64,000 nt of DNA from contig JAIPBD010000005.1 in the NCBI GenBank assembly GCA_021739765.1, positions 142,264 to 206,263 of the forward strand. The letters run 5' to 3'. This DNA is from Melioribacteraceae bacterium. Its GTDB lineage: Bacteria; Bacteroidota; Ignavibacteria; Ignavibacteriales; Melioribacteraceae. A program made the position numbers and the translations under genes. The notes under the pieces are model-generated. The model worked only from the letters and a program-made list of their open reading frames with translations, made no database searches and had not been told where the DNA came from. Below are positions 1 to 64,000 of the stretch, piece after piece; the stretch's first letter is position 1, and every line of letters begins with the position of its first letter.

Positions 1-3000
1 ACTTTTAAAACTCAAGTGCAAAGGGACGAATCGATTGGTGTCGCTTATCGGGTTGAAGGTCCCTCGACTTCAACTGCTGCTGATGACCTGTTTTATGGTG
101 AATTTGACGCTGATGTTGAAAATGATCAAGATTCGACAATTGTTTTGAAATTGATTAAACCACCGAACCTTCAACCGCAGTTTGAGCAAGCCTGGCAGCT
201 TCAGCTTAAAAATATTTATCCGATTGGCGGACGTGACGTTCAGGAAGAAGGATTCACTTTAAACATCTTCTATGAACTAAGTGGTCAGGAACCCGTTGAC
301 GAACTAAACGGAGATAAATTGATTGAGGCGTTTGGACTCGATTTTACAGACGAAAGTAAAACTGGCGGTCCCGACGGCGCTTTTGATTTTATTCCCAGTC
401 GAACAATTATCCCGGAAACCGGTGAAATAATTTTCCCGTCACTTGAACCATTTGGCAGGAATTTCCCCGGTACATTGTCTGATTCGTTAAAGTATGATGC
501 TGTTTACGACACAACAGTTACATTTGCCAAACAGGATAAAACGAAAGACAAATTTGTTTTTCGCGGAGAATATTCCGCCTCAGTTTCCTCAGTTTATAAT
601 ATTGGATTTAATGTGGTCGAAAATTCAGTTCGGGTGACACTAAACGGTGCCGAATTAACACCGGGAGTCGATTATTCGGTTGATTACAATATAGGTCAAG
701 TTGTAATCAGGAAGGCCGAAGCGCTCGTCCCCGGAGCGAATCTTAGTATTTCTTATGAACAGAACGATCTTTTTCAGCTTGCTTCAAAAACATTGTTGGG
801 GCTTCGCGGAATTTATGAGTTCGACAAAAGAACCAGTTTGGGTTTCTCATTCTTAAATTTAAATCAACAAACACTTAGTGATAAAGTAAGAATTAATGAA
901 GAACCACTCAACAACTCAATCTTCGGATTAGATTTCAAAACCGGTTTCGATCTTCCTTTTCTTACCAAAGGATTGGATTATCTGTTCTCTACCAGTACCA
1001 TGTCAACATTTTCTCTACAAGGTGAATTTGCTTACGTTGATCCTGATCCGAACTCAAAGAAAAGTACGATAGGCAGCGATGGCGGAAAGAGTATTGCTTA
1101 TATCGATGATTTTGAAGGATCGAAAAAAATGATTCCTCTGGGTATTTCATACACCGGATGGAGGGATTTGAGTGTACCCGAAAATTTACCATATTCTCCC
1201 GGAATTACTAAAAATATCGCCATAAATCATAAGGCAAAAACTTTCTGGTTCAATATTTTGCCCTCGGATGTAACAGTTCAAGATATCTGGGGTGATAGAA
1301 AACAAGTTGCTCGAGAAAATGAACAAGTAACGGCACTCGATTTTGTTTATCGTCCAAATCAAAAGGGACTTTACAACTGGAATCCTTCATTGGATACATT
1401 ACGGCAAAATTGGGGAGGAATGATGAAAATTCTCTCAACAACAGCTAACAACCTTGTTGAAGAGAACATCGAGTTCATTGAATTCTGGATAAAAGTTGAA
1501 AAAGCCCCGAGTGACGCAAAAATCTATATTGATCTTGGTCAAATTTCTGAAGACGTAATTCCTAATAACAAACTTGATTCTGAAGATAAGAACCTAAACG
1601 ATTTGGTTGATGAGGGAGAAGATGTTGGTCTCGACGGATTAGGTTCAACCGCTGAGCCTAACTATAATTCCGCGACTAATCCTGATCCAAGTAGTGATAA
1701 TTTTGCATTGGGAGCAGGTCTGGCAGTTGAGAATTATGAAAAGATAAATGGAACCGAAGGAAATGCCGTTCTAACAGATATTGGTCGTTTACCGGATAGT
1801 GAGGATTTGAACAGGAACTTCACTTTAGATAAAGTGAACAGTTATTTCCGATATGAGATTCCGATAGATACCAACAGAAGTCGAAACCCATTTATTGCCG
1901 GCGGCGGCGACAATGAGGAGAACTGGTATTTATACCGGGTTCCGCTTCGAGAATTTACGGAAGAAATTGGCAGCCCGAGCTTTTCGATAATCGAATACAT
2001 AAGAGTCTGGACTTCAGGAATAAATGAAGAAATGCATCTTCGTTTTGCGGAGATGAATTTAGTCGGGAATCAATGGCAAAAATTGTTGGGTAAAAATGTT
2101 ACTGAAGATGACAGCGTGATGGTAGTTTCAACCATTAATGTTGAAGACAACCCTGAATATTTTTCGCCTCCGGGTGTTCAAAGGGAACGAGATAAAACCC
2201 AACCTGATCAAGAAGTATTTAAAAACGAACAATCATTATTGTTAACCATCAATGATATGGAAGATGGAGAAGCCCGCGAAACCGTTAAATATTTATTTAG
2301 ATCATTAGATTTATTTAACTACCGCGAAATGAAAGTATTCTTTCACGGCGAAGAAACATCTGATCCCAATTCAGTTTCTTACTACATGTCACCCGATGAT
2401 TACTCAACCGAAATTTATCTCCGTTTCGGGTCAGATACTTTAAACTATTATGAATACCGTATGCCTGTAAAATCGGGTTGGCACGATATCAGCATTGTCT
2501 TTTCAGATCTCACAGCAATTAAAGAACGCAGAAGTGAAGGACAGGACAGCATTTTTGTGGATGTCCCCGGAAGGGAAGGTCATACATTTGGTGTTCGGGG
2601 AAGACCCAGTTTAACAAAAGTATCGTTCTTCCTTATGGGAATTACAAATCCAAAAGGTATTGGAACCGCGGCAACCCCGGTTAGTGGAGACCTTTGGGTA
2701 AATGAACTTCGCGTGCTTGATGCCGACGATACGGACGGCTGGGCCTATAAAGCTTCAACTTCGCTGGCATTAGCTGATGTGATGAAGGTTAATTTAAATG
2801 TGAGCCAGACTAATCCATATTTCCATAAATTATCGGAACGTTTTGGTCAGAGGGTGGATAGCAAAAGTTGGGGTATGTCAGTTAATTTGGATGTGCTAAA
2901 ATTAGTTCCGGCTAATTTGGAAGGAAGCAATTTAAGTGTTAATTACTCGCGGAATGAATCAATCTCACAGCCGCTTTACCTGCCAAGTACTGATGTAAAA

Positions 3001-5400
3001 GTTGATCAAGCAGCACAGCAACTGGAAAAACGAATGATAGATGAAGGGGCGACGGAATTGGAAGCGAGCGCGGCTGCCGATAGATTGAAATTTGAGACTC
3101 AGACACTTAGAGTTTCAGATACTTTTACACTTTCAAACATCAGGTTTGAAGTGCCGTCGAATGCATGGTATGTTAAAAATACAATTAATTCATTAAGTTG
3201 GAATTTTAATTATAATATTTCAACGAGTCGGAATCCCAATACAGTGCGACAGGAAAACTGGACTTGGAAAGCCGGAATGAAGTACGACTTGCAATTCAGC
3301 AAGGAAAATTATTTTGAATTGGCGGATATTCCTTACCTCGGTGAAATATTCGTTTTGTTTCCGGACTATAAAAAATTACGAATATATTTTACTCCGCAAT
3401 CAATTTCAACTGATATCGCGGCGGATCGCAAATGGTCTTACAATTTAACCCGCGCGGTTGATTCGGAAGCGAAAATTCAGAGAGATTTTACCGCAAGCCG
3501 AAATGGTGCGTTTAATTGGAAGATTACTGAAGGTGGGTTTTTCAATCTTAGTGTGAACTATAACTTTAATGTCTCATCATCTCTAGCCCATCTTTTGGTT
3601 GATGATTTGGAATTAGAACGAAAAGACAGCGAAATTTGGGGAGATATATTTAAAGGTGAGCTTTTCGGCAGAGATTTCGACTATCGACAATCATTTAATC
3701 TAAAAACGTCTCCTCAGCTTCCAAAATGGTTTGATCTTGATCGATATTTTAGACTGACGGCGAGTTATTCCGTAAACTATAATTGGCGTTATAATTTTCA
3801 ACAAGAGAATCTTGGAAGAAGCGCAGGATACAGCAATAATATTTCAGCAGGGTTGAACATAAATTGGAAGAAAATATGGGAGCCTTTGTTCGCTGAAGAT
3901 GCTGCGGATACACAACCCGCGAATAAACAAATTCAACCAAACACTCAAACTTCGGGGCGGGGTAGAAACCGAGACAGAAAATTGGATGAGGACTTAGCAA
4001 AAGGAATAGAAGAAGTTCCTGAAATTATCGATGAAGATCAAACGGATGAGGACTCCGAAATCAACGAGGAATCGGACACATCTCCTTCTGATTCAACAAA
4101 TCTACCGCCAATTGAGGAAATTGAAGAGGAAGATTTAGGTCCTTCAACTTTTGATATCGCTTTTAGCGGGATGAAACAAATTTTTAAATATCTGCTTGTT
4201 GATTATGACAATTTCGCAATAAATTTTTCACAGAAAAATTCATTAAGCGGTTCCGGTATTAAAGGTGAAGGCACGGGTTTTAGAAACTTCTGGGGATTTA
4301 CACACGCCGATAATAATGGCCCATCGCGAGCATTTATGTTTGGATTATCAAATGATCTGGGACCGAGGGCTTTTAACGGTAATTTATCTGATAATTATAC
4401 TCAACAGAACAACATCACTTTTAAGACTCAACGTGATCTTTGGGAAGGCGCGAAAATCAATATTGACTGGAAAGTTGCATGGGGAATGAATAAAAAATCG
4501 ACGATACAAACGGACTCGTTAGGAAATATAACTATCACGAACCTTACATCAACGGGTACAATCGATCGATCATTTTTACATTTGCCGAATCAATTGATAT
4601 TTTCCTTCTTGGGGAACGGAATCAATAAGGTTGCCGAACTTTATGATCCGAATGCTCCTAATTCCACACAAAATTTATCGGATGCGTTTATTGAAGGAAT
4701 GGAGACTCTGCCGTTATTGAGTAAAATCCCATTTCTTGCAAATGTTGCAAAATATATTCCAAGGCCAAATTGGAGTATCTCGTGGTCAGGTCTCGAAAAA
4801 ATTAGTTTTATTGAAGGATTCGCGCAGAGAATTTCTTTAAGTCATGCTTATACTTCCAGTTTCTCGGAAGGTTGGAAAATAAACCCTGACGGAAATCAGC
4901 AGATACAAACACAAAAAATCAGTTACGGTTTTTCTCCTCTCGTAGGTATGAATTTAACTTTTAATGAATTGTGGGGCGGAAATTTAACAGGGTCAATTAA
5001 ATATTCTACTCGAACAAATTATAATCTTGGAGTTTCAACCAGAAATATTTCCGAATCATTATCTCAAGATATAAATGTAACCGCAAGTTTTTCCAAATCC
5101 GGATTTGAAATTCCACTTTTTGGATTATCGCTTAAAAATGATTTAGAAATATCTTTCGCATATACAATGGGGAAAAATTCAACCGTTATTTACGAAATGG
5201 ACGATTTCAAAGAAGAGGGAACGCCACAGGATGGAACAACACGAACAACCATCGAACCCCGAATTAAATACGTAATGAGTTCAAAAGTTACACTTTCACT
5301 CTTTTATAAACGTACATCGGTTATGCCGGAGGGTGCAGCGCGTATTCCTCCCACCACTACAAACGAAGCCGGTTTGGATGTACATATAGCCATCAGATAA
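1..5400 (+). CDS. sprA: T9SS outer-membrane translocon protein SprA (Sov), 5'-truncated by window edge
   Basis: This is the C-terminal part of SprA, the very large outer-membrane beta-barrel through which type IX secretion cargo passes. The frame is open from base 1 (codons ACT TTT AAA precede the first possible GTG at 16), so the true start lies outside the window. About 1,799 codons remain; family members usually exceed 2,300 residues. Seen directly: long beta-rich stretches with alternating aromatic and polar residues, an AYIDDFEGS segment typical of SprA near residue 360, and a low-complexity acidic stretch near residues 1320-1380 rich in Glu and Asp. The protein ends in a barrel-like strand pattern. 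It is followed after 2 bp by porX, a T9SS regulator, so the two are probably co-transcribed. Confidence 0.9.
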   Translation, partial: TFKTQVQRDESIGVAYRVEGPSTSTAADDLFYGEFDADVENDQDSTIVLKLIKPPNLQPQFEQAWQLQLKNIYPIGGRDVQEEGFTLNIFYELSGQEPVDELNGDKLIEAFGLDFTDESKTGGPDGAFDFIPSRTIIPETGEIIFPSLEPFGRNFPGTLSDSLKYDAVYDTTVTFAKQDKTKDKFVFRGEYSASVSSVYNIGFNVVENSVRVTLNGAELTPGVDYSVDYNIGQVVIRKAEALVPGANLSISYEQNDLFQLASKTLLGLRGIYEFDKRTSLGFSFLNLNQQTLSDKVRINEEPLNNSIFGLDFKTGFDLPFLTKGLDYLFSTSTMSTFSLQGEFAYVDPDPNSKKSTIGSDGGKSIAYIDDFEGSKKMIPLGISYTGWRDLSVPENLPYSPGITKNIAINHKAKTFWFNILPSDVTVQDIWGDRKQVARENEQVTALDFVYRPNQKGLYNWNPSLDTLRQNWGGMMKILSTTANNLVEENIEFIEFWIKVEKAPSDAKIYIDLGQISEDVIPNNKLDSEDKNLNDLVDEGEDVGLDGLGSTAEPNYNSATNPDPSSDNFALGAGLAVENYEKINGTEGNAVLTDIGRLPDSEDLNRNFTLDKVNSYFRYEIPIDTNRSRNPFIAGGGDNEENWYLYRVPLREFTEEIGSPSFSIIEYIRVWTSGINEEMHLRFAEMNLVGNQWQKLLGKNVTEDDSVMVVSTINVEDNPEYFSPPGVQRERDKTQPDQEVFKNEQSLLLTINDMEDGEARETVKYLFRSLDLFNYREMKVFFHGEETSDPNSVSYYMSPDDYSTEIYLRFGSDTLNYYEYRMPVKSGWHDISIVFSDLTAIKERRSEGQDSIFVDVPGREGHTFGVRGRPSLTKVSFFLMGITNPKGIGTAATPVSGDLWVNELRVLDADDTDGWAYKASTSLALADVMKVNLNVSQTNPYFHKLSERFGQRVDSKSWGMSVNLDVLKLVPANLEGSNLSVNYSRNESISQPLYLPSTDVKVDQAAQQLEKRMIDEGATELEASAAADRLKFETQTLRVSDTFTLSNIRFEVPSNAWYVKNTINSLSWNFNYNISTSRNPNTVRQENWTWKAGMKYDLQFSKENYFELADIPYLGEIFVLFPDYKKLRIYFTPQSISTDIAADRKWSYNLTRAVDSEAKIQRDFTASRNGAFNWKITEGGFFNLSVNYNFNVSSSLAHLLVDDLELERKDSEIWGDIFKGELFGRDFDYRQSFNLKTSPQLPKWFDLDRYFRLTASYSVNYNWRYNFQQENLGRSAGYSNNISAGLNINWKKIWEPLFAEDAADTQPANKQIQPNTQTSGRGRNRDRKLDEDLAKGIEEVPEIIDEDQTDEDSEINEESDTSPSDSTNLPPIEEIEEEDLGPSTFDIAFSGMKQIFKYLLVDYDNFAINFSQKNSLSGSGIKGEGTGFRNFWGFTHADNNGPSRAFMFGLSNDLGPRAFNGNLSDNYTQQNNITFKTQRDLWEGAKINIDWKVAWGMNKKSTIQTDSLGNITITNLTSTGTIDRSFLHLPNQLIFSFLGNGINKVAELYDPNAPNSTQNLSDAFIEGMETLPLLSKIPFLANVAKYIPRPNWSISWSGLEKISFIEGFAQRISLSHAYTSSFSEGWKINPDGNQQIQTQKISYGFSPLVGMNLTFNELWGGNLTGSIKYSTRTNYNLGVSTRNISESLSQDINVTASFSKSGFEIPLFGLSLKNDLEISFAYTMGKNSTVIYEMDDFKEEGTPQDGTTRTTIEPRIKYVMSSKVTLSLFYKRTSVMPEGAARIPPTTTNEAGLDVHIAIR

Positions 5401-5402
5401 TT

Positions 5403-6971
5403 ATGAATACCAGAAACAAAATACTTTGGGTAGATGATGAAATCGAACTGCTCAGATCACATATTATTTTCCTTAGTGAAAAAGGGTACAATGTAGATAC
5501 GGTCACAAATGGGGAAGATGCAATTGATAAAGTTAGAGAGCAAAACTTCGATTTGATTTTTCTCGATGAAATGATGAGCGGATTGGGCGGATTAGAAACT
5601 CTTGCGCAGATTAAGGATATTAATCCTTATATACCTGTTGTAATGGTAACTAAAAATGAAGAAGAAAGTTTGATGAACGATGCGATTGGAAGCAAAATTT
5701 CTGATTACTTGATAAAACCTGTTGTGCCCTCCCAGATTCTACTTGTCTGCAAAAAGATTTTAGAAAGAGAAAAAATCTCCAGTGAATACACAACCAAAGA
5801 TTATCTGCAGGATTTTAACAACACCACAAGACAATTGTTTGATGACCCGGATTATAAAGACTGGATTAATATTTACACTCGCCTTGTAAATTGGGAGATG
5901 GAGATTGAGGGGCATCCCGAAGTTAATTTGAAGCAAACTTTAACCGATCAGAAAAAGGAGTTGAATAAGGAATTTTCCCGTTATGTTGAAAGGAATTATG
6001 TTAAATGGATTAATAATGAAGACAAAGATAACCGTCCGATAATTACAACAGATGTAATGAATGATTACGTCTTCAAGTATGTAAAAAACGAAACCGGACC
6101 AATATTTTTCTTTGTTTTAGATTGTCTGCGGCTCGATCAGTGGATGCTGATGGAAAAACAACTTCTTAACATTTTTAATATTAACAAAGATTATTATTAC
6201 TCAATTCTACCGACAGCAACCCCGTATGCCAGAAATGCCTTGTTTAGTGGATTATTTCCTTTGGAAATCCAACAAAATCTTCCGCAATATTGGTCAGACC
6301 GCGGCGATGAAAAAAGTCAGAATAAATATGAACGGGAATTACTTGATGCGCTGATCAAACGAAAAAGGATTAATCTAAAGAACGACTTCAAATATTTAAA
6401 AATTATCGATCCGGAAGTTGGGAGGTCGTTCGAACAAAATGTTCTCTCATTTGCAAATACACATTTAATTACAGTTGTTGTCAATTTTCTCGATATGATT
6501 GCCCACGGCCGTTCCGATTCAGAGCTTCTAAAAGAAATTGCTCCCGATGAGGCTGCTTATCGGTCATTATCAAATAGCTGGTTTAAACATTCTTATCTTT
6601 TATCCACGTTCAAATCGATTGCCAAAATTCCCGGCGCGAAAATAATTATATCAACCGATCATGGATCAATTCGAACTCAAAGAGGATCAAAAGTTTTAGG
6701 CGACAAAGAAGCATCTAAAAATCTAAGGTTTAAATTCGGACGAAATCTCAAAGCAGAGGACAAACACTCAATTTTTATTAAAAAGCCTGAAGAGTATAAA
6801 TTGCCTCACGTGGGTGTTGCGGCAAATTATATAATCGCAAAAGAGGATTATTATTTTGTCTACCCGACCGAATATCATAAATATTTGAGTCATTACAAGG
6901 ATACGTTCCAGCATGGTGGAATATCTTTGGAAGAAATGATCCTTCCAATTGTTACTTTAACTCCAAAATGA
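5403..6971 (+). CDS. porX: PorX-type response regulator with PglZ/alkaline-phosphatase-fold effector domain
   Basis: PorX is the response regulator that controls T9SS genes and, in Bacteroidota, works with the sensor PorY. Residues 1-110 are a receiver domain with acidic pair D11/D12, phospho-acceptor D55, T83 and K105. A helical linker leads to a C-terminal PglZ domain of the alkaline phosphatase superfamily. Candidate metal and catalytic residues visible are D240 (VLDCLRLD), T271 (PTATP), the LDMIAHGR motif, D419-H420 (STDHG) and H504 (FQHGG). The length of 522 aa fits the family. It starts 2 bp after sprA and its stop overlaps the tsaE start (ATGA). No PorY-like kinase is in the window. 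Confidence 0.92.
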   Translation: MNTRNKILWVDDEIELLRSHIIFLSEKGYNVDTVTNGEDAIDKVREQNFDLIFLDEMMSGLGGLETLAQIKDINPYIPVVMVTKNEEESLMNDAIGSKISDYLIKPVVPSQILLVCKKILEREKISSEYTTKDYLQDFNNTTRQLFDDPDYKDWINIYTRLVNWEMEIEGHPEVNLKQTLTDQKKELNKEFSRYVERNYVKWINNEDKDNRPIITTDVMNDYVFKYVKNETGPIFFFVLDCLRLDQWMLMEKQLLNIFNINKDYYYSILPTATPYARNALFSGLFPLEIQQNLPQYWSDRGDEKSQNKYERELLDALIKRKRINLKNDFKYLKIIDPEVGRSFEQNVLSFANTHLITVVVNFLDMIAHGRSDSELLKEIAPDEAAYRSLSNSWFKHSYLLSTFKSIAKIPGAKIIISTDHGSIRTQRGSKVLGDKEASKNLRFKFGRNLKAEDKHSIFIKKPEEYKLPHVGVAANYIIAKEDYYFVYPTEYHKYLSHYKDTFQHGGISLEEMILPIVTLTPK

Positions 6972-7402
6972 AAAGGGATTTGATATATACTTGTAAGTCG
7001 GCGAATCCGGAGGAAACATCAGATTTTGCACGAAAAATGAAGTCAATATTTGTTCCCGGAGTTGTAGTTTCACTTATTGGTAATCTTGGTTCCGGAAAAA
7101 CTTTTTTTGTTAAAGAGTTCGCGAGTGCTTTTGGAATTAAAGATGTTGACAGCCCGACTTTTACAATTGTCAACGAATACGTATCAAATCAAAAAATAAT
7201 ACATATCGATTTTTATAGAATTAATAAAATTTCCGAACTATATGAAATCGGTATTTTTGATTATCTGAACAACCCCGAAACAATTGTTTTTGTTGAATGG
7301 GGAAATCTTTATCCTGATATACTACCGGAAAAAAGATTTGAACTCGAAATTGAGTCATCTGAAAACAACCATCGAAAAATTTGTGTATATGAACTTGGAT
7401 AA
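6968..7402 (+). CDS. tsaE: tRNA threonylcarbamoyladenosine biosynthesis ATPase TsaE
   Basis: TsaE is the small P-loop ATPase that cycles the TsaB-TsaD complex during t6A37 modification of tRNAs reading ANN codons. Seen: Walker A GNLGSGKT at residues 38-45, the DSPTFTIVNEY segment, HIDFYR and VFVEWG, all hallmarks of this family; length 144 aa is usual. Its ATG overlaps the porX stop by 4 bases. The next gene, tsaB, acts in the same pathway and overlaps the tsaE 3' end by 14 bases, which indicates translational coupling. Confidence 0.93.
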   Translation: MKRDLIYTCKSANPEETSDFARKMKSIFVPGVVVSLIGNLGSGKTFFVKEFASAFGIKDVDSPTFTIVNEYVSNQKIIHIDFYRINKISELYEIGIFDYLNNPETIVFVEWGNLYPDILPEKRFELEIESSENNHRKICVYELG

Positions 7403-8054
7403 AAAATATTTACCGATACTCGCGATTGAAACTTCAGGAGAAAATTGCAGTACTTCGCTTTTTTTTTCTATGAATGAAATTTTTAGCGTGGAGATTCTGA
7501 AGAAGCATGTTCACTCTCAAAAACTACTCAATTGTATCGATTCGTTACTAAATCTTGCCGAAATATCAATTAAAGAGATTGGTTCACTAGCAATTTCGAA
7601 TGGACCGGGCTCCTTTACCGGTTTAAGGATCGGTTTAACAACCGTGAAGGGTTTGGCACTGGGAGCGGAAAAATCGATTATTCCGGTTCCAACTTTAGGC
7701 GCAATGGCGCTTTCAGCTGTCGATTTTGTAAATGATGATGATACTTTTGCGATTGCATCTCAAGTCAACAGAGATGAATTATATTTCCAAAAATTTCTCA
7801 AGAAAAATCATACAATTTTGGAGGATGGAAATCTTGAAGTGATTTCTAAATCTGAATTAGGTGGGAAATTAAAACGATGTAATTATGTATTCTCCGACAT
7901 GAAAGAGCTTAATTCTTCTTATATACAAATTAAACCTAATGCTGAATATGTAGCGAAATGGTCTTATATTAATGGGAACAATGTAATTACTAATGAGTAT
8001 GATTATCTCGAACCAAACTATTATAAAAATTTTGTCGCAAAGGTGAAACAATGA
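7389..8054 (+). CDS. tsaB: tRNA threonylcarbamoyladenosine biosynthesis protein TsaB
   Basis: TsaB is the ASKHA-fold scaffold partner of TsaD in t6A synthesis. I chose the ATG at 7389, giving 221 aa, because the protein then begins just before the conserved ILAIETSGENCS strand. The frame is open further upstream to 7284, but that would overlap tsaE deeply and add unrelated residues. The SNGPGSFTGLRIGLTTVKGLA region is the diagnostic TsaB/TsaD signature. The C-terminal half is shorter and less conserved, as usual for TsaB. The stop overlaps the next start (ATGA at 8051). Confidence 0.92.
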   Translation: MNLDKKYLPILAIETSGENCSTSLFFSMNEIFSVEILKKHVHSQKLLNCIDSLLNLAEISIKEIGSLAISNGPGSFTGLRIGLTTVKGLALGAEKSIIPVPTLGAMALSAVDFVNDDDTFAIASQVNRDELYFQKFLKKNHTILEDGNLEVISKSELGGKLKRCNYVFSDMKELNSSYIQIKPNAEYVAKWSYINGNNVITNEYDYLEPNYYKNFVAKVKQ

Positions 8055-8779
8055 AAAAACTATTTTTACTTACTTTCTTTTTATTTGGAACACTAGTTTT
8101 TGCTCAAATGGCTGAACCAAAAATTACGGCTGAAAATCCTTCTTTCGATTTTGGAGATATAATTGAAGGAACTCAAGTAGAGCATATATTTATTGTTCAA
8201 AACACCGGAGAAAAACAACTTGAGATTGATAGGGTTAGAGCCTCATGCGGATGTACCGCGGCTGAACCGGAAAAAAAATTGTTAGCGCCCGGGGAAAAGA
8301 CAAAAATCAAAGTTTCGTTCAACTCAAGTGGAAGAAAAGGAACTCAGAGAAAATATGTTTATGTAAGTTCAAACGACCCAAAAACTCCGGAATTAAGACT
8401 GAATTTCACAACAAATGTTTTGCCTAAGGAGTTTGTAGTTGATGGCGAAGTAAAATTGCCTGAACTCAAACTTGTTCAATCAAAAGTTGATTTTGGCGAT
8501 GTGGTTGAGGGTGATATCGTTGATACAGAAATCGAGTTAATTAATAACGGCGAATTTGATTTGAAAATATCGGATGTAAAAACATCATGCGGTTGCACAG
8601 CAGCTTTATTATCAAGCGAAAAATTATCACCGGGTGAAAAAGGAACATTAAAAATTGAATTGGATACGAATGATCGAGTTGGTAAAATGACGAGAACGAT
8701 CACTTTATTCACTAATGATCCTAAAAACTCAAGAGCTGTAATAACTGTATTTGCCAATATATCAGAGAGAAAATCATAA
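8051..8779 (+). CDS. Exported protein with two DUF1573 (ASH-like) domains
   Basis: A predicted secreted protein of 242 aa. Residues 1-19 form a classic signal peptide ([19 protein letters not shown]). The mature part holds two tandem DUF1573 repeats of about 100 residues, each with a CGCTAA motif (near residues 74 and 182) followed by a LxPGEK turn. DUF1573 is an immunoglobulin-like ASH-related fold common in Bacteroidota surface or periplasmic proteins. Its function is unknown. It is translationally coupled to tsaB upstream and shares one base with the accD start downstream, so it sits inside an operon of housekeeping genes without obvious functional link. Confidence 0.85.
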
Positions 8780-9621
8780 TGGGATGGTTCAAAAGAGAGA
8801 AGCAAAATATTTCACCGGATTCGCAAAAGCTTGATATACCCGATGGACAGTGGGAAAAATGTGCAGGTTGTGATGAAATAATACACAAAAAACAGCTGGA
8901 GATTAATGCATGGGTTTGTTATAAATGCGATCATCATTTCAGAGTCGGTTCAGAAGAATATATCTCATTATTGTTTGATAAAAATTCATTTAAAGAATTA
9001 GATAAAAAAATGAAATCGGGCGATCCGCTTGAATTTAGTGATACCAAAAAATATAAAGACCGAATAAACTCTACAATTAAAAAGACCGGTTTATATGATG
9101 CCGTTAGAACCGGAACCGGTAAGATTAACGGTAAAAAAGCTGTTCTTGGCTGTATGGATTTTAAGTTCATCGGTGGAAGTATGGGGTCCGTTGTTGGAGA
9201 AAAGCTTGCCAGAGCTATCGATAAAGCTTACGATACAAAATCCCCGATGATTATTATTTCTCAGAGTGGTGGCGCCCGTATGATGGAAGGCGCTCTCTCA
9301 TTAATGCAGTTAGCGAAGACAAGTGCGAGACTTTCGAAACTCGCGGATGCAAAAATTCCATACATATCAATACTTACAGATCCGACTACGGGAGGAACCA
9401 CAGCCAGTTACGCAATGCTGGGCGATATAAATATCGCGGAACCGAAAGCACTGATTGGGTTTGCCGGTCCGCGCGTAATTAAACAAACCATTGGCAAAGA
9501 TTTGCCTAAAGGATTTCAACGTTCCGAGTTTTTGCAAGAACATGGCTTTGTTGATTTTATCTGTCATCGAAAAGAATTAAAGAACAGATTAGACCTTGTT
9601 TTAGGTTACCTTTCAAACTAA
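8779..9621 (+). CDS. accD: Acetyl-CoA carboxylase carboxyltransferase subunit beta
   Basis: AccD pairs with AccA to transfer CO2 from carboxybiotin to acetyl-CoA, the committed step of fatty acid synthesis. An N-terminal C4 zinc ribbon is visible at C28, C31, C47 and C50. The crotonase-like carboxyltransferase core follows with [17 protein letters not shown] and the [16 protein letters not shown] stretch. Length 280 aa is normal. The ATG shares its first base with the stop of the DUF1573 gene. AccA is not in the window; accB and accC lie at 25442-27280. Confidence 0.96.
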
Positions 9622-9627
9622 GAACTG

Positions 9628-10479
9628 ATGAAGGTAATTACCGCGATATCCGAAATGACCGATTATTCCAATAATCAGATTATTTCCGGAAAAAAAATTG
9701 GTCTGGTTCCGACTATGGGCTTTCTTCACGAAGGCCACTTTTCCCTCGTTAGAAAATGTACCGCTCTTTCGGATTTAACCATTGTTTCAATTTTTTTGAA
9801 TCCTACACAATTTGCTCCTTCGGAAGATTTAACAAAATATCCGAGAGATTTTGAAAAGGACTATGAACAGCTTTCAAAATTAAATGTTGATGTGATTTTT
9901 TATCCGACCGCTGATGAAATTTACCCAAAGGATTTTAGCTCAAAAGTTGAAGTAAAAGGCATCACAAATATATTGGAAGGGAGTTCGCGCCCAACCCATT
10001 TTGAGGGTGTTACAACTGTTGTAAATATTCTTTTCAACATTGTCAAACCGTATATCGCAGTATTCGGACAAAAAGATGCACAGCAATCTGTCGTGATTAA
10101 AAAGATGGTTCGAGATTTAAAGATAGATACTAAAATCATCGTTGAACCGATTGTTAGGGAAAAAGATGGACTCGCTCTAAGTTCAAGAAATATTTATTTG
10201 ACCGAAAATGAACGAAGGGATGCGCTCGTTTTATCGAAATCCTTACTGCTCGCTCAAAGAATGATTAAAGAGGGCGTGACCGAATTCAAGTTTATAAGGG
10301 AAAAAATGAGTCTGATGTTTACTGAAATCGAATCCGCGAAACTCGATTACATCGAAGTTGTTTCAAGTTCAGATTTTAGCATTGTTGAAAACCTCACACC
10401 TGGCCAAGAATATTTTATTCTGGTCGCATGCAAAATTGGAAATACAAGACTGATCGATAATATTTTAGTAGAAATTTAA
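9628..10479 (+). CDS. panC: Pantothenate synthetase (pantoate--beta-alanine ligase)
   Basis: PanC condenses pantoate and beta-alanine with ATP to make pantothenate, the CoA precursor. Visible motifs: PTMGFLHEGH (the HIGH-type nucleotide site) near residue 30, FLNPTQF, FGQKDAQQ and the ALSSRNIYL loop that replaces KMSKS. Length 283 aa matches the family. It starts 6 bp after accD. It ends 3 bp before the convergent cysteine desulfurase gene. coaX, the next CoA-pathway kinase, is close by on the other strand. Confidence 0.96.
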   Translation: MKVITAISEMTDYSNNQIISGKKIGLVPTMGFLHEGHFSLVRKCTALSDLTIVSIFLNPTQFAPSEDLTKYPRDFEKDYEQLSKLNVDVIFYPTADEIYPKDFSSKVEVKGITNILEGSSRPTHFEGVTTVVNILFNIVKPYIAVFGQKDAQQSVVIKKMVRDLKIDTKIIVEPIVREKDGLALSSRNIYLTENERRDALVLSKSLLLAQRMIKEGVTEFKFIREKMSLMFTEIESAKLDYIEVVSSSDFSIVENLTPGQEYFILVACKIGNTRLIDNILVEI

Positions 10480-10482
10480 ATT

Positions 10483-11637
10483 TTATTTTTTGAATTTTTC
10501 ACTCATCTTTCTAATAATTCCAAGCGCATATTCAATTTCCACTTCCGAATTATATTTGCTGAATGAAAATCTGATGGTTCCATTTGCGTCGCCGATTGAT
10601 TTCCCGCTACTTAAAATCACATGAGACGGTTTGAGGGTTCCGGAGGTACAAGCAGCTCCATTTGAAGCAGCAACACCATTAATATCTAGATACATCAGCA
10701 TTGCTTCAGCATCATTTTTGTAAATGTCTGAGTTGAAAGTTAAACTGATAATATATGGCGAGGCGTTCTCAGGGGAGTTGATCGAAATAAAATTGTCGGG
10801 AATTTCGGCGACACCATTCCGGAAAGTATCGTTTAGCTTTGTTATTAAACCCAAATTCGAATCCATTTCTGAGAGAGAAATTTTGGTCGCTTCCGCCATT
10901 CCTATAATACCCGCAACATTTTCGGTTCCACCGCGACGGTTTCTCTCCTGGGAACCGCCAAAAATCATTGGGCGCATTGGTGTGCGGTTTTTTATAAAAG
11001 CCACTCCAATTCCTTTCGGCCCATGAATTTTATGGCCGGAAATTGATAGGGCATCAACTCCTAATTCCATTACGTCAATTTTTTGTTTTCCAAAACTTTG
11101 AACTGCATCAACATGTAAGTAAAAGTTAAATTTGGCTTTTAATTTTGCAATTCGTTCTATTGCATTGGTTGCACCGGTTTCATTGTTCGTGTGTATGATT
11201 GAGACGAGGGAAACGTTATCGTCTAATGCGGCTTCAAGTTGATCGTAATCTAATTCCGTTTGATTATCGACCGGAATTGCAACTCTTTCAAATCCATTTT
11301 TTCCCAATTCTTCGAATGAATCAAGAACACAGCGATGTTCTGCTTTTCCGGTGAGAATTTTAGCTCTTCCCGATTCTTGAAATTCAGTTTTTGCGATCCC
11401 GAAAATTGGAAAGTTATTCGCTTCCGTTCCACTGCCGACAAAATAAATTTCACTTGGGTCAGCATTAATAGAATCCGCTATTACATCTCTGGCTTCTTCC
11501 AGCGCAACTTTTACTTCTCGCCCGAAAGAATGGATAGAAGATGGATTTCCAAAAGAATCACTCAAGTAAGGGAGCATTTTTTCTAAAACCCGGGGATCTA
11601 TTTTTGTTGTTGCAGCATTATCTAAATATACTTTCAT
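10483..11637 (-). CDS. Cysteine desulfurase (NifS/IscS family)
   Basis: A PLP-dependent class V aminotransferase-fold enzyme that removes sulfur from cysteine for Fe-S clusters or thiolated cofactors. Seen: YLDNAATT at the N-terminus, H101 stacking residue (KAEHRCVLDS), the PLP lysine K203 in SGHKIHGPKG, and the persulfide cysteine C330 in NGAACTSG with a medium-length loop. Length 384 aa is usual. Its start overlaps the stop of coaX (10-12 kb minus-strand run birA-coaX-desulfurase with 4-bp overlaps), so it is the last gene of that operon. Whether it serves general Fe-S assembly or tRNA thiolation cannot be told; no iscU-like scaffold is adjacent. Confidence 0.93.
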   Translation of the reverse strand: MKVYLDNAATTKIDPRVLEKMLPYLSDSFGNPSSIHSFGREVKVALEEARDVIADSINADPSEIYFVGSGTEANNFPIFGIAKTEFQESGRAKILTGKAEHRCVLDSFEELGKNGFERVAIPVDNQTELDYDQLEAALDDNVSLVSIIHTNNETGATNAIERIAKLKAKFNFYLHVDAVQSFGKQKIDVMELGVDALSISGHKIHGPKGIGVAFIKNRTPMRPMIFGGSQERNRRGGTENVAGIIGMAEATKISLSEMDSNLGLITKLNDTFRNGVAEIPDNFISINSPENASPYIISLTFNSDIYKNDAEAMLMYLDINGVAASNGAACTSGTLKPSHVILSSGKSIGDANGTIRFSFSKYNSEVEIEYALGIIRKMSEKFKK

Positions 11638-12365
11638 AAGTTTTTATAATAGATTTTTCGAATGCCGATCAAAGTCAGAACCGGCACAATTATGTAATTT
11701 TGTTCTATAAACGGAGCTATTTTATCAGCATTCCCACCGGTTAAGACTAATTGGAATTTCTCATCGAAATTATTCAGCTTTTCAAGAGCTAAACTTATTG
11801 CCCCAACAGTCGAAAGAGTAATGCCTGCTAAAATCGATTTGGTAGTCGATTTTCCTTTGCTGATTTGCAATTGATTCAAATCTGCATCCGGAAGTTGCGC
11901 CGTTCTCGATTCTAAACTTTGTACCATAGTGGACAGTCCGGGGAAAATATAACCGCCAGTGAAAGTATTGCCGTTTTCAACAAAATTTAATGTAGTAGCT
12001 GTCCCAAAATCGACGATCACAATATTTTTAGAATTTATTTCAGAACTATAAATCACTCCCTCAGCAGCGCAAATCCGATCGATTCCAAGTGTCTGAGGAG
12101 TTTCGTAATCGAGTAATAAATTGCGTTTAGAATCCCTGGTTATTTGGTACGGACGTATTCCGAAATTCCCCCAAAATAGATCCTCCAACTTTGCGTTAAG
12201 CGATGGTACTACCGATGAATACGCACAGTGCTGAAAATCAGAATCGAGAGAGCCTATTTTTTCAATTTCATTATGGCTGAAACGGTCTAACTTGACCAAT
12301 TTTTCCTTATCGTATAAGGCGCATTTTATTGAACTATTCCCAATGTCGATTGCCAAAAACATCAA
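11634..12365 (-). CDS. coaX: Type III pantothenate kinase
   Basis: CoaX phosphorylates pantothenate, the first committed step of CoA synthesis, and belongs to the ASKHA superfamily. Visible: the phosphate-1 motif AIDIGNSSIKCALY, GIDRICAAEG, the IVDFGTATTLNFV phosphate-2 motif and GGYIFPGL. Length 243 aa is typical. It overlaps birA upstream and the desulfurase downstream by 4 bases each. The birA-coaX pairing is frequent in bacteria. panC is about 1.2 kb away on the opposite strand. Confidence 0.94.
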   Translation of the reverse strand: MMFLAIDIGNSSIKCALYDKEKLVKLDRFSHNEIEKIGSLDSDFQHCAYSSVVPSLNAKLEDLFWGNFGIRPYQITRDSKRNLLLDYETPQTLGIDRICAAEGVIYSSEINSKNIVIVDFGTATTLNFVENGNTFTGGYIFPGLSTMVQSLESRTAQLPDADLNQLQISKGKSTTKSILAGITLSTVGAISLALEKLNNFDEKFQLVLTGGNADKIAPFIEQNYIIVPVLTLIGIRKIYYKNL

Positions 12366-13129
12366 CGTAAACTAATATCCCCATAATTAATCTTTTCAAC
12401 CTTCCCATTTGTCTTCAACAAAACATAACCCTCGTTATCGATGTCTTCAAGAATTCCATATTTGTCGATATTTTCGTCAACAATTCTGATTTTTTCGCCT
12501 ATCATTTTACATCGTGCCCGCCAGTCGTTCATTATTTTGAGCGGATCTTTTCGTAAGGTTCTGTAATTGCTTTCTAAAATATTTAAAATTTCACTTAATA
12601 ATCGTTCCCTCGAAACAATTCGTTTTAACTCAATTTTGGTCGAAGTCGGCTGAATATTAAATTTACCGCTAAAGGTTGGCTGATTTACGTTAATCCCAAT
12701 TCCAACAACCAATCGGTTAATTTTCTCCCCCTTCGAGATTGATTCAAGTAAAATTCCGGCTATTTTTTTCTCACCAACTAAAACATCATTCGGCCATTTT
12801 AAGTTAATGTTCAGCTGAAATAAATTTTCCAAAGCCTGCGCTACGGATAGAGAGGCAGCAAAGTGAATCAAGTTTACATTAATTTTTTTCAATTTTTTTG
12901 TAATTAGAATAGAGAAAGTTAGGTTGAGACCTTTCTGGCTTACCCATTCTCTATCTTTTCTACCGCGCCCTTTGGTTTGAAATTCCGCAAAAACCACGGT
13001 GCCATGTTCATCGAACTCTTTACTATCCAATAAAAATCGGTTGGTCGAATCTACTTCATCGCACACGACAAAATTTCGTCCGAATGTTTCTGTCTCGAGT
13101 TTGATATCGAAGTCTTCAATAGTTAACAA
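12362..13129 (-). CDS. birA: Biotin--[acetyl-CoA-carboxylase] ligase, catalytic form without DNA-binding domain
   Basis: BirA attaches biotin to the AccB carrier protein. Seen: the biotinyl-AMP loop GRGRKDREW near residue 54, KWPNDVLV near residue 111, AGILLE and the GIGINVN strand, followed by a small C-terminal SH3-like domain. At 255 aa it lacks the N-terminal winged-helix domain of E. coli BirA, so it should not repress biotin genes itself. It is the first gene of the minus-strand operon. Its biotinylation target AccB is encoded at 25442. Confidence 0.92.
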   Translation of the reverse strand: MLTIEDFDIKLETETFGRNFVVCDEVDSTNRFLLDSKEFDEHGTVVFAEFQTKGRGRKDREWVSQKGLNLTFSILITKKLKKINVNLIHFAASLSVAQALENLFQLNINLKWPNDVLVGEKKIAGILLESISKGEKINRLVVGIGINVNQPTFSGKFNIQPTSTKIELKRIVSRERLLSEILNILESNYRTLRKDPLKIMNDWRARCKMIGEKIRIVDENIDKYGILEDIDNEGYVLLKTNGKVEKINYGDISLR

Positions 13130-13145
13130 TTTCTCACCTTAGTGT

Positions 13146-13202
13146 TATGACAAAATAACTTGCCGGTATGACGTTATTACGTATATGCGCATAAATGTCA
13201 TA
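13146..13202. promoter_or_regulatory. Candidate enhancer-binding-protein site upstream of hsp20/dnaK
   Basis: TATGAC occurs at 13146-13151 and again at 13167-13172, exactly 21 bp apart (two helical turns), and its inverse GTCATA at 13197-13202. The central 15-mer at 13166-13180 (GTATGACGTTATTAC) matches 12 of 15 positions of a site at 43174-43188 upstream of the other hsp20 gene. Both sit 124 bp before the TGGCAC element. This is the distance range expected for a sigma-54 activator. Confidence 0.55.
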
Positions 13203-13289
13203 CTGTTTGCAAAATTGGCTGAGATTCAAAATAATGCATAATTCCTCTAAGTTGTTTATTTGTAATAACTTAAGGCTGGTGCCGTCTTT

Positions 13290-13304
13290 TGGCACATCGC
13301 TTGT
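13290..13304 (+). promoter_or_regulatory. Candidate sigma-54 (-24/-12) promoter of hsp20-dnaK-hsp20
   Basis: TGGCAC-N5-TTGT matches the sigma-54 consensus TGGCAC-N5-TTGC at every fixed position except the last. It is the only good promoter-like element in the 212-bp gap between birA and hsp20, and would place transcription start about 25 bp before the ATG. Confidence 0.65.
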
Positions 13305-13341
13305 TATAAATTAATCCAGTTACATAAAAGGAGAAAACAAA

Positions 13342-13776
13342 ATGACATTATTAAGATTCGAACCGTTAAATGATTTTGGACATATCAACAACTTTTTCCA
13401 AAAATTTTTTGATGAAAATATCGAATTAAAGGATTCAACAAAAGAAAATTTTTCACCAATGATAAATATTAGCGAAAACAATGATAAGATATATGTTGAA
13501 GCTGAAATTCCCGGTGTAAATAAAAAAGATATTAACATTACTCTCAAAGATAACATTTTGACGATAGAAGGCGAAAAGAAGAGTTTCAAGAATGATGATC
13601 TTGTAAAAATTTATAGAAGCGAGAGAAGTTTTGGAAAATTCAAAAGATCTTTTACACTTCCCGTTAATGTTGATTCAAATAAAGTGAGTGCAAAATTTAC
13701 TGATGGAACATTGCAAATCGAATTGGAGAAGCACGTTCCCGAACAGAAAAAAGAAAAAGTAATTGAATTAAAATAA
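13342..13776 (+). CDS. Small heat-shock protein, Hsp20/alpha-crystallin family
   Basis: A 144-aa small heat-shock chaperone that holds unfolding proteins for refolding. The alpha-crystallin domain spans about residues 35-140: it begins at FSPMINISENNDKIYVEAEIPGV, contains LKDNILTIEGEKK, and ends with the family motif DGTLQIELEK. The N-terminus begins MTLLRFEPL, nearly the same as the second hsp20 gene at 43366 (MTLVRFEPF). A good ribosome site (AAAGGAG) lies at the right distance. It is the first gene of the unit and is followed after 26 bp by dnaK with no terminator between. It is probably controlled by the sigma-54-like promoter upstream. Confidence 0.92.
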   Translation: MTLLRFEPLNDFGHINNFFQKFFDENIELKDSTKENFSPMINISENNDKIYVEAEIPGVNKKDINITLKDNILTIEGEKKSFKNDDLVKIYRSERSFGKFKRSFTLPVNVDSNKVSAKFTDGTLQIELEKHVPEQKKEKVIELK

Positions 13777-13802
13777 ATTAAAATTGATAAGGAGTTAAGT
13801 AA

Positions 13803-15749
13803 ATGGGTAAGATTATAGGTATAGATTTAGGAACTACGAACTCGTGCGTTTCTGTGATGGAAGGGAATGAACCCGTAGTAATTCCTAACTCTGAAGGCGG
13901 AAGAACAACCCCTTCTGTAGTTGGTTTTACAAAAAGTGGAGAACGGCTGATTGGTCAACCCGCTAAAAGACAAGCAGTTACAAATCCTAATAACACTGTT
14001 TTTTCTGTAAAAAGGTTTATGGGACGCAGACTTGATGAAGTAAAACATGAAATTCATGAAGTTCCGTATTCTGTGGTTGAAGGCGATTCAGGAACTGCCA
14101 GAGTTAAAATTGATGACAGAGTCTATTCTCCACCGGAAGTAAGCGCGATGATTCTTCAAAAAATGAAAAAAACTGCAGAGGATTATTTAGGTCAAGAGAT
14201 TACAGAAGCGGTAATCACCGTTCCTGCATATTTTAATGATTCACAACGCCAGGCAACTAAGGATGCAGGTGAAATTGCCGGATTAAATGTAAAAAGAATT
14301 ATCAACGAACCAACTGCTGCAGCCCTTGCTTATGGAATGGATAAAAAAAGCAAAGAACAAATGGTTGCGGTTTATGATTTTGGTGGCGGTACTTTCGATA
14401 TTTCTGTTCTGCAACTCGGTGATGGTGTTTTTGAAGTGAAATCTACCAACGGTGATACACACCTTGGTGGTGATGATTTCGATCAAAGACTTATTGATTT
14501 CTTGGCGGATGAGTTCAAAAAAGATGAAAATATTGATCTTCGAAAAGATCCAATGGCTTTGCAAAGATTAAAAGAAGCCGCAGAAAAAGCAAAAATCGAG
14601 CTTTCATCTTCAATGTCAACAGATGTTAATTTGCCGTTTATTACAGCGACTCAGGACGGACCGAAACACTTGAATATCAACTTGTCACGTGCAAAATTTG
14701 AACAATTAGTTGACGATTTATTTGAGCGAACCATTGCTCCTTGTGAATCAGCAATTAAAGATGCCGGCTTATCTGCATCGCAGATTGATGAAGTAATTTT
14801 AGTTGGTGGTTCTACCAGAATTCCGAAAATACAAGAAGTAGTTAAGAAAATTTTTGGTAAAGAACCTCATAAAGGTGTTAATCCTGATGAAGTTGTCGCG
14901 ATTGGGGCAGCTATCCAAGGTGGTGTTTTAGCCGGTGATGTGAAAGATGTTTTGTTGTTGGATGTTACGCCGCTTTCGCTTGGAATTGAAACACTCGGAA
15001 ACGTAATGACAAAGTTGATCGATGCGAATACAACAATTCCAACTAAGAAAAGCGAAGTATTTTCTACGGCTGCTGATAATCAACCTTCTGTGGAAATTCA
15101 TGTTTTGCAGGGCGAAAGACCAATGGCGCATGATAACAGAACACTCGGAAGATTTCACTTAGAAGGAATTCCACCGGCACCCCGTGGAGTACCACAAGTT
15201 GAAGTAACTTTTGATATTGATGCAAACGGTATTCTTCATGTTCACGCTAAAGATAAAGCTACTTCGAAGGAACAAAGCATCAGAATCACTTCATCCGGTG
15301 GGCTTTCAGATGCGGAAATTGAAAAAATGAAAAATGCGGCTAAAGAACATGCTGCAGAGGATTCGAAGAAAAAAGAAGCGGTTGAAACTAAAAACCAAGC
15401 GGACAATTTGGTTTTTCAAACTAAAAAGCAATTGTCAGAACTCGGTGATAAAGTTTCGCCGGAATTGAAAAACAAACTTGAAGCTGAAATCAAAAAAGTC
15501 GAAGACGCAATTGCGACTAATGACACGGCTAAAATTAAATCAGCGACCGAAGAGTTAAATAAAGTCTGGGCTGAAGCTTCACAAGAGCTTTATAAAAATG
15601 CGGGAGCACCTGGTGCTGATCCTTCTCAGGGAGCGCAAGGCGACCCAACCCAGGGAGCTCAAAATGCTGCGGATGGCGCTAAAGAGGAAGAAGTTCAAGA
15701 CGCTTCTTATGAAGAAGTTGTCGATGAAGATGATTCAAATAAAAAGTAA
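13803..15749 (+). CDS. dnaK: Molecular chaperone DnaK (Hsp70)
   Basis: DnaK is the ATP-driven Hsp70 chaperone, working with DnaJ and GrpE, which are not in this window. Seen: N-terminal ATPase with [16 protein letters not shown], the [21 protein letters not shown] signature, [14 protein letters not shown] and [14 protein letters not shown] substrate-binding domain and helical lid follow. The tail from about residue 600 is rich in Gly, Ala and Gln and ends in an acidic segment, as in canonical DnaK. Length 648 aa is normal. Ribosome site AAGGAG precedes the ATG. Co-transcription with the upstream hsp20 is likely. Confidence 0.98.
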
Positions 15750-15767
15750 ATAAATTCGGAAAAATAG

Positions 15768-15794
15768 AGCTGCCGTGTTTATTAACCGGCAGCT
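15768..15794 (+). other. Stem-loop between dnaK and downstream hsp20
   Basis: A perfect 8-bp inverted repeat (AGCTGCCG at 15768-15775, CGGCAGCT at 15787-15794) with an 11-nt loop. No T-run follows, so it is a weak terminator at best. It could stabilise the dnaK end of the mRNA or lower read-through into the third chaperone gene. Confidence 0.6.
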
Positions 15795-15830
15795 GATATA
15801 AAATTAATTAATAGATCAATGGAGGGAAAA

Positions 15831-16229
15831 ATGGTTGAACAAAAAGATGCGGTTGAAGTTCAAGAACAATCGAAAGATACTTGGGAAGCGGCTCTTGAAA
15901 GAGAATCTTGGGTTGCTCCTTTGGTAGATATTTACGAGACTGAAGATGTATTCCTAATGGTTGCGAATATGCCGGGTGTTTCTAAAGATGACGTAAAAGT
16001 TAAATTAGAAGACGGCAGTTTAATTATCATGGGTCGTATCAATTTCGATGAAGTAAATTCTTACAAATATATCTTGAAAGAAAGTGAAACGAGCAATTAT
16101 TATCGTAAATTTAAAATTTCCGATAGTGTTGACGAATCGAAAATAGATGCGAAATTCGATAATGGTCAGCTTCATGTTACTTTACCGAAACATGAACGAG
16201 TAAAACCAAAGACAATCGAAATAAACTAA
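15831..16229 (+). CDS. Divergent small heat-shock protein, Hsp20 family
   Basis: A 132-aa Hsp20-family protein. I placed the start at ATG 15831 because a strong ribosome site, GGAGGG at 15821-15826, sits just upstream; the in-frame ATG at 15819 overlaps that site. The alpha-crystallin domain runs from about residue 28 (WVAPLVDIYETEDVFLMVANMPGV) to NGQLHVTLPKHE near the end. The N-terminus is Glu/Gln-rich and unlike the other two hsp20 proteins here. It is the third gene of the heat-shock unit, closed by a clear terminator. Confidence 0.88.
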   Translation: MVEQKDAVEVQEQSKDTWEAALERESWVAPLVDIYETEDVFLMVANMPGVSKDDVKVKLEDGSLIIMGRINFDEVNSYKYILKESETSNYYRKFKISDSVDESKIDAKFDNGQLHVTLPKHERVKPKTIEIN

Positions 16230-16248
16230 ATACACTCAAGTTCAAATC

Positions 16249-16287
16249 AAAACCCGTTTCATCGAAAGAAGGAACGGGTTTTTTTAT
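16249..16287 (+). terminator. Rho-independent terminator of the dnaK unit
   Basis: Inverted repeat AACCCGTT (16251-16258) and AACGGGTT (16273-16280), extended by flanking A/T pairs, followed by a run of seven T residues. Confidence 0.9.
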
Positions 16288-16341
16288 TTCCCAAATTGCT
16301 TTGTATCTTCACGTTTTATTAACTCCTAAATCGGAATTTTT

Positions 16342-16725
16342 ATGAACTCAAAAGCGCTTATGATTAATACCTCGTCATTTCTTGGTCTTTTAGGAGTGAT
16401 GCTGCTGTTTCTTCCATCGGAGATATCACATTTCTTTGGGTTTGGAACAGATTACGAAATCGTATTACAATTAATGTCCGGGATTTATCTCGGTTTTGCG
16501 ATGTTGAATTGGATGTCAAAAGAGAGTATACTCGGAGGAATTTATGGTCGGCCGATCGTTTTGGGAAATTTTTTCCATTTTTTCGTTGGCACAATTTCGC
16601 TTATTAAATTTTCGTTCAAGAATTCAGATGAAATTGCTTTTGTTGTTCTTGGAGCCGTCTATTCAATTTTAGCGGTGTTGTTTGGAATTAAATTATTTTT
16701 CCACCCAAATGTAAAGTCAAAATAA
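16342..16725 (+). CDS. Small integral membrane protein of unknown function
   Basis: A 127-aa protein with four predicted transmembrane helices, roughly residues 8-28, 42-60, 70-90 and 100-122. The spacing resembles small four-helix families such as DUF4345, but I cannot assign it with certainty. There is a start ATG preceded by a weak ribosome site. The gene follows the dnaK-unit terminator and precedes a 2-hydroxyacid dehydrogenase by 19 bp. No catalytic residues are evident. Confidence 0.6.
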   Translation: MNSKALMINTSSFLGLLGVMLLFLPSEISHFFGFGTDYEIVLQLMSGIYLGFAMLNWMSKESILGGIYGRPIVLGNFFHFFVGTISLIKFSFKNSDEIAFVVLGAVYSILAVLFGIKLFFHPNVKSK

Positions 16726-16744
16726 AAATCCAATAGATATTTAA

Positions 16745-17749
16745 ATGAAAATAACGAATAAGAAGAAAATTTTACTTACGAGAATTTTCCCGGGCATAGC
16801 AAGAGAACTTTTGGAGAATGCCGGATATTTCGTCTCAAGTTCGATGCAGGACGCGCCCCTAACCAAGTTAGAATTAATTAGAATGTCCAAGAGTCATGAT
16901 GCGATTATGTGCACACTTTCAGATCGTATTGATTCTGAATTTCTAACCGAATGTGCGCATTTGGATATAATCTCTCAATTTGCGGTAGGATTTGATAACA
17001 TCGATTTGATTAAAGCCACCGAGCTTAATATTCCTGTAGGTTATACTCCGGATGTTTTAAGTGACGCAACGGCTGATCTTGCCTTCGGTTTGATGATTGC
17101 CGTATCAAGAAATATGATTTACAACTACAAAAGAATACTAAACGGGGAATGGAAGTATTTTAGGCCCAATTCTGATCTCGGAATTGAGCTTAAAAATAAA
17201 ACTCTCGGGATTTATGGACTCGGTCGAATTGGTTTTGAAATGGCGAAACGCTGCAAAGGCGCATTTGATATGAAAATACTCTACAATAATAGATCCCGAA
17301 ATCAGAAGGCAGAAGATCAGTTGGACGCCCGGTTTGTTGATTTTTCAACCCTTTTAGCGGAGAGCGATATAATCTCGGTTCATGCAGCGTTGAATCCCGA
17401 AACTAAAAGTAAATTTAATAAAACTGCGTTTGATAAAATGAAACCAACCGCGCTGTTTATTAATACGGCAAGAGGTGGAATTCACGACGAATACGATTTG
17501 ATTAAAGCAATGGAAATGAATCAATTTTGGGGTGCAGGATTGGATGTAACAAATCCGGAACCGTGCAAACCGGATAATCCATTGCTAAGTATGCCAAATG
17601 TGGTTGTTTTACCACACATTGGCTCCGCGACCGTTGAGGCGAGATCGGCAATGGCAAAGTTGGCGGCTGAAAATATTATTGAATTCTATGAAAAAGGCAC
17701 AGTTCCGAATATTATCAATTATGAAGTTATAAGTTCAATTAAACGGTAA
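16745..17749 (+). CDS. D-isomer-specific 2-hydroxyacid dehydrogenase (glyoxylate/hydroxypyruvate reductase-like)
   Basis: An NAD(P)-dependent oxidoreductase of 334 aa that interconverts 2-oxoacids and D-2-hydroxyacids. Seen: the Rossmann motif GLGRIG at 158-163, and the catalytic triad R243 (NTARGG), E272 (NPEP) and H291 (LPHIGSA). The overall pattern is closest to glyoxylate/hydroxypyruvate/gluconate reductases rather than lactate or phosphoglycerate dehydrogenases. Glyoxylate would also be a product of the hydroxyproline cluster at 48-55 kb, but a link is inference only. The next gene starts 2 bp after the stop. Confidence 0.85.
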   Translation: MKITNKKKILLTRIFPGIARELLENAGYFVSSSMQDAPLTKLELIRMSKSHDAIMCTLSDRIDSEFLTECAHLDIISQFAVGFDNIDLIKATELNIPVGYTPDVLSDATADLAFGLMIAVSRNMIYNYKRILNGEWKYFRPNSDLGIELKNKTLGIYGLGRIGFEMAKRCKGAFDMKILYNNRSRNQKAEDQLDARFVDFSTLLAESDIISVHAALNPETKSKFNKTAFDKMKPTALFINTARGGIHDEYDLIKAMEMNQFWGAGLDVTNPEPCKPDNPLLSMPNVVVLPHIGSATVEARSAMAKLAAENIIEFYEKGTVPNIINYEVISSIKR

Positions 17750-17751
17750 TA

Positions 17752-18396
17752 ATGATGAAAAGTTACAATTCAATTAAAACTTTATTGTTTTTGATATTGA
17801 TATCAGCTTTACCACTCGCGTGCAACGCTCAAGGTGATAAAAATTATAAACTGATCGGCGGGCCATGCGAAGGTTGTGAAGCGGTTTTTGAATATGGAGA
17901 TAAGCAATTAAATCCGGTGGATACATTACCGGGATTTGAGTCTGCTAAAATGAAATTACAGATTTCCGGAACTGTTTTTGAGAATGATGAACAAACTCCG
18001 GCTGAGGATGTTATCCTATATTTTCATCACACAAACGCAGGGGGAATTTATCCCACAATCGGAAATGAAACCGGTTGGGCGAGAAGACATGGGTATATTC
18101 GAGGTTGGATAAAAACCGATAATGATGGAAAGTACACAATATTTACGTCAAAACCGGGAGTATATCCTTCGCGAACCGAACCTGCGCATATTCATATAAC
18201 CGTTCTTGAACCAAGCGGGAAATATTATTGGATTGATAGTATATTATTTTCGGATGATCCGTTGTTGGACGATGCGAACGAAAACTCAAACAAAATTCGC
18301 GGCGGAGCAGAAAATATTTTGGTACTAAAAGAACAGAATAGTTTATTTATTGGAGAAAGAAATGTTATACTTGGTAAAAATATCCCGGATTATTGA
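17752..18396 (+). CDS. Secreted intradiol ring-cleavage dioxygenase-like protein
   Basis: A 214-aa exported protein. The N-terminal 27 residues form a signal peptide (hydrophobic core then ACNAQ; a lipobox at C24 is non-canonical). The remainder carries the beta-sandwich pattern of protocatechuate 3,4-dioxygenase beta: HHTNAGGIYP, RGWIKTDNDGKY, then Y138 in GVYPSR and the H146-x-H148 pair of AHIHITV, consistent with the Tyr/His non-heme Fe(III) ligands. Classic intradiol enzymes are cytoplasmic, so secretion suggests extracytoplasmic aromatic substrates. It starts 2 bp after the dehydrogenase gene; an ATG-ATG doublet makes the start ambiguous by one codon. Confidence 0.8.
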   Translation: MMKSYNSIKTLLFLILISALPLACNAQGDKNYKLIGGPCEGCEAVFEYGDKQLNPVDTLPGFESAKMKLQISGTVFENDEQTPAEDVILYFHHTNAGGIYPTIGNETGWARRHGYIRGWIKTDNDGKYTIFTSKPGVYPSRTEPAHIHITVLEPSGKYYWIDSILFSDDPLLDDANENSNKIRGGAENILVLKEQNSLFIGERNVILGKNIPDY

Positions 18397-18558
18397 TTCC
18401 CTAAACTTTAATCTAAACTATCCGGCTGCAAACTTCTGAAAAAATTATTGTCACGGTATTTATTCAAAGAAAGTAAATTTCAATGGATACTTCTAAACAG
18501 AAAGCTGATTATATTAATTATTAAATAAGATTTTTGCCGAAACAAATTTTGAAAAATT

Positions 18559-19116
18559 ATGCTAATTGAAATAAATTCATTTGATGACATCCCATTACAA
18601 CTACGCAACACACCAATCGGAGAACTTCTTGAATATCATAATCTCGATAAAAAGATTGAGCCGTGCACTCAAGCCCAATTGTTAATCGGAATGTGTATGG
18701 ATAACCGAAAAAGTATCAGAATTCCCGATAATTACGCATTTATCATTCGATCAGGCGGCGCAAATTTACGGTATAGTGAATTTAAAGTTTCTTTTGCGAT
18801 TGCGATCGGCAACATTTCCCACATCGCGTTAATTGCACATACATGTTGCGGAATGGTTGATCTCGCCTCAAAAAAAGATGATTTTGTATCAGGATTGGCA
18901 AAAAAAGCTGGATGGGATTTACAATTTGCGGAAGAGCATTTTAATCATTTTGCCCCATTATTTGAAATCGGAAATGAAAATGATTTTGTAGTTAGCGAAG
19001 CAAACAGATTGAGAAATAGATATCCCAAAGTGACTGTTGTGCCATTACTGTATAAAGTTGAAGATAACAGGCTTTACCTGATTGACGAGAATAATTCTAA
19101 TCAATATTCAAAGTGA
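18559..19116 (+). CDS. Beta-carbonic-anhydrase-like protein
   Basis: A 185-aa protein with the zinc-site pattern of beta-class carbonic anhydrases: C46-x-D48-x-R50 (MCMDNR) and H94-x-x-C97 (HTCCGM), separated by an FIIRSGGA strand resembling the FVIRNAGN of the family. It may hydrate CO2. It differs from housekeeping enzymes in the rest of the sequence and may belong to a carbonic-anhydrase-like subfamily with another substrate. It follows a 162-bp gap in which I see no clear element and precedes an NYN-domain gene by 6 bp. Confidence 0.65.
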   Translation: MLIEINSFDDIPLQLRNTPIGELLEYHNLDKKIEPCTQAQLLIGMCMDNRKSIRIPDNYAFIIRSGGANLRYSEFKVSFAIAIGNISHIALIAHTCCGMVDLASKKDDFVSGLAKKAGWDLQFAEEHFNHFAPLFEIGNENDFVVSEANRLRNRYPKVTVVPLLYKVEDNRLYLIDENNSNQYSK

Positions 19117-19122
19117 ACCAAT

Positions 19123-19602
19123 TTGAAACAAAAAGTTTCGGTTTTTGTTGATGTTCAGAACGTTTATTACACCGTTAAAGAAGCATTTAATGAAAATTTT
19201 GATTACAACAAGTTCTGGGCGAAAATTTCGGATGGTCGCCAAATAATAAAAGCGATTGCGTACGCAATTGATAGAAATGACCCGAAACAAAGGCAATTTC
19301 AGAATATCCTGAAAGCTATAGGATTCGAGGTTAAACTCAAGCCTTTTATCCAGAGACAAGATGGTTCGGCAAAAGGAGATTGGGATGTTGGGATCACAAT
19401 TGATGTTTTAGAGTACGCTAAAAATTCAGATGTCGTTATATTGGTCTCCGGTGATGGTGATTTCGACTTACTCGTCAGAAAAATTAAATCTGATTATGAC
19501 TCAATTGTAGAGGTCTATGGCGTGGAGAAATTAACCGCTGGCGCATTAATTCATGCAGCCGATATTTTTGTTCCGATTGAAGGTGAACTATTATTGAAGT
19601 GA
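19123..19602 (+). CDS. NYN-domain (PIN-like) predicted ribonuclease, LabA/DUF88 family
   Basis: A 159-aa protein with the NYN signature: VFVDVQNVYY at residues 7-16 with D10 and N13, KGDWDVGITIDV near residue 80, and VSGDGDFDLLV near residue 108. Acidic residues at these places form the metal site in PIN-like nucleases. Members are thought to act on RNA. I used TTG at 19123 as start since the frame has no ATG or GTG close by and the conserved beta-strand begins four codons later. It follows the carbonic-anhydrase-like gene closely. Confidence 0.82.
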   Translation: MKQKVSVFVDVQNVYYTVKEAFNENFDYNKFWAKISDGRQIIKAIAYAIDRNDPKQRQFQNILKAIGFEVKLKPFIQRQDGSAKGDWDVGITIDVLEYAKNSDVVILVSGDGDFDLLVRKIKSDYDSIVEVYGVEKLTAGALIHAADIFVPIEGELLLK

Positions 19603-19698
19603 GGAGGGTAGGATGGTAAAATTTAAGACTGTTAGTAATTGCCACCGGATAATTTATGTGTTGAATAATTTTTGAGAACTAATTAATTTTGATCATTT

Positions 19699-19771
19699 GC
19701 GGATGTAACTCAGTTGGTAGAGTGTCAGCTTCCCAAGCTGAATGTCGCGGGTTCGAATCCCGTCATCCGCT
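19699..19771 (+). tRNA. tRNA-Gly (anticodon CCC)
   Basis: A complete 73-nt cloverleaf: acceptor stem GCGGATG/CATCCGC with discriminator T, D-stem ACTC/GAGT, anticodon stem TCAGC/GCTGA enclosing loop TTCCCAA (anticodon CCC, reading GGG), and T-stem GCGGG/CCCGT with the TTCGAAT loop. The 3' CCA is not encoded. The flanking intergenic stretch 19603-19951 holds nothing else that I can support. Confidence 0.97.
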
Positions 19772-19951
19772 CTGAAAGCCTAATCCAAAAAAAATTAATC
19801 TTTATTCGTTATTTGGAAAATACGAAGTTCTTCTTCTGCTCGTATTTGCGATTATCAAAAATATCTTAGACCTCGTAAAGAAAATCTTTCTCCGCGTGTA
19901 ACAATCGTTAGCTTTCTTTCGTCAAAACCTAACAACTAAAAAAGGGATAAA

Positions 19952-21688
19952 ATGAAACTAATTCGTAAAAAAGCATTAACAATTCTGAGCTTAATGCTCG
20001 CATTCTACATTTCGTCTTATGCACAAGATAAATCAGAAAAAATCGACAAACTTGTATCAGCGTATTCGGAATACGGACTTTTTAGCGGGACCGTTTTAGT
20101 GGCAGATGAGTCCGGTGTTAATTTCGAAAAAGCGTATGGATTTGCTAATATTGAGTGGAATGTTAAAAATGATATAGAGACAAAATTCAGAATTGGTTCA
20201 ATCACAAAACAGTTCACTGCACTTTTGATACTGCAATTAGTTGAAAAAGGAAAAATTAGTCTCGAAGGTACCATCTCTGATTATCTCCCATATTATCGAA
20301 AAGATATCGGAGCAAAAGTTACAATTCATCAACTCTTAAATCATACTTCGGGTATTCCCAGTTATACCTCAAAGCCCAACTTTTTCACTGAAATAAGCAA
20401 AAAGTATTACAATCCTAAAGATTTTGTAATTGAACATTGTTCTGATGATCCAACATTTGAACCCGGATCGGAATGGAGTTATAATAACTCAGGCTACTTT
20501 ATTCTTGGTGCTATCTTAGAGGAGATTACCGGAAAAGCATACGCTGATTTGGCTCAAGAAAAAATATTCGAACCTTTGAATATGAATAGCACCGGATTTG
20601 ATTCGCACAAAGAAATTATTAAAAAACGCGCAACAGGTTACACAAAAACTCCGTCGGGTTATGAAAATTCAGATTGGATTGATATGTCTTTGCCTTATGC
20701 CGCCGGCTCACTTTATTCAACAGTTGGCGATTTATGTAAATGGGACCGCTCACTTTACACAGATAAATTGTTAAGTGCAAAATCCCGCGAATTGATGATG
20801 ACTCCGACATTGAATGAATATGGCTACGGGTTTGTAATTTCTTCAGCTCCGTTGGCAAATGGGGATTCAGTAAAGATTGTCGCTCATGGTGGAGGAATAA
20901 ACGGATTTAGCACTATGATATTCCGGCTTGTTGAAAGCAAAGAATTAATCGTTGCATTGAGCAATGCGCCGGCTGCAAACCTAAATTTAATGTGTATGGA
21001 AATCGTAAAAATATTAAATGATCTTGAGTATGTACTCCCGAAAAAACCGATTACCGACTTTTTCATTCAATATGTGAAAGATGAAGGATCGGAGAACCTC
21101 CCTGACGTTTTTAATGAGATCAAAGAGAACGCATCGGAAACCTACGATATAAGCGAAGGTGCATTGAATTCACTTGGGTATACATTTTTACAAAAGGGAG
21201 ATACTGACGCGGCAATCAAAATATTTGAGATAAATATTAAAGAGTATCCCAACTCCTTTAATGTTTACGATAGCATGGGCGAAGCTTTCATGGAAGCTGG
21301 AGATAACGAAAGAGCAATTGAATATTATAACAAATCACTTGAGTTAAATCCTAGAAATGATAATGCGGTTACAATGCTTGGCAAGCTGGGTGTAGAAGTT
21401 GAACCGGTTAAAGATGTTGAAGTGGCTAAGGAAATTTTAGAAACCTACGTTGGTGAATATCAATTAATGCCTAATTTTATTCTACTGGTTTCATTAAAAG
21501 ATAATCAACTTATGTCGCGAGCAACCGGTCAACCGGAATTTCCCGTCTTTCCGGAATCAGAAACAAAGTTTTATTTCAAAGTTGTTCAAGCCACAATTGA
21601 ATTTAATAGAAATGAGAATGGCGAAGTTGAAAGCCTTACTCTAGTGCAAAACGGACGCACAATGGTTGCCGAAAAATTAACCGAATAA
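19952..21688 (+). CDS. Exported serine hydrolase (beta-lactamase class C family) with TPR and C-terminal DUF3471-like domain
   Basis: A 578-aa penicillin-binding-protein-like hydrolase. Residues 1-25 are a signal peptide. The class C fold carries the nucleophile motif S83-x-x-K86 (GSITKQF), Y177-x-N179 (SYNNSGY) and an HGGG element near residue 312 in place of KTG. Two or so TPR units follow near residues 395-470, and the last 90 residues resemble DUF3471. Such proteins are usually esterases or D-amino-acid peptidases rather than drug-inactivating enzymes; the substrate is unknown. It stands alone between the tRNA and dapF. A good ribosome site (AAAGGG) precedes the ATG. Confidence 0.85.
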   Translation: MKLIRKKALTILSLMLAFYISSYAQDKSEKIDKLVSAYSEYGLFSGTVLVADESGVNFEKAYGFANIEWNVKNDIETKFRIGSITKQFTALLILQLVEKGKISLEGTISDYLPYYRKDIGAKVTIHQLLNHTSGIPSYTSKPNFFTEISKKYYNPKDFVIEHCSDDPTFEPGSEWSYNNSGYFILGAILEEITGKAYADLAQEKIFEPLNMNSTGFDSHKEIIKKRATGYTKTPSGYENSDWIDMSLPYAAGSLYSTVGDLCKWDRSLYTDKLLSAKSRELMMTPTLNEYGYGFVISSAPLANGDSVKIVAHGGGINGFSTMIFRLVESKELIVALSNAPAANLNLMCMEIVKILNDLEYVLPKKPITDFFIQYVKDEGSENLPDVFNEIKENASETYDISEGALNSLGYTFLQKGDTDAAIKIFEINIKEYPNSFNVYDSMGEAFMEAGDNERAIEYYNKSLELNPRNDNAVTMLGKLGVEVEPVKDVEVAKEILETYVGEYQLMPNFILLVSLKDNQLMSRATGQPEFPVFPESETKFYFKVVQATIEFNRNENGEVESLTLVQNGRTMVAEKLTE

Positions 21689-21733
21689 GTCGAATGATTT
21701 CAATTTGATGGTTCGATCATCCACAAAAATTAT

Positions 21734-21772
21734 GGACAATTGTTTAGAAAATGAATTGCTAAACAGTTGTCC
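21734..21772. other. Long stem-loop upstream of dapF
   Basis: GGACAATTGTTTAG (21734-21747) pairs with CTAAACAGTTGTCC (21759-21772) over 14 bp with a single G-T wobble and an 11-nt loop. No T-run follows on the plus strand. It lies 18 bp before the dapF ATG and 45 bp after the serine hydrolase stop. It could be a weak terminator, an mRNA structure acting on dapF translation or a protein-binding palindrome. Confidence 0.6.
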
Positions 21773-21790
21773 ATTCCATATCCTTATGCC

Positions 21791-22651
21791 ATGAATTCTA
21801 TTAGATTTACAAAAATGACCGCTGCCGGAAATGACTTCGTTCTGATTGACATGCTAAAAAATCCGTCGCTCGATTTTGCTTCAAATTTAATTAAAAACCT
21901 ATGCGATAGACGATTCGGTATAGGTGCGGATGGGGTTTTAGTAATTTCAGAATCTGAAAGAAGTGATTATTTACTTCAATATTTTAATTCTGATGGAAGT
22001 TCGGGTTCTCTATGCGCAAATGGTTCCCGGGCAAGCGCCCTTTATTATTATGAATCGGTCGGGAAAGTAAAGCCGGACGTTCATTTTGAGTTTAATGGCG
22101 ATATTTACCTTGCTCAAATCCTTGAGGAAAATTCAATTAAATTAAAATTAAAAAAACCGCATCATTCAAAATTGAACTTCAAAATCATGTGCGGTGGACA
22201 ATTAGTAAACGCATCATTTATAAATACCGGTTCTCCACAAGTTTTAATTAATATTAAAGATATGTTCGTAAATGAAAATCCAAATAAAGGAAAATATACT
22301 TCTTTAGATGAAGTTCCGGTTTATGAACTTGGGCGAGAATTAAGGTATGCAAAAGAATTTCGGCCGGAGGGGACAAACGTTAACTTTATTGAAACCCTTG
22401 GCGATTCAATCAAAATTAGGTCATATGAGAGAGGTGTTGAGGAGGAAACCTTTGCTTGTGGTACCGGAATTGTCGCAGCGGCTTTAGTTTCTGCGGTAAA
22501 CGATAATTTTCAACCTCCAATCAAGCTCTATTCAAAAGCAGGAAACGAATTTAAAGTTGATTTTGTGATTGATAATCAGAGCATTAAAGAGTTATTTTTG
22601 CAAGGCACCGCAAAAAATGTTTATACGGGAGTTTATCCCATCAATCTATAA
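21791..22651 (+). CDS. dapF: Diaminopimelate epimerase
   Basis: DapF converts LL- to meso-diaminopimelate for lysine and peptidoglycan synthesis, using two cysteines as acid and base. I placed the start at ATG 21791 (286 aa), since the protein then begins with the usual short beta-strand before FTKMTAAGNDFVLID; the upstream TTG at 21767 lies inside the stem-loop. The two catalytic cysteines are C75 (LCANGSR, where many homologues have CGNG) and C223 (FACGTG). RFGIGADGVL and the SDGSSGSLC region are also typical. It is followed by a small monooxygenase-like gene after 12 bp. Confidence 0.93.
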   Translation: MNSIRFTKMTAAGNDFVLIDMLKNPSLDFASNLIKNLCDRRFGIGADGVLVISESERSDYLLQYFNSDGSSGSLCANGSRASALYYYESVGKVKPDVHFEFNGDIYLAQILEENSIKLKLKKPHHSKLNFKIMCGGQLVNASFINTGSPQVLINIKDMFVNENPNKGKYTSLDEVPVYELGRELRYAKEFRPEGTNVNFIETLGDSIKIRSYERGVEEETFACGTGIVAAALVSAVNDNFQPPIKLYSKAGNEFKVDFVIDNQSIKELFLQGTAKNVYTGVYPINL

Positions 22652-22663
22652 TTAAGGAGTGAA

Positions 22664-22975
22664 ATGAGTCAGGTTATTTTTTCAATAAAATATGAAATAC
22701 TTCCCGAGAAAAGGGAAGAATATTTAGATGTTGTTAGAGAATTAAAAAATCTGGTAAAAGCGGAAGGGCTATTAAGTTATTCTGTTTACGAGAAGAAATC
22801 AAAAACAAATGTTTTCGAAGAAATTTATTTATTTGATTCAAAAGAAAATTTTGAAAATTTTGATGATGATCAAGATGAAAGAGTTGATTTGTTGATGACA
22901 AAGCTGTCCGATATGATTAAAGGACACTCGACTGAGTATTCAACTCTAAATGAAGTTGTGAGTAATAACAATTAA
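22664..22975 (+). CDS. Small antibiotic-biosynthesis-monooxygenase-like (ABM fold) protein
   Basis: A 103-aa single-domain protein. The layout (beta-strand VIFSIKYEILPEKREEYLDVVRE, helix, short strand SVYEK, EEIYLFDSKENFENF) matches the dimeric ABM/Dabb ferredoxin-like fold. Members include quinol monooxygenases and heme-degrading enzymes, but many have no known activity. No specific catalytic residues can be recognised. Ribosome site AAGGAG is well placed. It is probably co-transcribed with dapF without clear functional connection. Confidence 0.6.
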   Translation: MSQVIFSIKYEILPEKREEYLDVVRELKNLVKAEGLLSYSVYEKKSKTNVFEEIYLFDSKENFENFDDDQDERVDLLMTKLSDMIKGHSTEYSTLNEVVSNNN

Positions 22976-23013
22976 TTATCAAATTACATCCCTCAACAAG
23001 TATAATACCTTCT

Positions 23014-24060
23014 ATGTATGAATACGTCGGTTCACTTCACATGCATTCACTCTATTCTGATGGATCGGGAGATGTGCGAGATATCGCCAATACGGCAAAT
23101 GAAGTTGGGCTCGATTTTATAATTCTTACGGATCATAACACACTTCGCGCCTTGGATGAAGGGTGCGAGGGATGGTATGGAAATACGCTTTTGCTGGTTG
23201 GTTGTGAAATTAATGATCGTGAAAATAAAAACCATTATCTGGCTTTTGGAATTGAGAAGCCAATCTCAACACGTATGCCGGCAGCCGAATATGTAAAAAA
23301 GGTTAAAGAAGCTGGTGGAATTGGTTTTTTAGCTCATCCTCACGAGAAAAGAAGTTCAATGGAAGAACACCCACCTTATCCTTGGGTTGATTGGGATGTG
23401 GAGGGATTTACCGGTATTGAAATCTGGAATCATATGTCTGAATGGATGGAAGGATTGACCGAGGAGAACAAATACAATTATTTTATTCATCCTCTTCGAT
23501 CAATCGTAAAACCACCTGATGAGACATTAGAAGTCTGGGATGAATTAAGTCTAAAACGAAAAGTTGTCGGAATTGGTGGAATAGACGCACATGCTCACAA
23601 GGTTAATTTACTTGGATTTTTTGAAGTAGAAGTCTTCCCCTACAAAATATTGTTTAAGTCTGTAAGAACTCATGTTCTTTTGGAAACTGAAATAAAACCA
23701 GACGATAAAAAAGCAACGTTAGATAATGCCAAATCGAATATTTACAAATCGCTTGAGCAAGGTAAATGTTTTGTAACTAACTTTTATCATGGTGATGCGA
23801 AAGGTTTTCGTTTTACCGCGAAATCCGGAACAAAAATTTTCCAGATGGGGGATTCGGTAGAATTGCTCGAAAATTTACAATTGGAAGTTACTGTCCCCAT
23901 AGAAGGTGAAATTCGAATTTTGCATAATGGAAAAGTGGTTGAACGAACAGAAGGTAATAGCGCTATTCACACCGTTAAGCAATCCGGTGCGTTTAGAGTT
24001 GAAGTTTATTTAAATGACAAAGCGTGGATTTTTTCAAATCATATTAGAATTGGACTATAA
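23014..24060 (+). CDS. PHP-domain metal-dependent hydrolase (CehA/McbA-like)
   Basis: A 348-aa protein with a PHP phosphoesterase domain: H9-x-H11 and D16 (LHMHSLYSDGSG), D40-H41 (TDHNTL), an EIND-type acidic residue near 68, AHPHEK near 110 and IDAHAH near 192. These supply the trinuclear metal site. The C-terminal 100 residues form a beta-rich extension. The arrangement is like stand-alone CehA-type PHP proteins, which hydrolyse phosphate or carbamate esters. There is no signal peptide. The substrate is unknown. Confidence 0.8.
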   Translation: MYEYVGSLHMHSLYSDGSGDVRDIANTANEVGLDFIILTDHNTLRALDEGCEGWYGNTLLLVGCEINDRENKNHYLAFGIEKPISTRMPAAEYVKKVKEAGGIGFLAHPHEKRSSMEEHPPYPWVDWDVEGFTGIEIWNHMSEWMEGLTEENKYNYFIHPLRSIVKPPDETLEVWDELSLKRKVVGIGGIDAHAHKVNLLGFFEVEVFPYKILFKSVRTHVLLETEIKPDDKKATLDNAKSNIYKSLEQGKCFVTNFYHGDAKGFRFTAKSGTKIFQMGDSVELLENLQLEVTVPIEGEIRILHNGKVVERTEGNSAIHTVKQSGAFRVEVYLNDKAWIFSNHIRIGL

Positions 24061-24097
24061 TATTTTTTAACTTTATTGTCTGTTTTCTCTGAAAATA

Positions 24098-24802
24098 ATG
24101 GAGCAAGAAGTGTTAGCTAAGAAGAAAAAATTGAGTAAGAAAGAAATTAAAGAGGATCAATTGGTAACATCATATTACCAATCCCTTGAATTTATTGAGC
24201 AATACAAAAGCAAATTGATAATCGCAGCGGCGGCAATTGCCGTTGTTGTATTGGCAGTTCTGCTTTACACAAACAAAATCGAAGAAGATAATACAGCCGC
24301 CAACGAAGCTTTGTCCAGAGTAATCCCACTTTACGACAACAATCAATTTGAACAAGCGATTAACGGACAACCGGGCACAACATTGATTGGTCTCAAGGAA
24401 ATCGTAGATCAGTATTCCGGAACTACAAATGGGGAGATCGCAAAATTTTATCTCGCTAATTCTTACTTTTTTACCGGTGAATATCAGTCTGCATTGGAAG
24501 TTTATCAAGATTTTAACGGTGATGATGAGTTATTACGTGCCGGTGCGATTTCAGGTTCTGCAAATTGTTACGAAGCTTTAGGACAAAATGAAAAAGCCGC
24601 AGAACTTTATTATCAAGCTTCACAAGTTTCTGAATACAATCCGGATAACGCGGAAAATTTATTGCTTGCCGGAAAAAACTATTTAACCGCAGGTCAAAAT
24701 GAAAAATCGGCTGAAGTATTGAACGAATTAAAAGCCAACTATAAAACTTCGGCATCTGCAAGGGAAGCTGATCGTTATCTGGCCGAAGCAAATATGATGT
24801 AA
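24098..24802 (+). CDS. Single-pass membrane protein with TPR repeats (YfgM-like)
   Basis: A 234-aa protein with a Lys-rich cytoplasmic N-terminus (residues 1-38), one transmembrane helix at about 39-58, and a C-terminal periplasmic solenoid with tetratricopeptide repeats (for example AKFYLANSYFFTGEYQSALEV). This topology equals that of YfgM/TPR_21 proteins that interact with the secretion translocon and periplasmic chaperones. It lies upstream of efp with a 63-bp gap. The specific partner is unknown. Confidence 0.7.
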   Translation: MEQEVLAKKKKLSKKEIKEDQLVTSYYQSLEFIEQYKSKLIIAAAAIAVVVLAVLLYTNKIEEDNTAANEALSRVIPLYDNNQFEQAINGQPGTTLIGLKEIVDQYSGTTNGEIAKFYLANSYFFTGEYQSALEVYQDFNGDDELLRAGAISGSANCYEALGQNEKAAELYYQASQVSEYNPDNAENLLLAGKNYLTAGQNEKSAEVLNELKANYKTSASAREADRYLAEANMM

Positions 24803-24865
24803 TTAACAAATTGATTTTCTTTGATCCACTAACTATTTTATCAACAAATTAAGATATAAGAATTT

Positions 24866-25432
24866 ATGGCAGACACATCAGATTTTAGAAATGGATTAAT
24901 CATTAAATTCAAATCAGATCTTTATACAATGATTGAATTTCAGCACGTTAAGCCTGGAAAAGGCGGTGCTTTTGTTAGAACTATGTTGAAAAATATGAGA
25001 ACAGGAAAAGTACTTGACAATACTTTTCGTTCGGGTGAGAGTGTTGAAGTAGTTCGTGTGGAAAGGAAAAAATATCAGTACCTTTACAAAGATTCTACCG
25101 GACTCGTGCTGATGGATAATGACACATTCGAACAAATCACTGTTCCTCAGGAAATTTTTGGGGATCAAGCTAATTATTTGAAAGAAAGTGAAGAGGTTGA
25201 ACTGCTGCATGATGATGAGGATAAAATTATTACTGCTGAAATACCTATCTTCGTAAATCTTGAAGTAAAAGAAACCGAACCGGGCTTTAAAGGTGATACC
25301 GCCACAAATACTCTAAAACCTGCAATTATGGAAACCGGGGTTACAGTGAACGTCCCTTTATTTGTTAATGAAGGTGAAGTAATTAAAATTGATACCCGAA
25401 AAGGGCAATATGTTGAACGAGTCAAAAACTAA
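24866..25432 (+). CDS. efp: Translation elongation factor P
   Basis: EF-P binds between the P and E sites of the ribosome and relieves stalling at polyproline motifs. Seen: KOW-like domain I with the tip loop KPGKGGAFVRT, whose modifiable lysine would be K32, then two OB-like domains, the last with ETGVTVNVPLFVNEGEVIKIDTRKG, a canonical ending. Length 188 aa is normal. The Lys-type tip implies EpmA/B-like or other modification enzymes that are not here. accB starts 9 bp after its stop, a frequent arrangement. Confidence 0.96.
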   Translation: MADTSDFRNGLIIKFKSDLYTMIEFQHVKPGKGGAFVRTMLKNMRTGKVLDNTFRSGESVEVVRVERKKYQYLYKDSTGLVLMDNDTFEQITVPQEIFGDQANYLKESEEVELLHDDEDKIITAEIPIFVNLEVKETEPGFKGDTATNTLKPAIMETGVTVNVPLFVNEGEVIKIDTRKGQYVERVKN

Positions 25433-25441
25433 GAGATTAAT

Positions 25442-25918
25442 ATGGATCTAAACCTTATAAAAAAACTCATAAAAGCAGTTGAAACAAGTGAAATAACAGA
25501 TTTTTTTATTGAAGAGGGTGACCTAAAAATAAAAATTTCCAAAAAAACTGCCCCTGTAATTCAAAGCGCTCCTCAATATATTGAAGCAAAATTACCTCAA
25601 ACTCAGAACGAAACAACTGCTTCCGTCCAGGCATCGCCTGAACAAAAGGAAGCTAAACCGGAAATTCCCGCTGCCAATTTACACGAGGTTCGTTCACCGA
25701 TTGTCGGAACGTTTTATCGAGCTCCCGCTCCCGATGCTGATTCGTATGTAAATGTGGGGGATAAAGTATCAGAGGGAAATGTTCTTTGCATTATTGAAGC
25801 AATGAAATTAATGAATGAAATTGAAAGTGACGCGACCGGTAAAATCGTTAAAATTCTTGTCGAGAACGCAACTGCGGTAGAATATAATCAGCCTCTATTT
25901 TTAATTGAGAAAAATTAG
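25442..25918 (+). CDS. accB: Biotin carboxyl carrier protein of acetyl-CoA carboxylase
   Basis: AccB carries CO2 on biotin between biotin carboxylase and carboxyltransferase. Residues 1-40 are the AccC-binding segment, 40-80 a Pro/Ala/Gln-rich linker, and 82-158 the biotinyl domain with the biotin lysine K122 in EAMKLMNEI. Length 158 aa is typical. It lies between efp and accC, and its modification enzyme birA is at 12362-13129. Confidence 0.96.
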   Translation: MDLNLIKKLIKAVETSEITDFFIEEGDLKIKISKKTAPVIQSAPQYIEAKLPQTQNETTASVQASPEQKEAKPEIPAANLHEVRSPIVGTFYRAPAPDADSYVNVGDKVSEGNVLCIIEAMKLMNEIESDATGKIVKILVENATAVEYNQPLFLIEKN

Positions 25919-25942
25919 ATAAATTAATTAATTGAGGAAATC

Positions 25943-27280
25943 TTGTTCAAAAAAGTTTTAATTGCTAATCGTGGTGAAATTGCTTTAAGAGTTATTCGTT
26001 CTTGCAAAGAATTAGGCATCAAAACCGTAGCGGTTTACTCTGAAGCGGATAAAGAATCTCTTCATACAATTTTAGCTGATGAAGCCGTTTGTATCGGTCC
26101 TGCGAGTAGTCAGCTCAGTTATCTTAAAATTCCAAGTATTATAGCGGCAGCACAGGTAACCGGTGCGGAAGCAATACATCCCGGATATGGCTTTTTATCT
26201 GAGAACGCTGATTTCTCGGATATTTGTCTTGATTCCGACATAAAATTTATCGGCCCTTCCGCTAATATGATAAATCGAATGGGAGATAAAGCCCTCGCGA
26301 AAACTACGATGAAAGAGTGTGGTGTTCCGGTTGTACCGGGAAGCGACGGCGCAGTAAAAAGCATAGAGGAAGCAAAAAAAGTAGCGGCGGAAATCGGATA
26401 CCCTGTAATGCTTAAAGCTTCAGCCGGCGGCGGTGGAAAAGGAATGCGAATTGTTAATGAAGAGAAAGAGTTAAGCAAAGCATATCAAACAGCAAGTACC
26501 GAAGCGGGTGCCGCATTTAATAATCCTGAATTATATGTTGAAAAATTTATCGAAAATCCGCGCCATGTTGAAATTCAAATACTGGGCGACTCTCATGGAA
26601 ATGTTTACCATTATGGCGAGCGAGATTGTTCAATTCAAAGAAGACATCAAAAATTAATCGAGGAGTCACCTTCTCCCATCGTTTCTGAAGAACTTCGTAA
26701 TAAAATGGGTGATGCGGCAGTTCTTGCGGCAAAATCAGTTAAATACGAGGGAGCGGGAACCATTGAATTTTTGGTGGATAAACATTCAAATTTCTATTTT
26801 ATTGAAATGAACACTCGAATTCAAGTCGAACACCCGGTAACGGAAACTATATACAACATCGATTTGGTGAAGGAGCAAATAATGATTGCCTCCGGATCGC
26901 CTATCGAAACTCTGCCTCAAAAACCACATGGACATGCAATCGAATTTAGAATAAATGCCGAAGATCCCGATCATAATTTTCGCCCATCGCCCGGTAAAAT
27001 TCAATATTTGCATTTCCCCGGAGGATATGGAATCAGGGTGGACTCGCATGTTTACAACGAATATGTAATTCCTCCATATTATGATTCCCTAATCGCGAAG
27101 TTAATTGTTTGGGGAAGAACGCGTGAGTTGGCGATTGTCAGATCGAAAAGAGCTTTTGAAGAATTTACTGTCGAGGGAATAAAAACAACGATTCCATTCC
27201 ATGAAAAGGTTCTCGACAATGAAAACTTTAAAAATTCAACTTATGACACATCCTTTATTGATAAAGAATTTTTGAAATAA
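25943..27280 (+). CDS. accC: Biotin carboxylase subunit of acetyl-CoA carboxylase
   Basis: AccC is an ATP-grasp enzyme that carboxylates biotin on AccB. Visible: [17 protein letters not shown] at the N-terminus, the glycine-rich [10 protein letters not shown] loop, [26 protein letters not shown] and [14 protein letters not shown]. Length 445 aa is usual. The start is TTG at 25943, with GAGGAAA just upstream, because the conserved N-terminus begins directly after it. It is 24 bp downstream of accB. Confidence 0.97.
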
Positions 27281-27295
27281 TCAAAGGTTGGTAAA

Positions 27296-27676
27296 ATGAA
27301 TTTCCCGGAAAACTTAAAGTACACTAAAGAACACGAATGGTTAAGAATTGATGGTGCAACAGCTTATGTAGGAATTACAGATTATGCCCAAGGCGAACTC
27401 GGCGATATTGTTTATGTTGATATTGACGAGGATATCGAATCTATTGAAATGGATGAATCTTTTGGAACAATCGAGGCTGTTAAAACCGTTAGTGATTTAT
27501 TCGCGCCGGTTTCAGCTAAAGTTTTGGAGTTAAATCCGAAATTAGCCGACGAGCCGCAGCTTGTTAACTCCGACCCTTACGGGGAAGGATGGATATTAAA
27601 AATTGAGATGGAGGATACGTCTTCCGTTGACAACTTGATGGATGTAAACTCCTACAAAGAACTTGTAGGTCAATAA
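27296..27676 (+). CDS. gcvH: Glycine cleavage system H protein
   Basis: GcvH carries aminomethyl groups on lipoate between the P, T and L proteins. Seen: [25 protein letters not shown], and the lipoyl lysine K63 in [12 protein letters not shown]. Length 126 aa is normal. gcvP and gcvT are not adjacent; the gene instead follows accC by 15 bp, so a swinging-arm lipoyl protein sits next to a swinging-arm biotinyl protein. The unit ends at a clear terminator. Confidence 0.96.
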
Positions 27677-27684
27677 GAATTTTT

Positions 27685-27709
27685 AGGCCGTTTACGCGGC
27701 CTTTTTTAT
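27685..27709 (+). terminator. Rho-independent terminator after gcvH
   Basis: AGGCCG (27685-27690) and CGGCCT (27697-27702) form a GC-rich stem with a 6-nt loop, followed by six T residues. Confidence 0.9.
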
Positions 27710-27721
27710 TTCGGGCAATTT

Positions 27722-29266
27722 ATGATACAGCACAATGAAACTATATTAATTCTTGATTTTGGGTCGCAATACACACAATTAATTGCTCGAAGAATTCGCG
27801 AGGAAAATGTTTATTGCGAAATTCACCCACACACATTTTCAATCGAAGAGATCAATTCCGGAAATATAAGCGGCATTGTTCTTTCCGGCGGTCCGATGAG
27901 CGTTTACGACGAGGATGCTCCACAAATTGATTCGGCTATCTTTGATCTTGGAATTCCAATTTTGGGAATTTGTTATGGTTTGCAGCTTATTACGAAAAAA
28001 TTTAATGGACATGTTGAGCCTGCCGATGATCGTGAATATGGGAAAGCGCATCTAGAATTAATCGGTGAATCAAAACTTTTAAAGGAAGTTAAGAGCGGGA
28101 GTACAGTTTGGATGAGTCATGGCGATTATATCACCCAACTACCGGATGGCTTCGAACTGATTGCTAAAACCGATAATTCTCCGGTCTGCGGGATTGAAAA
28201 CTCTATGAAGTCCATTTTTGGATTACAATTTCACCCTGAAGTGGTTCATACGGAAGAAGGGAAAAAAATTGTTTCAAATTTCATTTTTGATGTTTGTGGA
28301 TGTACTGCTGATTGGACCGCCGGAAATTTTATCGATCAGACTATTTCTGATATTAAAGAAAAAGTCGGATCGTCAAAGGCAATTTGTGCTTTAAGCGGAG
28401 GAGTAGATTCATCCGTTGCCGCGGTTTTATTAAACAAAGCACTTGGCGATCAGCTCATTTGCGTTCACGTAAATACAGGATTAATGCGGAAAAATGAGAG
28501 TGAATATGTAATTAAGATGTTTAATGATTCTTACGATATGAACATTGTTTATATCGACGCGACCGACCAATTTATGTCGGAATTGAAAGGTGTTTCAGAT
28601 CCTGAGTTAAAAAGAAAGATTATCGGCAAAACATTTATCGATGTTTTTGATGCCGAAGCTAAAGAGCATTCAGATGTAAAATTTTTGGTTCAGGGCACCT
28701 TGTATCCCGATGTAATCGAATCTGTTCCGGTAAAAGGGAAATCCGCGACAATCAAAACTCATCACAACGTTGGTGGATTGCCGGATGTTATGGATCTAGA
28801 ATTACTTGAACCTTTTAAAGAGCTTTTCAAAGATGAAGTTCGGGCAATCGGCAGGGAATTGGGAATACCGGAAGAATTCATTGGTCGGCATCCATTCCCG
28901 GGTCCGGGTCTCGCGGTACGGATATTAAGCGATGCCTCAAAGGAGAAAGTAGAAATTTTACAAGAAGCCGATGATATTTTTATTCGGACACTTCACGCGA
29001 GAGGAGTCTACGATGAAATTTGGCAAGCTTTCGCAGTTTTACTGCCGGTTCAAACAGTCGGTGTGATGGGCGATGCACGAACATATGAAAATGTTATTGC
29101 ACTTCGTGCAGTTACATCAGTTGACGGCATGACAGCGGACTGGTACAAATTTGATCACTCAATTCTTGAAGAGGTGTCAAATAAAATCATTAGAAGTGTT
29201 AAAGGTGTAAATAGAGTTGTCTACGATATCAGTTCTAAACCGCCTGCCACTATTGAGTGGGAATAA
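27722..29266 (+). CDS. guaA: GMP synthase (glutamine-hydrolysing)
   Basis: GuaA aminates XMP to GMP. It has an N-terminal class I glutamine amidotransferase with C84 (GICYGLQL) and the His-Glu pair in LQFHPEVVHT. The ATP-pyrophosphatase domain follows with ALSGGVDSSVAA. The dimerisation domain ends with KPPATIEWE, the canonical C-terminus. Length 514 aa is standard. It starts just after the gcvH terminator and has only a weak ribosome site. Confidence 0.98.
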   Translation: MIQHNETILILDFGSQYTQLIARRIREENVYCEIHPHTFSIEEINSGNISGIVLSGGPMSVYDEDAPQIDSAIFDLGIPILGICYGLQLITKKFNGHVEPADDREYGKAHLELIGESKLLKEVKSGSTVWMSHGDYITQLPDGFELIAKTDNSPVCGIENSMKSIFGLQFHPEVVHTEEGKKIVSNFIFDVCGCTADWTAGNFIDQTISDIKEKVGSSKAICALSGGVDSSVAAVLLNKALGDQLICVHVNTGLMRKNESEYVIKMFNDSYDMNIVYIDATDQFMSELKGVSDPELKRKIIGKTFIDVFDAEAKEHSDVKFLVQGTLYPDVIESVPVKGKSATIKTHHNVGGLPDVMDLELLEPFKELFKDEVRAIGRELGIPEEFIGRHPFPGPGLAVRILSDASKEKVEILQEADDIFIRTLHARGVYDEIWQAFAVLLPVQTVGVMGDARTYENVIALRAVTSVDGMTADWYKFDHSILEEVSNKIIRSVKGVNRVVYDISSKPPATIEWE

Positions 29267-29294
29267 GTCTCCATCAAATCAAATATCTGATCTG

Positions 29295-29310
29295 TGGCAC
29301 CGATTTCGCA
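29295..29310 (+). promoter_or_regulatory. Candidate sigma-54 (-24/-12) promoter before the CydA-like genes
   Basis: TGGCAC-N5-TCGCA at 29295-29310 matches the sigma-54 consensus TGGCAC-N5-TTGCA except for one T to C change, and keeps the key GG and GC dinucleotides at correct spacing. It lies 95 bp before the ATG. A 6-bp inverted repeat (AACATC at 29346-29351, GATGTT at 29357-29362) follows in the leader. The activator-like site seen before the hsp20 genes is absent. Confidence 0.45.
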
Positions 29311-29404
29311 CTTAAATTTGAGTTTACTACTGTCTATAAGTGGATAACATCATCCAGATGTTGTAATTTAGTTATGCACAATTCTAACATATAATGGAGG
29401 AATC

Positions 29405-30952
29405 ATGAATTACCCTGTTTGGGATGTCTCCTTCGGCTCAGGATTACTAATTGCGATTATTTCAGTAGTTCACGTATTTGTATCTCATTTCGCTGTCGGT
29501 GGAGGATTGTTCCTCGTCCTTACCGAAAGAAAAGCATATAAGGAAAACAATTCACAACTAGTAGGCTGGCTCAAAACCCACTCAAAGTTTTTTGTCCTTC
29601 TCACAGTTGTTTTCGGAGCTATTACGGGCGTGGGGATTTGGTTCACAATCGCCTTAGTTAATCCGTCAGCTACCAGCGCTTTAATACATGCTTTTGTGTG
29701 GGGTTGGGCGATTGAATGGGTTTTTTTCTTCCTTGAAATCACGGCCGCATTGCTCTATCTCTACGGATGGAAAAGGTTGGACAAACAAACTCATATCTGG
29801 ATAGGTTGGATTTACTTTTTAACTGCATTTTTATCAATGGTGGTAATAAACGGCATAATTACTTTTATGCTGACTTCCGGAAATTGGGTTGAATCAAAAA
29901 ATTTCTGGGATGGATTTTTCAATCCTACTTATTGGCCATCGTTATTTATCCGTTTTGCTTTCTCATTATCTCTTGCCGGTTTATATGCTTTAATAACGAT
30001 AAGTAGAATTAAGGATTCCGTATTTAAGTCGTTTGTGGCAAAATGGAGTTTGAAATGGGTTCTTCCATCATTCATTTTACTTCCCATATTTGCTTATTGG
30101 TACGTTGCTAATATTCCCGTTGAATTATTTCAAAGTACAAATGGATTGATGGCGACAGCGACTCAGTATGCCACTCTGATTTCAATTTTTGCCTTAATAA
30201 CATTTTTACTCGCGTTAGTTTACTATTTTTTTACATCGAAAATCAATCTACTATTTAGCCTGCTTATTCTGATCACCGCATTTGTTACGATGTGGTCTTT
30301 TGAGTTCATCCGCGAATCGATCCGAAAACCGTATGTTATAGCAAATTACATGTATGGTAATTCTATTTACACTGAATCATCAGATTTTGATCAAGGATTT
30401 TCAATTGAAAAAATTAATGAGAATGGAATCCTAAATACAGCTAAATGGACTTCAATCAAGAAAATTAAGAAGGAAAATAGCATTCAAGCAGGCGAAGAAA
30501 TTTTCCGCGTGGAGTGTTTAAGCTGCCACACCTACGATGCTTACCGAGGCGTAAGGAATCGATTAATAGATAGAGGGTGGGATAAAAATATAACATCACA
30601 AATGATCTCTCGGATTGAACACATGCAGAAAGGGATTATGCCGCCATTCGCCGGATTTGAATCAGAAAGAGAATCTCTCTCAGACTATTTACATAATAAT
30701 ATCAGTCAAAGTGAATTGAGTGCCTTTAAAAGTGGAAAAGGATTATTCGATAAATATTGCCAAGTTTGTCACCAATATAGCTCTGATGATCCCGTATTTT
30801 TTGTCCTTACAGGAGCTGATCGGGAGGAGGTTGAATATTATTTAACTGATCTTCAAGGAATGAATGATTTGATGCCAAATCTGGTCCCAAACAGTAAAGA
30901 AATAGAAATTATGATGGATTGGTTTCCCAAACAATTTATCAATCAAAATTAG
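29405..30952 (+). CDS. CydA-superfamily membrane protein with C-terminal di-heme cytochrome c
   Basis: A 515-aa protein. The N-terminal 310 residues hold about nine transmembrane helices resembling cytochrome bd subunit I: H23 and H28 in the first helix (HVFVSHFAVGGG), a conserved-looking W-x-x-E helix (AIEWVFFFLEITAALLYLYGW) and further aromatic helices. The C-terminal soluble part has two c-type heme motifs, C371-x-x-C-H375 and C452-x-x-C-H456. Cytochrome-c-bearing CydA homologues have been described in the CydA superfamily (the OR-C type) and are expected to pass electrons between heme c and membrane hemes. Whether it reduces O2 or oxidises quinol is unknown. It pairs with the next gene, 9 bp downstream. 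Confidence 0.65.
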   Translation: MNYPVWDVSFGSGLLIAIISVVHVFVSHFAVGGGLFLVLTERKAYKENNSQLVGWLKTHSKFFVLLTVVFGAITGVGIWFTIALVNPSATSALIHAFVWGWAIEWVFFFLEITAALLYLYGWKRLDKQTHIWIGWIYFLTAFLSMVVINGIITFMLTSGNWVESKNFWDGFFNPTYWPSLFIRFAFSLSLAGLYALITISRIKDSVFKSFVAKWSLKWVLPSFILLPIFAYWYVANIPVELFQSTNGLMATATQYATLISIFALITFLLALVYYFFTSKINLLFSLLILITAFVTMWSFEFIRESIRKPYVIANYMYGNSIYTESSDFDQGFSIEKINENGILNTAKWTSIKKIKKENSIQAGEEIFRVECLSCHTYDAYRGVRNRLIDRGWDKNITSQMISRIEHMQKGIMPPFAGFESERESLSDYLHNNISQSELSAFKSGKGLFDKYCQVCHQYSSDDPVFFVLTGADREEVEYYLTDLQGMNDLMPNLVPNSKEIEIMMDWFPKQFINQN

Positions 30953-30961
30953 GAGGAGAAA

Positions 30962-32068
30962 ATGGATATACAAACGATTATACCATCTGTAGACCCGATT
31001 TCATTACCTGCTCCATATTGGTTGTTTAAACTTTTGCTAATTGTGACGTTTGTGTTACATATTATCGCTATGAATATCGTATTCGGTGGAAGTATCATCG
31101 CGTATGTTGCTAAATTGAAGGGAAAAACGAATGACAATTTTAAAAAGTTATATTCGGATCTGGCAAAAAAACTGCCGACATTTCTCGCGGCTACAATTAC
31201 TTTAGGCGTAGCACCCCTGCTTTTTTTGCAGGTAATTTACGGACAGTATTTTTATACATCTTCCGCAATAATTGGCTGGCCGTGGTTTTTAGTGATAATC
31301 CTTTTAATTATAGCTTACTATGGATTTTACATAATCGCCTTCAAAGGGAGCGAGAATAATAAATATTTGGGTTGGATTTTATTACTTTCAAGTTTTTGCA
31401 TTGTATTAATTGGATTTATTTATTCGAATAATTTGACATTAATGTCAACTCCCCAATTTTGGTCTCAAAAATATTTTAGAGATCCGACCGGAATGAATTT
31501 GAATCTTAATGAATACACATTGATTCCCAGATACCTTCACTTTGTCACCGCCGCAATCGCTGTTGGCGGATTATTTGTCGCGATTCTAGGTGTGTTCAAA
31601 TGGGGCACAGAAAAAGACTACGCGAAGTTTTTAATAAACTTTGGCGGAAAATGGTTTACCTATGCAACTATGCTACAATTTGTGGTTGGCATTCTCTATT
31701 TAATAATATTGCCTAAAGAACAGATGATGACGTTTATGGGCGAAAATATATTCGCTACTGTTTCATTCCTAGTTGCATTAACTGCGGCGCTAGGTTCTAT
31801 TTTTATAATTTTCAGCTCCACAAAAAATGAGGATCCCAGAAAAGGGATTTACATTGGGACTTCATTACTTGTTCTCGTCTTAGTTTTTATGTCAATCATG
31901 CGAGATTCACTCAGGGATTCATATCTTTCGGAATATTTTAATCCCGATCTTTTTTTAACTGCAACACAGTGGGATGTTTTAGGAATTTTTCTATTTCTAT
32001 TTTTAGGTGGAATTGCATTATGGATTTTCATGCTAAAAGTATATTTTAGAAAACCGAATTTTAATTAG
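30962..32068 (+). CDS. Second CydA-like polytopic membrane protein, partner of the upstream heme-c protein
   Basis: A 368-aa protein with about nine transmembrane helices and no CxxCH motif. Helix 1 shows H33 followed by AMNIVFGGS, similar in layout to the H-x5-GG pattern of the upstream protein, and a later helix has PRYLHFVTAAIAVGG, again a His next to a Gly-Gly. This suggests an ancient duplication, with both being CydA-like subunits. Ribosome site AGGAGG is strong. The pair probably forms a heterodimeric membrane redox complex. Assignment rests on pattern, not alignment. Confidence 0.55.
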   Translation: MDIQTIIPSVDPISLPAPYWLFKLLLIVTFVLHIIAMNIVFGGSIIAYVAKLKGKTNDNFKKLYSDLAKKLPTFLAATITLGVAPLLFLQVIYGQYFYTSSAIIGWPWFLVIILLIIAYYGFYIIAFKGSENNKYLGWILLLSSFCIVLIGFIYSNNLTLMSTPQFWSQKYFRDPTGMNLNLNEYTLIPRYLHFVTAAIAVGGLFVAILGVFKWGTEKDYAKFLINFGGKWFTYATMLQFVVGILYLIILPKEQMMTFMGENIFATVSFLVALTAALGSIFIIFSSTKNEDPRKGIYIGTSLLVLVLVFMSIMRDSLRDSYLSEYFNPDLFLTATQWDVLGIFLFLFLGGIALWIFMLKVYFRKPNFN

Positions 32069-32080
32069 AACGGATTTACT

Positions 32081-32761
32081 ATTTATAAAATTAAGGATTT
32101 GCCGCTCGACGATAGACCAAGGGAAAAGCTTCATTTGCGAGGTGCACATAATCTGTCGGATGCGGAACTTATTGCCATATTACTAAGAACTGGAACAAAG
32201 GGTCGATCAGTTGTCGAAGTTTCACGAGAATTAATAAGTAAACACTCGAATATTTCAACACTTGCAGCCCAATCAGTTGAGTCATTGAAAAAAATAAGTG
32301 GAATTGGAAACGACAAAGCCGCAACGCTGGCGGCGGCTTTTGAAATTTCCAGAAGAATAGATTTCCAAGACAAACTTTACTCGAATAGAAAAATCACTTC
32401 GCCATCCGACGTTGCCGAAATGTTCATTCCTATGTTTAGGGATAAAATGAAAGAAGAATTTGTCGTCGTATCTCTAAATTCAGCCAATAAGATTATTAAA
32501 TTTGATATAATTTCCACCGGTAATTTGAACAGCAGTATTGTTCATCCGAGGGAAGTTTTCAAAGTCGCTATCGACAATCTTTCGGCAAATATTATTCTGA
32601 TTCATAATCATCCAAGTGGTAACCCTGAACCAAGTAATGAAGATATTGCGATAACCAGAAAATTAGTTGAAGCCGGGCAAATTTTCGATATAAAGATATT
32701 TGATCATATAATTCTTGCCGGAAACAGCTATACCAGCTTCGTGGAGCGTAAATTAATCTGA
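32081..32761 (+). CDS. radC: RadC/JAB-domain DNA repair-family protein
   Basis: RadC has an N-terminal helix-hairpin-helix region and a C-terminal JAB1/MPN-like metal-dependent domain with ILIHNHPSGNPEPSNEDI, the JAMM pattern. Its role in repair is not settled. Start choice: the first usual start codon is TTG at 32099, but the conserved family N-terminus (YKIKDLP before DDRPREK) lies upstream in the same frame. The only near-cognate codon there is ATT at 32081, 15 bp after the previous stop. I therefore give 32081 as the likely start, with 32099 as the fallback. Length is about 226 aa. Confidence 0.85.
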   Translation: MYKIKDLPLDDRPREKLHLRGAHNLSDAELIAILLRTGTKGRSVVEVSRELISKHSNISTLAAQSVESLKKISGIGNDKAATLAAAFEISRRIDFQDKLYSNRKITSPSDVAEMFIPMFRDKMKEEFVVVSLNSANKIIKFDIISTGNLNSSIVHPREVFKVAIDNLSANIILIHNHPSGNPEPSNEDIAITRKLVEAGQIFDIKIFDHIILAGNSYTSFVERKLI

Positions 32762-32862
32762 TTTCACCAATATTTAATTCAAAATTTTTTATAAAATCGA
32801 TATTTTTGATTATATTATCCAATAAAACTTTTTTTTGGAATACTCAATAAAGGAGGCAGTAA

Positions 32863-33129
32863 ATGACCCGTATGAAAAAATACTTTGGATTCCTTATGGT
32901 TGCACTGCTCATGACCGGTTTTGTAGGTTGTGGCGGCGTTACTCCGGAACAATTTGCTCAATTAGATGAATTAAGAGCAGAAGTTAAATCTTTGGAACAA
33001 GAGTTAAACTCTTTACAAAGTGACAAAACAAAACTCGAAAGAGAAATAGCAGAAAGACAAGCAGCTCTTGATCAATGTGCAAAAGAGAAAGCTGAAGTAA
33101 AAGCTAACTTGAAAAAAATGGGCAAATAA
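32863..33129 (+). CDS. Small coiled-coil lipoprotein (Lpp-like)
   Basis: An 88-aa lipoprotein. The signal peptide (MTRMKKYFGFLMVALLMTGFVG) ends at a lipobox-like FVG-C23. The mature part is almost wholly a heptad coiled coil (LDELRAEVKSLEQELNSLQ and onward) ending in Lys residues. This plan resembles Braun-type lipoprotein, though the C-terminus (KKMGK) is only loosely like the peptidoglycan-linking end. A strong ribosome site (AGGAGG) suggests high expression. The next gene encodes a LysM protein, so both may tie outer membrane to cell wall. Confidence 0.7.
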   Translation: MTRMKKYFGFLMVALLMTGFVGCGGVTPEQFAQLDELRAEVKSLEQELNSLQSDKTKLEREIAERQAALDQCAKEKAEVKANLKKMGK

Positions 33130-33160
33130 TAAGTTTAATTTAATCTAACGGAGGAATTCA

Positions 33161-33862
33161 ATGAAATTCGCAAAATTATTTAGTGTTGTTGCTATGCTCG
33201 TTCTTCTGGCGTCAACCTCTTTTGCTCAAGAAAGAGAGATGACGGTCGATGAGTGGCGTGGAGAAATTAACAGATTAACTCAAGCTAAAGCTGAGCTTAC
33301 ATCATCAGTTGATGGTGCAAAAGCTGAAGTTGAAGCGTTAAAAACAAAATTGAATGGAATGGAAACTGTTGATGATTGTTACGAAGGTACCAATAAAATG
33401 ATCGGTGACGCTGCAGGTACTAATGTTACTGACGCTGATATTGATGCATACAGAAATCGTGTAAACGCTTTGGCTGCAAAAATAAACAGAAAAGATCCTG
33501 AAAAAGCTGACAGACAAGCTGAGTTAAACGAATTAAAAGCTGATCCAATTAGTGCTTTACCTGAGTTTTATGATAAAGTTCATAATGAACTTCAAAGAAA
33601 ACTTGATGCATGGGTTGTTGCACCAAAAGAAGTTAGTTATACAGTTGTTAAAGGTGATCACTTATGGGGAATTGCCAAGAAAAAAGAACATTATGATAAC
33701 CCATTTGCTTGGCCGGAAATTTACAAAGCCAACAAAAGCTCAATCAACGATCCGAATTTAATTTATCCTAAACAAGTATTTAAAATTCCTAATCTTGATG
33801 CAGATGTTAAAGCTAAGTGGGATAAAGTTAGAGCAAACTGGAAACCTGCTCCATCTAACTAA
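33161..33862 (+). CDS. Exported coiled-coil protein with C-terminal LysM domain
   Basis: A 233-aa protein with a signal peptide (residues 1-22), a helical segment with coiled-coil heptads (about 35-70) and a charged helical middle. A LysM peptidoglycan-binding domain lies at about 159-210 (YTVVKGDHLWGIAKK to IYPKQVFKIP). It is probably periplasmic and cell-wall bound. Strong ribosome site GGAGG. It follows the small lipoprotein by 31 bp and the pair ends at a terminator. Confidence 0.85.
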   Translation: MKFAKLFSVVAMLVLLASTSFAQEREMTVDEWRGEINRLTQAKAELTSSVDGAKAEVEALKTKLNGMETVDDCYEGTNKMIGDAAGTNVTDADIDAYRNRVNALAAKINRKDPEKADRQAELNELKADPISALPEFYDKVHNELQRKLDAWVVAPKEVSYTVVKGDHLWGIAKKKEHYDNPFAWPEIYKANKSSINDPNLIYPKQVFKIPNLDADVKAKWDKVRANWKPAPSN

Positions 33863-33896
33863 TCTTTTCTTTGATCTGATTGAAGTATATAATATA

Positions 33897-33928
33897 AAGC
33901 CCTTTTCGATTTTGAAGAGGGCTTTTTC
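33897..33928 (+). terminator. Rho-independent terminator after the LysM gene
   Basis: AAGCCCT and AGGGCTT, extended inward by TTTC/GAAG-type pairs, form a hairpin followed by TTTTT. Confidence 0.88.
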
Positions 33929-33982
33929 TATTTAAACGAATCCATCAAAACTAAAAATACTCGTTTAAGCGAGGAGGTTGTT

Positions 33983-34930
33983 CTGGCCGAAAGAAAATTA
34001 AAAATTGATGAAGTGAATCCAATGCTTTTTCTTGGAACAAATGATTCTAATTTGCTTCCTCTTGAAGAGAGATTTAGCTCCAAGATTACAGTTCGAGGGG
34101 ATAATGTATTTCTAAAGGGAAAAAATGCCGAGCTCGACATAATCGAAAAAGTTATTAAAGAAATGGTTTATGTCCTGAACACTACTAAATCACTGACACC
34201 CACCGATGTTGAAACTATAATTGCGCTGCTTCAGGAAGGTAAACAAATTGTATCGGACGAAGAACTTGATGATATAATTCTTTATACTCAAAAAGATGTT
34301 GTTAAACCAAGAACTCCGAATCAAATAAAGTATTTTGAATCTGTAAAGAAAAATGATATTTGCTTTGCGGTCGGCCCGGCGGGAACCGGCAAAACTTTCC
34401 TTGCGGTAGCTTTTGCGGTGGCTGCTTTAAAAAAAGGGCTGGTTCGCAAGATTGTTCTTGCCAGACCCGCAGTTGAGGCCGGAGAAAGTTTAGGTTTTCT
34501 TCCCGGTGATTTTAGAGAAAAAATTGATCCTTACTTGAGACCGCTATATGATTCATTACAAGATTTGATGCCTTCGGATCAGTTAAAAAAGAACATCGAA
34601 AATCTTGTGATTGAAATTGTACCGCTGGCATACATGCGAGGGCGTACATTAAATAACGCGTTCGTCATTCTGGATGAAGCCCAGAACGCAACAGCAATGC
34701 AAATGAAGATGTTTTTAACAAGACTCGGTCCTAATTCCCGTTCAATTATTACAGGGGATATAACACAAATCGATTTACCAAAAAACACGGTAAGCGGACT
34801 TGTTCAAGTAAACGAAATCCTCCAGAATGTTGATGGGGTTGGTTTTGTCTATTTTAATAAACAAGATGTTGTTCGTCATCGTTTAGTTAAAGATATAATA
34901 GAAGCTTACGATAACTTTAACGGTGATTGA
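33983..34930 (+). CDS. PhoH-family P-loop NTPase (YbeZ type)
   Basis: A PhoH-like ATPase, a family linked to RNA metabolism and ribosome maturation with YbeY. Walker A GPAGTGKTFLAVA and Walker B FVILDEAQNA are clear. Start choice: the sequence between the strong ribosome site GAGGAGG (33971-33977) and the first standard in-frame start (GTG 34013) encodes AERKLKIDE, which extends naturally into the family start VNPMLFLGTND. The only candidate initiator at the right distance is CTG at 33983, giving 315 aa; GTG 34013 is the conservative alternative. It has no close partner gene here; ybeY is absent from the window. Confidence 0.88.
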   Translation: MAERKLKIDEVNPMLFLGTNDSNLLPLEERFSSKITVRGDNVFLKGKNAELDIIEKVIKEMVYVLNTTKSLTPTDVETIIALLQEGKQIVSDEELDDIILYTQKDVVKPRTPNQIKYFESVKKNDICFAVGPAGTGKTFLAVAFAVAALKKGLVRKIVLARPAVEAGESLGFLPGDFREKIDPYLRPLYDSLQDLMPSDQLKKNIENLVIEIVPLAYMRGRTLNNAFVILDEAQNATAMQMKMFLTRLGPNSRSIITGDITQIDLPKNTVSGLVQVNEILQNVDGVGFVYFNKQDVVRHRLVKDIIEAYDNFNGD

Positions 34931-35039
34931 TCATGAAATCGATGGATATTATTTATAGCATTTGAAAAATTTAGCCACATTTGTAATTTACCATAATTAC
35001 TGCATAAGTTGATTGTTATTCCAAAATACGAAAGGTAAT

Positions 35040-37163
35040 ATGTCGAAGACAAAATTGAACTTATTAATAATATTGTTTAGTGGAGTTTTATTCTCGCAAG
35101 AAATCAGATTTGTGAATAATGTAGCTGTTCCCAAGGATTTCCCGGAACTGGATATTTCAATTTCGACTGAAAATGCATCTCAAGACAAAATATTATTGGC
35201 GAGCCGAGGCAAGAATTCTTATTTGTTAATATTTGAAAATGATGGAACGCCGTATTTTTATCAAAAATTAGATTATGTTCCTTTTGATTTTGCGCTTCAA
35301 CCAAATGGTCTTTTTACTGTTGCAGCCGCCACACAATCTTTCGCCATTGATTCTACTTTCACACGTGTAAAAGATTTTCAAATTCCAAACGACTATTCCA
35401 CTGATCCTCATGAATTGTTGATGACTGCGGATGGTCACTCAATATTGTTAGCAATTACGAGAAGCCAATATGATATGCGAATCGCGATCGAGGGTGGAAA
35501 TGCAAATGCCACTGTGCAGGATAATATTGTATATGAACTGGATGAGAACGATAATGTAATATTTGAATGGAACACCATTGATAATTATAAACCCGGTGAT
35601 GCCATTCACGAAAATCTATTAAATTCATATATTGATTATGCCCATATAAATTCCATTGCAATTGATTATGATGGACATTTTATTATTTCCAGCAGACACC
35701 AATCAGAGATTACAAAAGTAAATCGCCAAACCGGTGAAATAATTTGGAGGTTCGGTGGACAGAATTCGGATTTCACCTTATTTAATGAAACGGAGTGGTT
35801 TTCTTATCAGCACGATGTTCGTCCTGTAAAAGACAAACCAAATTATTACACCCTTTTTGATAATGGAAATCACAACAGCCTAAAATATTCCAGAGTTATA
35901 GAATTTTATCTCGACACATTAAACATGAGAGCGGAGAAGATTTGGGAATACATCCCCGAGTTTGATACAAAGGTTCCGTTTATGGGCTCAACCAGAAGAT
36001 TGGAAAGTGGAAATACTTTAATCGACTGGTCTGATCCCCGTCTACCACAAATAATGGAGGTTGATCGTTATGGACGGATATTTTTCGAAGCGAGATTCAA
36101 AATTCCCCTCGATAGTTACCGCGCGCATCGAATTAAATTTAATGGTGTAGCTGATGCGCCGCATCTTGTGGTTGAACCAAATTCGACAAATGTTAATTTT
36201 ATTTACAACAAATTCGGTGATAAAAACGTAGAAAAGTACATTATCTATTTTGGTTTCGAAGAAGATTCTATGAATCCGTGGGATACAACTTCGTTGCCGT
36301 ACACTTCAATTAATGGACTTGAAAATTATAGACGTTACTTCGCGAAAGTAAAAACGATAGACAGCTTGGGCGCAGAGAGTGATTTTTCAAATATCGTTTC
36401 TTTTCGGACGAATTTTAACATTCCCGGGACTAATTTAGTTAAAAATGGCAATTTTGAAGAGGAATTGACATTCTGGACGCATTCCTTCGAAAACTCGGCC
36501 ACCGGCGAAGTTTTAGTAAATCAAGATTCTGAATTACTAATTTCTATTTCAAACAGTGGAACTGATTACGAAGACGTAGCCATTTCACAAAATAATTTGC
36601 CGTTATTACAAGGTAAGAGATATATTTTCACTTTTGATGCATATTCAACTGAAAATCGCATTTTAGAAGCAGTTGTTGTATCGGAGGATGCGCAACCGGT
36701 TAACTATGGAAAAATTGGTTTAACCGCATTATCGAAAAACAAAAAACAGATTTCATACGAGTTTATAATGGAATCGGAAGATGATTTGAATTCAGTTATT
36801 AAATTTAACTGCGGCGGCTCACTGGGCGATATTTTTATCGATAATATAAGTCTAAAGGAAGATATCCAAACAAATTTGGAGAAGGAGATTGCCGAACCCT
36901 CAGAAATTACTTTGCTCCAAAATTACCCGAACCCCTTTAATCCCATTACAATAATAAGTTTTACTCTCCCACATCGATCAGATATTTCGCTTAGAGTTTA
37001 TGATTCTTTAGGAAAAGAAATCGCAGTTTTAATCGATGAAAATAAAAACGCCGGAATTCACTCAATAAATTTTAATGCTTCTTTTCTCTCCAGCGGTGTA
37101 TATTTCTATCAATTACAAAGTGAAGATTTTATATCAGTGAAAAAAATGTTACTGATAAAGTAA
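35040..37163 (+). CDS. T9SS-exported arylsulfotransferase (ASST)-like protein
   Basis: A 707-aa secreted protein. The start at ATG 35040 gives a clean signal peptide (SKTKLNLLIILFSGVLFSQ). The body is a beta-propeller of the arylsulfotransferase family: PHELLMTADGHSIL, IDYDGHFIISSRHQSEITKVNR, GEIIWRFGG and YQHDV. ASST enzymes move sulfate between phenols through a His intermediate; which His would serve here I cannot fix. A fibronectin-like and a carbohydrate-binding-like region follow. The last about 85 residues form a type A T9SS sorting domain (QNYPNPFNPIT, then SGVYFYQL, ending KKMLLIK). The next gene is a paralogue. Confidence 0.8.
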   Translation: MSKTKLNLLIILFSGVLFSQEIRFVNNVAVPKDFPELDISISTENASQDKILLASRGKNSYLLIFENDGTPYFYQKLDYVPFDFALQPNGLFTVAAATQSFAIDSTFTRVKDFQIPNDYSTDPHELLMTADGHSILLAITRSQYDMRIAIEGGNANATVQDNIVYELDENDNVIFEWNTIDNYKPGDAIHENLLNSYIDYAHINSIAIDYDGHFIISSRHQSEITKVNRQTGEIIWRFGGQNSDFTLFNETEWFSYQHDVRPVKDKPNYYTLFDNGNHNSLKYSRVIEFYLDTLNMRAEKIWEYIPEFDTKVPFMGSTRRLESGNTLIDWSDPRLPQIMEVDRYGRIFFEARFKIPLDSYRAHRIKFNGVADAPHLVVEPNSTNVNFIYNKFGDKNVEKYIIYFGFEEDSMNPWDTTSLPYTSINGLENYRRYFAKVKTIDSLGAESDFSNIVSFRTNFNIPGTNLVKNGNFEEELTFWTHSFENSATGEVLVNQDSELLISISNSGTDYEDVAISQNNLPLLQGKRYIFTFDAYSTENRILEAVVVSEDAQPVNYGKIGLTALSKNKKQISYEFIMESEDDLNSVIKFNCGGSLGDIFIDNISLKEDIQTNLEKEIAEPSEITLLQNYPNPFNPITIISFTLPHRSDISLRVYDSLGKEIAVLIDENKNAGIHSINFNASFLSSGVYFYQLQSEDFISVKKMLLIK

Positions 37164-37381
37164 TTGGATGTTAATCTAATCAAAACCTCTTCGAATATCA
37201 TTGTGGCTTTCAAACGCTATGCTGCTTTTTTGATTTGATTTTTAATAAATAGATGCAGATCTTTGAAAAATATTAGGACTTAATATCCGATTAAATTTTG
37301 CATACAAAATAATGGAAATATATTAGTTTATACTGATCGAAAATATTTAAGATTAAATCTCTCATAAAAAAGGATATTTGT

Positions 37382-40267
37382 ATGAAAGATGTATTCCGAT
37401 TTTTAGTTTTATTTGCGATCACACTCAATGCCCAAGTTAAGGATTATGAATTTCTTAATCCCCGACCCGGTTCATCATTCAATACTCTTGAAACAACAAT
37501 TACCATTCGAGAAGGAAGTATTGTTGATGTTTCAAAAATTACACAAGATTTGATCATAGTGAGCGGATCTAAAAGTGGAAATATTAGTGGCCGTATAATC
37601 CTTGCCGATGATGGTCGAACCCTGGTCTTTAAACCATCTAAACCATTTATTTACGGGGAAAATATTAACGTCACGATCAGCAAAAACCTTAAAAATTCAG
37701 ACCCGGAACATTATTCAGATGATTCGTTCAATTTTCAAACCATAAAAAAAGAACAAATGGCCACTTCTATTAGTACTTTTAGTGATGAATACTTCCCGAA
37801 CAAGAAACAAAAAATTGGGGCATTTACCACTAATGATTTTAGATCGCTCCCGGTTCCTGAGATTGAGATTGATACCGTAAATAACCCAAGACCGGGCACA
37901 ATTTTTCTTGCTACTTGGGATAGAAATGTTCCTGCCAAATATGCGAATTTTATATTCGTCTTAGATAATCAAGGGAATATTTTAGATTCGGTTCGGGTAA
38001 ATGGAGCCCCGTTTGATTTACGAATCCAACCCAACGGTTACCTTTCTTATGCTTTCGGCGATTTTAGCGGAAACGTACCGGGTGCCGGCGAAAAACTTAG
38101 ATATTTGATAATGGACGATAATATAACTGTTATCGACAGTTTTGAAATGAAAAATGGCTATCCGACGGATTTTCATGAATTACAATATCTGCCAAACGGT
38201 CATGCACTTATTATGTCCTATTTGCCGATAACTTATGATATGAGTGCAATTGTTCCCGGTGGAAGACCCGACGCTTCGTTAATACTTAATATAATTCAGG
38301 AACAAGACAAAGATAAAAATGTTGTTTTCGAGTGGAGAAATATTGATTACATCCCGATCACAGATTCTGATGCTGATTTGACTGCTTCCAGAGTAAATTA
38401 TAGTACGTTAAACGCATTTGAAGTCGATTACGATGGAAATATTCTCGCTTCCTTCCGTGAACTCAGCGCTATTATGAAAATCAATCGTTCCAATGGTGAA
38501 ATAATGTGGAATTTTGGGGGAAAGAATAATGAGTTTGCGATAACAGGTGAACACGAGGAAAACGCACCGTATTATTTTTCACGTCAACATGATATAACAC
38601 GATTGCCAAATGGTAATATCACAATATTTGATAATGGTCAATTTCATAAGCCGCCATATTCAAGAGGAGTTGAGTATGAAATTGATGAAATTAATAAAAC
38701 TGCTGATATGGTTTCTGAATTTCGATATCCCGGTCAAAACGTATTTGCCGCTGCTGCCGGAAATGCGCAAAAATATGATGATGGAGGCTGGTTCCTCGGC
38801 TTTGGGATACTTCATCCCCAAAGTCCGGCGGTAAATGTTGTTGAGTCACACCCTGAGGGATCGATTGCGTTTCAATTATCTTTGCCCAAAAATGTAATTT
38901 CTTATAGGACATCTAAGCAACTTTGGAAAGATGATGTGGAAGCACCAACTGTAAGCATTTTTGAATCAAATCAAGGTAATACGTATGAGTATGCCTCAGA
39001 TACTATTAATACCGGAGTAAGTGTTGAATTTATTTTACTTGATGGTGAAGCTTATAATTCGAGTACAATAACACGATTTCCTTACGGACCAAAAAAACCG
39101 GAATTTTTGGATGATAAAGTAACTATTTACCCTGTATCAGTTCTATACGAAGGAGCAGCCATCTATTCTCAAAATGCAGAATTTCGTTTCGATTTGGACT
39201 ATTTCCCCCAGATTAAAGACCCGCAGAATACAATGGTTTATTGGAGAAATTTTGCGAATCAAGGATTGTTTGTTTCAAAATCAACTACTTATGATGATGT
39301 ATACAATGAATTAGTCGCTAATCTTAATAATTTCGGAGAAATTGTTTTTGGCGTGTTAGGAGGAGATTTTACGCCGGACCTTCCCATTTTATATGAACCA
39401 ACGAATCAACAAAAATTGATTCTTCAAAACGAAATTGCGGTTAGATGGACAGGTAGGGGCAAATATGATTCGTTTAATCTTCAAGTCTCAACCGATAGTT
39501 CGTTTTCAACAACTCTTTTTTCTGAAAATACAAATTTATCTTATTTCAAATTGACAGGGTTGGATGAGAATTCAAAATATTTTTGGCGCGTGAATTCTGA
39601 AATTAACGGAGTATCAAGTGATTGGTCTGATGTTTGGAGTTTTATGATCACCGATCCATACTTAGATTTATCCGCACCAAATGGAGGGGAATCTTGGGCG
39701 GTCGGATCATCCCAGATTATTCGCTGGGAGACAAACATTTTAGATAGTGTTATAATTGGATTGGAAAATGGATCAGATGTAGGAAAAATTATCGGTACGG
39801 AATCGGGAAATCTTAAGGCATTCCAATGGAATATTGAAAGTGAGAACGCTGTTGATGACAATTACAGAATCCATATTTATTCTCAAGCGGATACGAATTT
39901 ATCTGATAGAAGCTCAAATTCATTTTCAATTATCGACACGGTAAGCTCATTTCAAGATAATGTTTTACCGAAAGAATTTGAACTCAGCCAAAATTATCCG
40001 AACCCTTTTAATCCTTCAACCAAAATTTCTTTCAGCATTCCGGAGAGTGGGGGGAAAATTCTTCAGACTTCATTAAAGATTTATGATGCACTCGGGAACG
40101 AAATCGCAACTCTTCTCAATCGTTCTCTAAGTTCGGGTAAACATTCGGTTGATTTTAATACAGCGAATTTATCAATTGGAAAGGGTGGACTGACAAGCGG
40201 TGTTTATTTCTATAAATTGCAAAGTGGTGATTTCATCAAAGTAAAAAAAATGCTAGTGCTTAAATAA
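37382..40267 (+). CDS. T9SS-exported multidomain arylsulfotransferase-like protein
   Basis: A 961-aa paralogue of the preceding protein. After a signal peptide (to about residue 19) comes a Big_5/SbsA-type Ig domain (about 22-120, FKPSKPFIYGENINV), then the ASST propeller (FHELQYLPNGHALIMS, VDYDGNILASFRELSAIMKINR, GEIMWNFGG, SRQHDI). A fibronectin-like domain follows near 670-760, then a Knh1-like stretch (SAPNGGESWAVGSSQIIRWE). It ends in a type A T9SS sorting domain (QNYPNPFNPST, ending KKMLVLK). The two genes are 218 bp apart in the same direction and look like a tandem duplication with domain gain. The gap shows no clear terminator. Confidence 0.8.
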   Translation: MKDVFRFLVLFAITLNAQVKDYEFLNPRPGSSFNTLETTITIREGSIVDVSKITQDLIIVSGSKSGNISGRIILADDGRTLVFKPSKPFIYGENINVTISKNLKNSDPEHYSDDSFNFQTIKKEQMATSISTFSDEYFPNKKQKIGAFTTNDFRSLPVPEIEIDTVNNPRPGTIFLATWDRNVPAKYANFIFVLDNQGNILDSVRVNGAPFDLRIQPNGYLSYAFGDFSGNVPGAGEKLRYLIMDDNITVIDSFEMKNGYPTDFHELQYLPNGHALIMSYLPITYDMSAIVPGGRPDASLILNIIQEQDKDKNVVFEWRNIDYIPITDSDADLTASRVNYSTLNAFEVDYDGNILASFRELSAIMKINRSNGEIMWNFGGKNNEFAITGEHEENAPYYFSRQHDITRLPNGNITIFDNGQFHKPPYSRGVEYEIDEINKTADMVSEFRYPGQNVFAAAAGNAQKYDDGGWFLGFGILHPQSPAVNVVESHPEGSIAFQLSLPKNVISYRTSKQLWKDDVEAPTVSIFESNQGNTYEYASDTINTGVSVEFILLDGEAYNSSTITRFPYGPKKPEFLDDKVTIYPVSVLYEGAAIYSQNAEFRFDLDYFPQIKDPQNTMVYWRNFANQGLFVSKSTTYDDVYNELVANLNNFGEIVFGVLGGDFTPDLPILYEPTNQQKLILQNEIAVRWTGRGKYDSFNLQVSTDSSFSTTLFSENTNLSYFKLTGLDENSKYFWRVNSEINGVSSDWSDVWSFMITDPYLDLSAPNGGESWAVGSSQIIRWETNILDSVIIGLENGSDVGKIIGTESGNLKAFQWNIESENAVDDNYRIHIYSQADTNLSDRSSNSFSIIDTVSSFQDNVLPKEFELSQNYPNPFNPSTKISFSIPESGGKILQTSLKIYDALGNEIATLLNRSLSSGKHSVDFNTANLSIGKGGLTSGVYFYKLQSGDFIKVKKMLVLK

Positions 40268-40299
40268 CTTCGAATGGCACAGTAGTTTTGGGTAAAAAC

Positions 40300-40332
40300 A
40301 AAAGCCCGATCACGTTAAAGATCGGGCTTTTT
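40300..40332. terminator. Bidirectional terminator between convergent genes
   Basis: AAAAGCCCGATC and GATCGGGCTTTTT form a strong symmetric hairpin with an 8-nt loop. It serves the ASST-like gene on the plus strand and the dipeptidase gene on the minus strand. Confidence 0.92.
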
Positions 40333-40367
40333 CTAACAGTAAGTTGTAATGAGAATTGGTGTTATAA

Positions 40368-41960
40368 TTAAAACTTTTCATCGTATTTAGTCCAGAGAAA
40401 ATCTCCCAGCTTCCAAGCTTCTTCAACAGCTTTAATGCCGGTTTTATTAGTGTAATCAGTCAGAAGTTTTATTGCGGAATCCTTATCTGTCTTTAACAAT
40501 TCCAATACTTTTTCCTCAAAAGAATTCTGATTTGCAAAAAGTTCTTTCTGCATCGGATCGAAAACAGCTCTAACATCGTGCCGCATATCGCCCCATCTTT
40601 GTGCTGTGAGAGTACCAAGTCGGTTAAAAGCCCACCAAGCGGAATCATGGGTGTAACCATTAATTCTTCCGGGAGTTTTAAAGTATTTGTTCACTTCGGT
40701 CACGTTCGAATAAATTGGGGTATAAACCGCAGTCGCGACATTATCCCATGCAAGCCAAACAACTCCTCCAATTTCATCCGGCAGCCAATCGCGTGATTGG
40801 GTAATTGTAGCATACATTGTATACCAACGTGCGATTGTCCTTTCGCCAAGCCATCCCCAGCCACCGTTAATTTTGAAGATTTTATTCATATCGTATGGCA
40901 TAAACGGATTAGCCAATGGTGATATTTCGACTTTACCGCTATCGTTTACCCAAGTAATATCTTTAATAAAATTGTAAGGAGTTCCTTCATAATAATCCTG
41001 AAACATTTGTACCATTTTATCTTTTGTGATGGGAGCGTCCGGTTTTACTGAGAACGGATAATTTTCAGCGTTTGCGTCTAATTTTAGCGATGGGGCAGCG
41101 AGAGAAAGCACTCTCCATTCACGCCTTCGGGTAGCAAGCGATCTTCTGCTTCCGGGTGAATAAGCGTATACGAACTCAAAATTACCATCTGTCGGATTCC
41201 ACCAGCCGCTATCTTGCGCCACTTGAAAAACGTTATCCGAAGCCATGAAGAAACCGGAGTTTTCTAAATCGATCACTCTGATTCTGCTTCCATTTGCTCC
41301 GACGGAAATATGATGATCTGGAACTCTTTGGGCCACCCAAATTGCACCTCGATTTCCTTTACCGGCACCGGTAATCTCAAAATGCCAAACTTCTTTTGTA
41401 TCCGCGATTGTCAGCATTTCGCCTGCGTCAATCCATCCATATTCTTTTGTTAGTTCATCAGCCATTTTGATAGCTTCTCTTGCAGTTTTGCATCTTTCCA
41501 GCATCAACTGACATAAACGTTGGCAATCAATTAGTCCGTTATCAGATTGAAGTGTAGCTCTTCCACCGAAAGTAGTTTCACCAATTGCTAGCTGGTGCTG
41601 ATTCATTGAAGGATATGCCGTATTGATAAACCCGTAAGTGTGATTTACTTGAGGAATTTCTCCAACCGGAACATGTTTATAGGTTGGCATCGCGAGAGAA
41701 TCTGAAGTAGCTCTCTTGTACATTGTTGAAGTTGATCCTTCGGGATGATCCATTGGTGGCATAATATCTAACCAGGATCTTGTTCTGTGGCTGTCATCTG
41801 TATGGGAAGTCATAACAGATCCGTCATCGGTTGCTAATTTCCCGACAGTGATGGTTGTACAACCGTCAGGAACTCCGCCTTGCCAATCGGTTTTAACTTG
41901 CGCGAATGATGCTGAAATAGTCAAAAATAAGGCGATAATTAGATTTCTTTTAATATTCAT
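40368..41960 (-). CDS. Exported C69-family dipeptidase (peptidase U34/PepD type)
   Basis: A 530-aa Ntn-hydrolase. A signal peptide ends near residue 20 (SASFAQ). The presumed N-terminal nucleophile is C34 in PDGCTTITVGK, which would be exposed after removal of a short propeptide. EMLTIADTKEVWHFEI and the NGSRIRVIDLEN region are typical of C69. These enzymes cleave dipeptides with broad specificity. The exported form suggests periplasmic or surface peptide use. It is 52 bp downstream of manC on the same strand; no functional link is obvious. Confidence 0.88.
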   Translation of the reverse strand: MNIKRNLIIALFLTISASFAQVKTDWQGGVPDGCTTITVGKLATDDGSVMTSHTDDSHRTRSWLDIMPPMDHPEGSTSTMYKRATSDSLAMPTYKHVPVGEIPQVNHTYGFINTAYPSMNQHQLAIGETTFGGRATLQSDNGLIDCQRLCQLMLERCKTAREAIKMADELTKEYGWIDAGEMLTIADTKEVWHFEITGAGKGNRGAIWVAQRVPDHHISVGANGSRIRVIDLENSGFFMASDNVFQVAQDSGWWNPTDGNFEFVYAYSPGSRRSLATRRREWRVLSLAAPSLKLDANAENYPFSVKPDAPITKDKMVQMFQDYYEGTPYNFIKDITWVNDSGKVEISPLANPFMPYDMNKIFKINGGWGWLGERTIARWYTMYATITQSRDWLPDEIGGVVWLAWDNVATAVYTPIYSNVTEVNKYFKTPGRINGYTHDSAWWAFNRLGTLTAQRWGDMRHDVRAVFDPMQKELFANQNSFEEKVLELLKTDKDSAIKLLTDYTNKTGIKAVEEAWKLGDFLWTKYDEKF

Positions 41961-42012
41961 TGATTTACCACTTTGCTAATTAAATAATAATTCTGTTGTT
42001 ATAATTGATTCT

Positions 42013-43074
42013 TTAAACCAAGTTATTTCGATTACTATCATTTAAATAATTCACTACATTTTTAACATCTTGAGTTTGTCCGCGTTTACAAACGAGCAGA
42101 GCATCGTCAGTATTGATAATAATAAAATCATCTGCTCCAATTACTGCGGAGAATTTATTTGGAGAAAAAACGTATGAGTTATTACACTTTTCGGTAAAAA
42201 CATCACCGATTTTCACATTTCCGTTTTCTGATTTTTCGCTTAATTCGTAAACACTTTCCCAGCTTCCCACATCATTCCAATCGAATTCCCCACGAAGCAA
42301 ATATACTTTATCCGATTTTTCCATGATTCCATAATCAATCGAGATACTTTCGAGTCTCGGAAAGATTGCTTTCAAATTTTCTTCAAATTGATCTTCCGAT
42401 TGGGTGATTGATTCCAGTCCGCTAATCATCTCGGGGAGGTAGTCTTTCATTTCTTTCAGAATCGTATCGGCACGCCAGATAAACATTCCGGAATTCCAAA
42501 CATATTCGCCGGATTCAAGATAGAGCTCCGCTTTTTCAATATCGGGTTTTTCAACAAATTTGATAACCTCATGAATACCGCCGCTTACTTCATTTCGATT
42601 GAAATTAATATAACCATACCCGGTTTCAGGGCGCGTTGGGGTAATCCCGAAGGTAACTAGTCCTTTCGATTTATAAGCGAATTCACAACCTTTTTGTAAA
42701 GAATCTACGAACTTTTCTTTCTGCTCGATTAGATGATCTGCCGGAAGTGTGATGATAACCGCGTCTTCCACCTTTTGAGATATAATTGAAGCTGCCAACC
42801 CAACGCATGGAGCGGTGTTTCTTCCTTCCGGTTCGGCGATTATATTCGCGGAGGGAATTTCCGGGAGCTGCTCTTCAACTATTGCCTTTTGAACTTTGTT
42901 TGTAATTATGTAAATATGATCCTTTTCAACAAACCCATCCAATCGGTCGACAGTATTTTGAATCATCGTATTTTGACCAAAAATGTTCAATAATTGCTTT
43001 GGTGATTTTTTTCTGCTTCTCGGCCAAAAACGGGAACCAACTCCCCCTGCCATAATAACAACAAACTTCTGCAT
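42013..43074 (-). CDS. manC: Mannose-1-phosphate guanylyltransferase
   Basis: It makes GDP-mannose from GTP and mannose-1-phosphate for glycans. Seen: nucleotidyltransferase signature VIMAGGVGSRFWPRSRKKSPKQLL at the N-terminus, TLPADHLIE near 116, TRPETGYGYI, FVEKPD, and DWNDVGSWESVYE. At 353 aa it is the short monofunctional form, without the phosphomannose isomerase domain found in long ManC proteins. It faces away from the hsp20 gene at 43366, sharing a 291-bp intergenic region. Confidence 0.93.
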   Translation of the reverse strand: MQKFVVIMAGGVGSRFWPRSRKKSPKQLLNIFGQNTMIQNTVDRLDGFVEKDHIYIITNKVQKAIVEEQLPEIPSANIIAEPEGRNTAPCVGLAASIISQKVEDAVIITLPADHLIEQKEKFVDSLQKGCEFAYKSKGLVTFGITPTRPETGYGYINFNRNEVSGGIHEVIKFVEKPDIEKAELYLESGEYVWNSGMFIWRADTILKEMKDYLPEMISGLESITQSEDQFEENLKAIFPRLESISIDYGIMEKSDKVYLLRGEFDWNDVGSWESVYELSEKSENGNVKIGDVFTEKCNNSYVFSPNKFSAVIGADDFIIINTDDALLVCKRGQTQDVKNVVNYLNDSNRNNLV

Positions 43075-43173
43075 TTTAACCTCATTGCTAGCATAATAAA
43101 GTCCTTAAAATAAAAAATAAAATCCACTCAACGAAAGATTTTGTGATCATTTTTACGGTCAATTTGTCAAACT

Positions 43174-43188
43174 GTATGACTGTAATAC
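43174..43188. promoter_or_regulatory. Candidate enhancer-binding-protein site upstream of hsp20/htpG
   Basis: GTATGACTGTAATAC has GTAT and ATAC as inverted ends and matches 12 of 15 positions of the 13166-13180 site. Its distance to the TGGCAC element (124 bp) is identical to that at the other locus. TGTCAAACTG just upstream (43165) also resembles TGTCATACTG at 13196. Confidence 0.55.
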
Positions 43189-43297
43189 TGACATCTGAAA
43201 ATATTGCGCATATTATGCCAAAAAGGCAAATTTGGGAAATTACCCAAAAACGTTTCTAACTTGTTGTAAATAAAGGGTTTACGAAAAATACAGACTT

Positions 43298-43312
43298 TGG
43301 CACGGAGTTTTA
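43298..43312 (+). promoter_or_regulatory. Candidate sigma-54-like promoter of hsp20 (htpG unit)
   Basis: TGGCAC-N5-TTTA at 43298-43312: the -24 half is perfect, the -12 half weak (TTTA for TTGC). On sequence alone it would be doubtful. The shared upstream site at the same spacing as in the dnaK unit raises its credibility. Confidence 0.45.
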
Positions 43313-43365
43313 TATGTATTAAGTAAACAATTAATCACAAATCAATTATAAAGGAGGGTCTGAAA

Positions 43366-43791
43366 ATGACACTAGTTAGATTTGAACCTTTCAACGAAAT
43401 GGAAAGATTTGCTAACAGATTTTTTAATGATCTACCCTTGGCAGGGTTAAACTTTAACGATAGTTTCCGTCCGACAATCGATATTTCGGAGGACAAGAAA
43501 AATATAATTGTTGAAGTTGAAGCGCCGGGATTAACGAAGAAAGATCTTAAAATTACGCTTAAAGACAATATCTTAACAATTGAAGGTGAGAAAAAGCGTG
43601 AGGAAGAAAAGAAAGATCAAAACTTCTACAGATCTGAAAGAGTTTATGGATCATTCAAAAGAAGTTTTACTCTTCCCGTAGAAGTAAACAGCGATAAGGT
43701 TGACGCGAAATTTGAGGATGGAATACTTAATATCCGAATCGCTAAATTGGAAGAAAAGCCTAAAAATGAAAAAGTAATTGAGCTTAAATAA
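43366..43791 (+). CDS. Small heat-shock protein, Hsp20/alpha-crystallin family
   Basis: A 141-aa small heat-shock chaperone. The alpha-crystallin domain begins at FRPTIDISEDKKNIIVEVEAPGL and includes LKDNILTIEGEKKREEE and the closing DGILNIRIAK. It is a close paralogue of the 13342 protein, sharing the MTLxRFEP start and the ERxxGxFKRSFTLPVxVxSxKVxAKF block. Strong ribosome site GGAGGG. It heads a unit with htpG, with a terminator-like hairpin between them. Confidence 0.93.
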   Translation: MTLVRFEPFNEMERFANRFFNDLPLAGLNFNDSFRPTIDISEDKKNIIVEVEAPGLTKKDLKITLKDNILTIEGEKKREEEKKDQNFYRSERVYGSFKRSFTLPVEVNSDKVDAKFEDGILNIRIAKLEEKPKNEKVIELK

Positions 43792-43812
43792 TCTTTCATC
43801 GACCTCGTTTTG

Positions 43813-43847
43813 AAATCCGCTGCGACAATTCGCGGCGGGTTTTATTT
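43813..43847 (+). terminator. Terminator-like hairpin between hsp20 and htpG
   Basis: CCGCTGCG (43817-43824) pairs with CGCGGCGG (43831-43838) with one G-T wobble, extended by AAA/TTT outside, then a T-rich tail. It should end or reduce hsp20 transcripts before htpG. Confidence 0.8.
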
Positions 43848-43898
43848 TAAATAAAATATTAAATACAAATACAATAATCAGATTCGGAGGAATTGATA

Positions 43899-45821
43899 AT
43901 GGGCGAAAGTCAAGGAACTGCAGAGAAATTTCAATTTAAAGCTGAGGTAAAACAATTACTGGATATACTTGTTCATTCCTTATATACAAGTCGTGAAATA
44001 TTTTTAAGGGAGCTTGTGTCCAATGCGTCGGATGCATTGGATAAATTGAGATTCGAATCCACAAAAGGCGCGGAAATTGCCAATAAGGAGTTACCGTCGG
44101 AAATTAGAATTACACTTGATGAAAAAGAGAACAAACTTATCATCGCGGATACCGGCATTGGGATGTCAAAAGAAGAATTGATCAATAATATTGGTACAAT
44201 CGCAAAATCCGGAACCTCGGAGTTCTTGAAAAAAATCGCGCAAAATAAAGACCAAGCAACAAACTTGATCGGGAAGTTTGGCGTCGGTTTTTATTCGGTT
44301 TTTATGGTTGCTAAAGAAGTTGTTATAAAAACTAAATCGTATCAAAAAGATGTGCCGGCAATTGAGTGGAAGTCTGATGGAACAGGGGATTATGAGATCC
44401 GCGAAATTGGCGACGATGTAAAACGTGGAACTACGATAGAAATATTCTTAAAAGAAGATTCGAAAGAATTTGCGGAAAAATATAGAGTGGAAAGCACAAT
44501 TAAAAAACACTCGAATTTTGTCTCATTCCCGATTTTTGTCGGTGATGAGAGAATTAATACAATTGCCGCGATTTGGAGAGAACCTAAATCTGCTATCAAA
44601 AAGGAACAATACAACGAGTTTTATAAATTCTTGAGTTATGATCAAGAAGATCCGATGGATGTGATTCATAAATCGGTTGACGCCCCGATTCAATTTAGTT
44701 CTTTAATGTTCATTCCTAAAAAAGCCGATGAATTTTTCTGGATGGATCGTGAAAATTATGGTCTGGATTTATACGTAAAAAGAGTGTTGATACAACACAA
44801 AAACAAAGAATTATTACCTGAATATTTAAGTTTTGTAAAAGGTGTTGTCGATTCCGAAGATATTCCACTAAATATTTCTCGGGAAACGCTCCAAGAAAAT
44901 GCCGTTTTTTCCAAAATTGCTTCAAATGTAACTTCACAAATATTGAGTTACTTAAAAGATAAAGCGGAGAAGAATCCTGAAGAATACGTTGAGTTCTGGA
45001 ACTCTCACGGAAAAATATTCAAACTGGGTTATGGCGATTTTACGAATCATGAGAAGTTTTCAGAATTGTTAAGATTTAATTCTTCAGAATGCAAAGATGA
45101 AAAAGAGCTTACTTCTTTGTCCCAATATGTTTCAAGAATGAAAGATGAGCAAAAAGAAATCTACTACTTATCCGGAAACAGCCGTGATGCAGTTTTGATG
45201 GATCCGCATCTTGAAATATTCAAAAGTAAGGGATTGGAAGTTTTGTTTATGTACGATCCGGCGGATGAGTTTGTTGTGAATTCCCTGCGCAAATACAAAG
45301 ATTTTGATCTGAAATCTGTTGATACTGTTGATATGAAAGAGCTGGAAAAAATTAAAGATGTTGAAGATGCTAAGGAAGAAAAAAAGGAAGAGTTGAGCAA
45401 AGATGACGAGAATACTTTTAAGGCTCTCAGGTCTAAAATTAAAGATATTTTGGGTGACCGCGTTACTGAAGTCAGAGAATCGATAAGATTAAAAAGTAGC
45501 CCGAGTTGTATAGTTGCCGCTGATGACGCGATGTCTGCGCAAATGCAGAAAATACTAAAAATGACTAATCAATCAATGGGAATGGGCAGTCAGAAAAAAA
45601 TCTTTGAAGTGAATAAAGATCATAAGTTGATCAGAAATATGTTAAAAGTATATAAAGCCAATAATGATGATCAATACATCGCGGATGTTGTCGAGCAGCT
45701 TTATGAATCAGCTTTGTTGCTTGAAGGCAGTTTGGAAGATCCTCACAATCTTGTTAATCGAATAAATAAATCCCTTGAAGCATCAAGCGATTGGTACACA
45801 AGTATTAATAAGATTGATTAA
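43899..45821 (+). CDS. htpG: Molecular chaperone HtpG (Hsp90)
   Basis: HtpG is the bacterial Hsp90, an ATP-dependent dimeric chaperone. Seen: N-terminal GHKL ATPase with [44 protein letters not shown] and [14 protein letters not shown]; a middle domain ([26 protein letters not shown]); and a C-terminal dimerisation domain. Length is 640 aa from ATG 43899, chosen because GGAGG lies 7 bp before it; the TTG two codons upstream is less likely. Read-through past the hsp20 hairpin or an unseen promoter in the 43848-43890 gap would drive it. Confidence 0.97.
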
Positions 45822-45842
45822 TTCGAAAAGAACAGATTTAAT

Positions 45843-45871
45843 AAAGGTCGCGTTTGCGGCCTTTATTTTTT
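45843..45871. terminator. Terminator after htpG, overlapping the convergent methyltransferase stop
   Basis: AAAGGTCGC (45843-45851) and GCGGCCTTT (45856-45864) form a 9-bp stem with one wobble, then ATTTTTT. The stop codon of the minus-strand gene lies inside it (45863-45865). Confidence 0.85.
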
Positions 45872-46519
45872 CGTTGCAACAACAATTAAAAATTTACCAT
45901 TCGCGTTTTCCTTTACCGTCTCTTCCAATTGTTCATGCTGAGAATAAACACCATCAATATTATAACCCATTTTTATTAAGATATTTGAGAGTTCATCATT
46001 CGTAAAATGTTTGATATGATATGGAAATTGGTTTTTATCAAATGGCATGACATCTTGATTCGGAGATGAAACAATTAATTTGCCGCCGGATTTTAAAAAT
46101 CCAGTAATATCTTCAAGAAATCTTTCGGCGTTTTCTAAATGCTCGATAGTTTCGAAGGAAACTACGGCATCAAAAATTGCAGGGGAGAACGCGAGTTTCA
46201 TTACATCATTTATTTCGTATTTGATTCTGTTGGTTTTATAATACTTATTCGCATAATCGATTGCTCGTTTTTCAATATCTACTCCAATTATTTCAGAACC
46301 ATTTACTTCTTTTGCAATAATGAATGCTCCATAACCTACACCGCAAGCCGCATCCAGCACTTTGGACTCCGGCGTAATAAAATTGGACGCGAATTTATAC
46401 CTGCCTCTGTGATCGGCTCTAATTTTCTCAAGCTCGCTTTGAACTTGTCGTTCACCACCGCGAGAAAATTCCAGTGATGGTATTACCTTGTAAAGAAATT
46501 TTTTAATCAGTTTTTTCAT
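45863..46519 (-). CDS. SAM-dependent class I methyltransferase
   Basis: A 218-aa Rossmann-fold methyltransferase. Motif I is VLDAACGVGYGAFI near residue 55, followed by IIGVDIEKRAI (motif II acidic residue) and a VVSFETIEHLENAERFLED segment typical of UbiE/COQ5-like and sugar or lipid methyltransferases. The N-terminal 45 residues are basic (MKKLIKKFLYKV). Substrate unknown. It is the last gene of a three-gene minus-strand group. Confidence 0.82.
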   Translation of the reverse strand: MKKLIKKFLYKVIPSLEFSRGGERQVQSELEKIRADHRGRYKFASNFITPESKVLDAACGVGYGAFIIAKEVNGSEIIGVDIEKRAIDYANKYYKTNRIKYEINDVMKLAFSPAIFDAVVSFETIEHLENAERFLEDITGFLKSGGKLIVSSPNQDVMPFDKNQFPYHIKHFTNDELSNILIKMGYNIDGVYSQHEQLEETVKENANGKFLIVVATKK

Positions 46520-46534
46520 TTCAATTTGGTGTGA

Positions 46535-47221
46535 TTAATTACAGAAAAATTTCGTTAATAAACCTTCCATTAAATTATGACATGATTGAGTGAGATTTAA
46601 ATTATCAACAATTGCATCAAAAGTTTGGATGTATTTCCCGACTTCAATTTCTGATTTAGAATGTCCCGCAAGCTCTTTGATCCCTTGCTCCGTCATTTCC
46701 AGATGGAACTGTAAACCGAGAATATTATTTCCGTACAAAAATGCTTGATTTTCGCAGGCCTCACTTTTAAATAAATTTATGGCTCCTTTTGGCAAATTAA
46801 ATGTATCCCCATGCCAATGAAAAACCTTTTGCGTGTGTGGGAAATCTCGAATTAAATCGATTTTGTCGTCAACTTTTTCAATATCGAACCAACCTCTTTC
46901 TTTGAATGGGTTTTGATAAATTTTACTTCCCAGTAAATCTGCTAACAATTGAGCCCCGAGACAAATGCCCAAAATCTTCTTCCGTTTAATAATCGCGCCG
47001 CCAATAAAATTCTTTTCGGATTTTAACCAACGATACTCACCATAATCGTAAATATTCATAGGACCGCCTAACACGCAAAGAAAATCATAATCATTATGTG
47101 CAGGTAAATTGGGATTTTCGAATAAATTGGAGTAACTGATTTCAATATCATTTTTGTTTGCCCAGTTCTCAATATGACCTAAGTATTCATATTCTACATG
47201 TCGTATACAATGTAATCGCAT
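46535..47221 (-). CDS. Class I glutamine amidotransferase-like protein
   Basis: A stand-alone GATase1 domain of 228 aa. The nucleophile elbow GICLGAQLLADLLG and the His-Glu of LQFHLEMTEQGI complete the Cys-His-Glu triad. Homologues are annotated as GMP-synthase-like GATases or gamma-glutamyl hydrolases. No synthetase domain is attached. The gene starts 2 bp from the DUF6544-like gene, and the methyltransferase follows after 15 bp, so the three are likely co-transcribed. Confidence 0.82.
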   Translation of the reverse strand: MRLHCIRHVEYEYLGHIENWANKNDIEISYSNLFENPNLPAHNDYDFLCVLGGPMNIYDYGEYRWLKSEKNFIGGAIIKRKKILGICLGAQLLADLLGSKIYQNPFKERGWFDIEKVDDKIDLIRDFPHTQKVFHWHGDTFNLPKGAINLFKSEACENQAFLYGNNILGLQFHLEMTEQGIKELAGHSKSEIEVGKYIQTFDAIVDNLNLTQSCHNLMEGLLTKFFCN

Positions 47222-47223
47222 AA

Positions 47224-48072
47224 TTAAAAATCCTCACGTGAATTATATTCCAATTCGTTAACTTTTATTTCCATGTACGGGTATTCGTTTTCGCCGGCAA
47301 AATAAACATACTCAACTCTGTAGGGCAAAATATTTCCGTCAAAATTTCCATGCTCTAAAACTCGAACTTCCCATAGCCGCCTTTTAAAATCCTCTTTTGT
47401 GCCTTCTGGGCGCTGGGCTTCGATTCTTACTAACTCATTGTCAGTATCGAAGAAAAATGTAGCGGCGACGTTTGTGAATTCATCCATAAGAGTGCATCTG
47501 GCGGAAAAATCGTCAATCGAATCCCAAGAAATTGAGGAGCTGAGTAAAAATGACGGATTCCACATTAAATCGGCAAGCATTTGTAGCATATTCGCTTTGT
47601 TCACGGAAATCCCAATATCATCCCTCGTTCTTACAATTGCCATTAATTTAGTTCTGGCCCGACCTCCCTGGGACTTGAAGTAGTTATCAATCACCGTTGT
47701 AAAAAATGGTTTCGTCTGGGTAACATTCGCAAACCATATAAATTCCTTATCACCGTAATCGACATATAATTCTGCCGTCATATCTAAATATTCTTTGTTG
47801 AATCGAAGTTTGTAACGTCCTTCTTGTTTCATTCGCATGGTTTGAATCTGCTTCGTGGGGTCTATATTTTTTGTAAGAAGATACCTTCGAACAGGTAAAG
47901 GAAGAGATTTGAATTTTTCTGACTGCGCGTTTACCAATTCGATCGATGAAGTAGAACTGAACAATTCTTCAACTTCATTTGATACTTGGAGTGACTCGGC
48001 GATTTTGCCGGCTCCAAGTGTAAAAAGCGCAATTACGATAAGACTTGCAATTAACGTTAAAAAAACTTTCAT
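47224..48072 (-). CDS. Membrane-anchored protein, probably DUF6544 family
   Basis: A 282-aa protein. I start it at ATG 48072, since it then begins with a signal-anchor helix (KVFLTLIASLIVIALFTLGAG); the frame is open further upstream but only from a TTG. The soluble part has SLPLPVRRYLL, MKQEGRYKLRF and a long beta-rich region, which I associate with DUF6544. Function unknown; proteins of this type are often beside unrelated metabolic genes. Confidence 0.55.
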   Translation of the reverse strand: MKVFLTLIASLIVIALFTLGAGKIAESLQVSNEVEELFSSTSSIELVNAQSEKFKSLPLPVRRYLLTKNIDPTKQIQTMRMKQEGRYKLRFNKEYLDMTAELYVDYGDKEFIWFANVTQTKPFFTTVIDNYFKSQGGRARTKLMAIVRTRDDIGISVNKANMLQMLADLMWNPSFLLSSSISWDSIDDFSARCTLMDEFTNVAATFFFDTDNELVRIEAQRPEGTKEDFKRRLWEVRVLEHGNFDGNILPYRVEYVYFAGENEYPYMEIKVNELEYNSREDF

Positions 48073-48426
48073 GTGATGCCTAATATCCGTTGAATTTGAA
48101 AATGAATATAGTGAAAGTGGAAAAAAATTCAATTTTTGGTTTAAGAATATATCTTTTTATTCTCCGCATAATTTCACACCCGAAGTTAATAACGTTTTGG
48201 AAAGTTAGTGAATTGTTCTTGATTCAATGAAATTTACTTGTTAATTTGGCTACAATTCATCGGTAAAAAAATAATGAATTTATTTTTACTTACAATCTTA
48301 AAATCCTACCGTCGCCTTTTCGAATGCTTGATGTTCTATAACTAGAATTCCCGACAAAATTAATTAAATCCAATGAGCAATTTACAATTGACTCACATTC
48401 ATTTTATTTAAAATGTTGAGGAAATA
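48073..48426. other. Intergenic region between divergent operons
   Basis: A 354-bp AT-rich gap that must hold divergent promoters for the minus-strand DUF6544 group and the plus-strand hydroxyproline cluster. I see no TGGCAC element, no strong palindrome and no small reading frame with a ribosome site. GAGG precedes the GRE start at 48427. Confidence 0.5.
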
Positions 48427-50865
48427 ATGTTAGAGGAATTGAACCTTGTTGATCTAAAAGATTCCGTTAAAAAAGCTGATACCAAACGAGACAAAACACA
48501 TACTTATTCTGAACGAATTTCAAAACTGAGAGAATTGAGCTGTACAACTCAACCTTCACTTTCAATTGAACGGGCAATTCATCAAACCGAATTTTATAAG
48601 GAGAATCTTGGAAAGTATTCGATGCCTGTGCTAAGGGCGAAGGCTTTTTACGATCATTGTCGACGTAAAACAATTTATATCGGTGAAAACGAACTTATTG
48701 TTGGAGAAAGAGGCCCGAAGCCAAATTGTGTTCCCACATTTCCTGAATTGACCTGTCATTCAGTCGAAGATCTGAGAGTCCTCAACACAAGATCGTTGCA
48801 GCGATATACGATTGGTGAACATGACATTCAGATTTACAAAAATGATGTAATTCCTTTTTGGAAGGGAAAAACACTCCGAGAAAGAATATTTCAAAACGTT
48901 CCGGAAAATTGGAAAAAAGCTTATCACTCCGGGCTCTTTACCGAATTTATGGAACAAAGAGCTCCCGGACATACAGCGCTTGACGGAAAAATCTATTCGA
49001 AAGGAATGACTGATTTTAAGCGAGAAATTGAGCAAAATTTAGAGGCGCTTGATTTTTTGAATGATCCGGATGCAACCGATAAAGCTGAAGAATGGAAAGC
49101 GATGATTATTTCTTGTGACGCGGTTATTTTATTTGCTGAAAGACATGCGGAACTGGCAATTCAATTAGCCGAAAAAGAGAATAACAGTTTAAGGAAGTTG
49201 GAATTAAAACGAATTGCTGAAGTTTGCACACATGTACCAAAATATTCTCCGAGAAATTTGTGGGAAGCGATTCAAATGTATTGGTTCGTTCATCTCGGTA
49301 CAATTACAGAGTTAAACGGTTGGGATGCGATGAATCCCGGACATTTTGATCATCATTTATTACCTTTTTATCAAAAAGAAATTAATCATGGTTTAATTAC
49401 AAGAGAATATGCAAAGGAGCTACTTTCATGTTTCTGGATTAAGGTAAACAATCATCCGGCACCTCCCAAAGTTGGTATTACCGCGAAAGAGAGCGGAACA
49501 TACAACGATTTTACAAATATCAATATTGGTGGAATCTTAAAGGATGGTTCCGACGGTGTTAACGAACTTTCTTATATGATGCTCGAAATAATAGATGAAC
49601 TTCATCTTTTGCAACCGGGAAATTCGGTTCATATCAGTTCGGTAACGCCTGATCCTTTTATTAAGCAAGCTTGCGAAGTGATCCGTTCCGGCTATGGATA
49701 TCCATCTTTATTTAATCCTGACATTTATGTACAAGAACTTACTAGGCAAGGAAAATCGCTTGAGGACGCGCGGGAAGGTGGATGCAGCGGCTGTATCGAA
49801 GTCGGGGCATTTGGTAAAGAGGCTTACATCCTAACCGGATACTTGAATCTTCCGAAAGTTCTTGAGATTACCCTAAACAATGGAATCGATCCTTTAAATG
49901 GTGAGAGAGTCGGAATCGAGACCGGTGATCCGGCCGGTTTTAGATCGTTTGATCAGTTGTATGAGGCATTCAGAATCCAGTTAAATTATATTATCGATCT
50001 CAAAATGTCCGTGAGCAACTATATCGATAAGATGTTTTCTAAATATGCGCCGGCTCCGTTTTTATCGGTTGTTATTGATGATTGTATCAGCAAAGGTCAA
50101 GACTATTATTCAGGCGGTGCGCGATACAATACAAATTATATTCAATGCTGTGGATTGGGAACGATTACAGATAGTTTCGCCGCGCTGAAAAAACATGTTT
50201 TTGCAACGAAGCGATTTTCTCTGGAAAAGATCATTAAAAGTTTGAGTAATAATTTTGAAAATGATGAGTTAACGCGGCAGTTCATTTTTAACAAAACACC
50301 GTTTTTCGGTAATGATGATGAATACGCTGATTCAATTGCCGTAAAAATATATAACACTTTATTTGATTTGATTGACGGGAAACCGAATATCAAAAATGGT
50401 AAATACCACCTAAATATGCTCTCGACTACATGTCATGTGTATTTCGGTAAAGTTTTGGGCGCTTCGCCAAACGGCAGATTTGCCGGAAAACCAATCTCCG
50501 ATGGAACTTCACCTTCTCATGGCGCGGATAAAAACGGACCTTCCGCTGTTGTGAAATCGCTCTCGAAATTGGATCAGACTAAATCGGGAGGAACTCTACT
50601 CAATCAACGATTCCTTCCAAGTTTACTCGAAAGGGAATCGGATTTAGAAAAACTTGGGGATTTGATAAAAAGTTATTTTAAGCTCGGAGGTCATCATATT
50701 CAATTTAATGTTGTCGATAATTCAACACTAAGGATGGCTCAGGATAACCCTGAAGATTTTGGTGATTTAATGGTTCGTGTTGCTGGATACAGTGATTATT
50801 TTAATGATTTGCACAAGGATTTGAAGCAGGAAATAATTGAAAGAACTGAAAATGAAGCAATCTAG
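48427..50865 (+). CDS. hypD: Glycyl radical enzyme, trans-4-hydroxy-L-proline dehydratase (HypD type)
   Basis: An oxygen-sensitive radical enzyme of 812 aa predicted to dehydrate trans-4-hydroxy-L-proline to 1-pyrroline-5-carboxylate. The glycyl radical motif RVAGYSDYF places the radical on G787; the thiyl cysteine is C456 in GCSGCIEVGAFGKEAY. Compared with the Clostridioides difficile enzyme as I remember it, the active-site residues F152, H160, D278, S334, D339, F340, C434, E436 and Y450 all have counterparts: F174, H182, D300, S356, D361, F362, C456, E458, Y472. It lacks the GC(V/I)EP motif of glycerol dehydratase and choline lyase. It overlaps its activase gene and heads the 48-55 kb cluster. 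Confidence 0.85.
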   Translation: MLEELNLVDLKDSVKKADTKRDKTHTYSERISKLRELSCTTQPSLSIERAIHQTEFYKENLGKYSMPVLRAKAFYDHCRRKTIYIGENELIVGERGPKPNCVPTFPELTCHSVEDLRVLNTRSLQRYTIGEHDIQIYKNDVIPFWKGKTLRERIFQNVPENWKKAYHSGLFTEFMEQRAPGHTALDGKIYSKGMTDFKREIEQNLEALDFLNDPDATDKAEEWKAMIISCDAVILFAERHAELAIQLAEKENNSLRKLELKRIAEVCTHVPKYSPRNLWEAIQMYWFVHLGTITELNGWDAMNPGHFDHHLLPFYQKEINHGLITREYAKELLSCFWIKVNNHPAPPKVGITAKESGTYNDFTNINIGGILKDGSDGVNELSYMMLEIIDELHLLQPGNSVHISSVTPDPFIKQACEVIRSGYGYPSLFNPDIYVQELTRQGKSLEDAREGGCSGCIEVGAFGKEAYILTGYLNLPKVLEITLNNGIDPLNGERVGIETGDPAGFRSFDQLYEAFRIQLNYIIDLKMSVSNYIDKMFSKYAPAPFLSVVIDDCISKGQDYYSGGARYNTNYIQCCGLGTITDSFAALKKHVFATKRFSLEKIIKSLSNNFENDELTRQFIFNKTPFFGNDDEYADSIAVKIYNTLFDLIDGKPNIKNGKYHLNMLSTTCHVYFGKVLGASPNGRFAGKPISDGTSPSHGADKNGPSAVVKSLSKLDQTKSGGTLLNQRFLPSLLERESDLEKLGDLIKSYFKLGGHHIQFNVVDNSTLRMAQDNPEDFGDLMVRVAGYSDYFNDLHKDLKQEIIERTENEAI

Positions 50866-51787
50866 TTCCGAGCAAATTTCGACAAATCCTCTAATATTTG
50901 ATATTAAACGGTATTCGATTAATGATGGGCCGGGAATTCGGTTAACGATTTTTTTCAAAGGATGCAATTTGGATTGTGCTTGGTGCCATAATCCGGAGAG
51001 CAAATCGTCCCAAGCCCAAAAATTATATTCGATCGGTAAATGTGCGATGTGTTCGGCATGCGTGAATGTTTGCGAGAATGAGGCTATAAGTTTAACCGGG
51101 GAAGGAATTCGAACAGACCAACAGTTGTGTGTTTTATGCGGAAAATGCGCAGAGGAATGTCCAACAAATGCTACGGAGATATCCGGATACTCCAAAACTA
51201 TTGATGAACTGCTTGAAATAATCGATCGTGAAAAAACATTTTTTGAAACTTCTAATGGCGGAATTACACTTTCAGGAGGCGAACCGCTGCTTCATTTCGA
51301 TTTTGTAGTTCGATTACTTGACGAATGCAAGAAACGAGGTATTCACACAGCTATAGATACTGCGGGGAATATTCCAACCGAGAGACTGATCGAGATTGCC
51401 AAAAGGACAGATCTGTTCCTCTTCGATATTAAAGTATTTGATTCTGAAGCCCATAAATTTTGGACAAAGAGAAACAATAATTTAATTTTGAAAAATTTGA
51501 AAGTGCTAAGTAATATTGGTGCCCGCTTTCAAATAAGAATTCCACTTATCGAAGGTGTAAACACCGGGGAAGAAAATATTATTAATACGGCAAAAATGAT
51601 ACTTGAACTTGATGGCTCGACGAAAAGAGTTGATCTTCTGACTTATCATTCAAATGGCGAGCGAAAGTTTGAAAAGTTAGGGAAGGAACTCAATCATCAC
51701 AATCTGAAGTCTCCAAGCAGTCAGCGAATAAAAGAGATAATCGATACTTTTATGAGTTACGGCATTGAAGCACAAATTGGCGGCTAA
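50852..51787 (+). CDS. Glycyl radical enzyme activase (radical SAM)
   Basis: It installs the glycyl radical on the upstream dehydratase using S-adenosylmethionine. Seen: radical SAM cluster C38-x3-C42-x2-C45 (CNLDCAWCHNPE), then a ferredoxin-like insert with two CxxCxxC sets (CAMCSACVNVC and CVLCGKCAEEC), as in activases of dehydratase-type glycyl radical enzymes, and SGGEPLLHFDF. I chose ATG 50852 (311 aa), overlapping the hypD 3' end by 14 bp; the TTG at 50837 is less likely. Confidence 0.93.
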   Translation: MKQSSSEQISTNPLIFDIKRYSINDGPGIRLTIFFKGCNLDCAWCHNPESKSSQAQKLYSIGKCAMCSACVNVCENEAISLTGEGIRTDQQLCVLCGKCAEECPTNATEISGYSKTIDELLEIIDREKTFFETSNGGITLSGGEPLLHFDFVVRLLDECKKRGIHTAIDTAGNIPTERLIEIAKRTDLFLFDIKVFDSEAHKFWTKRNNNLILKNLKVLSNIGARFQIRIPLIEGVNTGEENIINTAKMILELDGSTKRVDLLTYHSNGERKFEKLGKELNHHNLKSPSSQRIKEIIDTFMSYGIEAQIGG

Positions 51788-51822
51788 TTTTATATTAATT
51801 TAATATTTATAAAGGTAACTGA

Positions 51823-52752
51823 ATGGGATTTGGTCGTTCAACATTGCTTTGGATTTCTGAAAATAGATGGATGAGGGAGAAGATTCCCAATCTACGTTTT
51901 GTTCAGAAAGCGGTTAAACGTTTTATACCCGGTGAAGAATTGAATGATGCCTTGAAAGAAGCATTAAAATACGAACAATTCGGAATCACGAATGTATTTA
52001 CTCATTTAGGTGAAAATATCACTAATCTGTCCGAAGCAAAAGTTGTCGTAAACTCATATCTTGAAGCATTGGAGGAGATTCACAATCATAATCTTAATAC
52101 TGAAATATCGCTAAAATTAACACAAATCGGTTTTGATCTTTCAATCGAAGAAACAGCTAATAATTTTGAAACTATTTTACGTAAAGCTGCGGATTTAAAC
52201 ATTTCGGTATGGATTGATATGGAACAGAGTGATTATGTCGATAAAACACTCGATTTTTATAAAAAAATGAAATCTAAATATCAGAATGTGGGAATTTGCT
52301 TGCAGGCGTACCTTTACCGTACAGAAGATGATATCAATTCATTGATGGAGTTCGAACCAAAAATTCGGTTAGTAAAAGGTGCTTACATGGAGCCTTCGGA
52401 AGTGGCATTCCCCCAAAAAAGCAAAGTTGATGAAAATTTTTATAAACTTTCCGCGTTAATGTTAGATAAGTTGTCAACTAAAAACATCCGCATTGCGTTC
52501 GCTACTCACGACGTTGTTTTGATTAACAGAATCAAAAATTATTGCCAAGAGCAAAATATCGAAAAAAATAATTTTGAGTTCCAAATGTTGTTTGGAATTA
52601 AGACAACCGAACAGTTGGCGATGGTTAGAGACAGATACAAAATAATTGTGCTTATCAGCTACGGAAACGCTTGGTTCCCTTGGTATATGAGGCGATTGGC
52701 AGAACGCCCGGCAAATATCGGATTCGTAATTAAAAATATTTTTACAAATTAG
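51823..52752 (+). CDS. Proline dehydrogenase-fold flavoenzyme, possible hydroxyproline dehydrogenase
   Basis: A 309-aa FAD-dependent TIM-barrel enzyme of the ProDH family: LKLTQIGFD, RLVKGAYMEP, FATHD, FQMLFGI and MRRLAERPANI with the carboxylate-binding pair R290/R291. In proline-specific enzymes a Tyr (Y540 in E. coli PutA) contacts the ring C4; mammalian hydroxyproline dehydrogenase has Ser there. Aligning the segment before the Arg pair puts L277 at that position (IVLISYG), and W287 where Y552 normally sits. With HOGA1- and AGXT-like genes next door, oxidation of hydroxyproline to 3-hydroxy-pyrroline-5-carboxylate is my preferred role; plain proline oxidation remains possible. Confidence 0.85.
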   Translation: MGFGRSTLLWISENRWMREKIPNLRFVQKAVKRFIPGEELNDALKEALKYEQFGITNVFTHLGENITNLSEAKVVVNSYLEALEEIHNHNLNTEISLKLTQIGFDLSIEETANNFETILRKAADLNISVWIDMEQSDYVDKTLDFYKKMKSKYQNVGICLQAYLYRTEDDINSLMEFEPKIRLVKGAYMEPSEVAFPQKSKVDENFYKLSALMLDKLSTKNIRIAFATHDVVLINRIKNYCQEQNIEKNNFEFQMLFGIKTTEQLAMVRDRYKIIVLISYGNAWFPWYMRRLAERPANIGFVIKNIFTN

Positions 52753-52759
52753 GTGAACA

Positions 52760-53641
52760 ATGATAAAAGGTATTTTCCCTCCGATTCCAACTCCTTTTGT
52801 TGATAATAAAATTTCAATCGAAAAACTGAAATTTAACATTCAAAAATGGAATTCAACCTCACTATCAGGTTATGTCGTAATGGGTTCAAATGGTGAGAGT
52901 GTTTATCTCACCAAAAAAGAAAAAATTGATCTGGTTAAAAACACAAAACTATTTTCTGAAAGAAATAAATTAGTAATTGCCGGTACCGGCTCCGATTCAA
53001 TTTTAGATACATTAGAATTAACAAATGCATCTGCAGAGAACGGAGCTGATTTTGCCTTAGTTTTGACTCCATCCTTCTATCAATCGAAAATGAACCATGA
53101 CGCATTGATAAAATACTTTTCTGAAGTAGCAGATAAATCTAACATCCCGGTGATAATTTATAACGTACCAAAGTTTACCAATGTTAATATTGCGCCGGAA
53201 ACTGTTGCGGAACTTTCCAAACACGAAAACATTGTCGGAATTAAAAACAGTTCGGAAAATATTGCCCATCTGCACGAAATAATAAATTCCGTTCCTGATG
53301 ATTTTTCAGTTTTGGTCGGGACTGCTTCAATCATATTTGCGGGATTGTGCGTTGGAGCGCATGGCGGAATTGTTGCCCTCGCAAATGTTGCTCCCGAACA
53401 ATGTGTGAAAATTTACGATGATTATTTACGTGGAGATTTATTATCCGCCAAATCTTTGCAAGCCTTAATGTTGGAACCAAATAAAGCGGTTACGGCATTG
53501 TTCGCGGTTCCCGGTCTGAAGTCCGCAATGGATGCTCTCGGGTATTATGGGGGCCAACCACGTTCACCGCTGAGTGAAATAACAATTGATCAAAAAAACA
53601 AGTTGATTGAGATTCTGAAAAAAGCGTTAATACTAAAATAA
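52760..53641 (+). CDS. 4-hydroxy-2-oxoglutarate aldolase (HOGA1-like, DapA superfamily)
   Basis: A class I aldolase of the DHDPS/NAL family, 293 aa. Schiff-base lysine K162 sits in GIKNSSE, and the substrate loop is GSNGESVYLT. It resembles mammalian HOGA1 rather than DapA in several stretches: VVMGSNGE, LTPSFYQSKM, VADKSNIPVIIYNVP, LEPNKAVTALFAVPGLK and LGYYGGQPRSPL all have near-identical counterparts in the human enzyme as I recall it. HOGA1 splits 4-hydroxy-2-oxoglutarate into pyruvate and glyoxylate, the last step of hydroxyproline breakdown. It lies 7 bp after the ProDH-like gene and 14 bp before the AGT gene. Confidence 0.82.
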   Translation: MIKGIFPPIPTPFVDNKISIEKLKFNIQKWNSTSLSGYVVMGSNGESVYLTKKEKIDLVKNTKLFSERNKLVIAGTGSDSILDTLELTNASAENGADFALVLTPSFYQSKMNHDALIKYFSEVADKSNIPVIIYNVPKFTNVNIAPETVAELSKHENIVGIKNSSENIAHLHEIINSVPDDFSVLVGTASIIFAGLCVGAHGGIVALANVAPEQCVKIYDDYLRGDLLSAKSLQALMLEPNKAVTALFAVPGLKSAMDALGYYGGQPRSPLSEITIDQKNKLIEILKKALILK

Positions 53642-53655
53642 AATAGAGGAAGATA

Positions 53656-54777
53656 ATGGAATATAAATCGTTTTTGCCTCCGAAAAGAGTTTTAATGGGG
53701 CCAGGTCCTTCTAACATCCATCCAAGAGTTCTTGAAGCCCAATCGCGTTTAACTATCGGTCATCTCGATCCAAAATTTGTTGAGTTGATGGATGAGATAA
53801 AAGCATTGTTACAGTACGCTTTTCAAACTGATAATGAAGTTACTTTTCCGGTTTCAGCTCCGGGTTCAACCGGAATGGAAACTTGTTTAGTGAATCTAAT
53901 TGAGCCGGGTGAGCAGGTCGCGGTTTGCGTCAACGGTGTTTTTGGTGGAAGAATGAAAAGCATAATCGAAAGATGCGGCGGAATTCCGATTGTAATTGAA
54001 GATGAATGGGGGACAGCTGTCACTACTTCAAAAGTTGAACAGACTCTCGCGCAAAATCCCGAAGTAAAAATTCTCGCTTTTGTTCATGCAGAAACATCAA
54101 CAGGCGCAAGATCTGACGCGAAAATTATTTCGGAAATCGGGAAAAAATATAATTGTCTGATAGTCGCCGACACCGTAACCAGTTTGGGCGGCTCCGAATT
54201 GAAAGTTGATGAATGGAATCTTGACGCGGTTTATTCGGGAACGCAAAAATGTCTTTCTTGTCCTCCGGGGCTGTCACCTGTTACATTCAGCAAAGCAGCA
54301 ATTGATAAAATCAAAAATCGTAAGACACCTGTGCAAAGCTGGTTTATGGATGTCAACCTCGTGCTTGGATATTGGGGTGGCGGCGCGAAGAGATCGTATC
54401 ATCACACAGCTCCTATTAATTCACTCTACGGTTTACATGAAGCATTGATTCTGATCAAAGAGGAAGGAATTGAGAATAGCTGGAATAGACACAGATTAAA
54501 CGGAGATTTATTTTGTAAAGCGGCGGAGACAATCGGACTAAATCCATACGTAAAAGAGGAAGAGAGATTATCACAACTGATTGCAATTTCAATTCCCGAA
54601 GGTGTCGATGATGCAGAGGTACGGTCAAAATTGTTGAGCGACTATTCACTCGAAATTGGAGCCGGTTTGGGATCGCTCGCGGGCAAAGTTTGGAGAATTG
54701 GATTAATGGGATATTCTTCAAATAAATCCAACATTGAGTTTTGTATTTCAGCATTAAGGAATGTGATGAGCCGCTAA
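53656..54777 (+). CDS. Alanine--glyoxylate / serine--pyruvate aminotransferase (AGXT-like)
   Basis: A class V PLP aminotransferase of 373 aa. Seen: MGPGPSNIHPRVLEA at the N-terminus, APGSTGMETCLVNL, HAETSTGA, DTVTSLGG, and PLP lysine K198 in YSGTQKCLS. SYHHTAPINSLYGLHEAL and the C-terminal IGAGLGSLAGKVWRIGLMG match human AGXT closely. It would convert the glyoxylate made by the aldolase into glycine, using alanine or serine as donor. It ends the hydroxyproline cluster. Confidence 0.88.
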   Translation: MEYKSFLPPKRVLMGPGPSNIHPRVLEAQSRLTIGHLDPKFVELMDEIKALLQYAFQTDNEVTFPVSAPGSTGMETCLVNLIEPGEQVAVCVNGVFGGRMKSIIERCGGIPIVIEDEWGTAVTTSKVEQTLAQNPEVKILAFVHAETSTGARSDAKIISEIGKKYNCLIVADTVTSLGGSELKVDEWNLDAVYSGTQKCLSCPPGLSPVTFSKAAIDKIKNRKTPVQSWFMDVNLVLGYWGGGAKRSYHHTAPINSLYGLHEALILIKEEGIENSWNRHRLNGDLFCKAAETIGLNPYVKEEERLSQLIAISIPEGVDDAEVRSKLLSDYSLEIGAGLGSLAGKVWRIGLMGYSSNKSNIEFCISALRNVMSR

Positions 54778-54866
54778 ATCTGAGTATTAATTGATAGCGG
54801 GTGAAGGAGAATTTCACCACTAAATCAATTTATGATAATTGACCTAAGCTGTTGTTCAAGTTGAAA

Positions 54867-56726
54867 TTATTTCGAAAGAATCATTTTGCGAGTTTTAGTA
54901 AAATTACCTGCTACTATTTTGTAAAAATAGACTCCGGTGCTCATACTTGAAGCGTTCAATATATAGTTGTGATCACCGGGGTTTTTATACTCGTTTATCA
55001 ATGATTTAATCTCGGAACCGAGCAAATTATAAATTTTTAGAGAAACAAAAGATTCGGTTGGAATCGAATAAGAAATTGTTGTTGACGGGTTAAAAGGATT
55101 TGGGTAATTCTGTTTTAATCGGAATTTATCCTCTATTATATTTTCATCTGAGATATTAACAGTTTGATTTAATGATATTACTCCGACTCTGGTTTTCCAT
55201 CTATTGTCGGCACCGATATATTCTCCCATCAGCCAAACTTTATTCTGATCTGATGGATCAAACATAATATCGGTATAATCACAAAATCGAATATATTGGT
55301 TTTGACTTCCGCACCCAATTTTGCTCATATCACCCTGACCAAGCATGAGGGGAACATCAATTCCAAAATTTTCGGAGTCAGCGGTTTTAACCGAATAAAA
55401 AACTCCAGGATATTCAAGTGAATTGGTTCTTTGATAAACCATAAATACATTTTTATTCTCATCTACAATTAAATCGGGATAACCGTAAAAACTATTTCGC
55501 TTTCCGATTAATAATTCGTTGTCAAGCGTCCAATTGTTAATGTTTACTTCCATATAATGAATTGAAGCCAAGCTTCCGTCTCTTGTGGAATGTGCGATAT
55601 AAATTTTTTCATGCCTTAGAACCATTTCGGAATAAAAAAGATGAAAAAGCTGCATAGGATAAACGCCATCTTTTTGCTGCATGTGTGGAGTTAAACTAAA
55701 CTCCGAAGTCTCAACGCGAATCCCATTGATGTTTACGTCACCGAAAACATCTTCAATTTCATAAACGACGATATAATTTTGAGCGAATTGGTTTACATCA
55801 AATCCGGTTAGGTAAATGTTTCCGTTACTGTCAAAATCATGAACAAGTTTTAATGTTCGGATTGTCAGATTTGGTTGAGTCGGACTTCTAAAATCCCAAA
55901 AATCTGTGTAATTAATTTCTACCGGATTTTCTTGCAGTAAATCAGATAGTTGAATTACTCGTAATTTGGAATAAACAGGATTAACTTCGTTGTACTCGAA
56001 CATATCAACGGCAATGCTTAATGTTTCTTCGTTAATAACCATCGACGGGAAATCAGCCCATATCTCAACCGGATCTTTTCCGTTGAGATCTGCCGGGAAA
56101 ACCCAGTTGTTCCAATTTCCTTCTGCTGTCGAGTCATCAGAAACCGAGATCATAAATTGTGTGGTTTTGGTCGCTCGTTCAAAATATAAATACATCAAAT
56201 AAAATCTATTGGATCTGTAATCGTAAAATGATTTTGGATCAAAAACTAATCCGTCACCGACAAAATTAGAATACCATTCATTGGCGTCAATTTTCTTTAG
56301 TGGATTCCCTTGTTTGTCGGTTATCCAGAAAGTCGTGTTTATCGCGATCAGCACATCTGACGGTCCCGGCGAAATGTTACAATCGGGAACCCAACATGAA
56401 TTACCGTCAATTGATGGACCTTCAAAATTAAGATATTCGTTTAAGTTCGCGGTTGTGTTTCGCTCCGTTTTAAATATTGCTTCTTGACGTTCGATCAGCT
56501 CATGATTTATATCGTCACCAAACAGATTAAAATTTACAATCCCGTCTTCTGCTTTTTTTCGTGGTTTAGGTTGGTTGTTTTCAAATGATTTTGAATTTGA
56601 GAAATCATCTGTGTTGAGTGTAATATATCCGGTTATTTTTCCTGTTGCCGGACCGCTGAAATGTTGCGCAAATGAGTTCATCATTAATACAAAAAGCATG
56701 AATATGATTGGCGAGTATTTATTCAA
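54867..56726 (-). CDS. T9SS-exported beta-propeller-like protein of unknown function
   Basis: A 619-aa secreted protein. Signal peptide residues 1-20 (FVLMMNSFAQ). The body has repeated beta-strand units with aromatic and Asp-rich turns (FDPKSFYDYRSNRFYLMY, FDPSDQNKVWLMGEY) suggesting a sialidase-like or other propeller. I see no catalytic signature I can name. Cysteines are few (SCWVPDCN). The C-terminus is a type A T9SS sorting domain (KQNYPNPFNPSTTISYS, then TGVYFYKI, ending KMILSK). It sits on the opposite strand between the hydroxyproline cluster and the S37 peptidase. Confidence 0.7.
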   Translation of the reverse strand: MNKYSPIIFMLFVLMMNSFAQHFSGPATGKITGYITLNTDDFSNSKSFENNQPKPRKKAEDGIVNFNLFGDDINHELIERQEAIFKTERNTTANLNEYLNFEGPSIDGNSCWVPDCNISPGPSDVLIAINTTFWITDKQGNPLKKIDANEWYSNFVGDGLVFDPKSFYDYRSNRFYLMYLYFERATKTTQFMISVSDDSTAEGNWNNWVFPADLNGKDPVEIWADFPSMVINEETLSIAVDMFEYNEVNPVYSKLRVIQLSDLLQENPVEINYTDFWDFRSPTQPNLTIRTLKLVHDFDSNGNIYLTGFDVNQFAQNYIVVYEIEDVFGDVNINGIRVETSEFSLTPHMQQKDGVYPMQLFHLFYSEMVLRHEKIYIAHSTRDGSLASIHYMEVNINNWTLDNELLIGKRNSFYGYPDLIVDENKNVFMVYQRTNSLEYPGVFYSVKTADSENFGIDVPLMLGQGDMSKIGCGSQNQYIRFCDYTDIMFDPSDQNKVWLMGEYIGADNRWKTRVGVISLNQTVNISDENIIEDKFRLKQNYPNPFNPSTTISYSIPTESFVSLKIYNLLGSEIKSLINEYKNPGDHNYILNASSMSTGVYFYKIVAGNFTKTRKMILSK

Positions 56727-57045
56727 TTTATCTCCTCACAGCCGAAAAAATTATTTTATTAAACATATCCCCTCGAGGCTTTTTTTTATTATATTCGGTT
56801 CTCTGATCAAAAAATGACTTATTATTAACAATATCCGTTTTAGGTAAATTTACAATTAGAAACTGATATATTAATATTTAAAGGAGTTCCTTCACTTGAA
56901 ATAAAATAATCGCTTAACGGTGATCTGTACCCAAAAGAGATTGAATCCGAAAACTAAAATACATTACTAAATAATTTCTATAGAAACTGAGTGAAAATAA
57001 TTCTCTTTTAGCAAACCTTTTACTTTAAACTTTTGAGATGAAAAG
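56727..57045. other. Intergenic region between divergent genes
   Basis: A 319-bp AT-rich gap between the T9SS cargo gene and the S37 peptidase gene. I see no RNA gene, no credible small reading frame and no strong palindrome. An AAAGGAG at 56880-56886 is followed by a frame that stops within three codons. Confidence 0.5.
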
Positions 57046-58332
57046 ATGAATTCGAGAAAAAAGATATCCTTCTTTATACTTGTTAGCTTTTTTGCTGTTG
57101 GATTAATAAATGCTCAGAACAATCAACTCGAAAATTGGCTAAGCACGGTTGATGGAATTGAATATCAAAAAATCCCTCACGATTCTTCACTTTTTGATAT
57201 CGCTTATGAAATAATGATAACCCAACCTTTAGACCATAAAAATCCCGAAGCCGGAGAATTTCGGCAGCAAGTATTTCTCTCCCACACAGACAAAAACGCG
57301 CCGATGATTATGGATACCGAAGGATATGCGGCTAAGAATAGAACTTTAGAGCTTTCAGAAATATTAAACGCGAACCAACTTGTTATCGAACATCGCTATT
57401 TTGAAGATTCGGTGCCGGATTCTCTGATCTGGGAGTATTTAACAATCGAACAGTCGGCAGCGGATCATCATCGAATTAATCAATTATTTAGAGAATTTTA
57501 CAATGGGAAATGGGTGAGTACAGGAATTAGCAAAGGTGGTCAAACCACAATATTTTATCGATATTTTTACCCTGAGGATGTTGATGTCTCCGTGCCTTAC
57601 GTTGCGCCATTAAATTTTTCCGATGCTGATCCGAGAATTCATAATTTTCTAAAGAATATAGCGGGTACAGATTGCCGCAAAAAAGTGTTAGATTTTCAAA
57701 AAAATCTTTTAATTAAAAGAGATTCCATTCAACCGTTATTTGAAGAATATTGTACCGAAAATGATTTGAAATATACAATCGGGTTTGACGCCGCATACGA
57801 ATATTCGGTTTTGGAGTATTCTTTTAGTTATTGGCAATGGGGCGATGGGGATTGTTCAAAAATTCCCGACGAAGATGGAACAGCACAAACATATTTCGAT
57901 GAATTTGATAATTATGGAATCTTCTCTTTTATTGCGGATGAAGGAACTTCCACGATAACGCCTTTTTATTATCAAGCTTTTACAGAGATTGGATTTTATG
58001 ACTATGATATCACACCCTTCAGCGATTTAATCAAATATGTGGATGGCTCGAATTCAATTTTCTACAAAGATGATTGGAAATTGACTTTTAATACCGAATT
58101 AATGTATTCTGTTAAAAGATGGTTGGATGAAAATGGAAATAATTTTATTTACATATATGGTGAACTCGATCCATGGACTGCCACATCGGTAGAATTGTCG
58201 GGCGAAACAAACTCGATCAAAATTGTAAATCCAAACGGGGCGCATTGGACACGAATAAAACATCTGCCCGATGATCTGCGAGAAACTGTATATTCGAACC
58301 TTGAAAATTGGCTCGATATTTCGATTAATTAA
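57046..58332 (+). CDS. Exported S37-family prolyl peptidase (tripeptidyl aminopeptidase type)
   Basis: A 428-aa alpha/beta-hydrolase with a signal peptide (to about residue 23, LINAQ). The nucleophile is S162 in GISKGGQT; a GELDPW acidic residue and GAHWTRI histidine near the C-terminus complete the triad. ITQPLDHKNPEAGEFRQQVFL and EHRYFEDSVP are typical of peptidase family S37, whose Streptomyces members release tri- or tetrapeptides after Pro. Export plus nearby hydroxyproline genes suggest a role in digesting collagen-like peptides, which is inference. It precedes two amidohydrolase genes on the same strand. Confidence 0.85.
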   Translation: MNSRKKISFFILVSFFAVGLINAQNNQLENWLSTVDGIEYQKIPHDSSLFDIAYEIMITQPLDHKNPEAGEFRQQVFLSHTDKNAPMIMDTEGYAAKNRTLELSEILNANQLVIEHRYFEDSVPDSLIWEYLTIEQSAADHHRINQLFREFYNGKWVSTGISKGGQTTIFYRYFYPEDVDVSVPYVAPLNFSDADPRIHNFLKNIAGTDCRKKVLDFQKNLLIKRDSIQPLFEEYCTENDLKYTIGFDAAYEYSVLEYSFSYWQWGDGDCSKIPDEDGTAQTYFDEFDNYGIFSFIADEGTSTITPFYYQAFTEIGFYDYDITPFSDLIKYVDGSNSIFYKDDWKLTFNTELMYSVKRWLDENGNNFIYIYGELDPWTATSVELSGETNSIKIVNPNGAHWTRIKHLPDDLRETVYSNLENWLDISIN

Positions 58333-58373
58333 AAGCAATGATTAATGAAAACTCAAAATAATTGTGAAACTGA

Positions 58374-61300
58374 ATGAAAAAAATAATAGTACTATTTATC
58401 TTTTCCGCTTGTTCGCTTTTTGGCCAAGAAACCTTCCCAACGAATGGAATAACAAATCAAAACAAAAGTAATTATGCGTTTACAAACGCGATACTTATCG
58501 TTAATCCGGAAACGACAATTGAAAAAGCAACGCTCCTGATAAGCAACGGAAAAATTATTGATGTCGGTAAATCGATAACGCCTCCGGATGGCTTCGTTGT
58601 TGTTGATCTGGCCGGCAATTACATCTATCCATCATTTATAGATATTTACACGCAATACGGAATTGAAGAGGCGAAAAGGAAAAAGGAAAACAATCCGGGT
58701 CCGCAAATGTTTTCGTCAAAATCCGGTGCTTTTGGGTGGAATGAAGCCGTAAAACCAGAAGTTAATGGTGCCGACCTTTTTTCGATCGATAATAAGGAAA
58801 TCGAAGAATGGTTAAAAGCGGGATTCGGAGCGGTATTAACTCATCAATTGGATGGAATTGTAAGAGGCACAGCAACTTTTACTTTATTGGGTAAGGAAAG
58901 CGAAAATAAATCAATCCTAAAACGGGAAGCAGCCTCTCTATATTCTTTTTCAAAAGGGGTCTCGCGTCAAGATTATCCAAGTTCGTTGATGGGTTCGATT
59001 GCGTTGTTAAAACAGACTTATCACGATGCCTATTGGTACAAAAACGGCGGGAATAAATTGGAGGAAAATATTTCACTCGATGAATTTAATTCCATCCAAG
59101 ATTTACCGCAAATATTTGAAGTAAGAGATGTTCTTTCAATTCCGCGTGCAGATAAAATTGGCGATGAATTCGGGAAACAGTATATCATCAAAGGGAGCGG
59201 CAACGAATACCAGAAAATTGATCTTGTAAAGTCTGCGGAAGTACGATTAATTATTCCCATAAATTTTCCGGATGCGTTCGATGTTGAAGATCCTTTCGAT
59301 GCTGAATTGGTTTCTCTCGAGGCAATGAAACATTGGGAACTCGCGCCTCTCAATCCGATGATGCTCGACAAAGCCGGAATCGAATTTGCGATTACTTCAC
59401 TTGGCACTAAATCCAAAAATGAGTTTTGGACAAATTTGCGAAAGTCTATTAATCTGGGATTCAACAAAAAAACAGCTCTTAAAGCTTTAACAACAATACC
59501 GGCCAAATTAATTAACTCCGAAGAGATGGCTGGAACTCTCGATAAAGGGAAAATCGCAAACTTTTTGATAACATCGGGCGATATTTTTGATGAATCGACA
59601 CAAATATATCAAAACTGGGTTGCCGGAAAACCAACTGTTTTAGCATCTTTCGAGGATAAAAGTCTTGCGGGGAATTTCGAGCTTACATTTAATGGATTTA
59701 ACTATGATCTCGAAATCGAATCTAAGGATTCCAAGCTAAAATCCAAAGTGACGTTTGAAAATGAAAAAGCTATTCCGGCAAAAATAAATTATGGAAACGA
59801 ATTAGTTACATTAAGTTTTAGTGATTCTGCGCGTGGATACTTCAGACTCAACGGCATTTTTGATTCGCAAAACCGGACTTTCAAGGGGAAAGGCCAAGAT
59901 GAAAATGGCAAGTGGTTTTCATGGTCAGCTAAATTTAAAAATGAAATCGTTAAACAAGATAAAAACGAGGACAATTCAAAAGAATCCGAAGAATACTTAT
60001 CAAATCTTGGAGAGATCACTTATCCTTTCCTTCCATACGGAAAATCAAATTTTAACGCGAATAATAATTATCTCATCAAAAATGCGATGGTTTGGACAAT
60101 GGAAAATGACGAAGCTCCAAGCCAAATGGATGTTCTGATCAAAAACGGAAAAATCAGTGAAGTCGGTAAAAATCTACCATCAACCGATGGAGTGCCTACT
60201 TTCGATGCTGAAGGAAAACACCTCACACCCGGAATAATTGATGAACACTCACATCTTGCAATTACGAGAGGTGGCAATGAATCCGGCCTTGCGTCGAGTG
60301 CCGAAGTTAATATCGGTGATATCCTAAATTCAGATCATATTAATATTTACAGACAACTTGCCGGCGGTGTTACAACGGTTCAAGTTTTACACGGTTCGGC
60401 GAATCCGATTGGCGGTAAAGCAGCATTGATAAAATTGCGTTGGGGAAAATCAGCGGATGAAATGAAATTCGAAAATGCGGACGGATTTATAAAATTCGCG
60501 CTTGGGGAAAATGTTAAACAATCGAATTGGGGTAGTGATAATAAGGAACGTTATCCGCAAACCAGAATGGGAGTGGAACAATTTTATATCGAACGATTTA
60601 CTCGTGCAAAGGAGTACGAAGAATCTTGGGAGCGATATAATAAATTAAGCGACAATGAAAAGAAGAATGCCATTCAACCCCGAAAAGATCTGGAACTTGA
60701 AACGTTGGTTGAAATTCTAAACAGCAAAAGATTTATCACATGTCACTCTTATGTTCAATCCGAAATAAATATGTTGATGAAAGTTGCTGAAAAGTTCGGA
60801 TTTAAAGTAAATACTTTTACACATATTCTGGAAGGATACAAAGTCGCTGACAAAATGTTAGAGCACGGAGCGGCGGGATCTTCTTTTTCAGATTGGTGGG
60901 CATATAAATTTGAAGTAAACGATGCTATCCCATTCAATGCGGCGATTATGACAAAAGTTGGTATTAATACGGCGATCAATTCCGATGATGCCGAAATGGC
61001 TCGCCGCTTAAACCAAGAAGCAGCAAAATCTATTAAATATGGTGGAATGTCGGAAATTGATGCATTAAAAATGGTTACGCTGAATCCGGCCAAAATGCTT
61101 CATATTGATAATAAAGTTGGGAGTATTAAAGTAGGGAAGGATGCCGATCTCGTCATTTGGTCAGATAATCCGTTATCGGTTTATGCGATTGCTGAAAAGA
61201 CTTTTATTGATGGAATAATTTACTTCGACAGGGAAGAAGAGAAAATATTGCAGGAATCCATTGGTAAAGAGAGAGCGCGATTGATTCAAAAAATGTTGAG

Positions 61301-61388
61301 TGTTAAGAAATCCGGCGGCAAAACCCAAAAACCGAAAAAAGAAGAACAGATTGAATATCACTGCGACACAATTATAAATTTTAATTAG
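58374..61388 (+). CDS. Exported double amidohydrolase: degenerate N-terminal unit fused to active-looking C-terminal unit
   Basis: A 1,004-aa secreted protein with signal peptide (residues 1-18, SLFGQ). It carries two imidazolonepropionase-like amidohydrolase units. The C-terminal unit (about 560-985) keeps the metal motif H625-S-H627 (IDEHSHL), later HSY and THI histidines, and the INSDDAEM aspartate. In the N-terminal unit (about 30-450) the equivalent PSFIDIYTQYG has Y92 and Q94 where the H-x-H should be, so it is probably inactive. A beta-rich linker joins them. Some relatives hydrolyse Xaa-Pro or other dipeptides, but the substrate is unknown. The stop is followed by another amidohydrolase gene after 8 bp. 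Confidence 0.82.
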   Translation: MKKIIVLFIFSACSLFGQETFPTNGITNQNKSNYAFTNAILIVNPETTIEKATLLISNGKIIDVGKSITPPDGFVVVDLAGNYIYPSFIDIYTQYGIEEAKRKKENNPGPQMFSSKSGAFGWNEAVKPEVNGADLFSIDNKEIEEWLKAGFGAVLTHQLDGIVRGTATFTLLGKESENKSILKREAASLYSFSKGVSRQDYPSSLMGSIALLKQTYHDAYWYKNGGNKLEENISLDEFNSIQDLPQIFEVRDVLSIPRADKIGDEFGKQYIIKGSGNEYQKIDLVKSAEVRLIIPINFPDAFDVEDPFDAELVSLEAMKHWELAPLNPMMLDKAGIEFAITSLGTKSKNEFWTNLRKSINLGFNKKTALKALTTIPAKLINSEEMAGTLDKGKIANFLITSGDIFDESTQIYQNWVAGKPTVLASFEDKSLAGNFELTFNGFNYDLEIESKDSKLKSKVTFENEKAIPAKINYGNELVTLSFSDSARGYFRLNGIFDSQNRTFKGKGQDENGKWFSWSAKFKNEIVKQDKNEDNSKESEEYLSNLGEITYPFLPYGKSNFNANNNYLIKNAMVWTMENDEAPSQMDVLIKNGKISEVGKNLPSTDGVPTFDAEGKHLTPGIIDEHSHLAITRGGNESGLASSAEVNIGDILNSDHINIYRQLAGGVTTVQVLHGSANPIGGKAALIKLRWGKSADEMKFENADGFIKFALGENVKQSNWGSDNKERYPQTRMGVEQFYIERFTRAKEYEESWERYNKLSDNEKKNAIQPRKDLELETLVEILNSKRFITCHSYVQSEINMLMKVAEKFGFKVNTFTHILEGYKVADKMLEHGAAGSSFSDWWAYKFEVNDAIPFNAAIMTKVGINTAINSDDAEMARRLNQEAAKSIKYGGMSEIDALKMVTLNPAKMLHIDNKVGSIKVGKDADLVIWSDNPLSVYAIAEKTFIDGIIYFDREEEKILQESIGKERARLIQKMLSVKKSGGKTQKPKKEEQIEYHCDTIINFN

Positions 61389-61396
61389 GAAGGTTG

Positions 61397-62692
61397 ATGA
61401 AAAAAACGATTTTATTTTTGCTGATCAGCTGTTCAGTTTTATCAGCTCAAAAACCGGTTCCGGCTCCGGAACAGACCGGCTCTGTATTAATTCTAGGCGG
61501 CACTATACATATCGGGAATGGGAAAGTAATCACAAATGGTGCAATTGGTTTCGAAAAGGGGAAGATTACTTTAGTTTCTGAAGCTACATTGATAAAAATT
61601 AATTCCGATTCTTTTTCGCAAATTATCGACGCTTCCGGGAAAGATATTTATCCCGGGTTTATCCTACCTGCCTCGCAGATTGGTCTGAAAGAAATCGAGG
61701 CCGTTCGCGCAACCCTTGACGAAAATGAAGTTGGCAGTTATAATCCGAATGTTCGAAGTTTAGTTGCCTACAATACCGATTCTAAAATTATTCCTACAAT
61801 GAAATTTAACGGAATTCTACTTGCGCAAACCGCGCCTGAGGGAAATTTGATTAGGGGAACTTCTTCAATTGTTCAGTTGGATGCCTGGAATTGGGAAGAC
61901 GCTGTTTACAAAGAGGATGATGCGATACATCTTTCCTGGCCTTCGGCTTATTCTCGAAAGTGGAATGAAGGAGTTATCGTAACAGAAAAAGATAAGAAGT
62001 ACGTTGAATTAATTAACGATTTGAAAACTTTTTTCGATGACGCGAAAGCATACTCGGAAATTCAGGATCAAAAAAATAAAGATCTCAGATTTGAGTCTAT
62101 GAGAGACCTTTTCACAGGGGAACAGAAATTATTCATTTATGCTGATAATGCTCAAGAAATTCAGAACGCGATTGAGTTCGCGAAGAAATATGAAATAAAG
62201 AATATTGTTTTGGCAGGTGGTGCGGATTCTTGGATGTTGACCGATTATTTGAAAGAAAACAATATTCCCATAATTATAAATTCGCTTCAAACTTTGCCTT
62301 CCGCCGGTCATGATGATATTGCGATACGATTCAAATTACCAAAGCTTTTACGCGACGCTGGTATAAAGTTTGGGTTTGGCGGTTTGGGAATGGAACTGAT
62401 GGAGAAAAGAAATTTAATGTTTGATGCCGGAATGTCGGTCGCACACGGATTAAATTATGAAGATGCCGTCATGGCACTCACATTAAATACCGCGGAAATT
62501 CTTGGCATTGCAAACTCAGTAGGTTCGATCGAAAAAGGTAAAGACGCTACATTTTTTATTTCCATCGGAGACGCGCTGGATATGAGAACAAATAACATAG
62601 AATATGCCTTCATACAAGGAAGACAAATAGACCTAAACACCGAGCAAAAGGAACTTTACATTCGTTATTCAAAAAAGTATAGTATCGAATAA
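61397..62692 (+). CDS. Exported amidohydrolase-like protein lacking the metal-binding H-x-H (pseudoenzyme)
   Basis: A 431-aa secreted amidohydrolase-fold protein with signal peptide (to about residue 18, SVLSAQ). The usual PGFIDxHxH motif reads PGFILPASQ here, so the metal ligands are replaced by A92 and Q94. The barrel end motifs remain (ALTLNTAEILGIANSVGSIEKGKDATF). It resembles the inactive N-terminal half of the upstream protein and is only 8 bp away, so both may form a complex. Start ATG 61397 is preferred to the TTG at 61394, which abuts AGGAAGG. Confidence 0.8.
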   Translation: MKKTILFLLISCSVLSAQKPVPAPEQTGSVLILGGTIHIGNGKVITNGAIGFEKGKITLVSEATLIKINSDSFSQIIDASGKDIYPGFILPASQIGLKEIEAVRATLDENEVGSYNPNVRSLVAYNTDSKIIPTMKFNGILLAQTAPEGNLIRGTSSIVQLDAWNWEDAVYKEDDAIHLSWPSAYSRKWNEGVIVTEKDKKYVELINDLKTFFDDAKAYSEIQDQKNKDLRFESMRDLFTGEQKLFIYADNAQEIQNAIEFAKKYEIKNIVLAGGADSWMLTDYLKENNIPIIINSLQTLPSAGHDDIAIRFKLPKLLRDAGIKFGFGGLGMELMEKRNLMFDAGMSVAHGLNYEDAVMALTLNTAEILGIANSVGSIEKGKDATFFISIGDALDMRTNNIEYAFIQGRQIDLNTEQKELYIRYSKKYSIE

Positions 62693-62779
62693 CCGTAATT
62701 GGTTAATTTCTAATAAGTTTTATTCACAACGAATAATTTGTTAAATTTTGTTTCGATTTTGTAACCTAGTCCAGGAGGA

Positions 62780-62920
62780 ATGAAAATCGATTGGATAGAA
62801 ATCATAAAGTGGTTAGTTGGAATTATTTTAATCCTTTCATGGCTTATTATTCCTTTTAAGTCAATAAAAGGATTAATTGATATACGGAAATTGGAATCAA
62901 AAGATAATACAACGCCTTAG
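62780..62920 (+). CDS. Small single-helix membrane protein, hypothetical
   Basis: A 46-codon frame directly after a near-perfect ribosome site (AGGAGG at 62773-62778, close to the ATG). The peptide has one hydrophobic helix at about residues 9-25 (IKWLVGIILILSWLIIP) followed by a charged tail (RKLESKDNTTP). No family recognised. It lies between the amidohydrolases and the GH20 gene. Confidence 0.45.
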   Translation: MKIDWIEIIKWLVGIILILSWLIIPFKSIKGLIDIRKLESKDNTTP

Positions 62921-63121
62921 ATTTTTTTTCATTTATCCGGTCGATACTTATTTCGAACTCAATGAGATACTGATTTTCATGATAAATAGTCTTCGATCAA
63001 TTCAAATTATTTTTGCGAACAATCTGATGATTGTCGAAGCAGTATTCGCGCTGCCCATTTCCCTCCGGATCAATCAATTCAAGCTACCGTTCAAACTTTC
63101 AACAATTAAGTCGGAATCAAA

Positions 63122-64000
63122 ATGACAATTAAAAAAGTAATTTTATCAATAATCTTTCTGGGGGTTTCAATCTCTTGTTCGTCTCAAACTGCCTCTGAAG
63201 TCAACATAATTCCTCAACCGATTTCGATCAAATACGCGACGGGGAGTTTCGTGCTCGATTCCGAAATAACGATAATTTCGGATGTTAAAAGTGAGGAATT
63301 CGACTTTATTAAAAATTATCTGCAAAATTCAATTGAGAATTTTACCCGGGATCTAACTTTCTCGGAATCAAAAAATGGAAGTACATCCGGTTCATTCATC
63401 GAATTTATCTTAGATGAATCATTTGAGAATGCTGAAGATTATTTTTTGACCGTAAACGAAGGAATCACCATAAAGGCAAAATCAAGCATCGGATTGTTTT
63501 ACGGGGTCCAGTCTTTATTGCAGCTGCTTCCTTCTGAAATCTACGGAAATGAAAAAATTGAGGATGAAATAATATTACCTAAAGTAACCATAATTGATGG
63601 ACCGAGGTTTAATTACCGGGGAATGCATCTTGATGTTTGCAGACATTTTTTCCCGGTTGATTTTGTAAAGAAATACATTGATTTTCTAGCCATGCACAAG
63701 ATGAATAAATTCCATTGGCATTTGACGGAAGATCAGGGTTGGAGAATAGAGATCAAAAAATATCCGAAATTGACGGAAGTTGGTGCGTATAGAAATGAAA
63801 CAATGGGAGACGGTAAAAAATACGGTGGATTCTACACTCAGGAAGAAATAGTGGAAGTCGTGAATTACGCGAAATCCAGATTTATCGATGTGATTCCGGA
63901 AATCGAAATGCCCGGACATGCTTTGGCTGCTTTAGCCTCTTACCCCGAATACGCTTGCACCGACGGCCCTTTCGAAGTAGCCACCGAATGGGGTATTTTT
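63122..64000 (+). CDS. Beta-N-acetylhexosaminidase, GH20 family, 3'-truncated by window edge
   Basis: The first 293 residues of an exported glycoside hydrolase 20. The N-terminal signal peptide ends at SISCSSQ, a possible lipobox (C19). The GH20b-type N-terminal domain covers about 25-150 (VNIIPQPISIKY). The catalytic barrel begins at GPRFNYRGMHLDVCRHF and continues with KMNKFHWHLTEDQGWRIEIKKYP and IDVIPEIEMPGHALA. The catalytic Asp-Glu pair would lie beyond base 64000. It removes terminal GlcNAc or GalNAc from chitin fragments, peptidoglycan or glycoproteins. Confidence 0.93.
   Translation, partial: MTIKKVILSIIFLGVSISCSSQTASEVNIIPQPISIKYATGSFVLDSEITIISDVKSEEFDFIKNYLQNSIENFTRDLTFSESKNGSTSGSFIEFILDESFENAEDYFLTVNEGITIKAKSSIGLFYGVQSLLQLLPSEIYGNEKIEDEIILPKVTIIDGPRFNYRGMHLDVCRHFFPVDFVKKYIDFLAMHKMNKFHWHLTEDQGWRIEIKKYPKLTEVGAYRNETMGDGKKYGGFYTQEEIVEVVNYAKSRFIDVIPEIEMPGHALAALASYPEYACTDGPFEVATEWGIF

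Follow-up and report, generated by a model that had tools for sequence, protein, structure and literature searches.

The five-gene operon described here is likely to break down trans-4-hydroxy-L-proline from collagen-like peptides through two parallel entry points. In the first route, a radical-SAM activase would switch on the glycyl radical enzyme HypD, which would turn hydroxyproline into P5C by dehydration, without an electron acceptor, and the genome's P5C dehydrogenase would carry P5C on to glutamate. In the second, a duplicated ProDH, with Leu and Trp in place of the tyrosines that contact the substrate ring, would oxidise hydroxyproline to 3-hydroxy-P5C and pass the electrons to quinone. 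P5C dehydrogenase would then make 4-hydroxyglutamate, a transaminase would convert it to 4-hydroxy-2-oxoglutarate, a HOGA1-type aldolase would yield pyruvate and glyoxylate, and an AGXT-type enzyme would turn the glyoxylate into glycine. Family assignment and catalytic residues speak for the first route; the second we infer from active-site residues, a tree and gene linkage. A division of labour is plausible, with the first route working without oxygen and the second during respiration; the genome encodes a cbb3 oxidase subunit that passes the cutoff of its own model.

Gene organisation, HypD and its activase

An ORF check of the window, the whole 64,000-nt stretch of DNA analysed, found five intact, tightly packed ORFs on the plus strand, in agreement with the original prediction, coordinates included, of five same-strand genes with short gaps or overlaps. 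The activase gene (50852..51787) has its first ATG at 50852 and its first in-frame TTG at 50837, and so overlaps the HypD gene by 14 or 29 bp depending on the start. The remaining gaps are 35 bp between activase and ProDH, 7 bp between ProDH and aldolase and 14 bp between aldolase and aminotransferase. Promoter-like and terminator-like matches in a scan of the operon occurred at chance level only, so it is the gene spacing that points to a single transcript.

The predicted trans-4-hydroxy-L-proline dehydratase, HypD (48427..50865, plus strand, 812 aa), scored 1183.2 bits against NF043068, above the curated equivalog cutoff of 1100. Its best PDB chain is 6vxc and it is the sole PF02901 match in the genome. 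All ten residues mutated in C. difficile HypD (H160, D278, S334, D339, F340, C434, E436, Y450, T645 and G765, as given in PMC7077986) are kept in the window's enzyme and in 26 of 26 HypD rows. The HypD-type identity first proposed is supported. The best NCBIfam match of the activase is NF043069, whose cognate-activase equivalog cutoff of 425 bits it does not reach (348.2 bits); it passes the general activating-protein model TIGR02494 (321.5 bits, cutoff 174.35).

The low activase score would fit a different history, in which hydroxyproline is in practice degraded by the second route, while HypD joined the operon recently and is little used. The same could be said of the subfamily to which the window's HypD belongs, whose four other rows show no link to the aldolase (for L092, as far as its 5.7-kb contig reaches). 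However, the catalytic residues are intact, 35 bp separate the ProDH gene from the overlapping HypD-activase pair in front of it, and HypD and the aldolase are linked again in another 14 rows (13 distinct), all from a different HypD subfamily. We consider this history very improbable. Because the window's HypD subfamily differs from that of the linked HypDs in relatives, HypD has probably been joined to the ProDH-aldolase set more than once.

Identity of the aldolase

The predicted 4-hydroxy-2-oxoglutarate aldolase (52760..53641, plus strand), a member of the DHDPS family, has HOGA1 as its best solved relative (217 bits), followed by a DHDPS (132 bits). In a tree built without the long rows of E. 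coli YagE and a Haladaptatus protein, it fell with human HOGA1 in a group of 36 rows (support 99/96). Forcing the 19 nearest aldolases and three DapA rows into one clade was rejected (AU test, p 1.5e-48). Nineteen rows of the tree are labelled ProDH-linked, but L114 among them has no adjoining ProDH. NanA and Pyr4H2C deaminase are long rows of unsure placement, and the HOGA group is separate from both. The original prediction had made the aldolase's identity hang on its grouping with HOGA1 rather than with DapA or NanA, and on this point it was not refuted.

The substrate residues of human HOGA1, S77, N78, Y168, K196 and S198, whose roles are described in PMC3188589, correspond to S43, N44, Y134, K162 and S164 of the window aldolase and are invariant in 28 of 28 orthologues. 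At human positions 77, 78 and 198, S/N/S is found in 34 of the 36 HOGA-group rows and T/T/A in all six DapA-type rows. A DHDPS-family protein of S. meliloti, which we take to be a Pyr4H2C deaminase from its place in a hydroxyproline region, has S/M/F at these positions, whereas HOGA1 and the window aldolase have S/N/S.

These residues bear directly on two other candidates for the protein, the DapA of the lysine pathway and the Pyr4H2C deaminase known from D-hydroxyproline breakdown in bacteria. The best NCBIfam model of the window aldolase is indeed TIGR00674 (dapA), yet at 184.9 bits it stays below the cutoff of 206.15. The aldolase is also the genome's single match to PF00701, no other DHDPS turning up in the search. 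Against DapA stand the tree, the AU test, the T/T/A pattern and a genome with no match at E <= 0.001 to PF05173 (DapB). Against the deaminase stand the tree, the S/M/F pattern and a missing epimerase partner, the genome having no match at E <= 0.001 to PF05544 (proline racemase/hydroxyproline epimerase). We rejected both candidates, as well as the D-hydroxyproline pathway for this genome without an epimerase-family match, and give either identity barely any chance of being right. The aldolase is thus HOGA1-type, as first proposed, not DapA-type. In another aldolase tree, not relied upon here, human HOGA1 stood beside a Dethiobacter sequence (97/88).

The second ProDH and its distribution

The strongest new evidence comes from the second ProDH (51823..52752, plus strand, PF01619), a proposed hydroxyproline dehydrogenase. 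Its Leu277 and Trp287 occupy the positions of PutA Tyr540 and Tyr552. The Leu/Trp pair is present in 76 of 76 operon-type ProDH ORFs (55 distinct), and Tyr/Tyr in 30 of 30 housekeeping ProDHs, in two solved bacterial ProDHs and in E. coli PutA. PMC3718742, citing Ostrander 2009, describes PutA Tyr540 as favouring proline over hydroxyproline; it is this hydroxyproline-excluding tyrosine that the window ProDH has replaced with Leu. Eight further PutA residues (K329, D370, A436, Y437, L513, R555, R556 and E559) are unchanged in all 14 operon-type rows sampled, and the Asp285 position is Thr in the operon type. As the operon-type and housekeeping groups differ consistently at 25 columns, Leu and Trp are not the sole changes. 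Loss of the tyrosine has a precedent in PRODH2, which carries Ser at the Tyr540 position.

The best solved relatives of the window ProDH are bacterial ProDHs, and a specificity for hydroxyproline, if there is one, has therefore probably evolved independently of PRODH2. Its best NCBIfam model, NF045947, gave 246 bits, below the cutoff of 500. The route had been called mammalian-type, and for the ProDH this needs amending: the enzyme is not specifically mammalian-type, but the active-site residues support the view that it is not an ordinary proline dehydrogenase, and they suggest activity on hydroxyproline.

Neighbour maps were drawn for 77 loci from the best 80 of 262 aldolase relatives; the other three (L165, L172 and L176), whose aldolase ORF the maps missed, were left out of the counts. 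Among the 59 loci from these best 80 with an aldolase at least 50% identical, the aldolase is preceded by ProDH, one or two genes away, in 52, and AGXT lies nearby in 37, P5CDH in 22 and HypD in 12. The linkage exceeds chance, and the gene neighbourhood recurs in relatives. HypD and the aldolase lie no more than 11 kb apart in just 7 of 29 relatives' regions. Two loci from Melioribacter roseus MAGs, L116 and L166, combine HypD with ProDH, aldolase and AGXT, whereas the mapped stretch of Stygiobacter electus 09-Me (L126) has ProDH, aldolase and AGXT and no HypD. Below 50% identity, ProDH was nearby in one of 18 mapped loci and HypD in none, although several of these contigs end within 2 kb; hydroxyproline is thus not the sole business of the HOGA group.

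All 59 genomes searched have a housekeeping ProDH match, and the operon ProDH is a second copy. Of the 17 genomes with the aldolase, 15 have this second copy, as against 0 of the 42 that lack the aldolase; HypD is present in 18 of 29 with and 7 of 69 without, both counts including the window's own genome and ignoring shared ancestry. In the 59-genome search no second ProDH was found in G032 or G020, which have the aldolase, and the aldolase pathway can therefore do without an operon-type ProDH in some genomes; in G032, HypD adjoins the aldolase and AGXT.

These exceptions, together with the missing ProDH neighbour at 17 of the 18 distant aldolase loci, leave some room for a simpler explanation. 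The operon could be a gathering of genes for peptide-derived proline and hydroxyproline in which ProDH is a mere second proline dehydrogenase, the aldolase and AGXT belong to glyoxylate or amino-acid metabolism in general, and HypD is the only true hydroxyproline step. We regard this as unlikely, if worth keeping in view. A housekeeping copy is already in every genome searched, the two substrate-contact tyrosines are changed in every second-copy ORF, and among the 59 genomes the second ProDH occurs only alongside the HOGA1-type aldolase, an enzyme that would receive its substrate from hydroxyproline oxidation.

The aminotransferase and P5C dehydrogenase

The last gene (53656..54777, plus strand) encodes an AGXT-type aminotransferase, predicted to act on glyoxylate. 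Among solved class V aminotransferases it is closest to AGTs (1vjo 359 bits, 4cbs 279, 1h0c 272), ahead of the ureidoglycine/PucG type (253 and 250 bits) and the PhnW type (74 bits or less), which upholds the AGXT-type identity proposed for it. It passed no NCBIfam equivalog cutoff; its best match, BhcA (aspartate-glyoxylate aminotransferase), gave 190.3 bits of the 650 needed, and its eight NCBIfam matches include no AGT model. P5C dehydrogenase, expected from elsewhere in the genome, is indeed encoded on another contig, C14 (TIGR01236, 783.9 bits, cutoff 613.6).

A more ambitious version of the two-route scheme, which we put forward as a rather doubtful speculation, is a self-feeding, oxygen-switched system. 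The Leu/Trp pocket would give ProDH a hydroxyproline specificity independent of PRODH2, the AGXT-type enzyme would take 4-hydroxyglutamate as amino donor to glyoxylate, and HypD would take over once oxygen is gone. With 4-hydroxyglutamate as the donor, one turn would yield pyruvate and glycine and need no outside transaminase.

Relation to known pathways

In the HypD system described so far, P5C is reduced to proline; the window operon, by contrast, has no reductase, and the partners of its HypD are oxidative genes. The C. difficile system (PMC7077986) resembles that of the window in enzyme family, the ten catalytic residues and an adjoining activase gene. The vertebrate hydroxyproline-to-glyoxylate pathway, as outlined in PMC8779045, consists of PRODH2/HYPDH, P5CDH, AspAT, HOGA1 and AGT. 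The window's genome shares with it an aldolase of the HOGA1 group, identical in its substrate residues, an AGXT-type aminotransferase, a TIGR01236-type P5C dehydrogenase and a second ProDH. Unlike the vertebrate set, the window's is bacterial, clustered and paired with a glycyl radical enzyme, and its ProDH, which has the Leu/Trp pair, finds its nearest relatives among bacterial ProDHs.

The bacterial D-hydroxyproline pathway comprises an epimerase, D-Hyp dehydrogenase, Pyr4H2C deaminase and KGSA dehydrogenase, the collagen cluster of Colwellia being an example (PMC7883544). The window differs from it in its genome without the epimerase family, its HOGA1-grouped aldolase and its predicted end products, pyruvate and glycine instead of alpha-ketoglutarate.

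Hydroxyproline is the signature amino acid of collagen. If our reading is correct, Ignavibacteria bacteria hold an animal-type hydroxyproline-to-glyoxylate route, the human version of which underlies the primary hyperoxalurias, and have coupled it to a radical enzyme sensitive to oxygen, probably on more than one occasion. They would offer bacterial models of HOGA1 and hydroxyproline dehydrogenase, as well as a simple rule, the Leu/Trp pair, by which ProDHs specific for hydroxyproline could be recognised, and a genomic marker of collagen-peptide use.

Clusters in relatives of the window also contain Xaa-Pro-type peptidases, a peptide transporter, P5C dehydrogenase and a 3-hydroxyproline-dehydratase-like gene, and in joining peptidases, transporter and hydroxyproline genes they are like the Colwellia cluster. 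The dehydratase-like gene beside these clusters, of the proline-racemase family, has MCGH and DRSPTGTG in 12 of 12 cases, Thr replacing the second Cys; the one scanned had NF045511 as its best NCBIfam model (394.5 bits, below the cutoff of 540). In this family, Thr for the second Cys fits trans-3-hydroxyproline dehydratase, and we dropped the epimerase as a candidate for the gene. In the window itself, an S37 peptidase gene (57046..58332, plus strand, PF05576) lies close to the operon, not contiguous with it, and may be a functional neighbour; relatives of it occur in 11 of 40 compared regions (best 50% identity; 45% to the L079 copy).

Results and discussion

The original prediction joined an anaerobic HypD dehydration to a mammalian-type hydroxyproline route ending in pyruvate and glycine, and this pathway reading is well supported by family, tree, residue and linkage tests. 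The five genes lie as it described at 48427–54777, all on the forward strand: HypD, its activase, a proline dehydrogenase (ProDH), a HOGA1-type aldolase and an AGXT-type aminotransferase. Activase and HypD overlap by 14 bp if the activase starts with the ATG at 50852, or by 29 bp if it starts with the TTG at 50837; the later gaps are 35, 7 and 14 bp. Because promoter-like (24 versus 22.0) and terminator-like matches (6 versus 5.3) in 47900–55100 are at the level of shuffled sequence, it is the spacing that supports co-transcription. An S37 peptidase gene (57046–58332, forward strand), 45% identical to the S37 peptidase in a relative's region (L079), lies downstream of the operon, two genes away, and S37 peptidase genes are present in 11 of the 40 regions compared.

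The reading depended on the aldolase not belonging with DapA or NanA. Against the PDB, phmmer placed HOGA1 first (217 bits) and DHDPS next (132 bits). In a 44-row tree the window aldolase and 35 others, including human HOGA1, formed one group (support 99/96), while three DapA rows were separate (98/99), joined by three DHDPS genes of related genomes; the long rows of NanA and of a Pyr4H2C deaminase candidate had no secure place in the tree. Forcing the 19 nearest aldolases (18 with an adjacent ProDH, L114 without) together with the DapA rows was rejected (p = 1.5e-48). S43, N44, Y134, K162 and S164 correspond to human S77, N78, Y168, K196 and S198, the residues considered in PMC3188589, and are invariant in 28/28 orthologues. 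Human Y140 is replaced by Phe, and that source gives human Y140F an activity close to wild-type. Ser, Asn and Ser at human positions 77, 78 and 198 occur in 34 of the 36 HOGA1-group rows (exceptions L191, Thr198, and L192, Ser78), against Thr, Thr and Ala in all six DapA-type rows. With no DapB match and no other DHDPS-family (PF00701) match in this 99.8% complete genome, the diaminopimelate/lysine route seems to be missing or replaced. Aldolases of the HOGA1 group with nearly identical substrate residues also occur in Desulfobacterales, Nitrospirae, Atribacteria, Chloroflexi and Dethiobacter (loci L159 and L164–L192), mostly without nearby proline genes.

The ProDH (51823–52752) is one of two in the genome and is 37% identical to the housekeeping copy on another contig (C13). 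We aligned it with E. coli PutA and two solved bacterial enzymes, 2ekg and 4h6q, which we take to be the Thermus and Deinococcus ProDHs. It carries Leu277 where PutA has Tyr540, Trp287 in place of Tyr552 and Thr in place of Asp285. In PRODH2 the Tyr540 position is occupied by Ser. Leu and Trp were found in all 76 operon-type ORFs (55 distinct sequences; each longer than 290 aa and assigned to its type by the top BLAST match, from overlapping locus sets), and Tyr at both positions in 30/30 housekeeping ProDHs (the 30 best of 59 genomes). PutA Tyr540 favours proline over hydroxyproline (Ostrander 2009, as cited in PMC3718742). The groups differ consistently at 25 columns, so Leu and Trp are not the sole changes. 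PutA K329, D370, A436, Y437, L513, R555, R556 and E559 are retained in 14/14 sampled operon-type rows, and in nine sampled housekeeping rows but for Ile at A436. From these residues we infer that the operon ProDH would be specific for hydroxyproline.

HypD scored 1183.2 bits against NF043068 (cutoff 1100), and its closest solved structure is trans-4-hydroxy-L-proline dehydratase (6vxc); the genome has no other PF02901 match. The ten positions at which the C. difficile enzyme was mutated (eLife 2020, PMC7077986) are all conserved in the window HypD and in 26/26 HypD rows. The top NCBIfam model for the activase is HypD activase, but its 348 bits fall below the cutoff of 425. The closest solved relatives of the aminotransferase are AGTs (1vjo, 359 bits; 4cbs, 279; 1h0c, 272), with ureidoglycine/PucG-type structures lower (253 and 250 bits). 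It reached no curated NCBIfam equivalog cutoff, the top model being BhcA, aspartate-glyoxylate aminotransferase (190 bits of 650). A P5C dehydrogenase is encoded on a further contig, C14 (TIGR01236, 783.9; cutoff 613.6).

Across genomes the second ProDH occurs together with the aldolase. A housekeeping-ProDH match was present in 59/59 genomes, our own included (fragments in G011 and G019), and a second ProDH (34–40% identical) in 15 of 17 genomes with the aldolase (in pieces in G079) and 0 of 42 without (Fisher p = 3.4e-12, kinship ignored). The exceptions are G020 (locus L071) and G032 (L064); in the latter HypD, a POT transporter, the aldolase and AGXT adjoin one another. Across 98 genomes, our own included, the aldolase (at least 48% identity) was present in 29 and HypD (E 6e-159 or better) in 25: both in 18, aldolase only in 11, HypD only in 7 and neither in 62 (Fisher p = 2.9e-7, kinship ignored).

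In the 27-row HypD tree, where linkage means an aldolase within 12 kb, the window HypD groups with four HypDs without linkage (100/100), one of them (L092) on a 5.7-kb contig too short to tell. Fourteen other linked rows (13 distinct) fall in a separate group, and a single clade of linked HypDs was rejected (p = 0.0003). The tree requires four linkage changes, a count that cannot separate gain from loss. Gene order differs too: HypD-activase-ProDH in the window, with HypD before the activase in its subfamily, whereas most linked relatives have activase-HypD followed by a peptidase. The most economical explanation is that the ProDH-aldolase set and HypD were joined more than once, and such repeated joining speaks for a common substrate.

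The original prediction suggested that the two routes are perhaps used at different oxygen levels. One oxidase subunit, of the ccoN type, scores above its cutoff (633.6 versus 583.15), and a second, aa3-like, reaches 611.7 versus 670.75 over the part scanned; with these subunits the organism can probably respire oxygen.

Among the matches listed in open-licence papers (titles and abstract openings), we found no account of HypD joined with a HOGA1-type route, nor of a bacterial HOGA1-type hydroxyproline route; this argues only weakly for absence. Among those matches the closest bacterial collagen cluster is that of Colwellia, which uses an epimerase route (PMC7883544), whereas our genome has no proline racemase/epimerase match.

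Neighbourhoods in relatives, which the original prediction had proposed to search, bear the association out. In 29 aldolase regions from 28 relatives, ProDH was nearby in 26, AGXT in 19, P5CDH in 11 and HypD in 7. A scan of named genomes took the best 80 of 262 aldolase loci (77 mappable; locus sets partly share contigs). Of the 59 that were at least 50% identical, 52 had ProDH one or two genes ahead of the aldolase, with AGXT in 37, P5CDH in 22 and HypD in 12 within 11 kb. At the 18 below 50%, where several contigs end close by, the counts were ProDH 1, AGXT 2 and HypD 0. Among ten neighbour genes of eight ProDH-less loci, including L164 (52% identical), there were no proline genes; domains found were S49 peptidase, GCV_T, isocitrate-dehydrogenase-like, two MFS, LacI-type, 2-hydroxyacid dehydrogenase, aconitase-family, MatE and class V aminotransferase. 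A link to glycine or glyoxylate is conceivable for GCV_T and the aminotransferase.

Over the same distance the 59 loci also held M24 peptidases (M24P in 19, M24Q in 11), assigned by family to the Xaa-Pro type, S37 peptidases (11), POT peptide transporters (7) and proline-racemase-family genes (12); one gene of this last family lies beside a relative's aldolase at L068:5495–6553. In 12/12 loci (among L113–L168, e.g. L118) the racemase-family gene carries DRSPTGTG, with Thr replacing the second catalytic Cys. This replacement, which presumably marks trans-3-hydroxyproline dehydratases and not epimerases, suggests that the relatives' genes encode the former, and their clusters may therefore handle both collagen hydroxyprolines.
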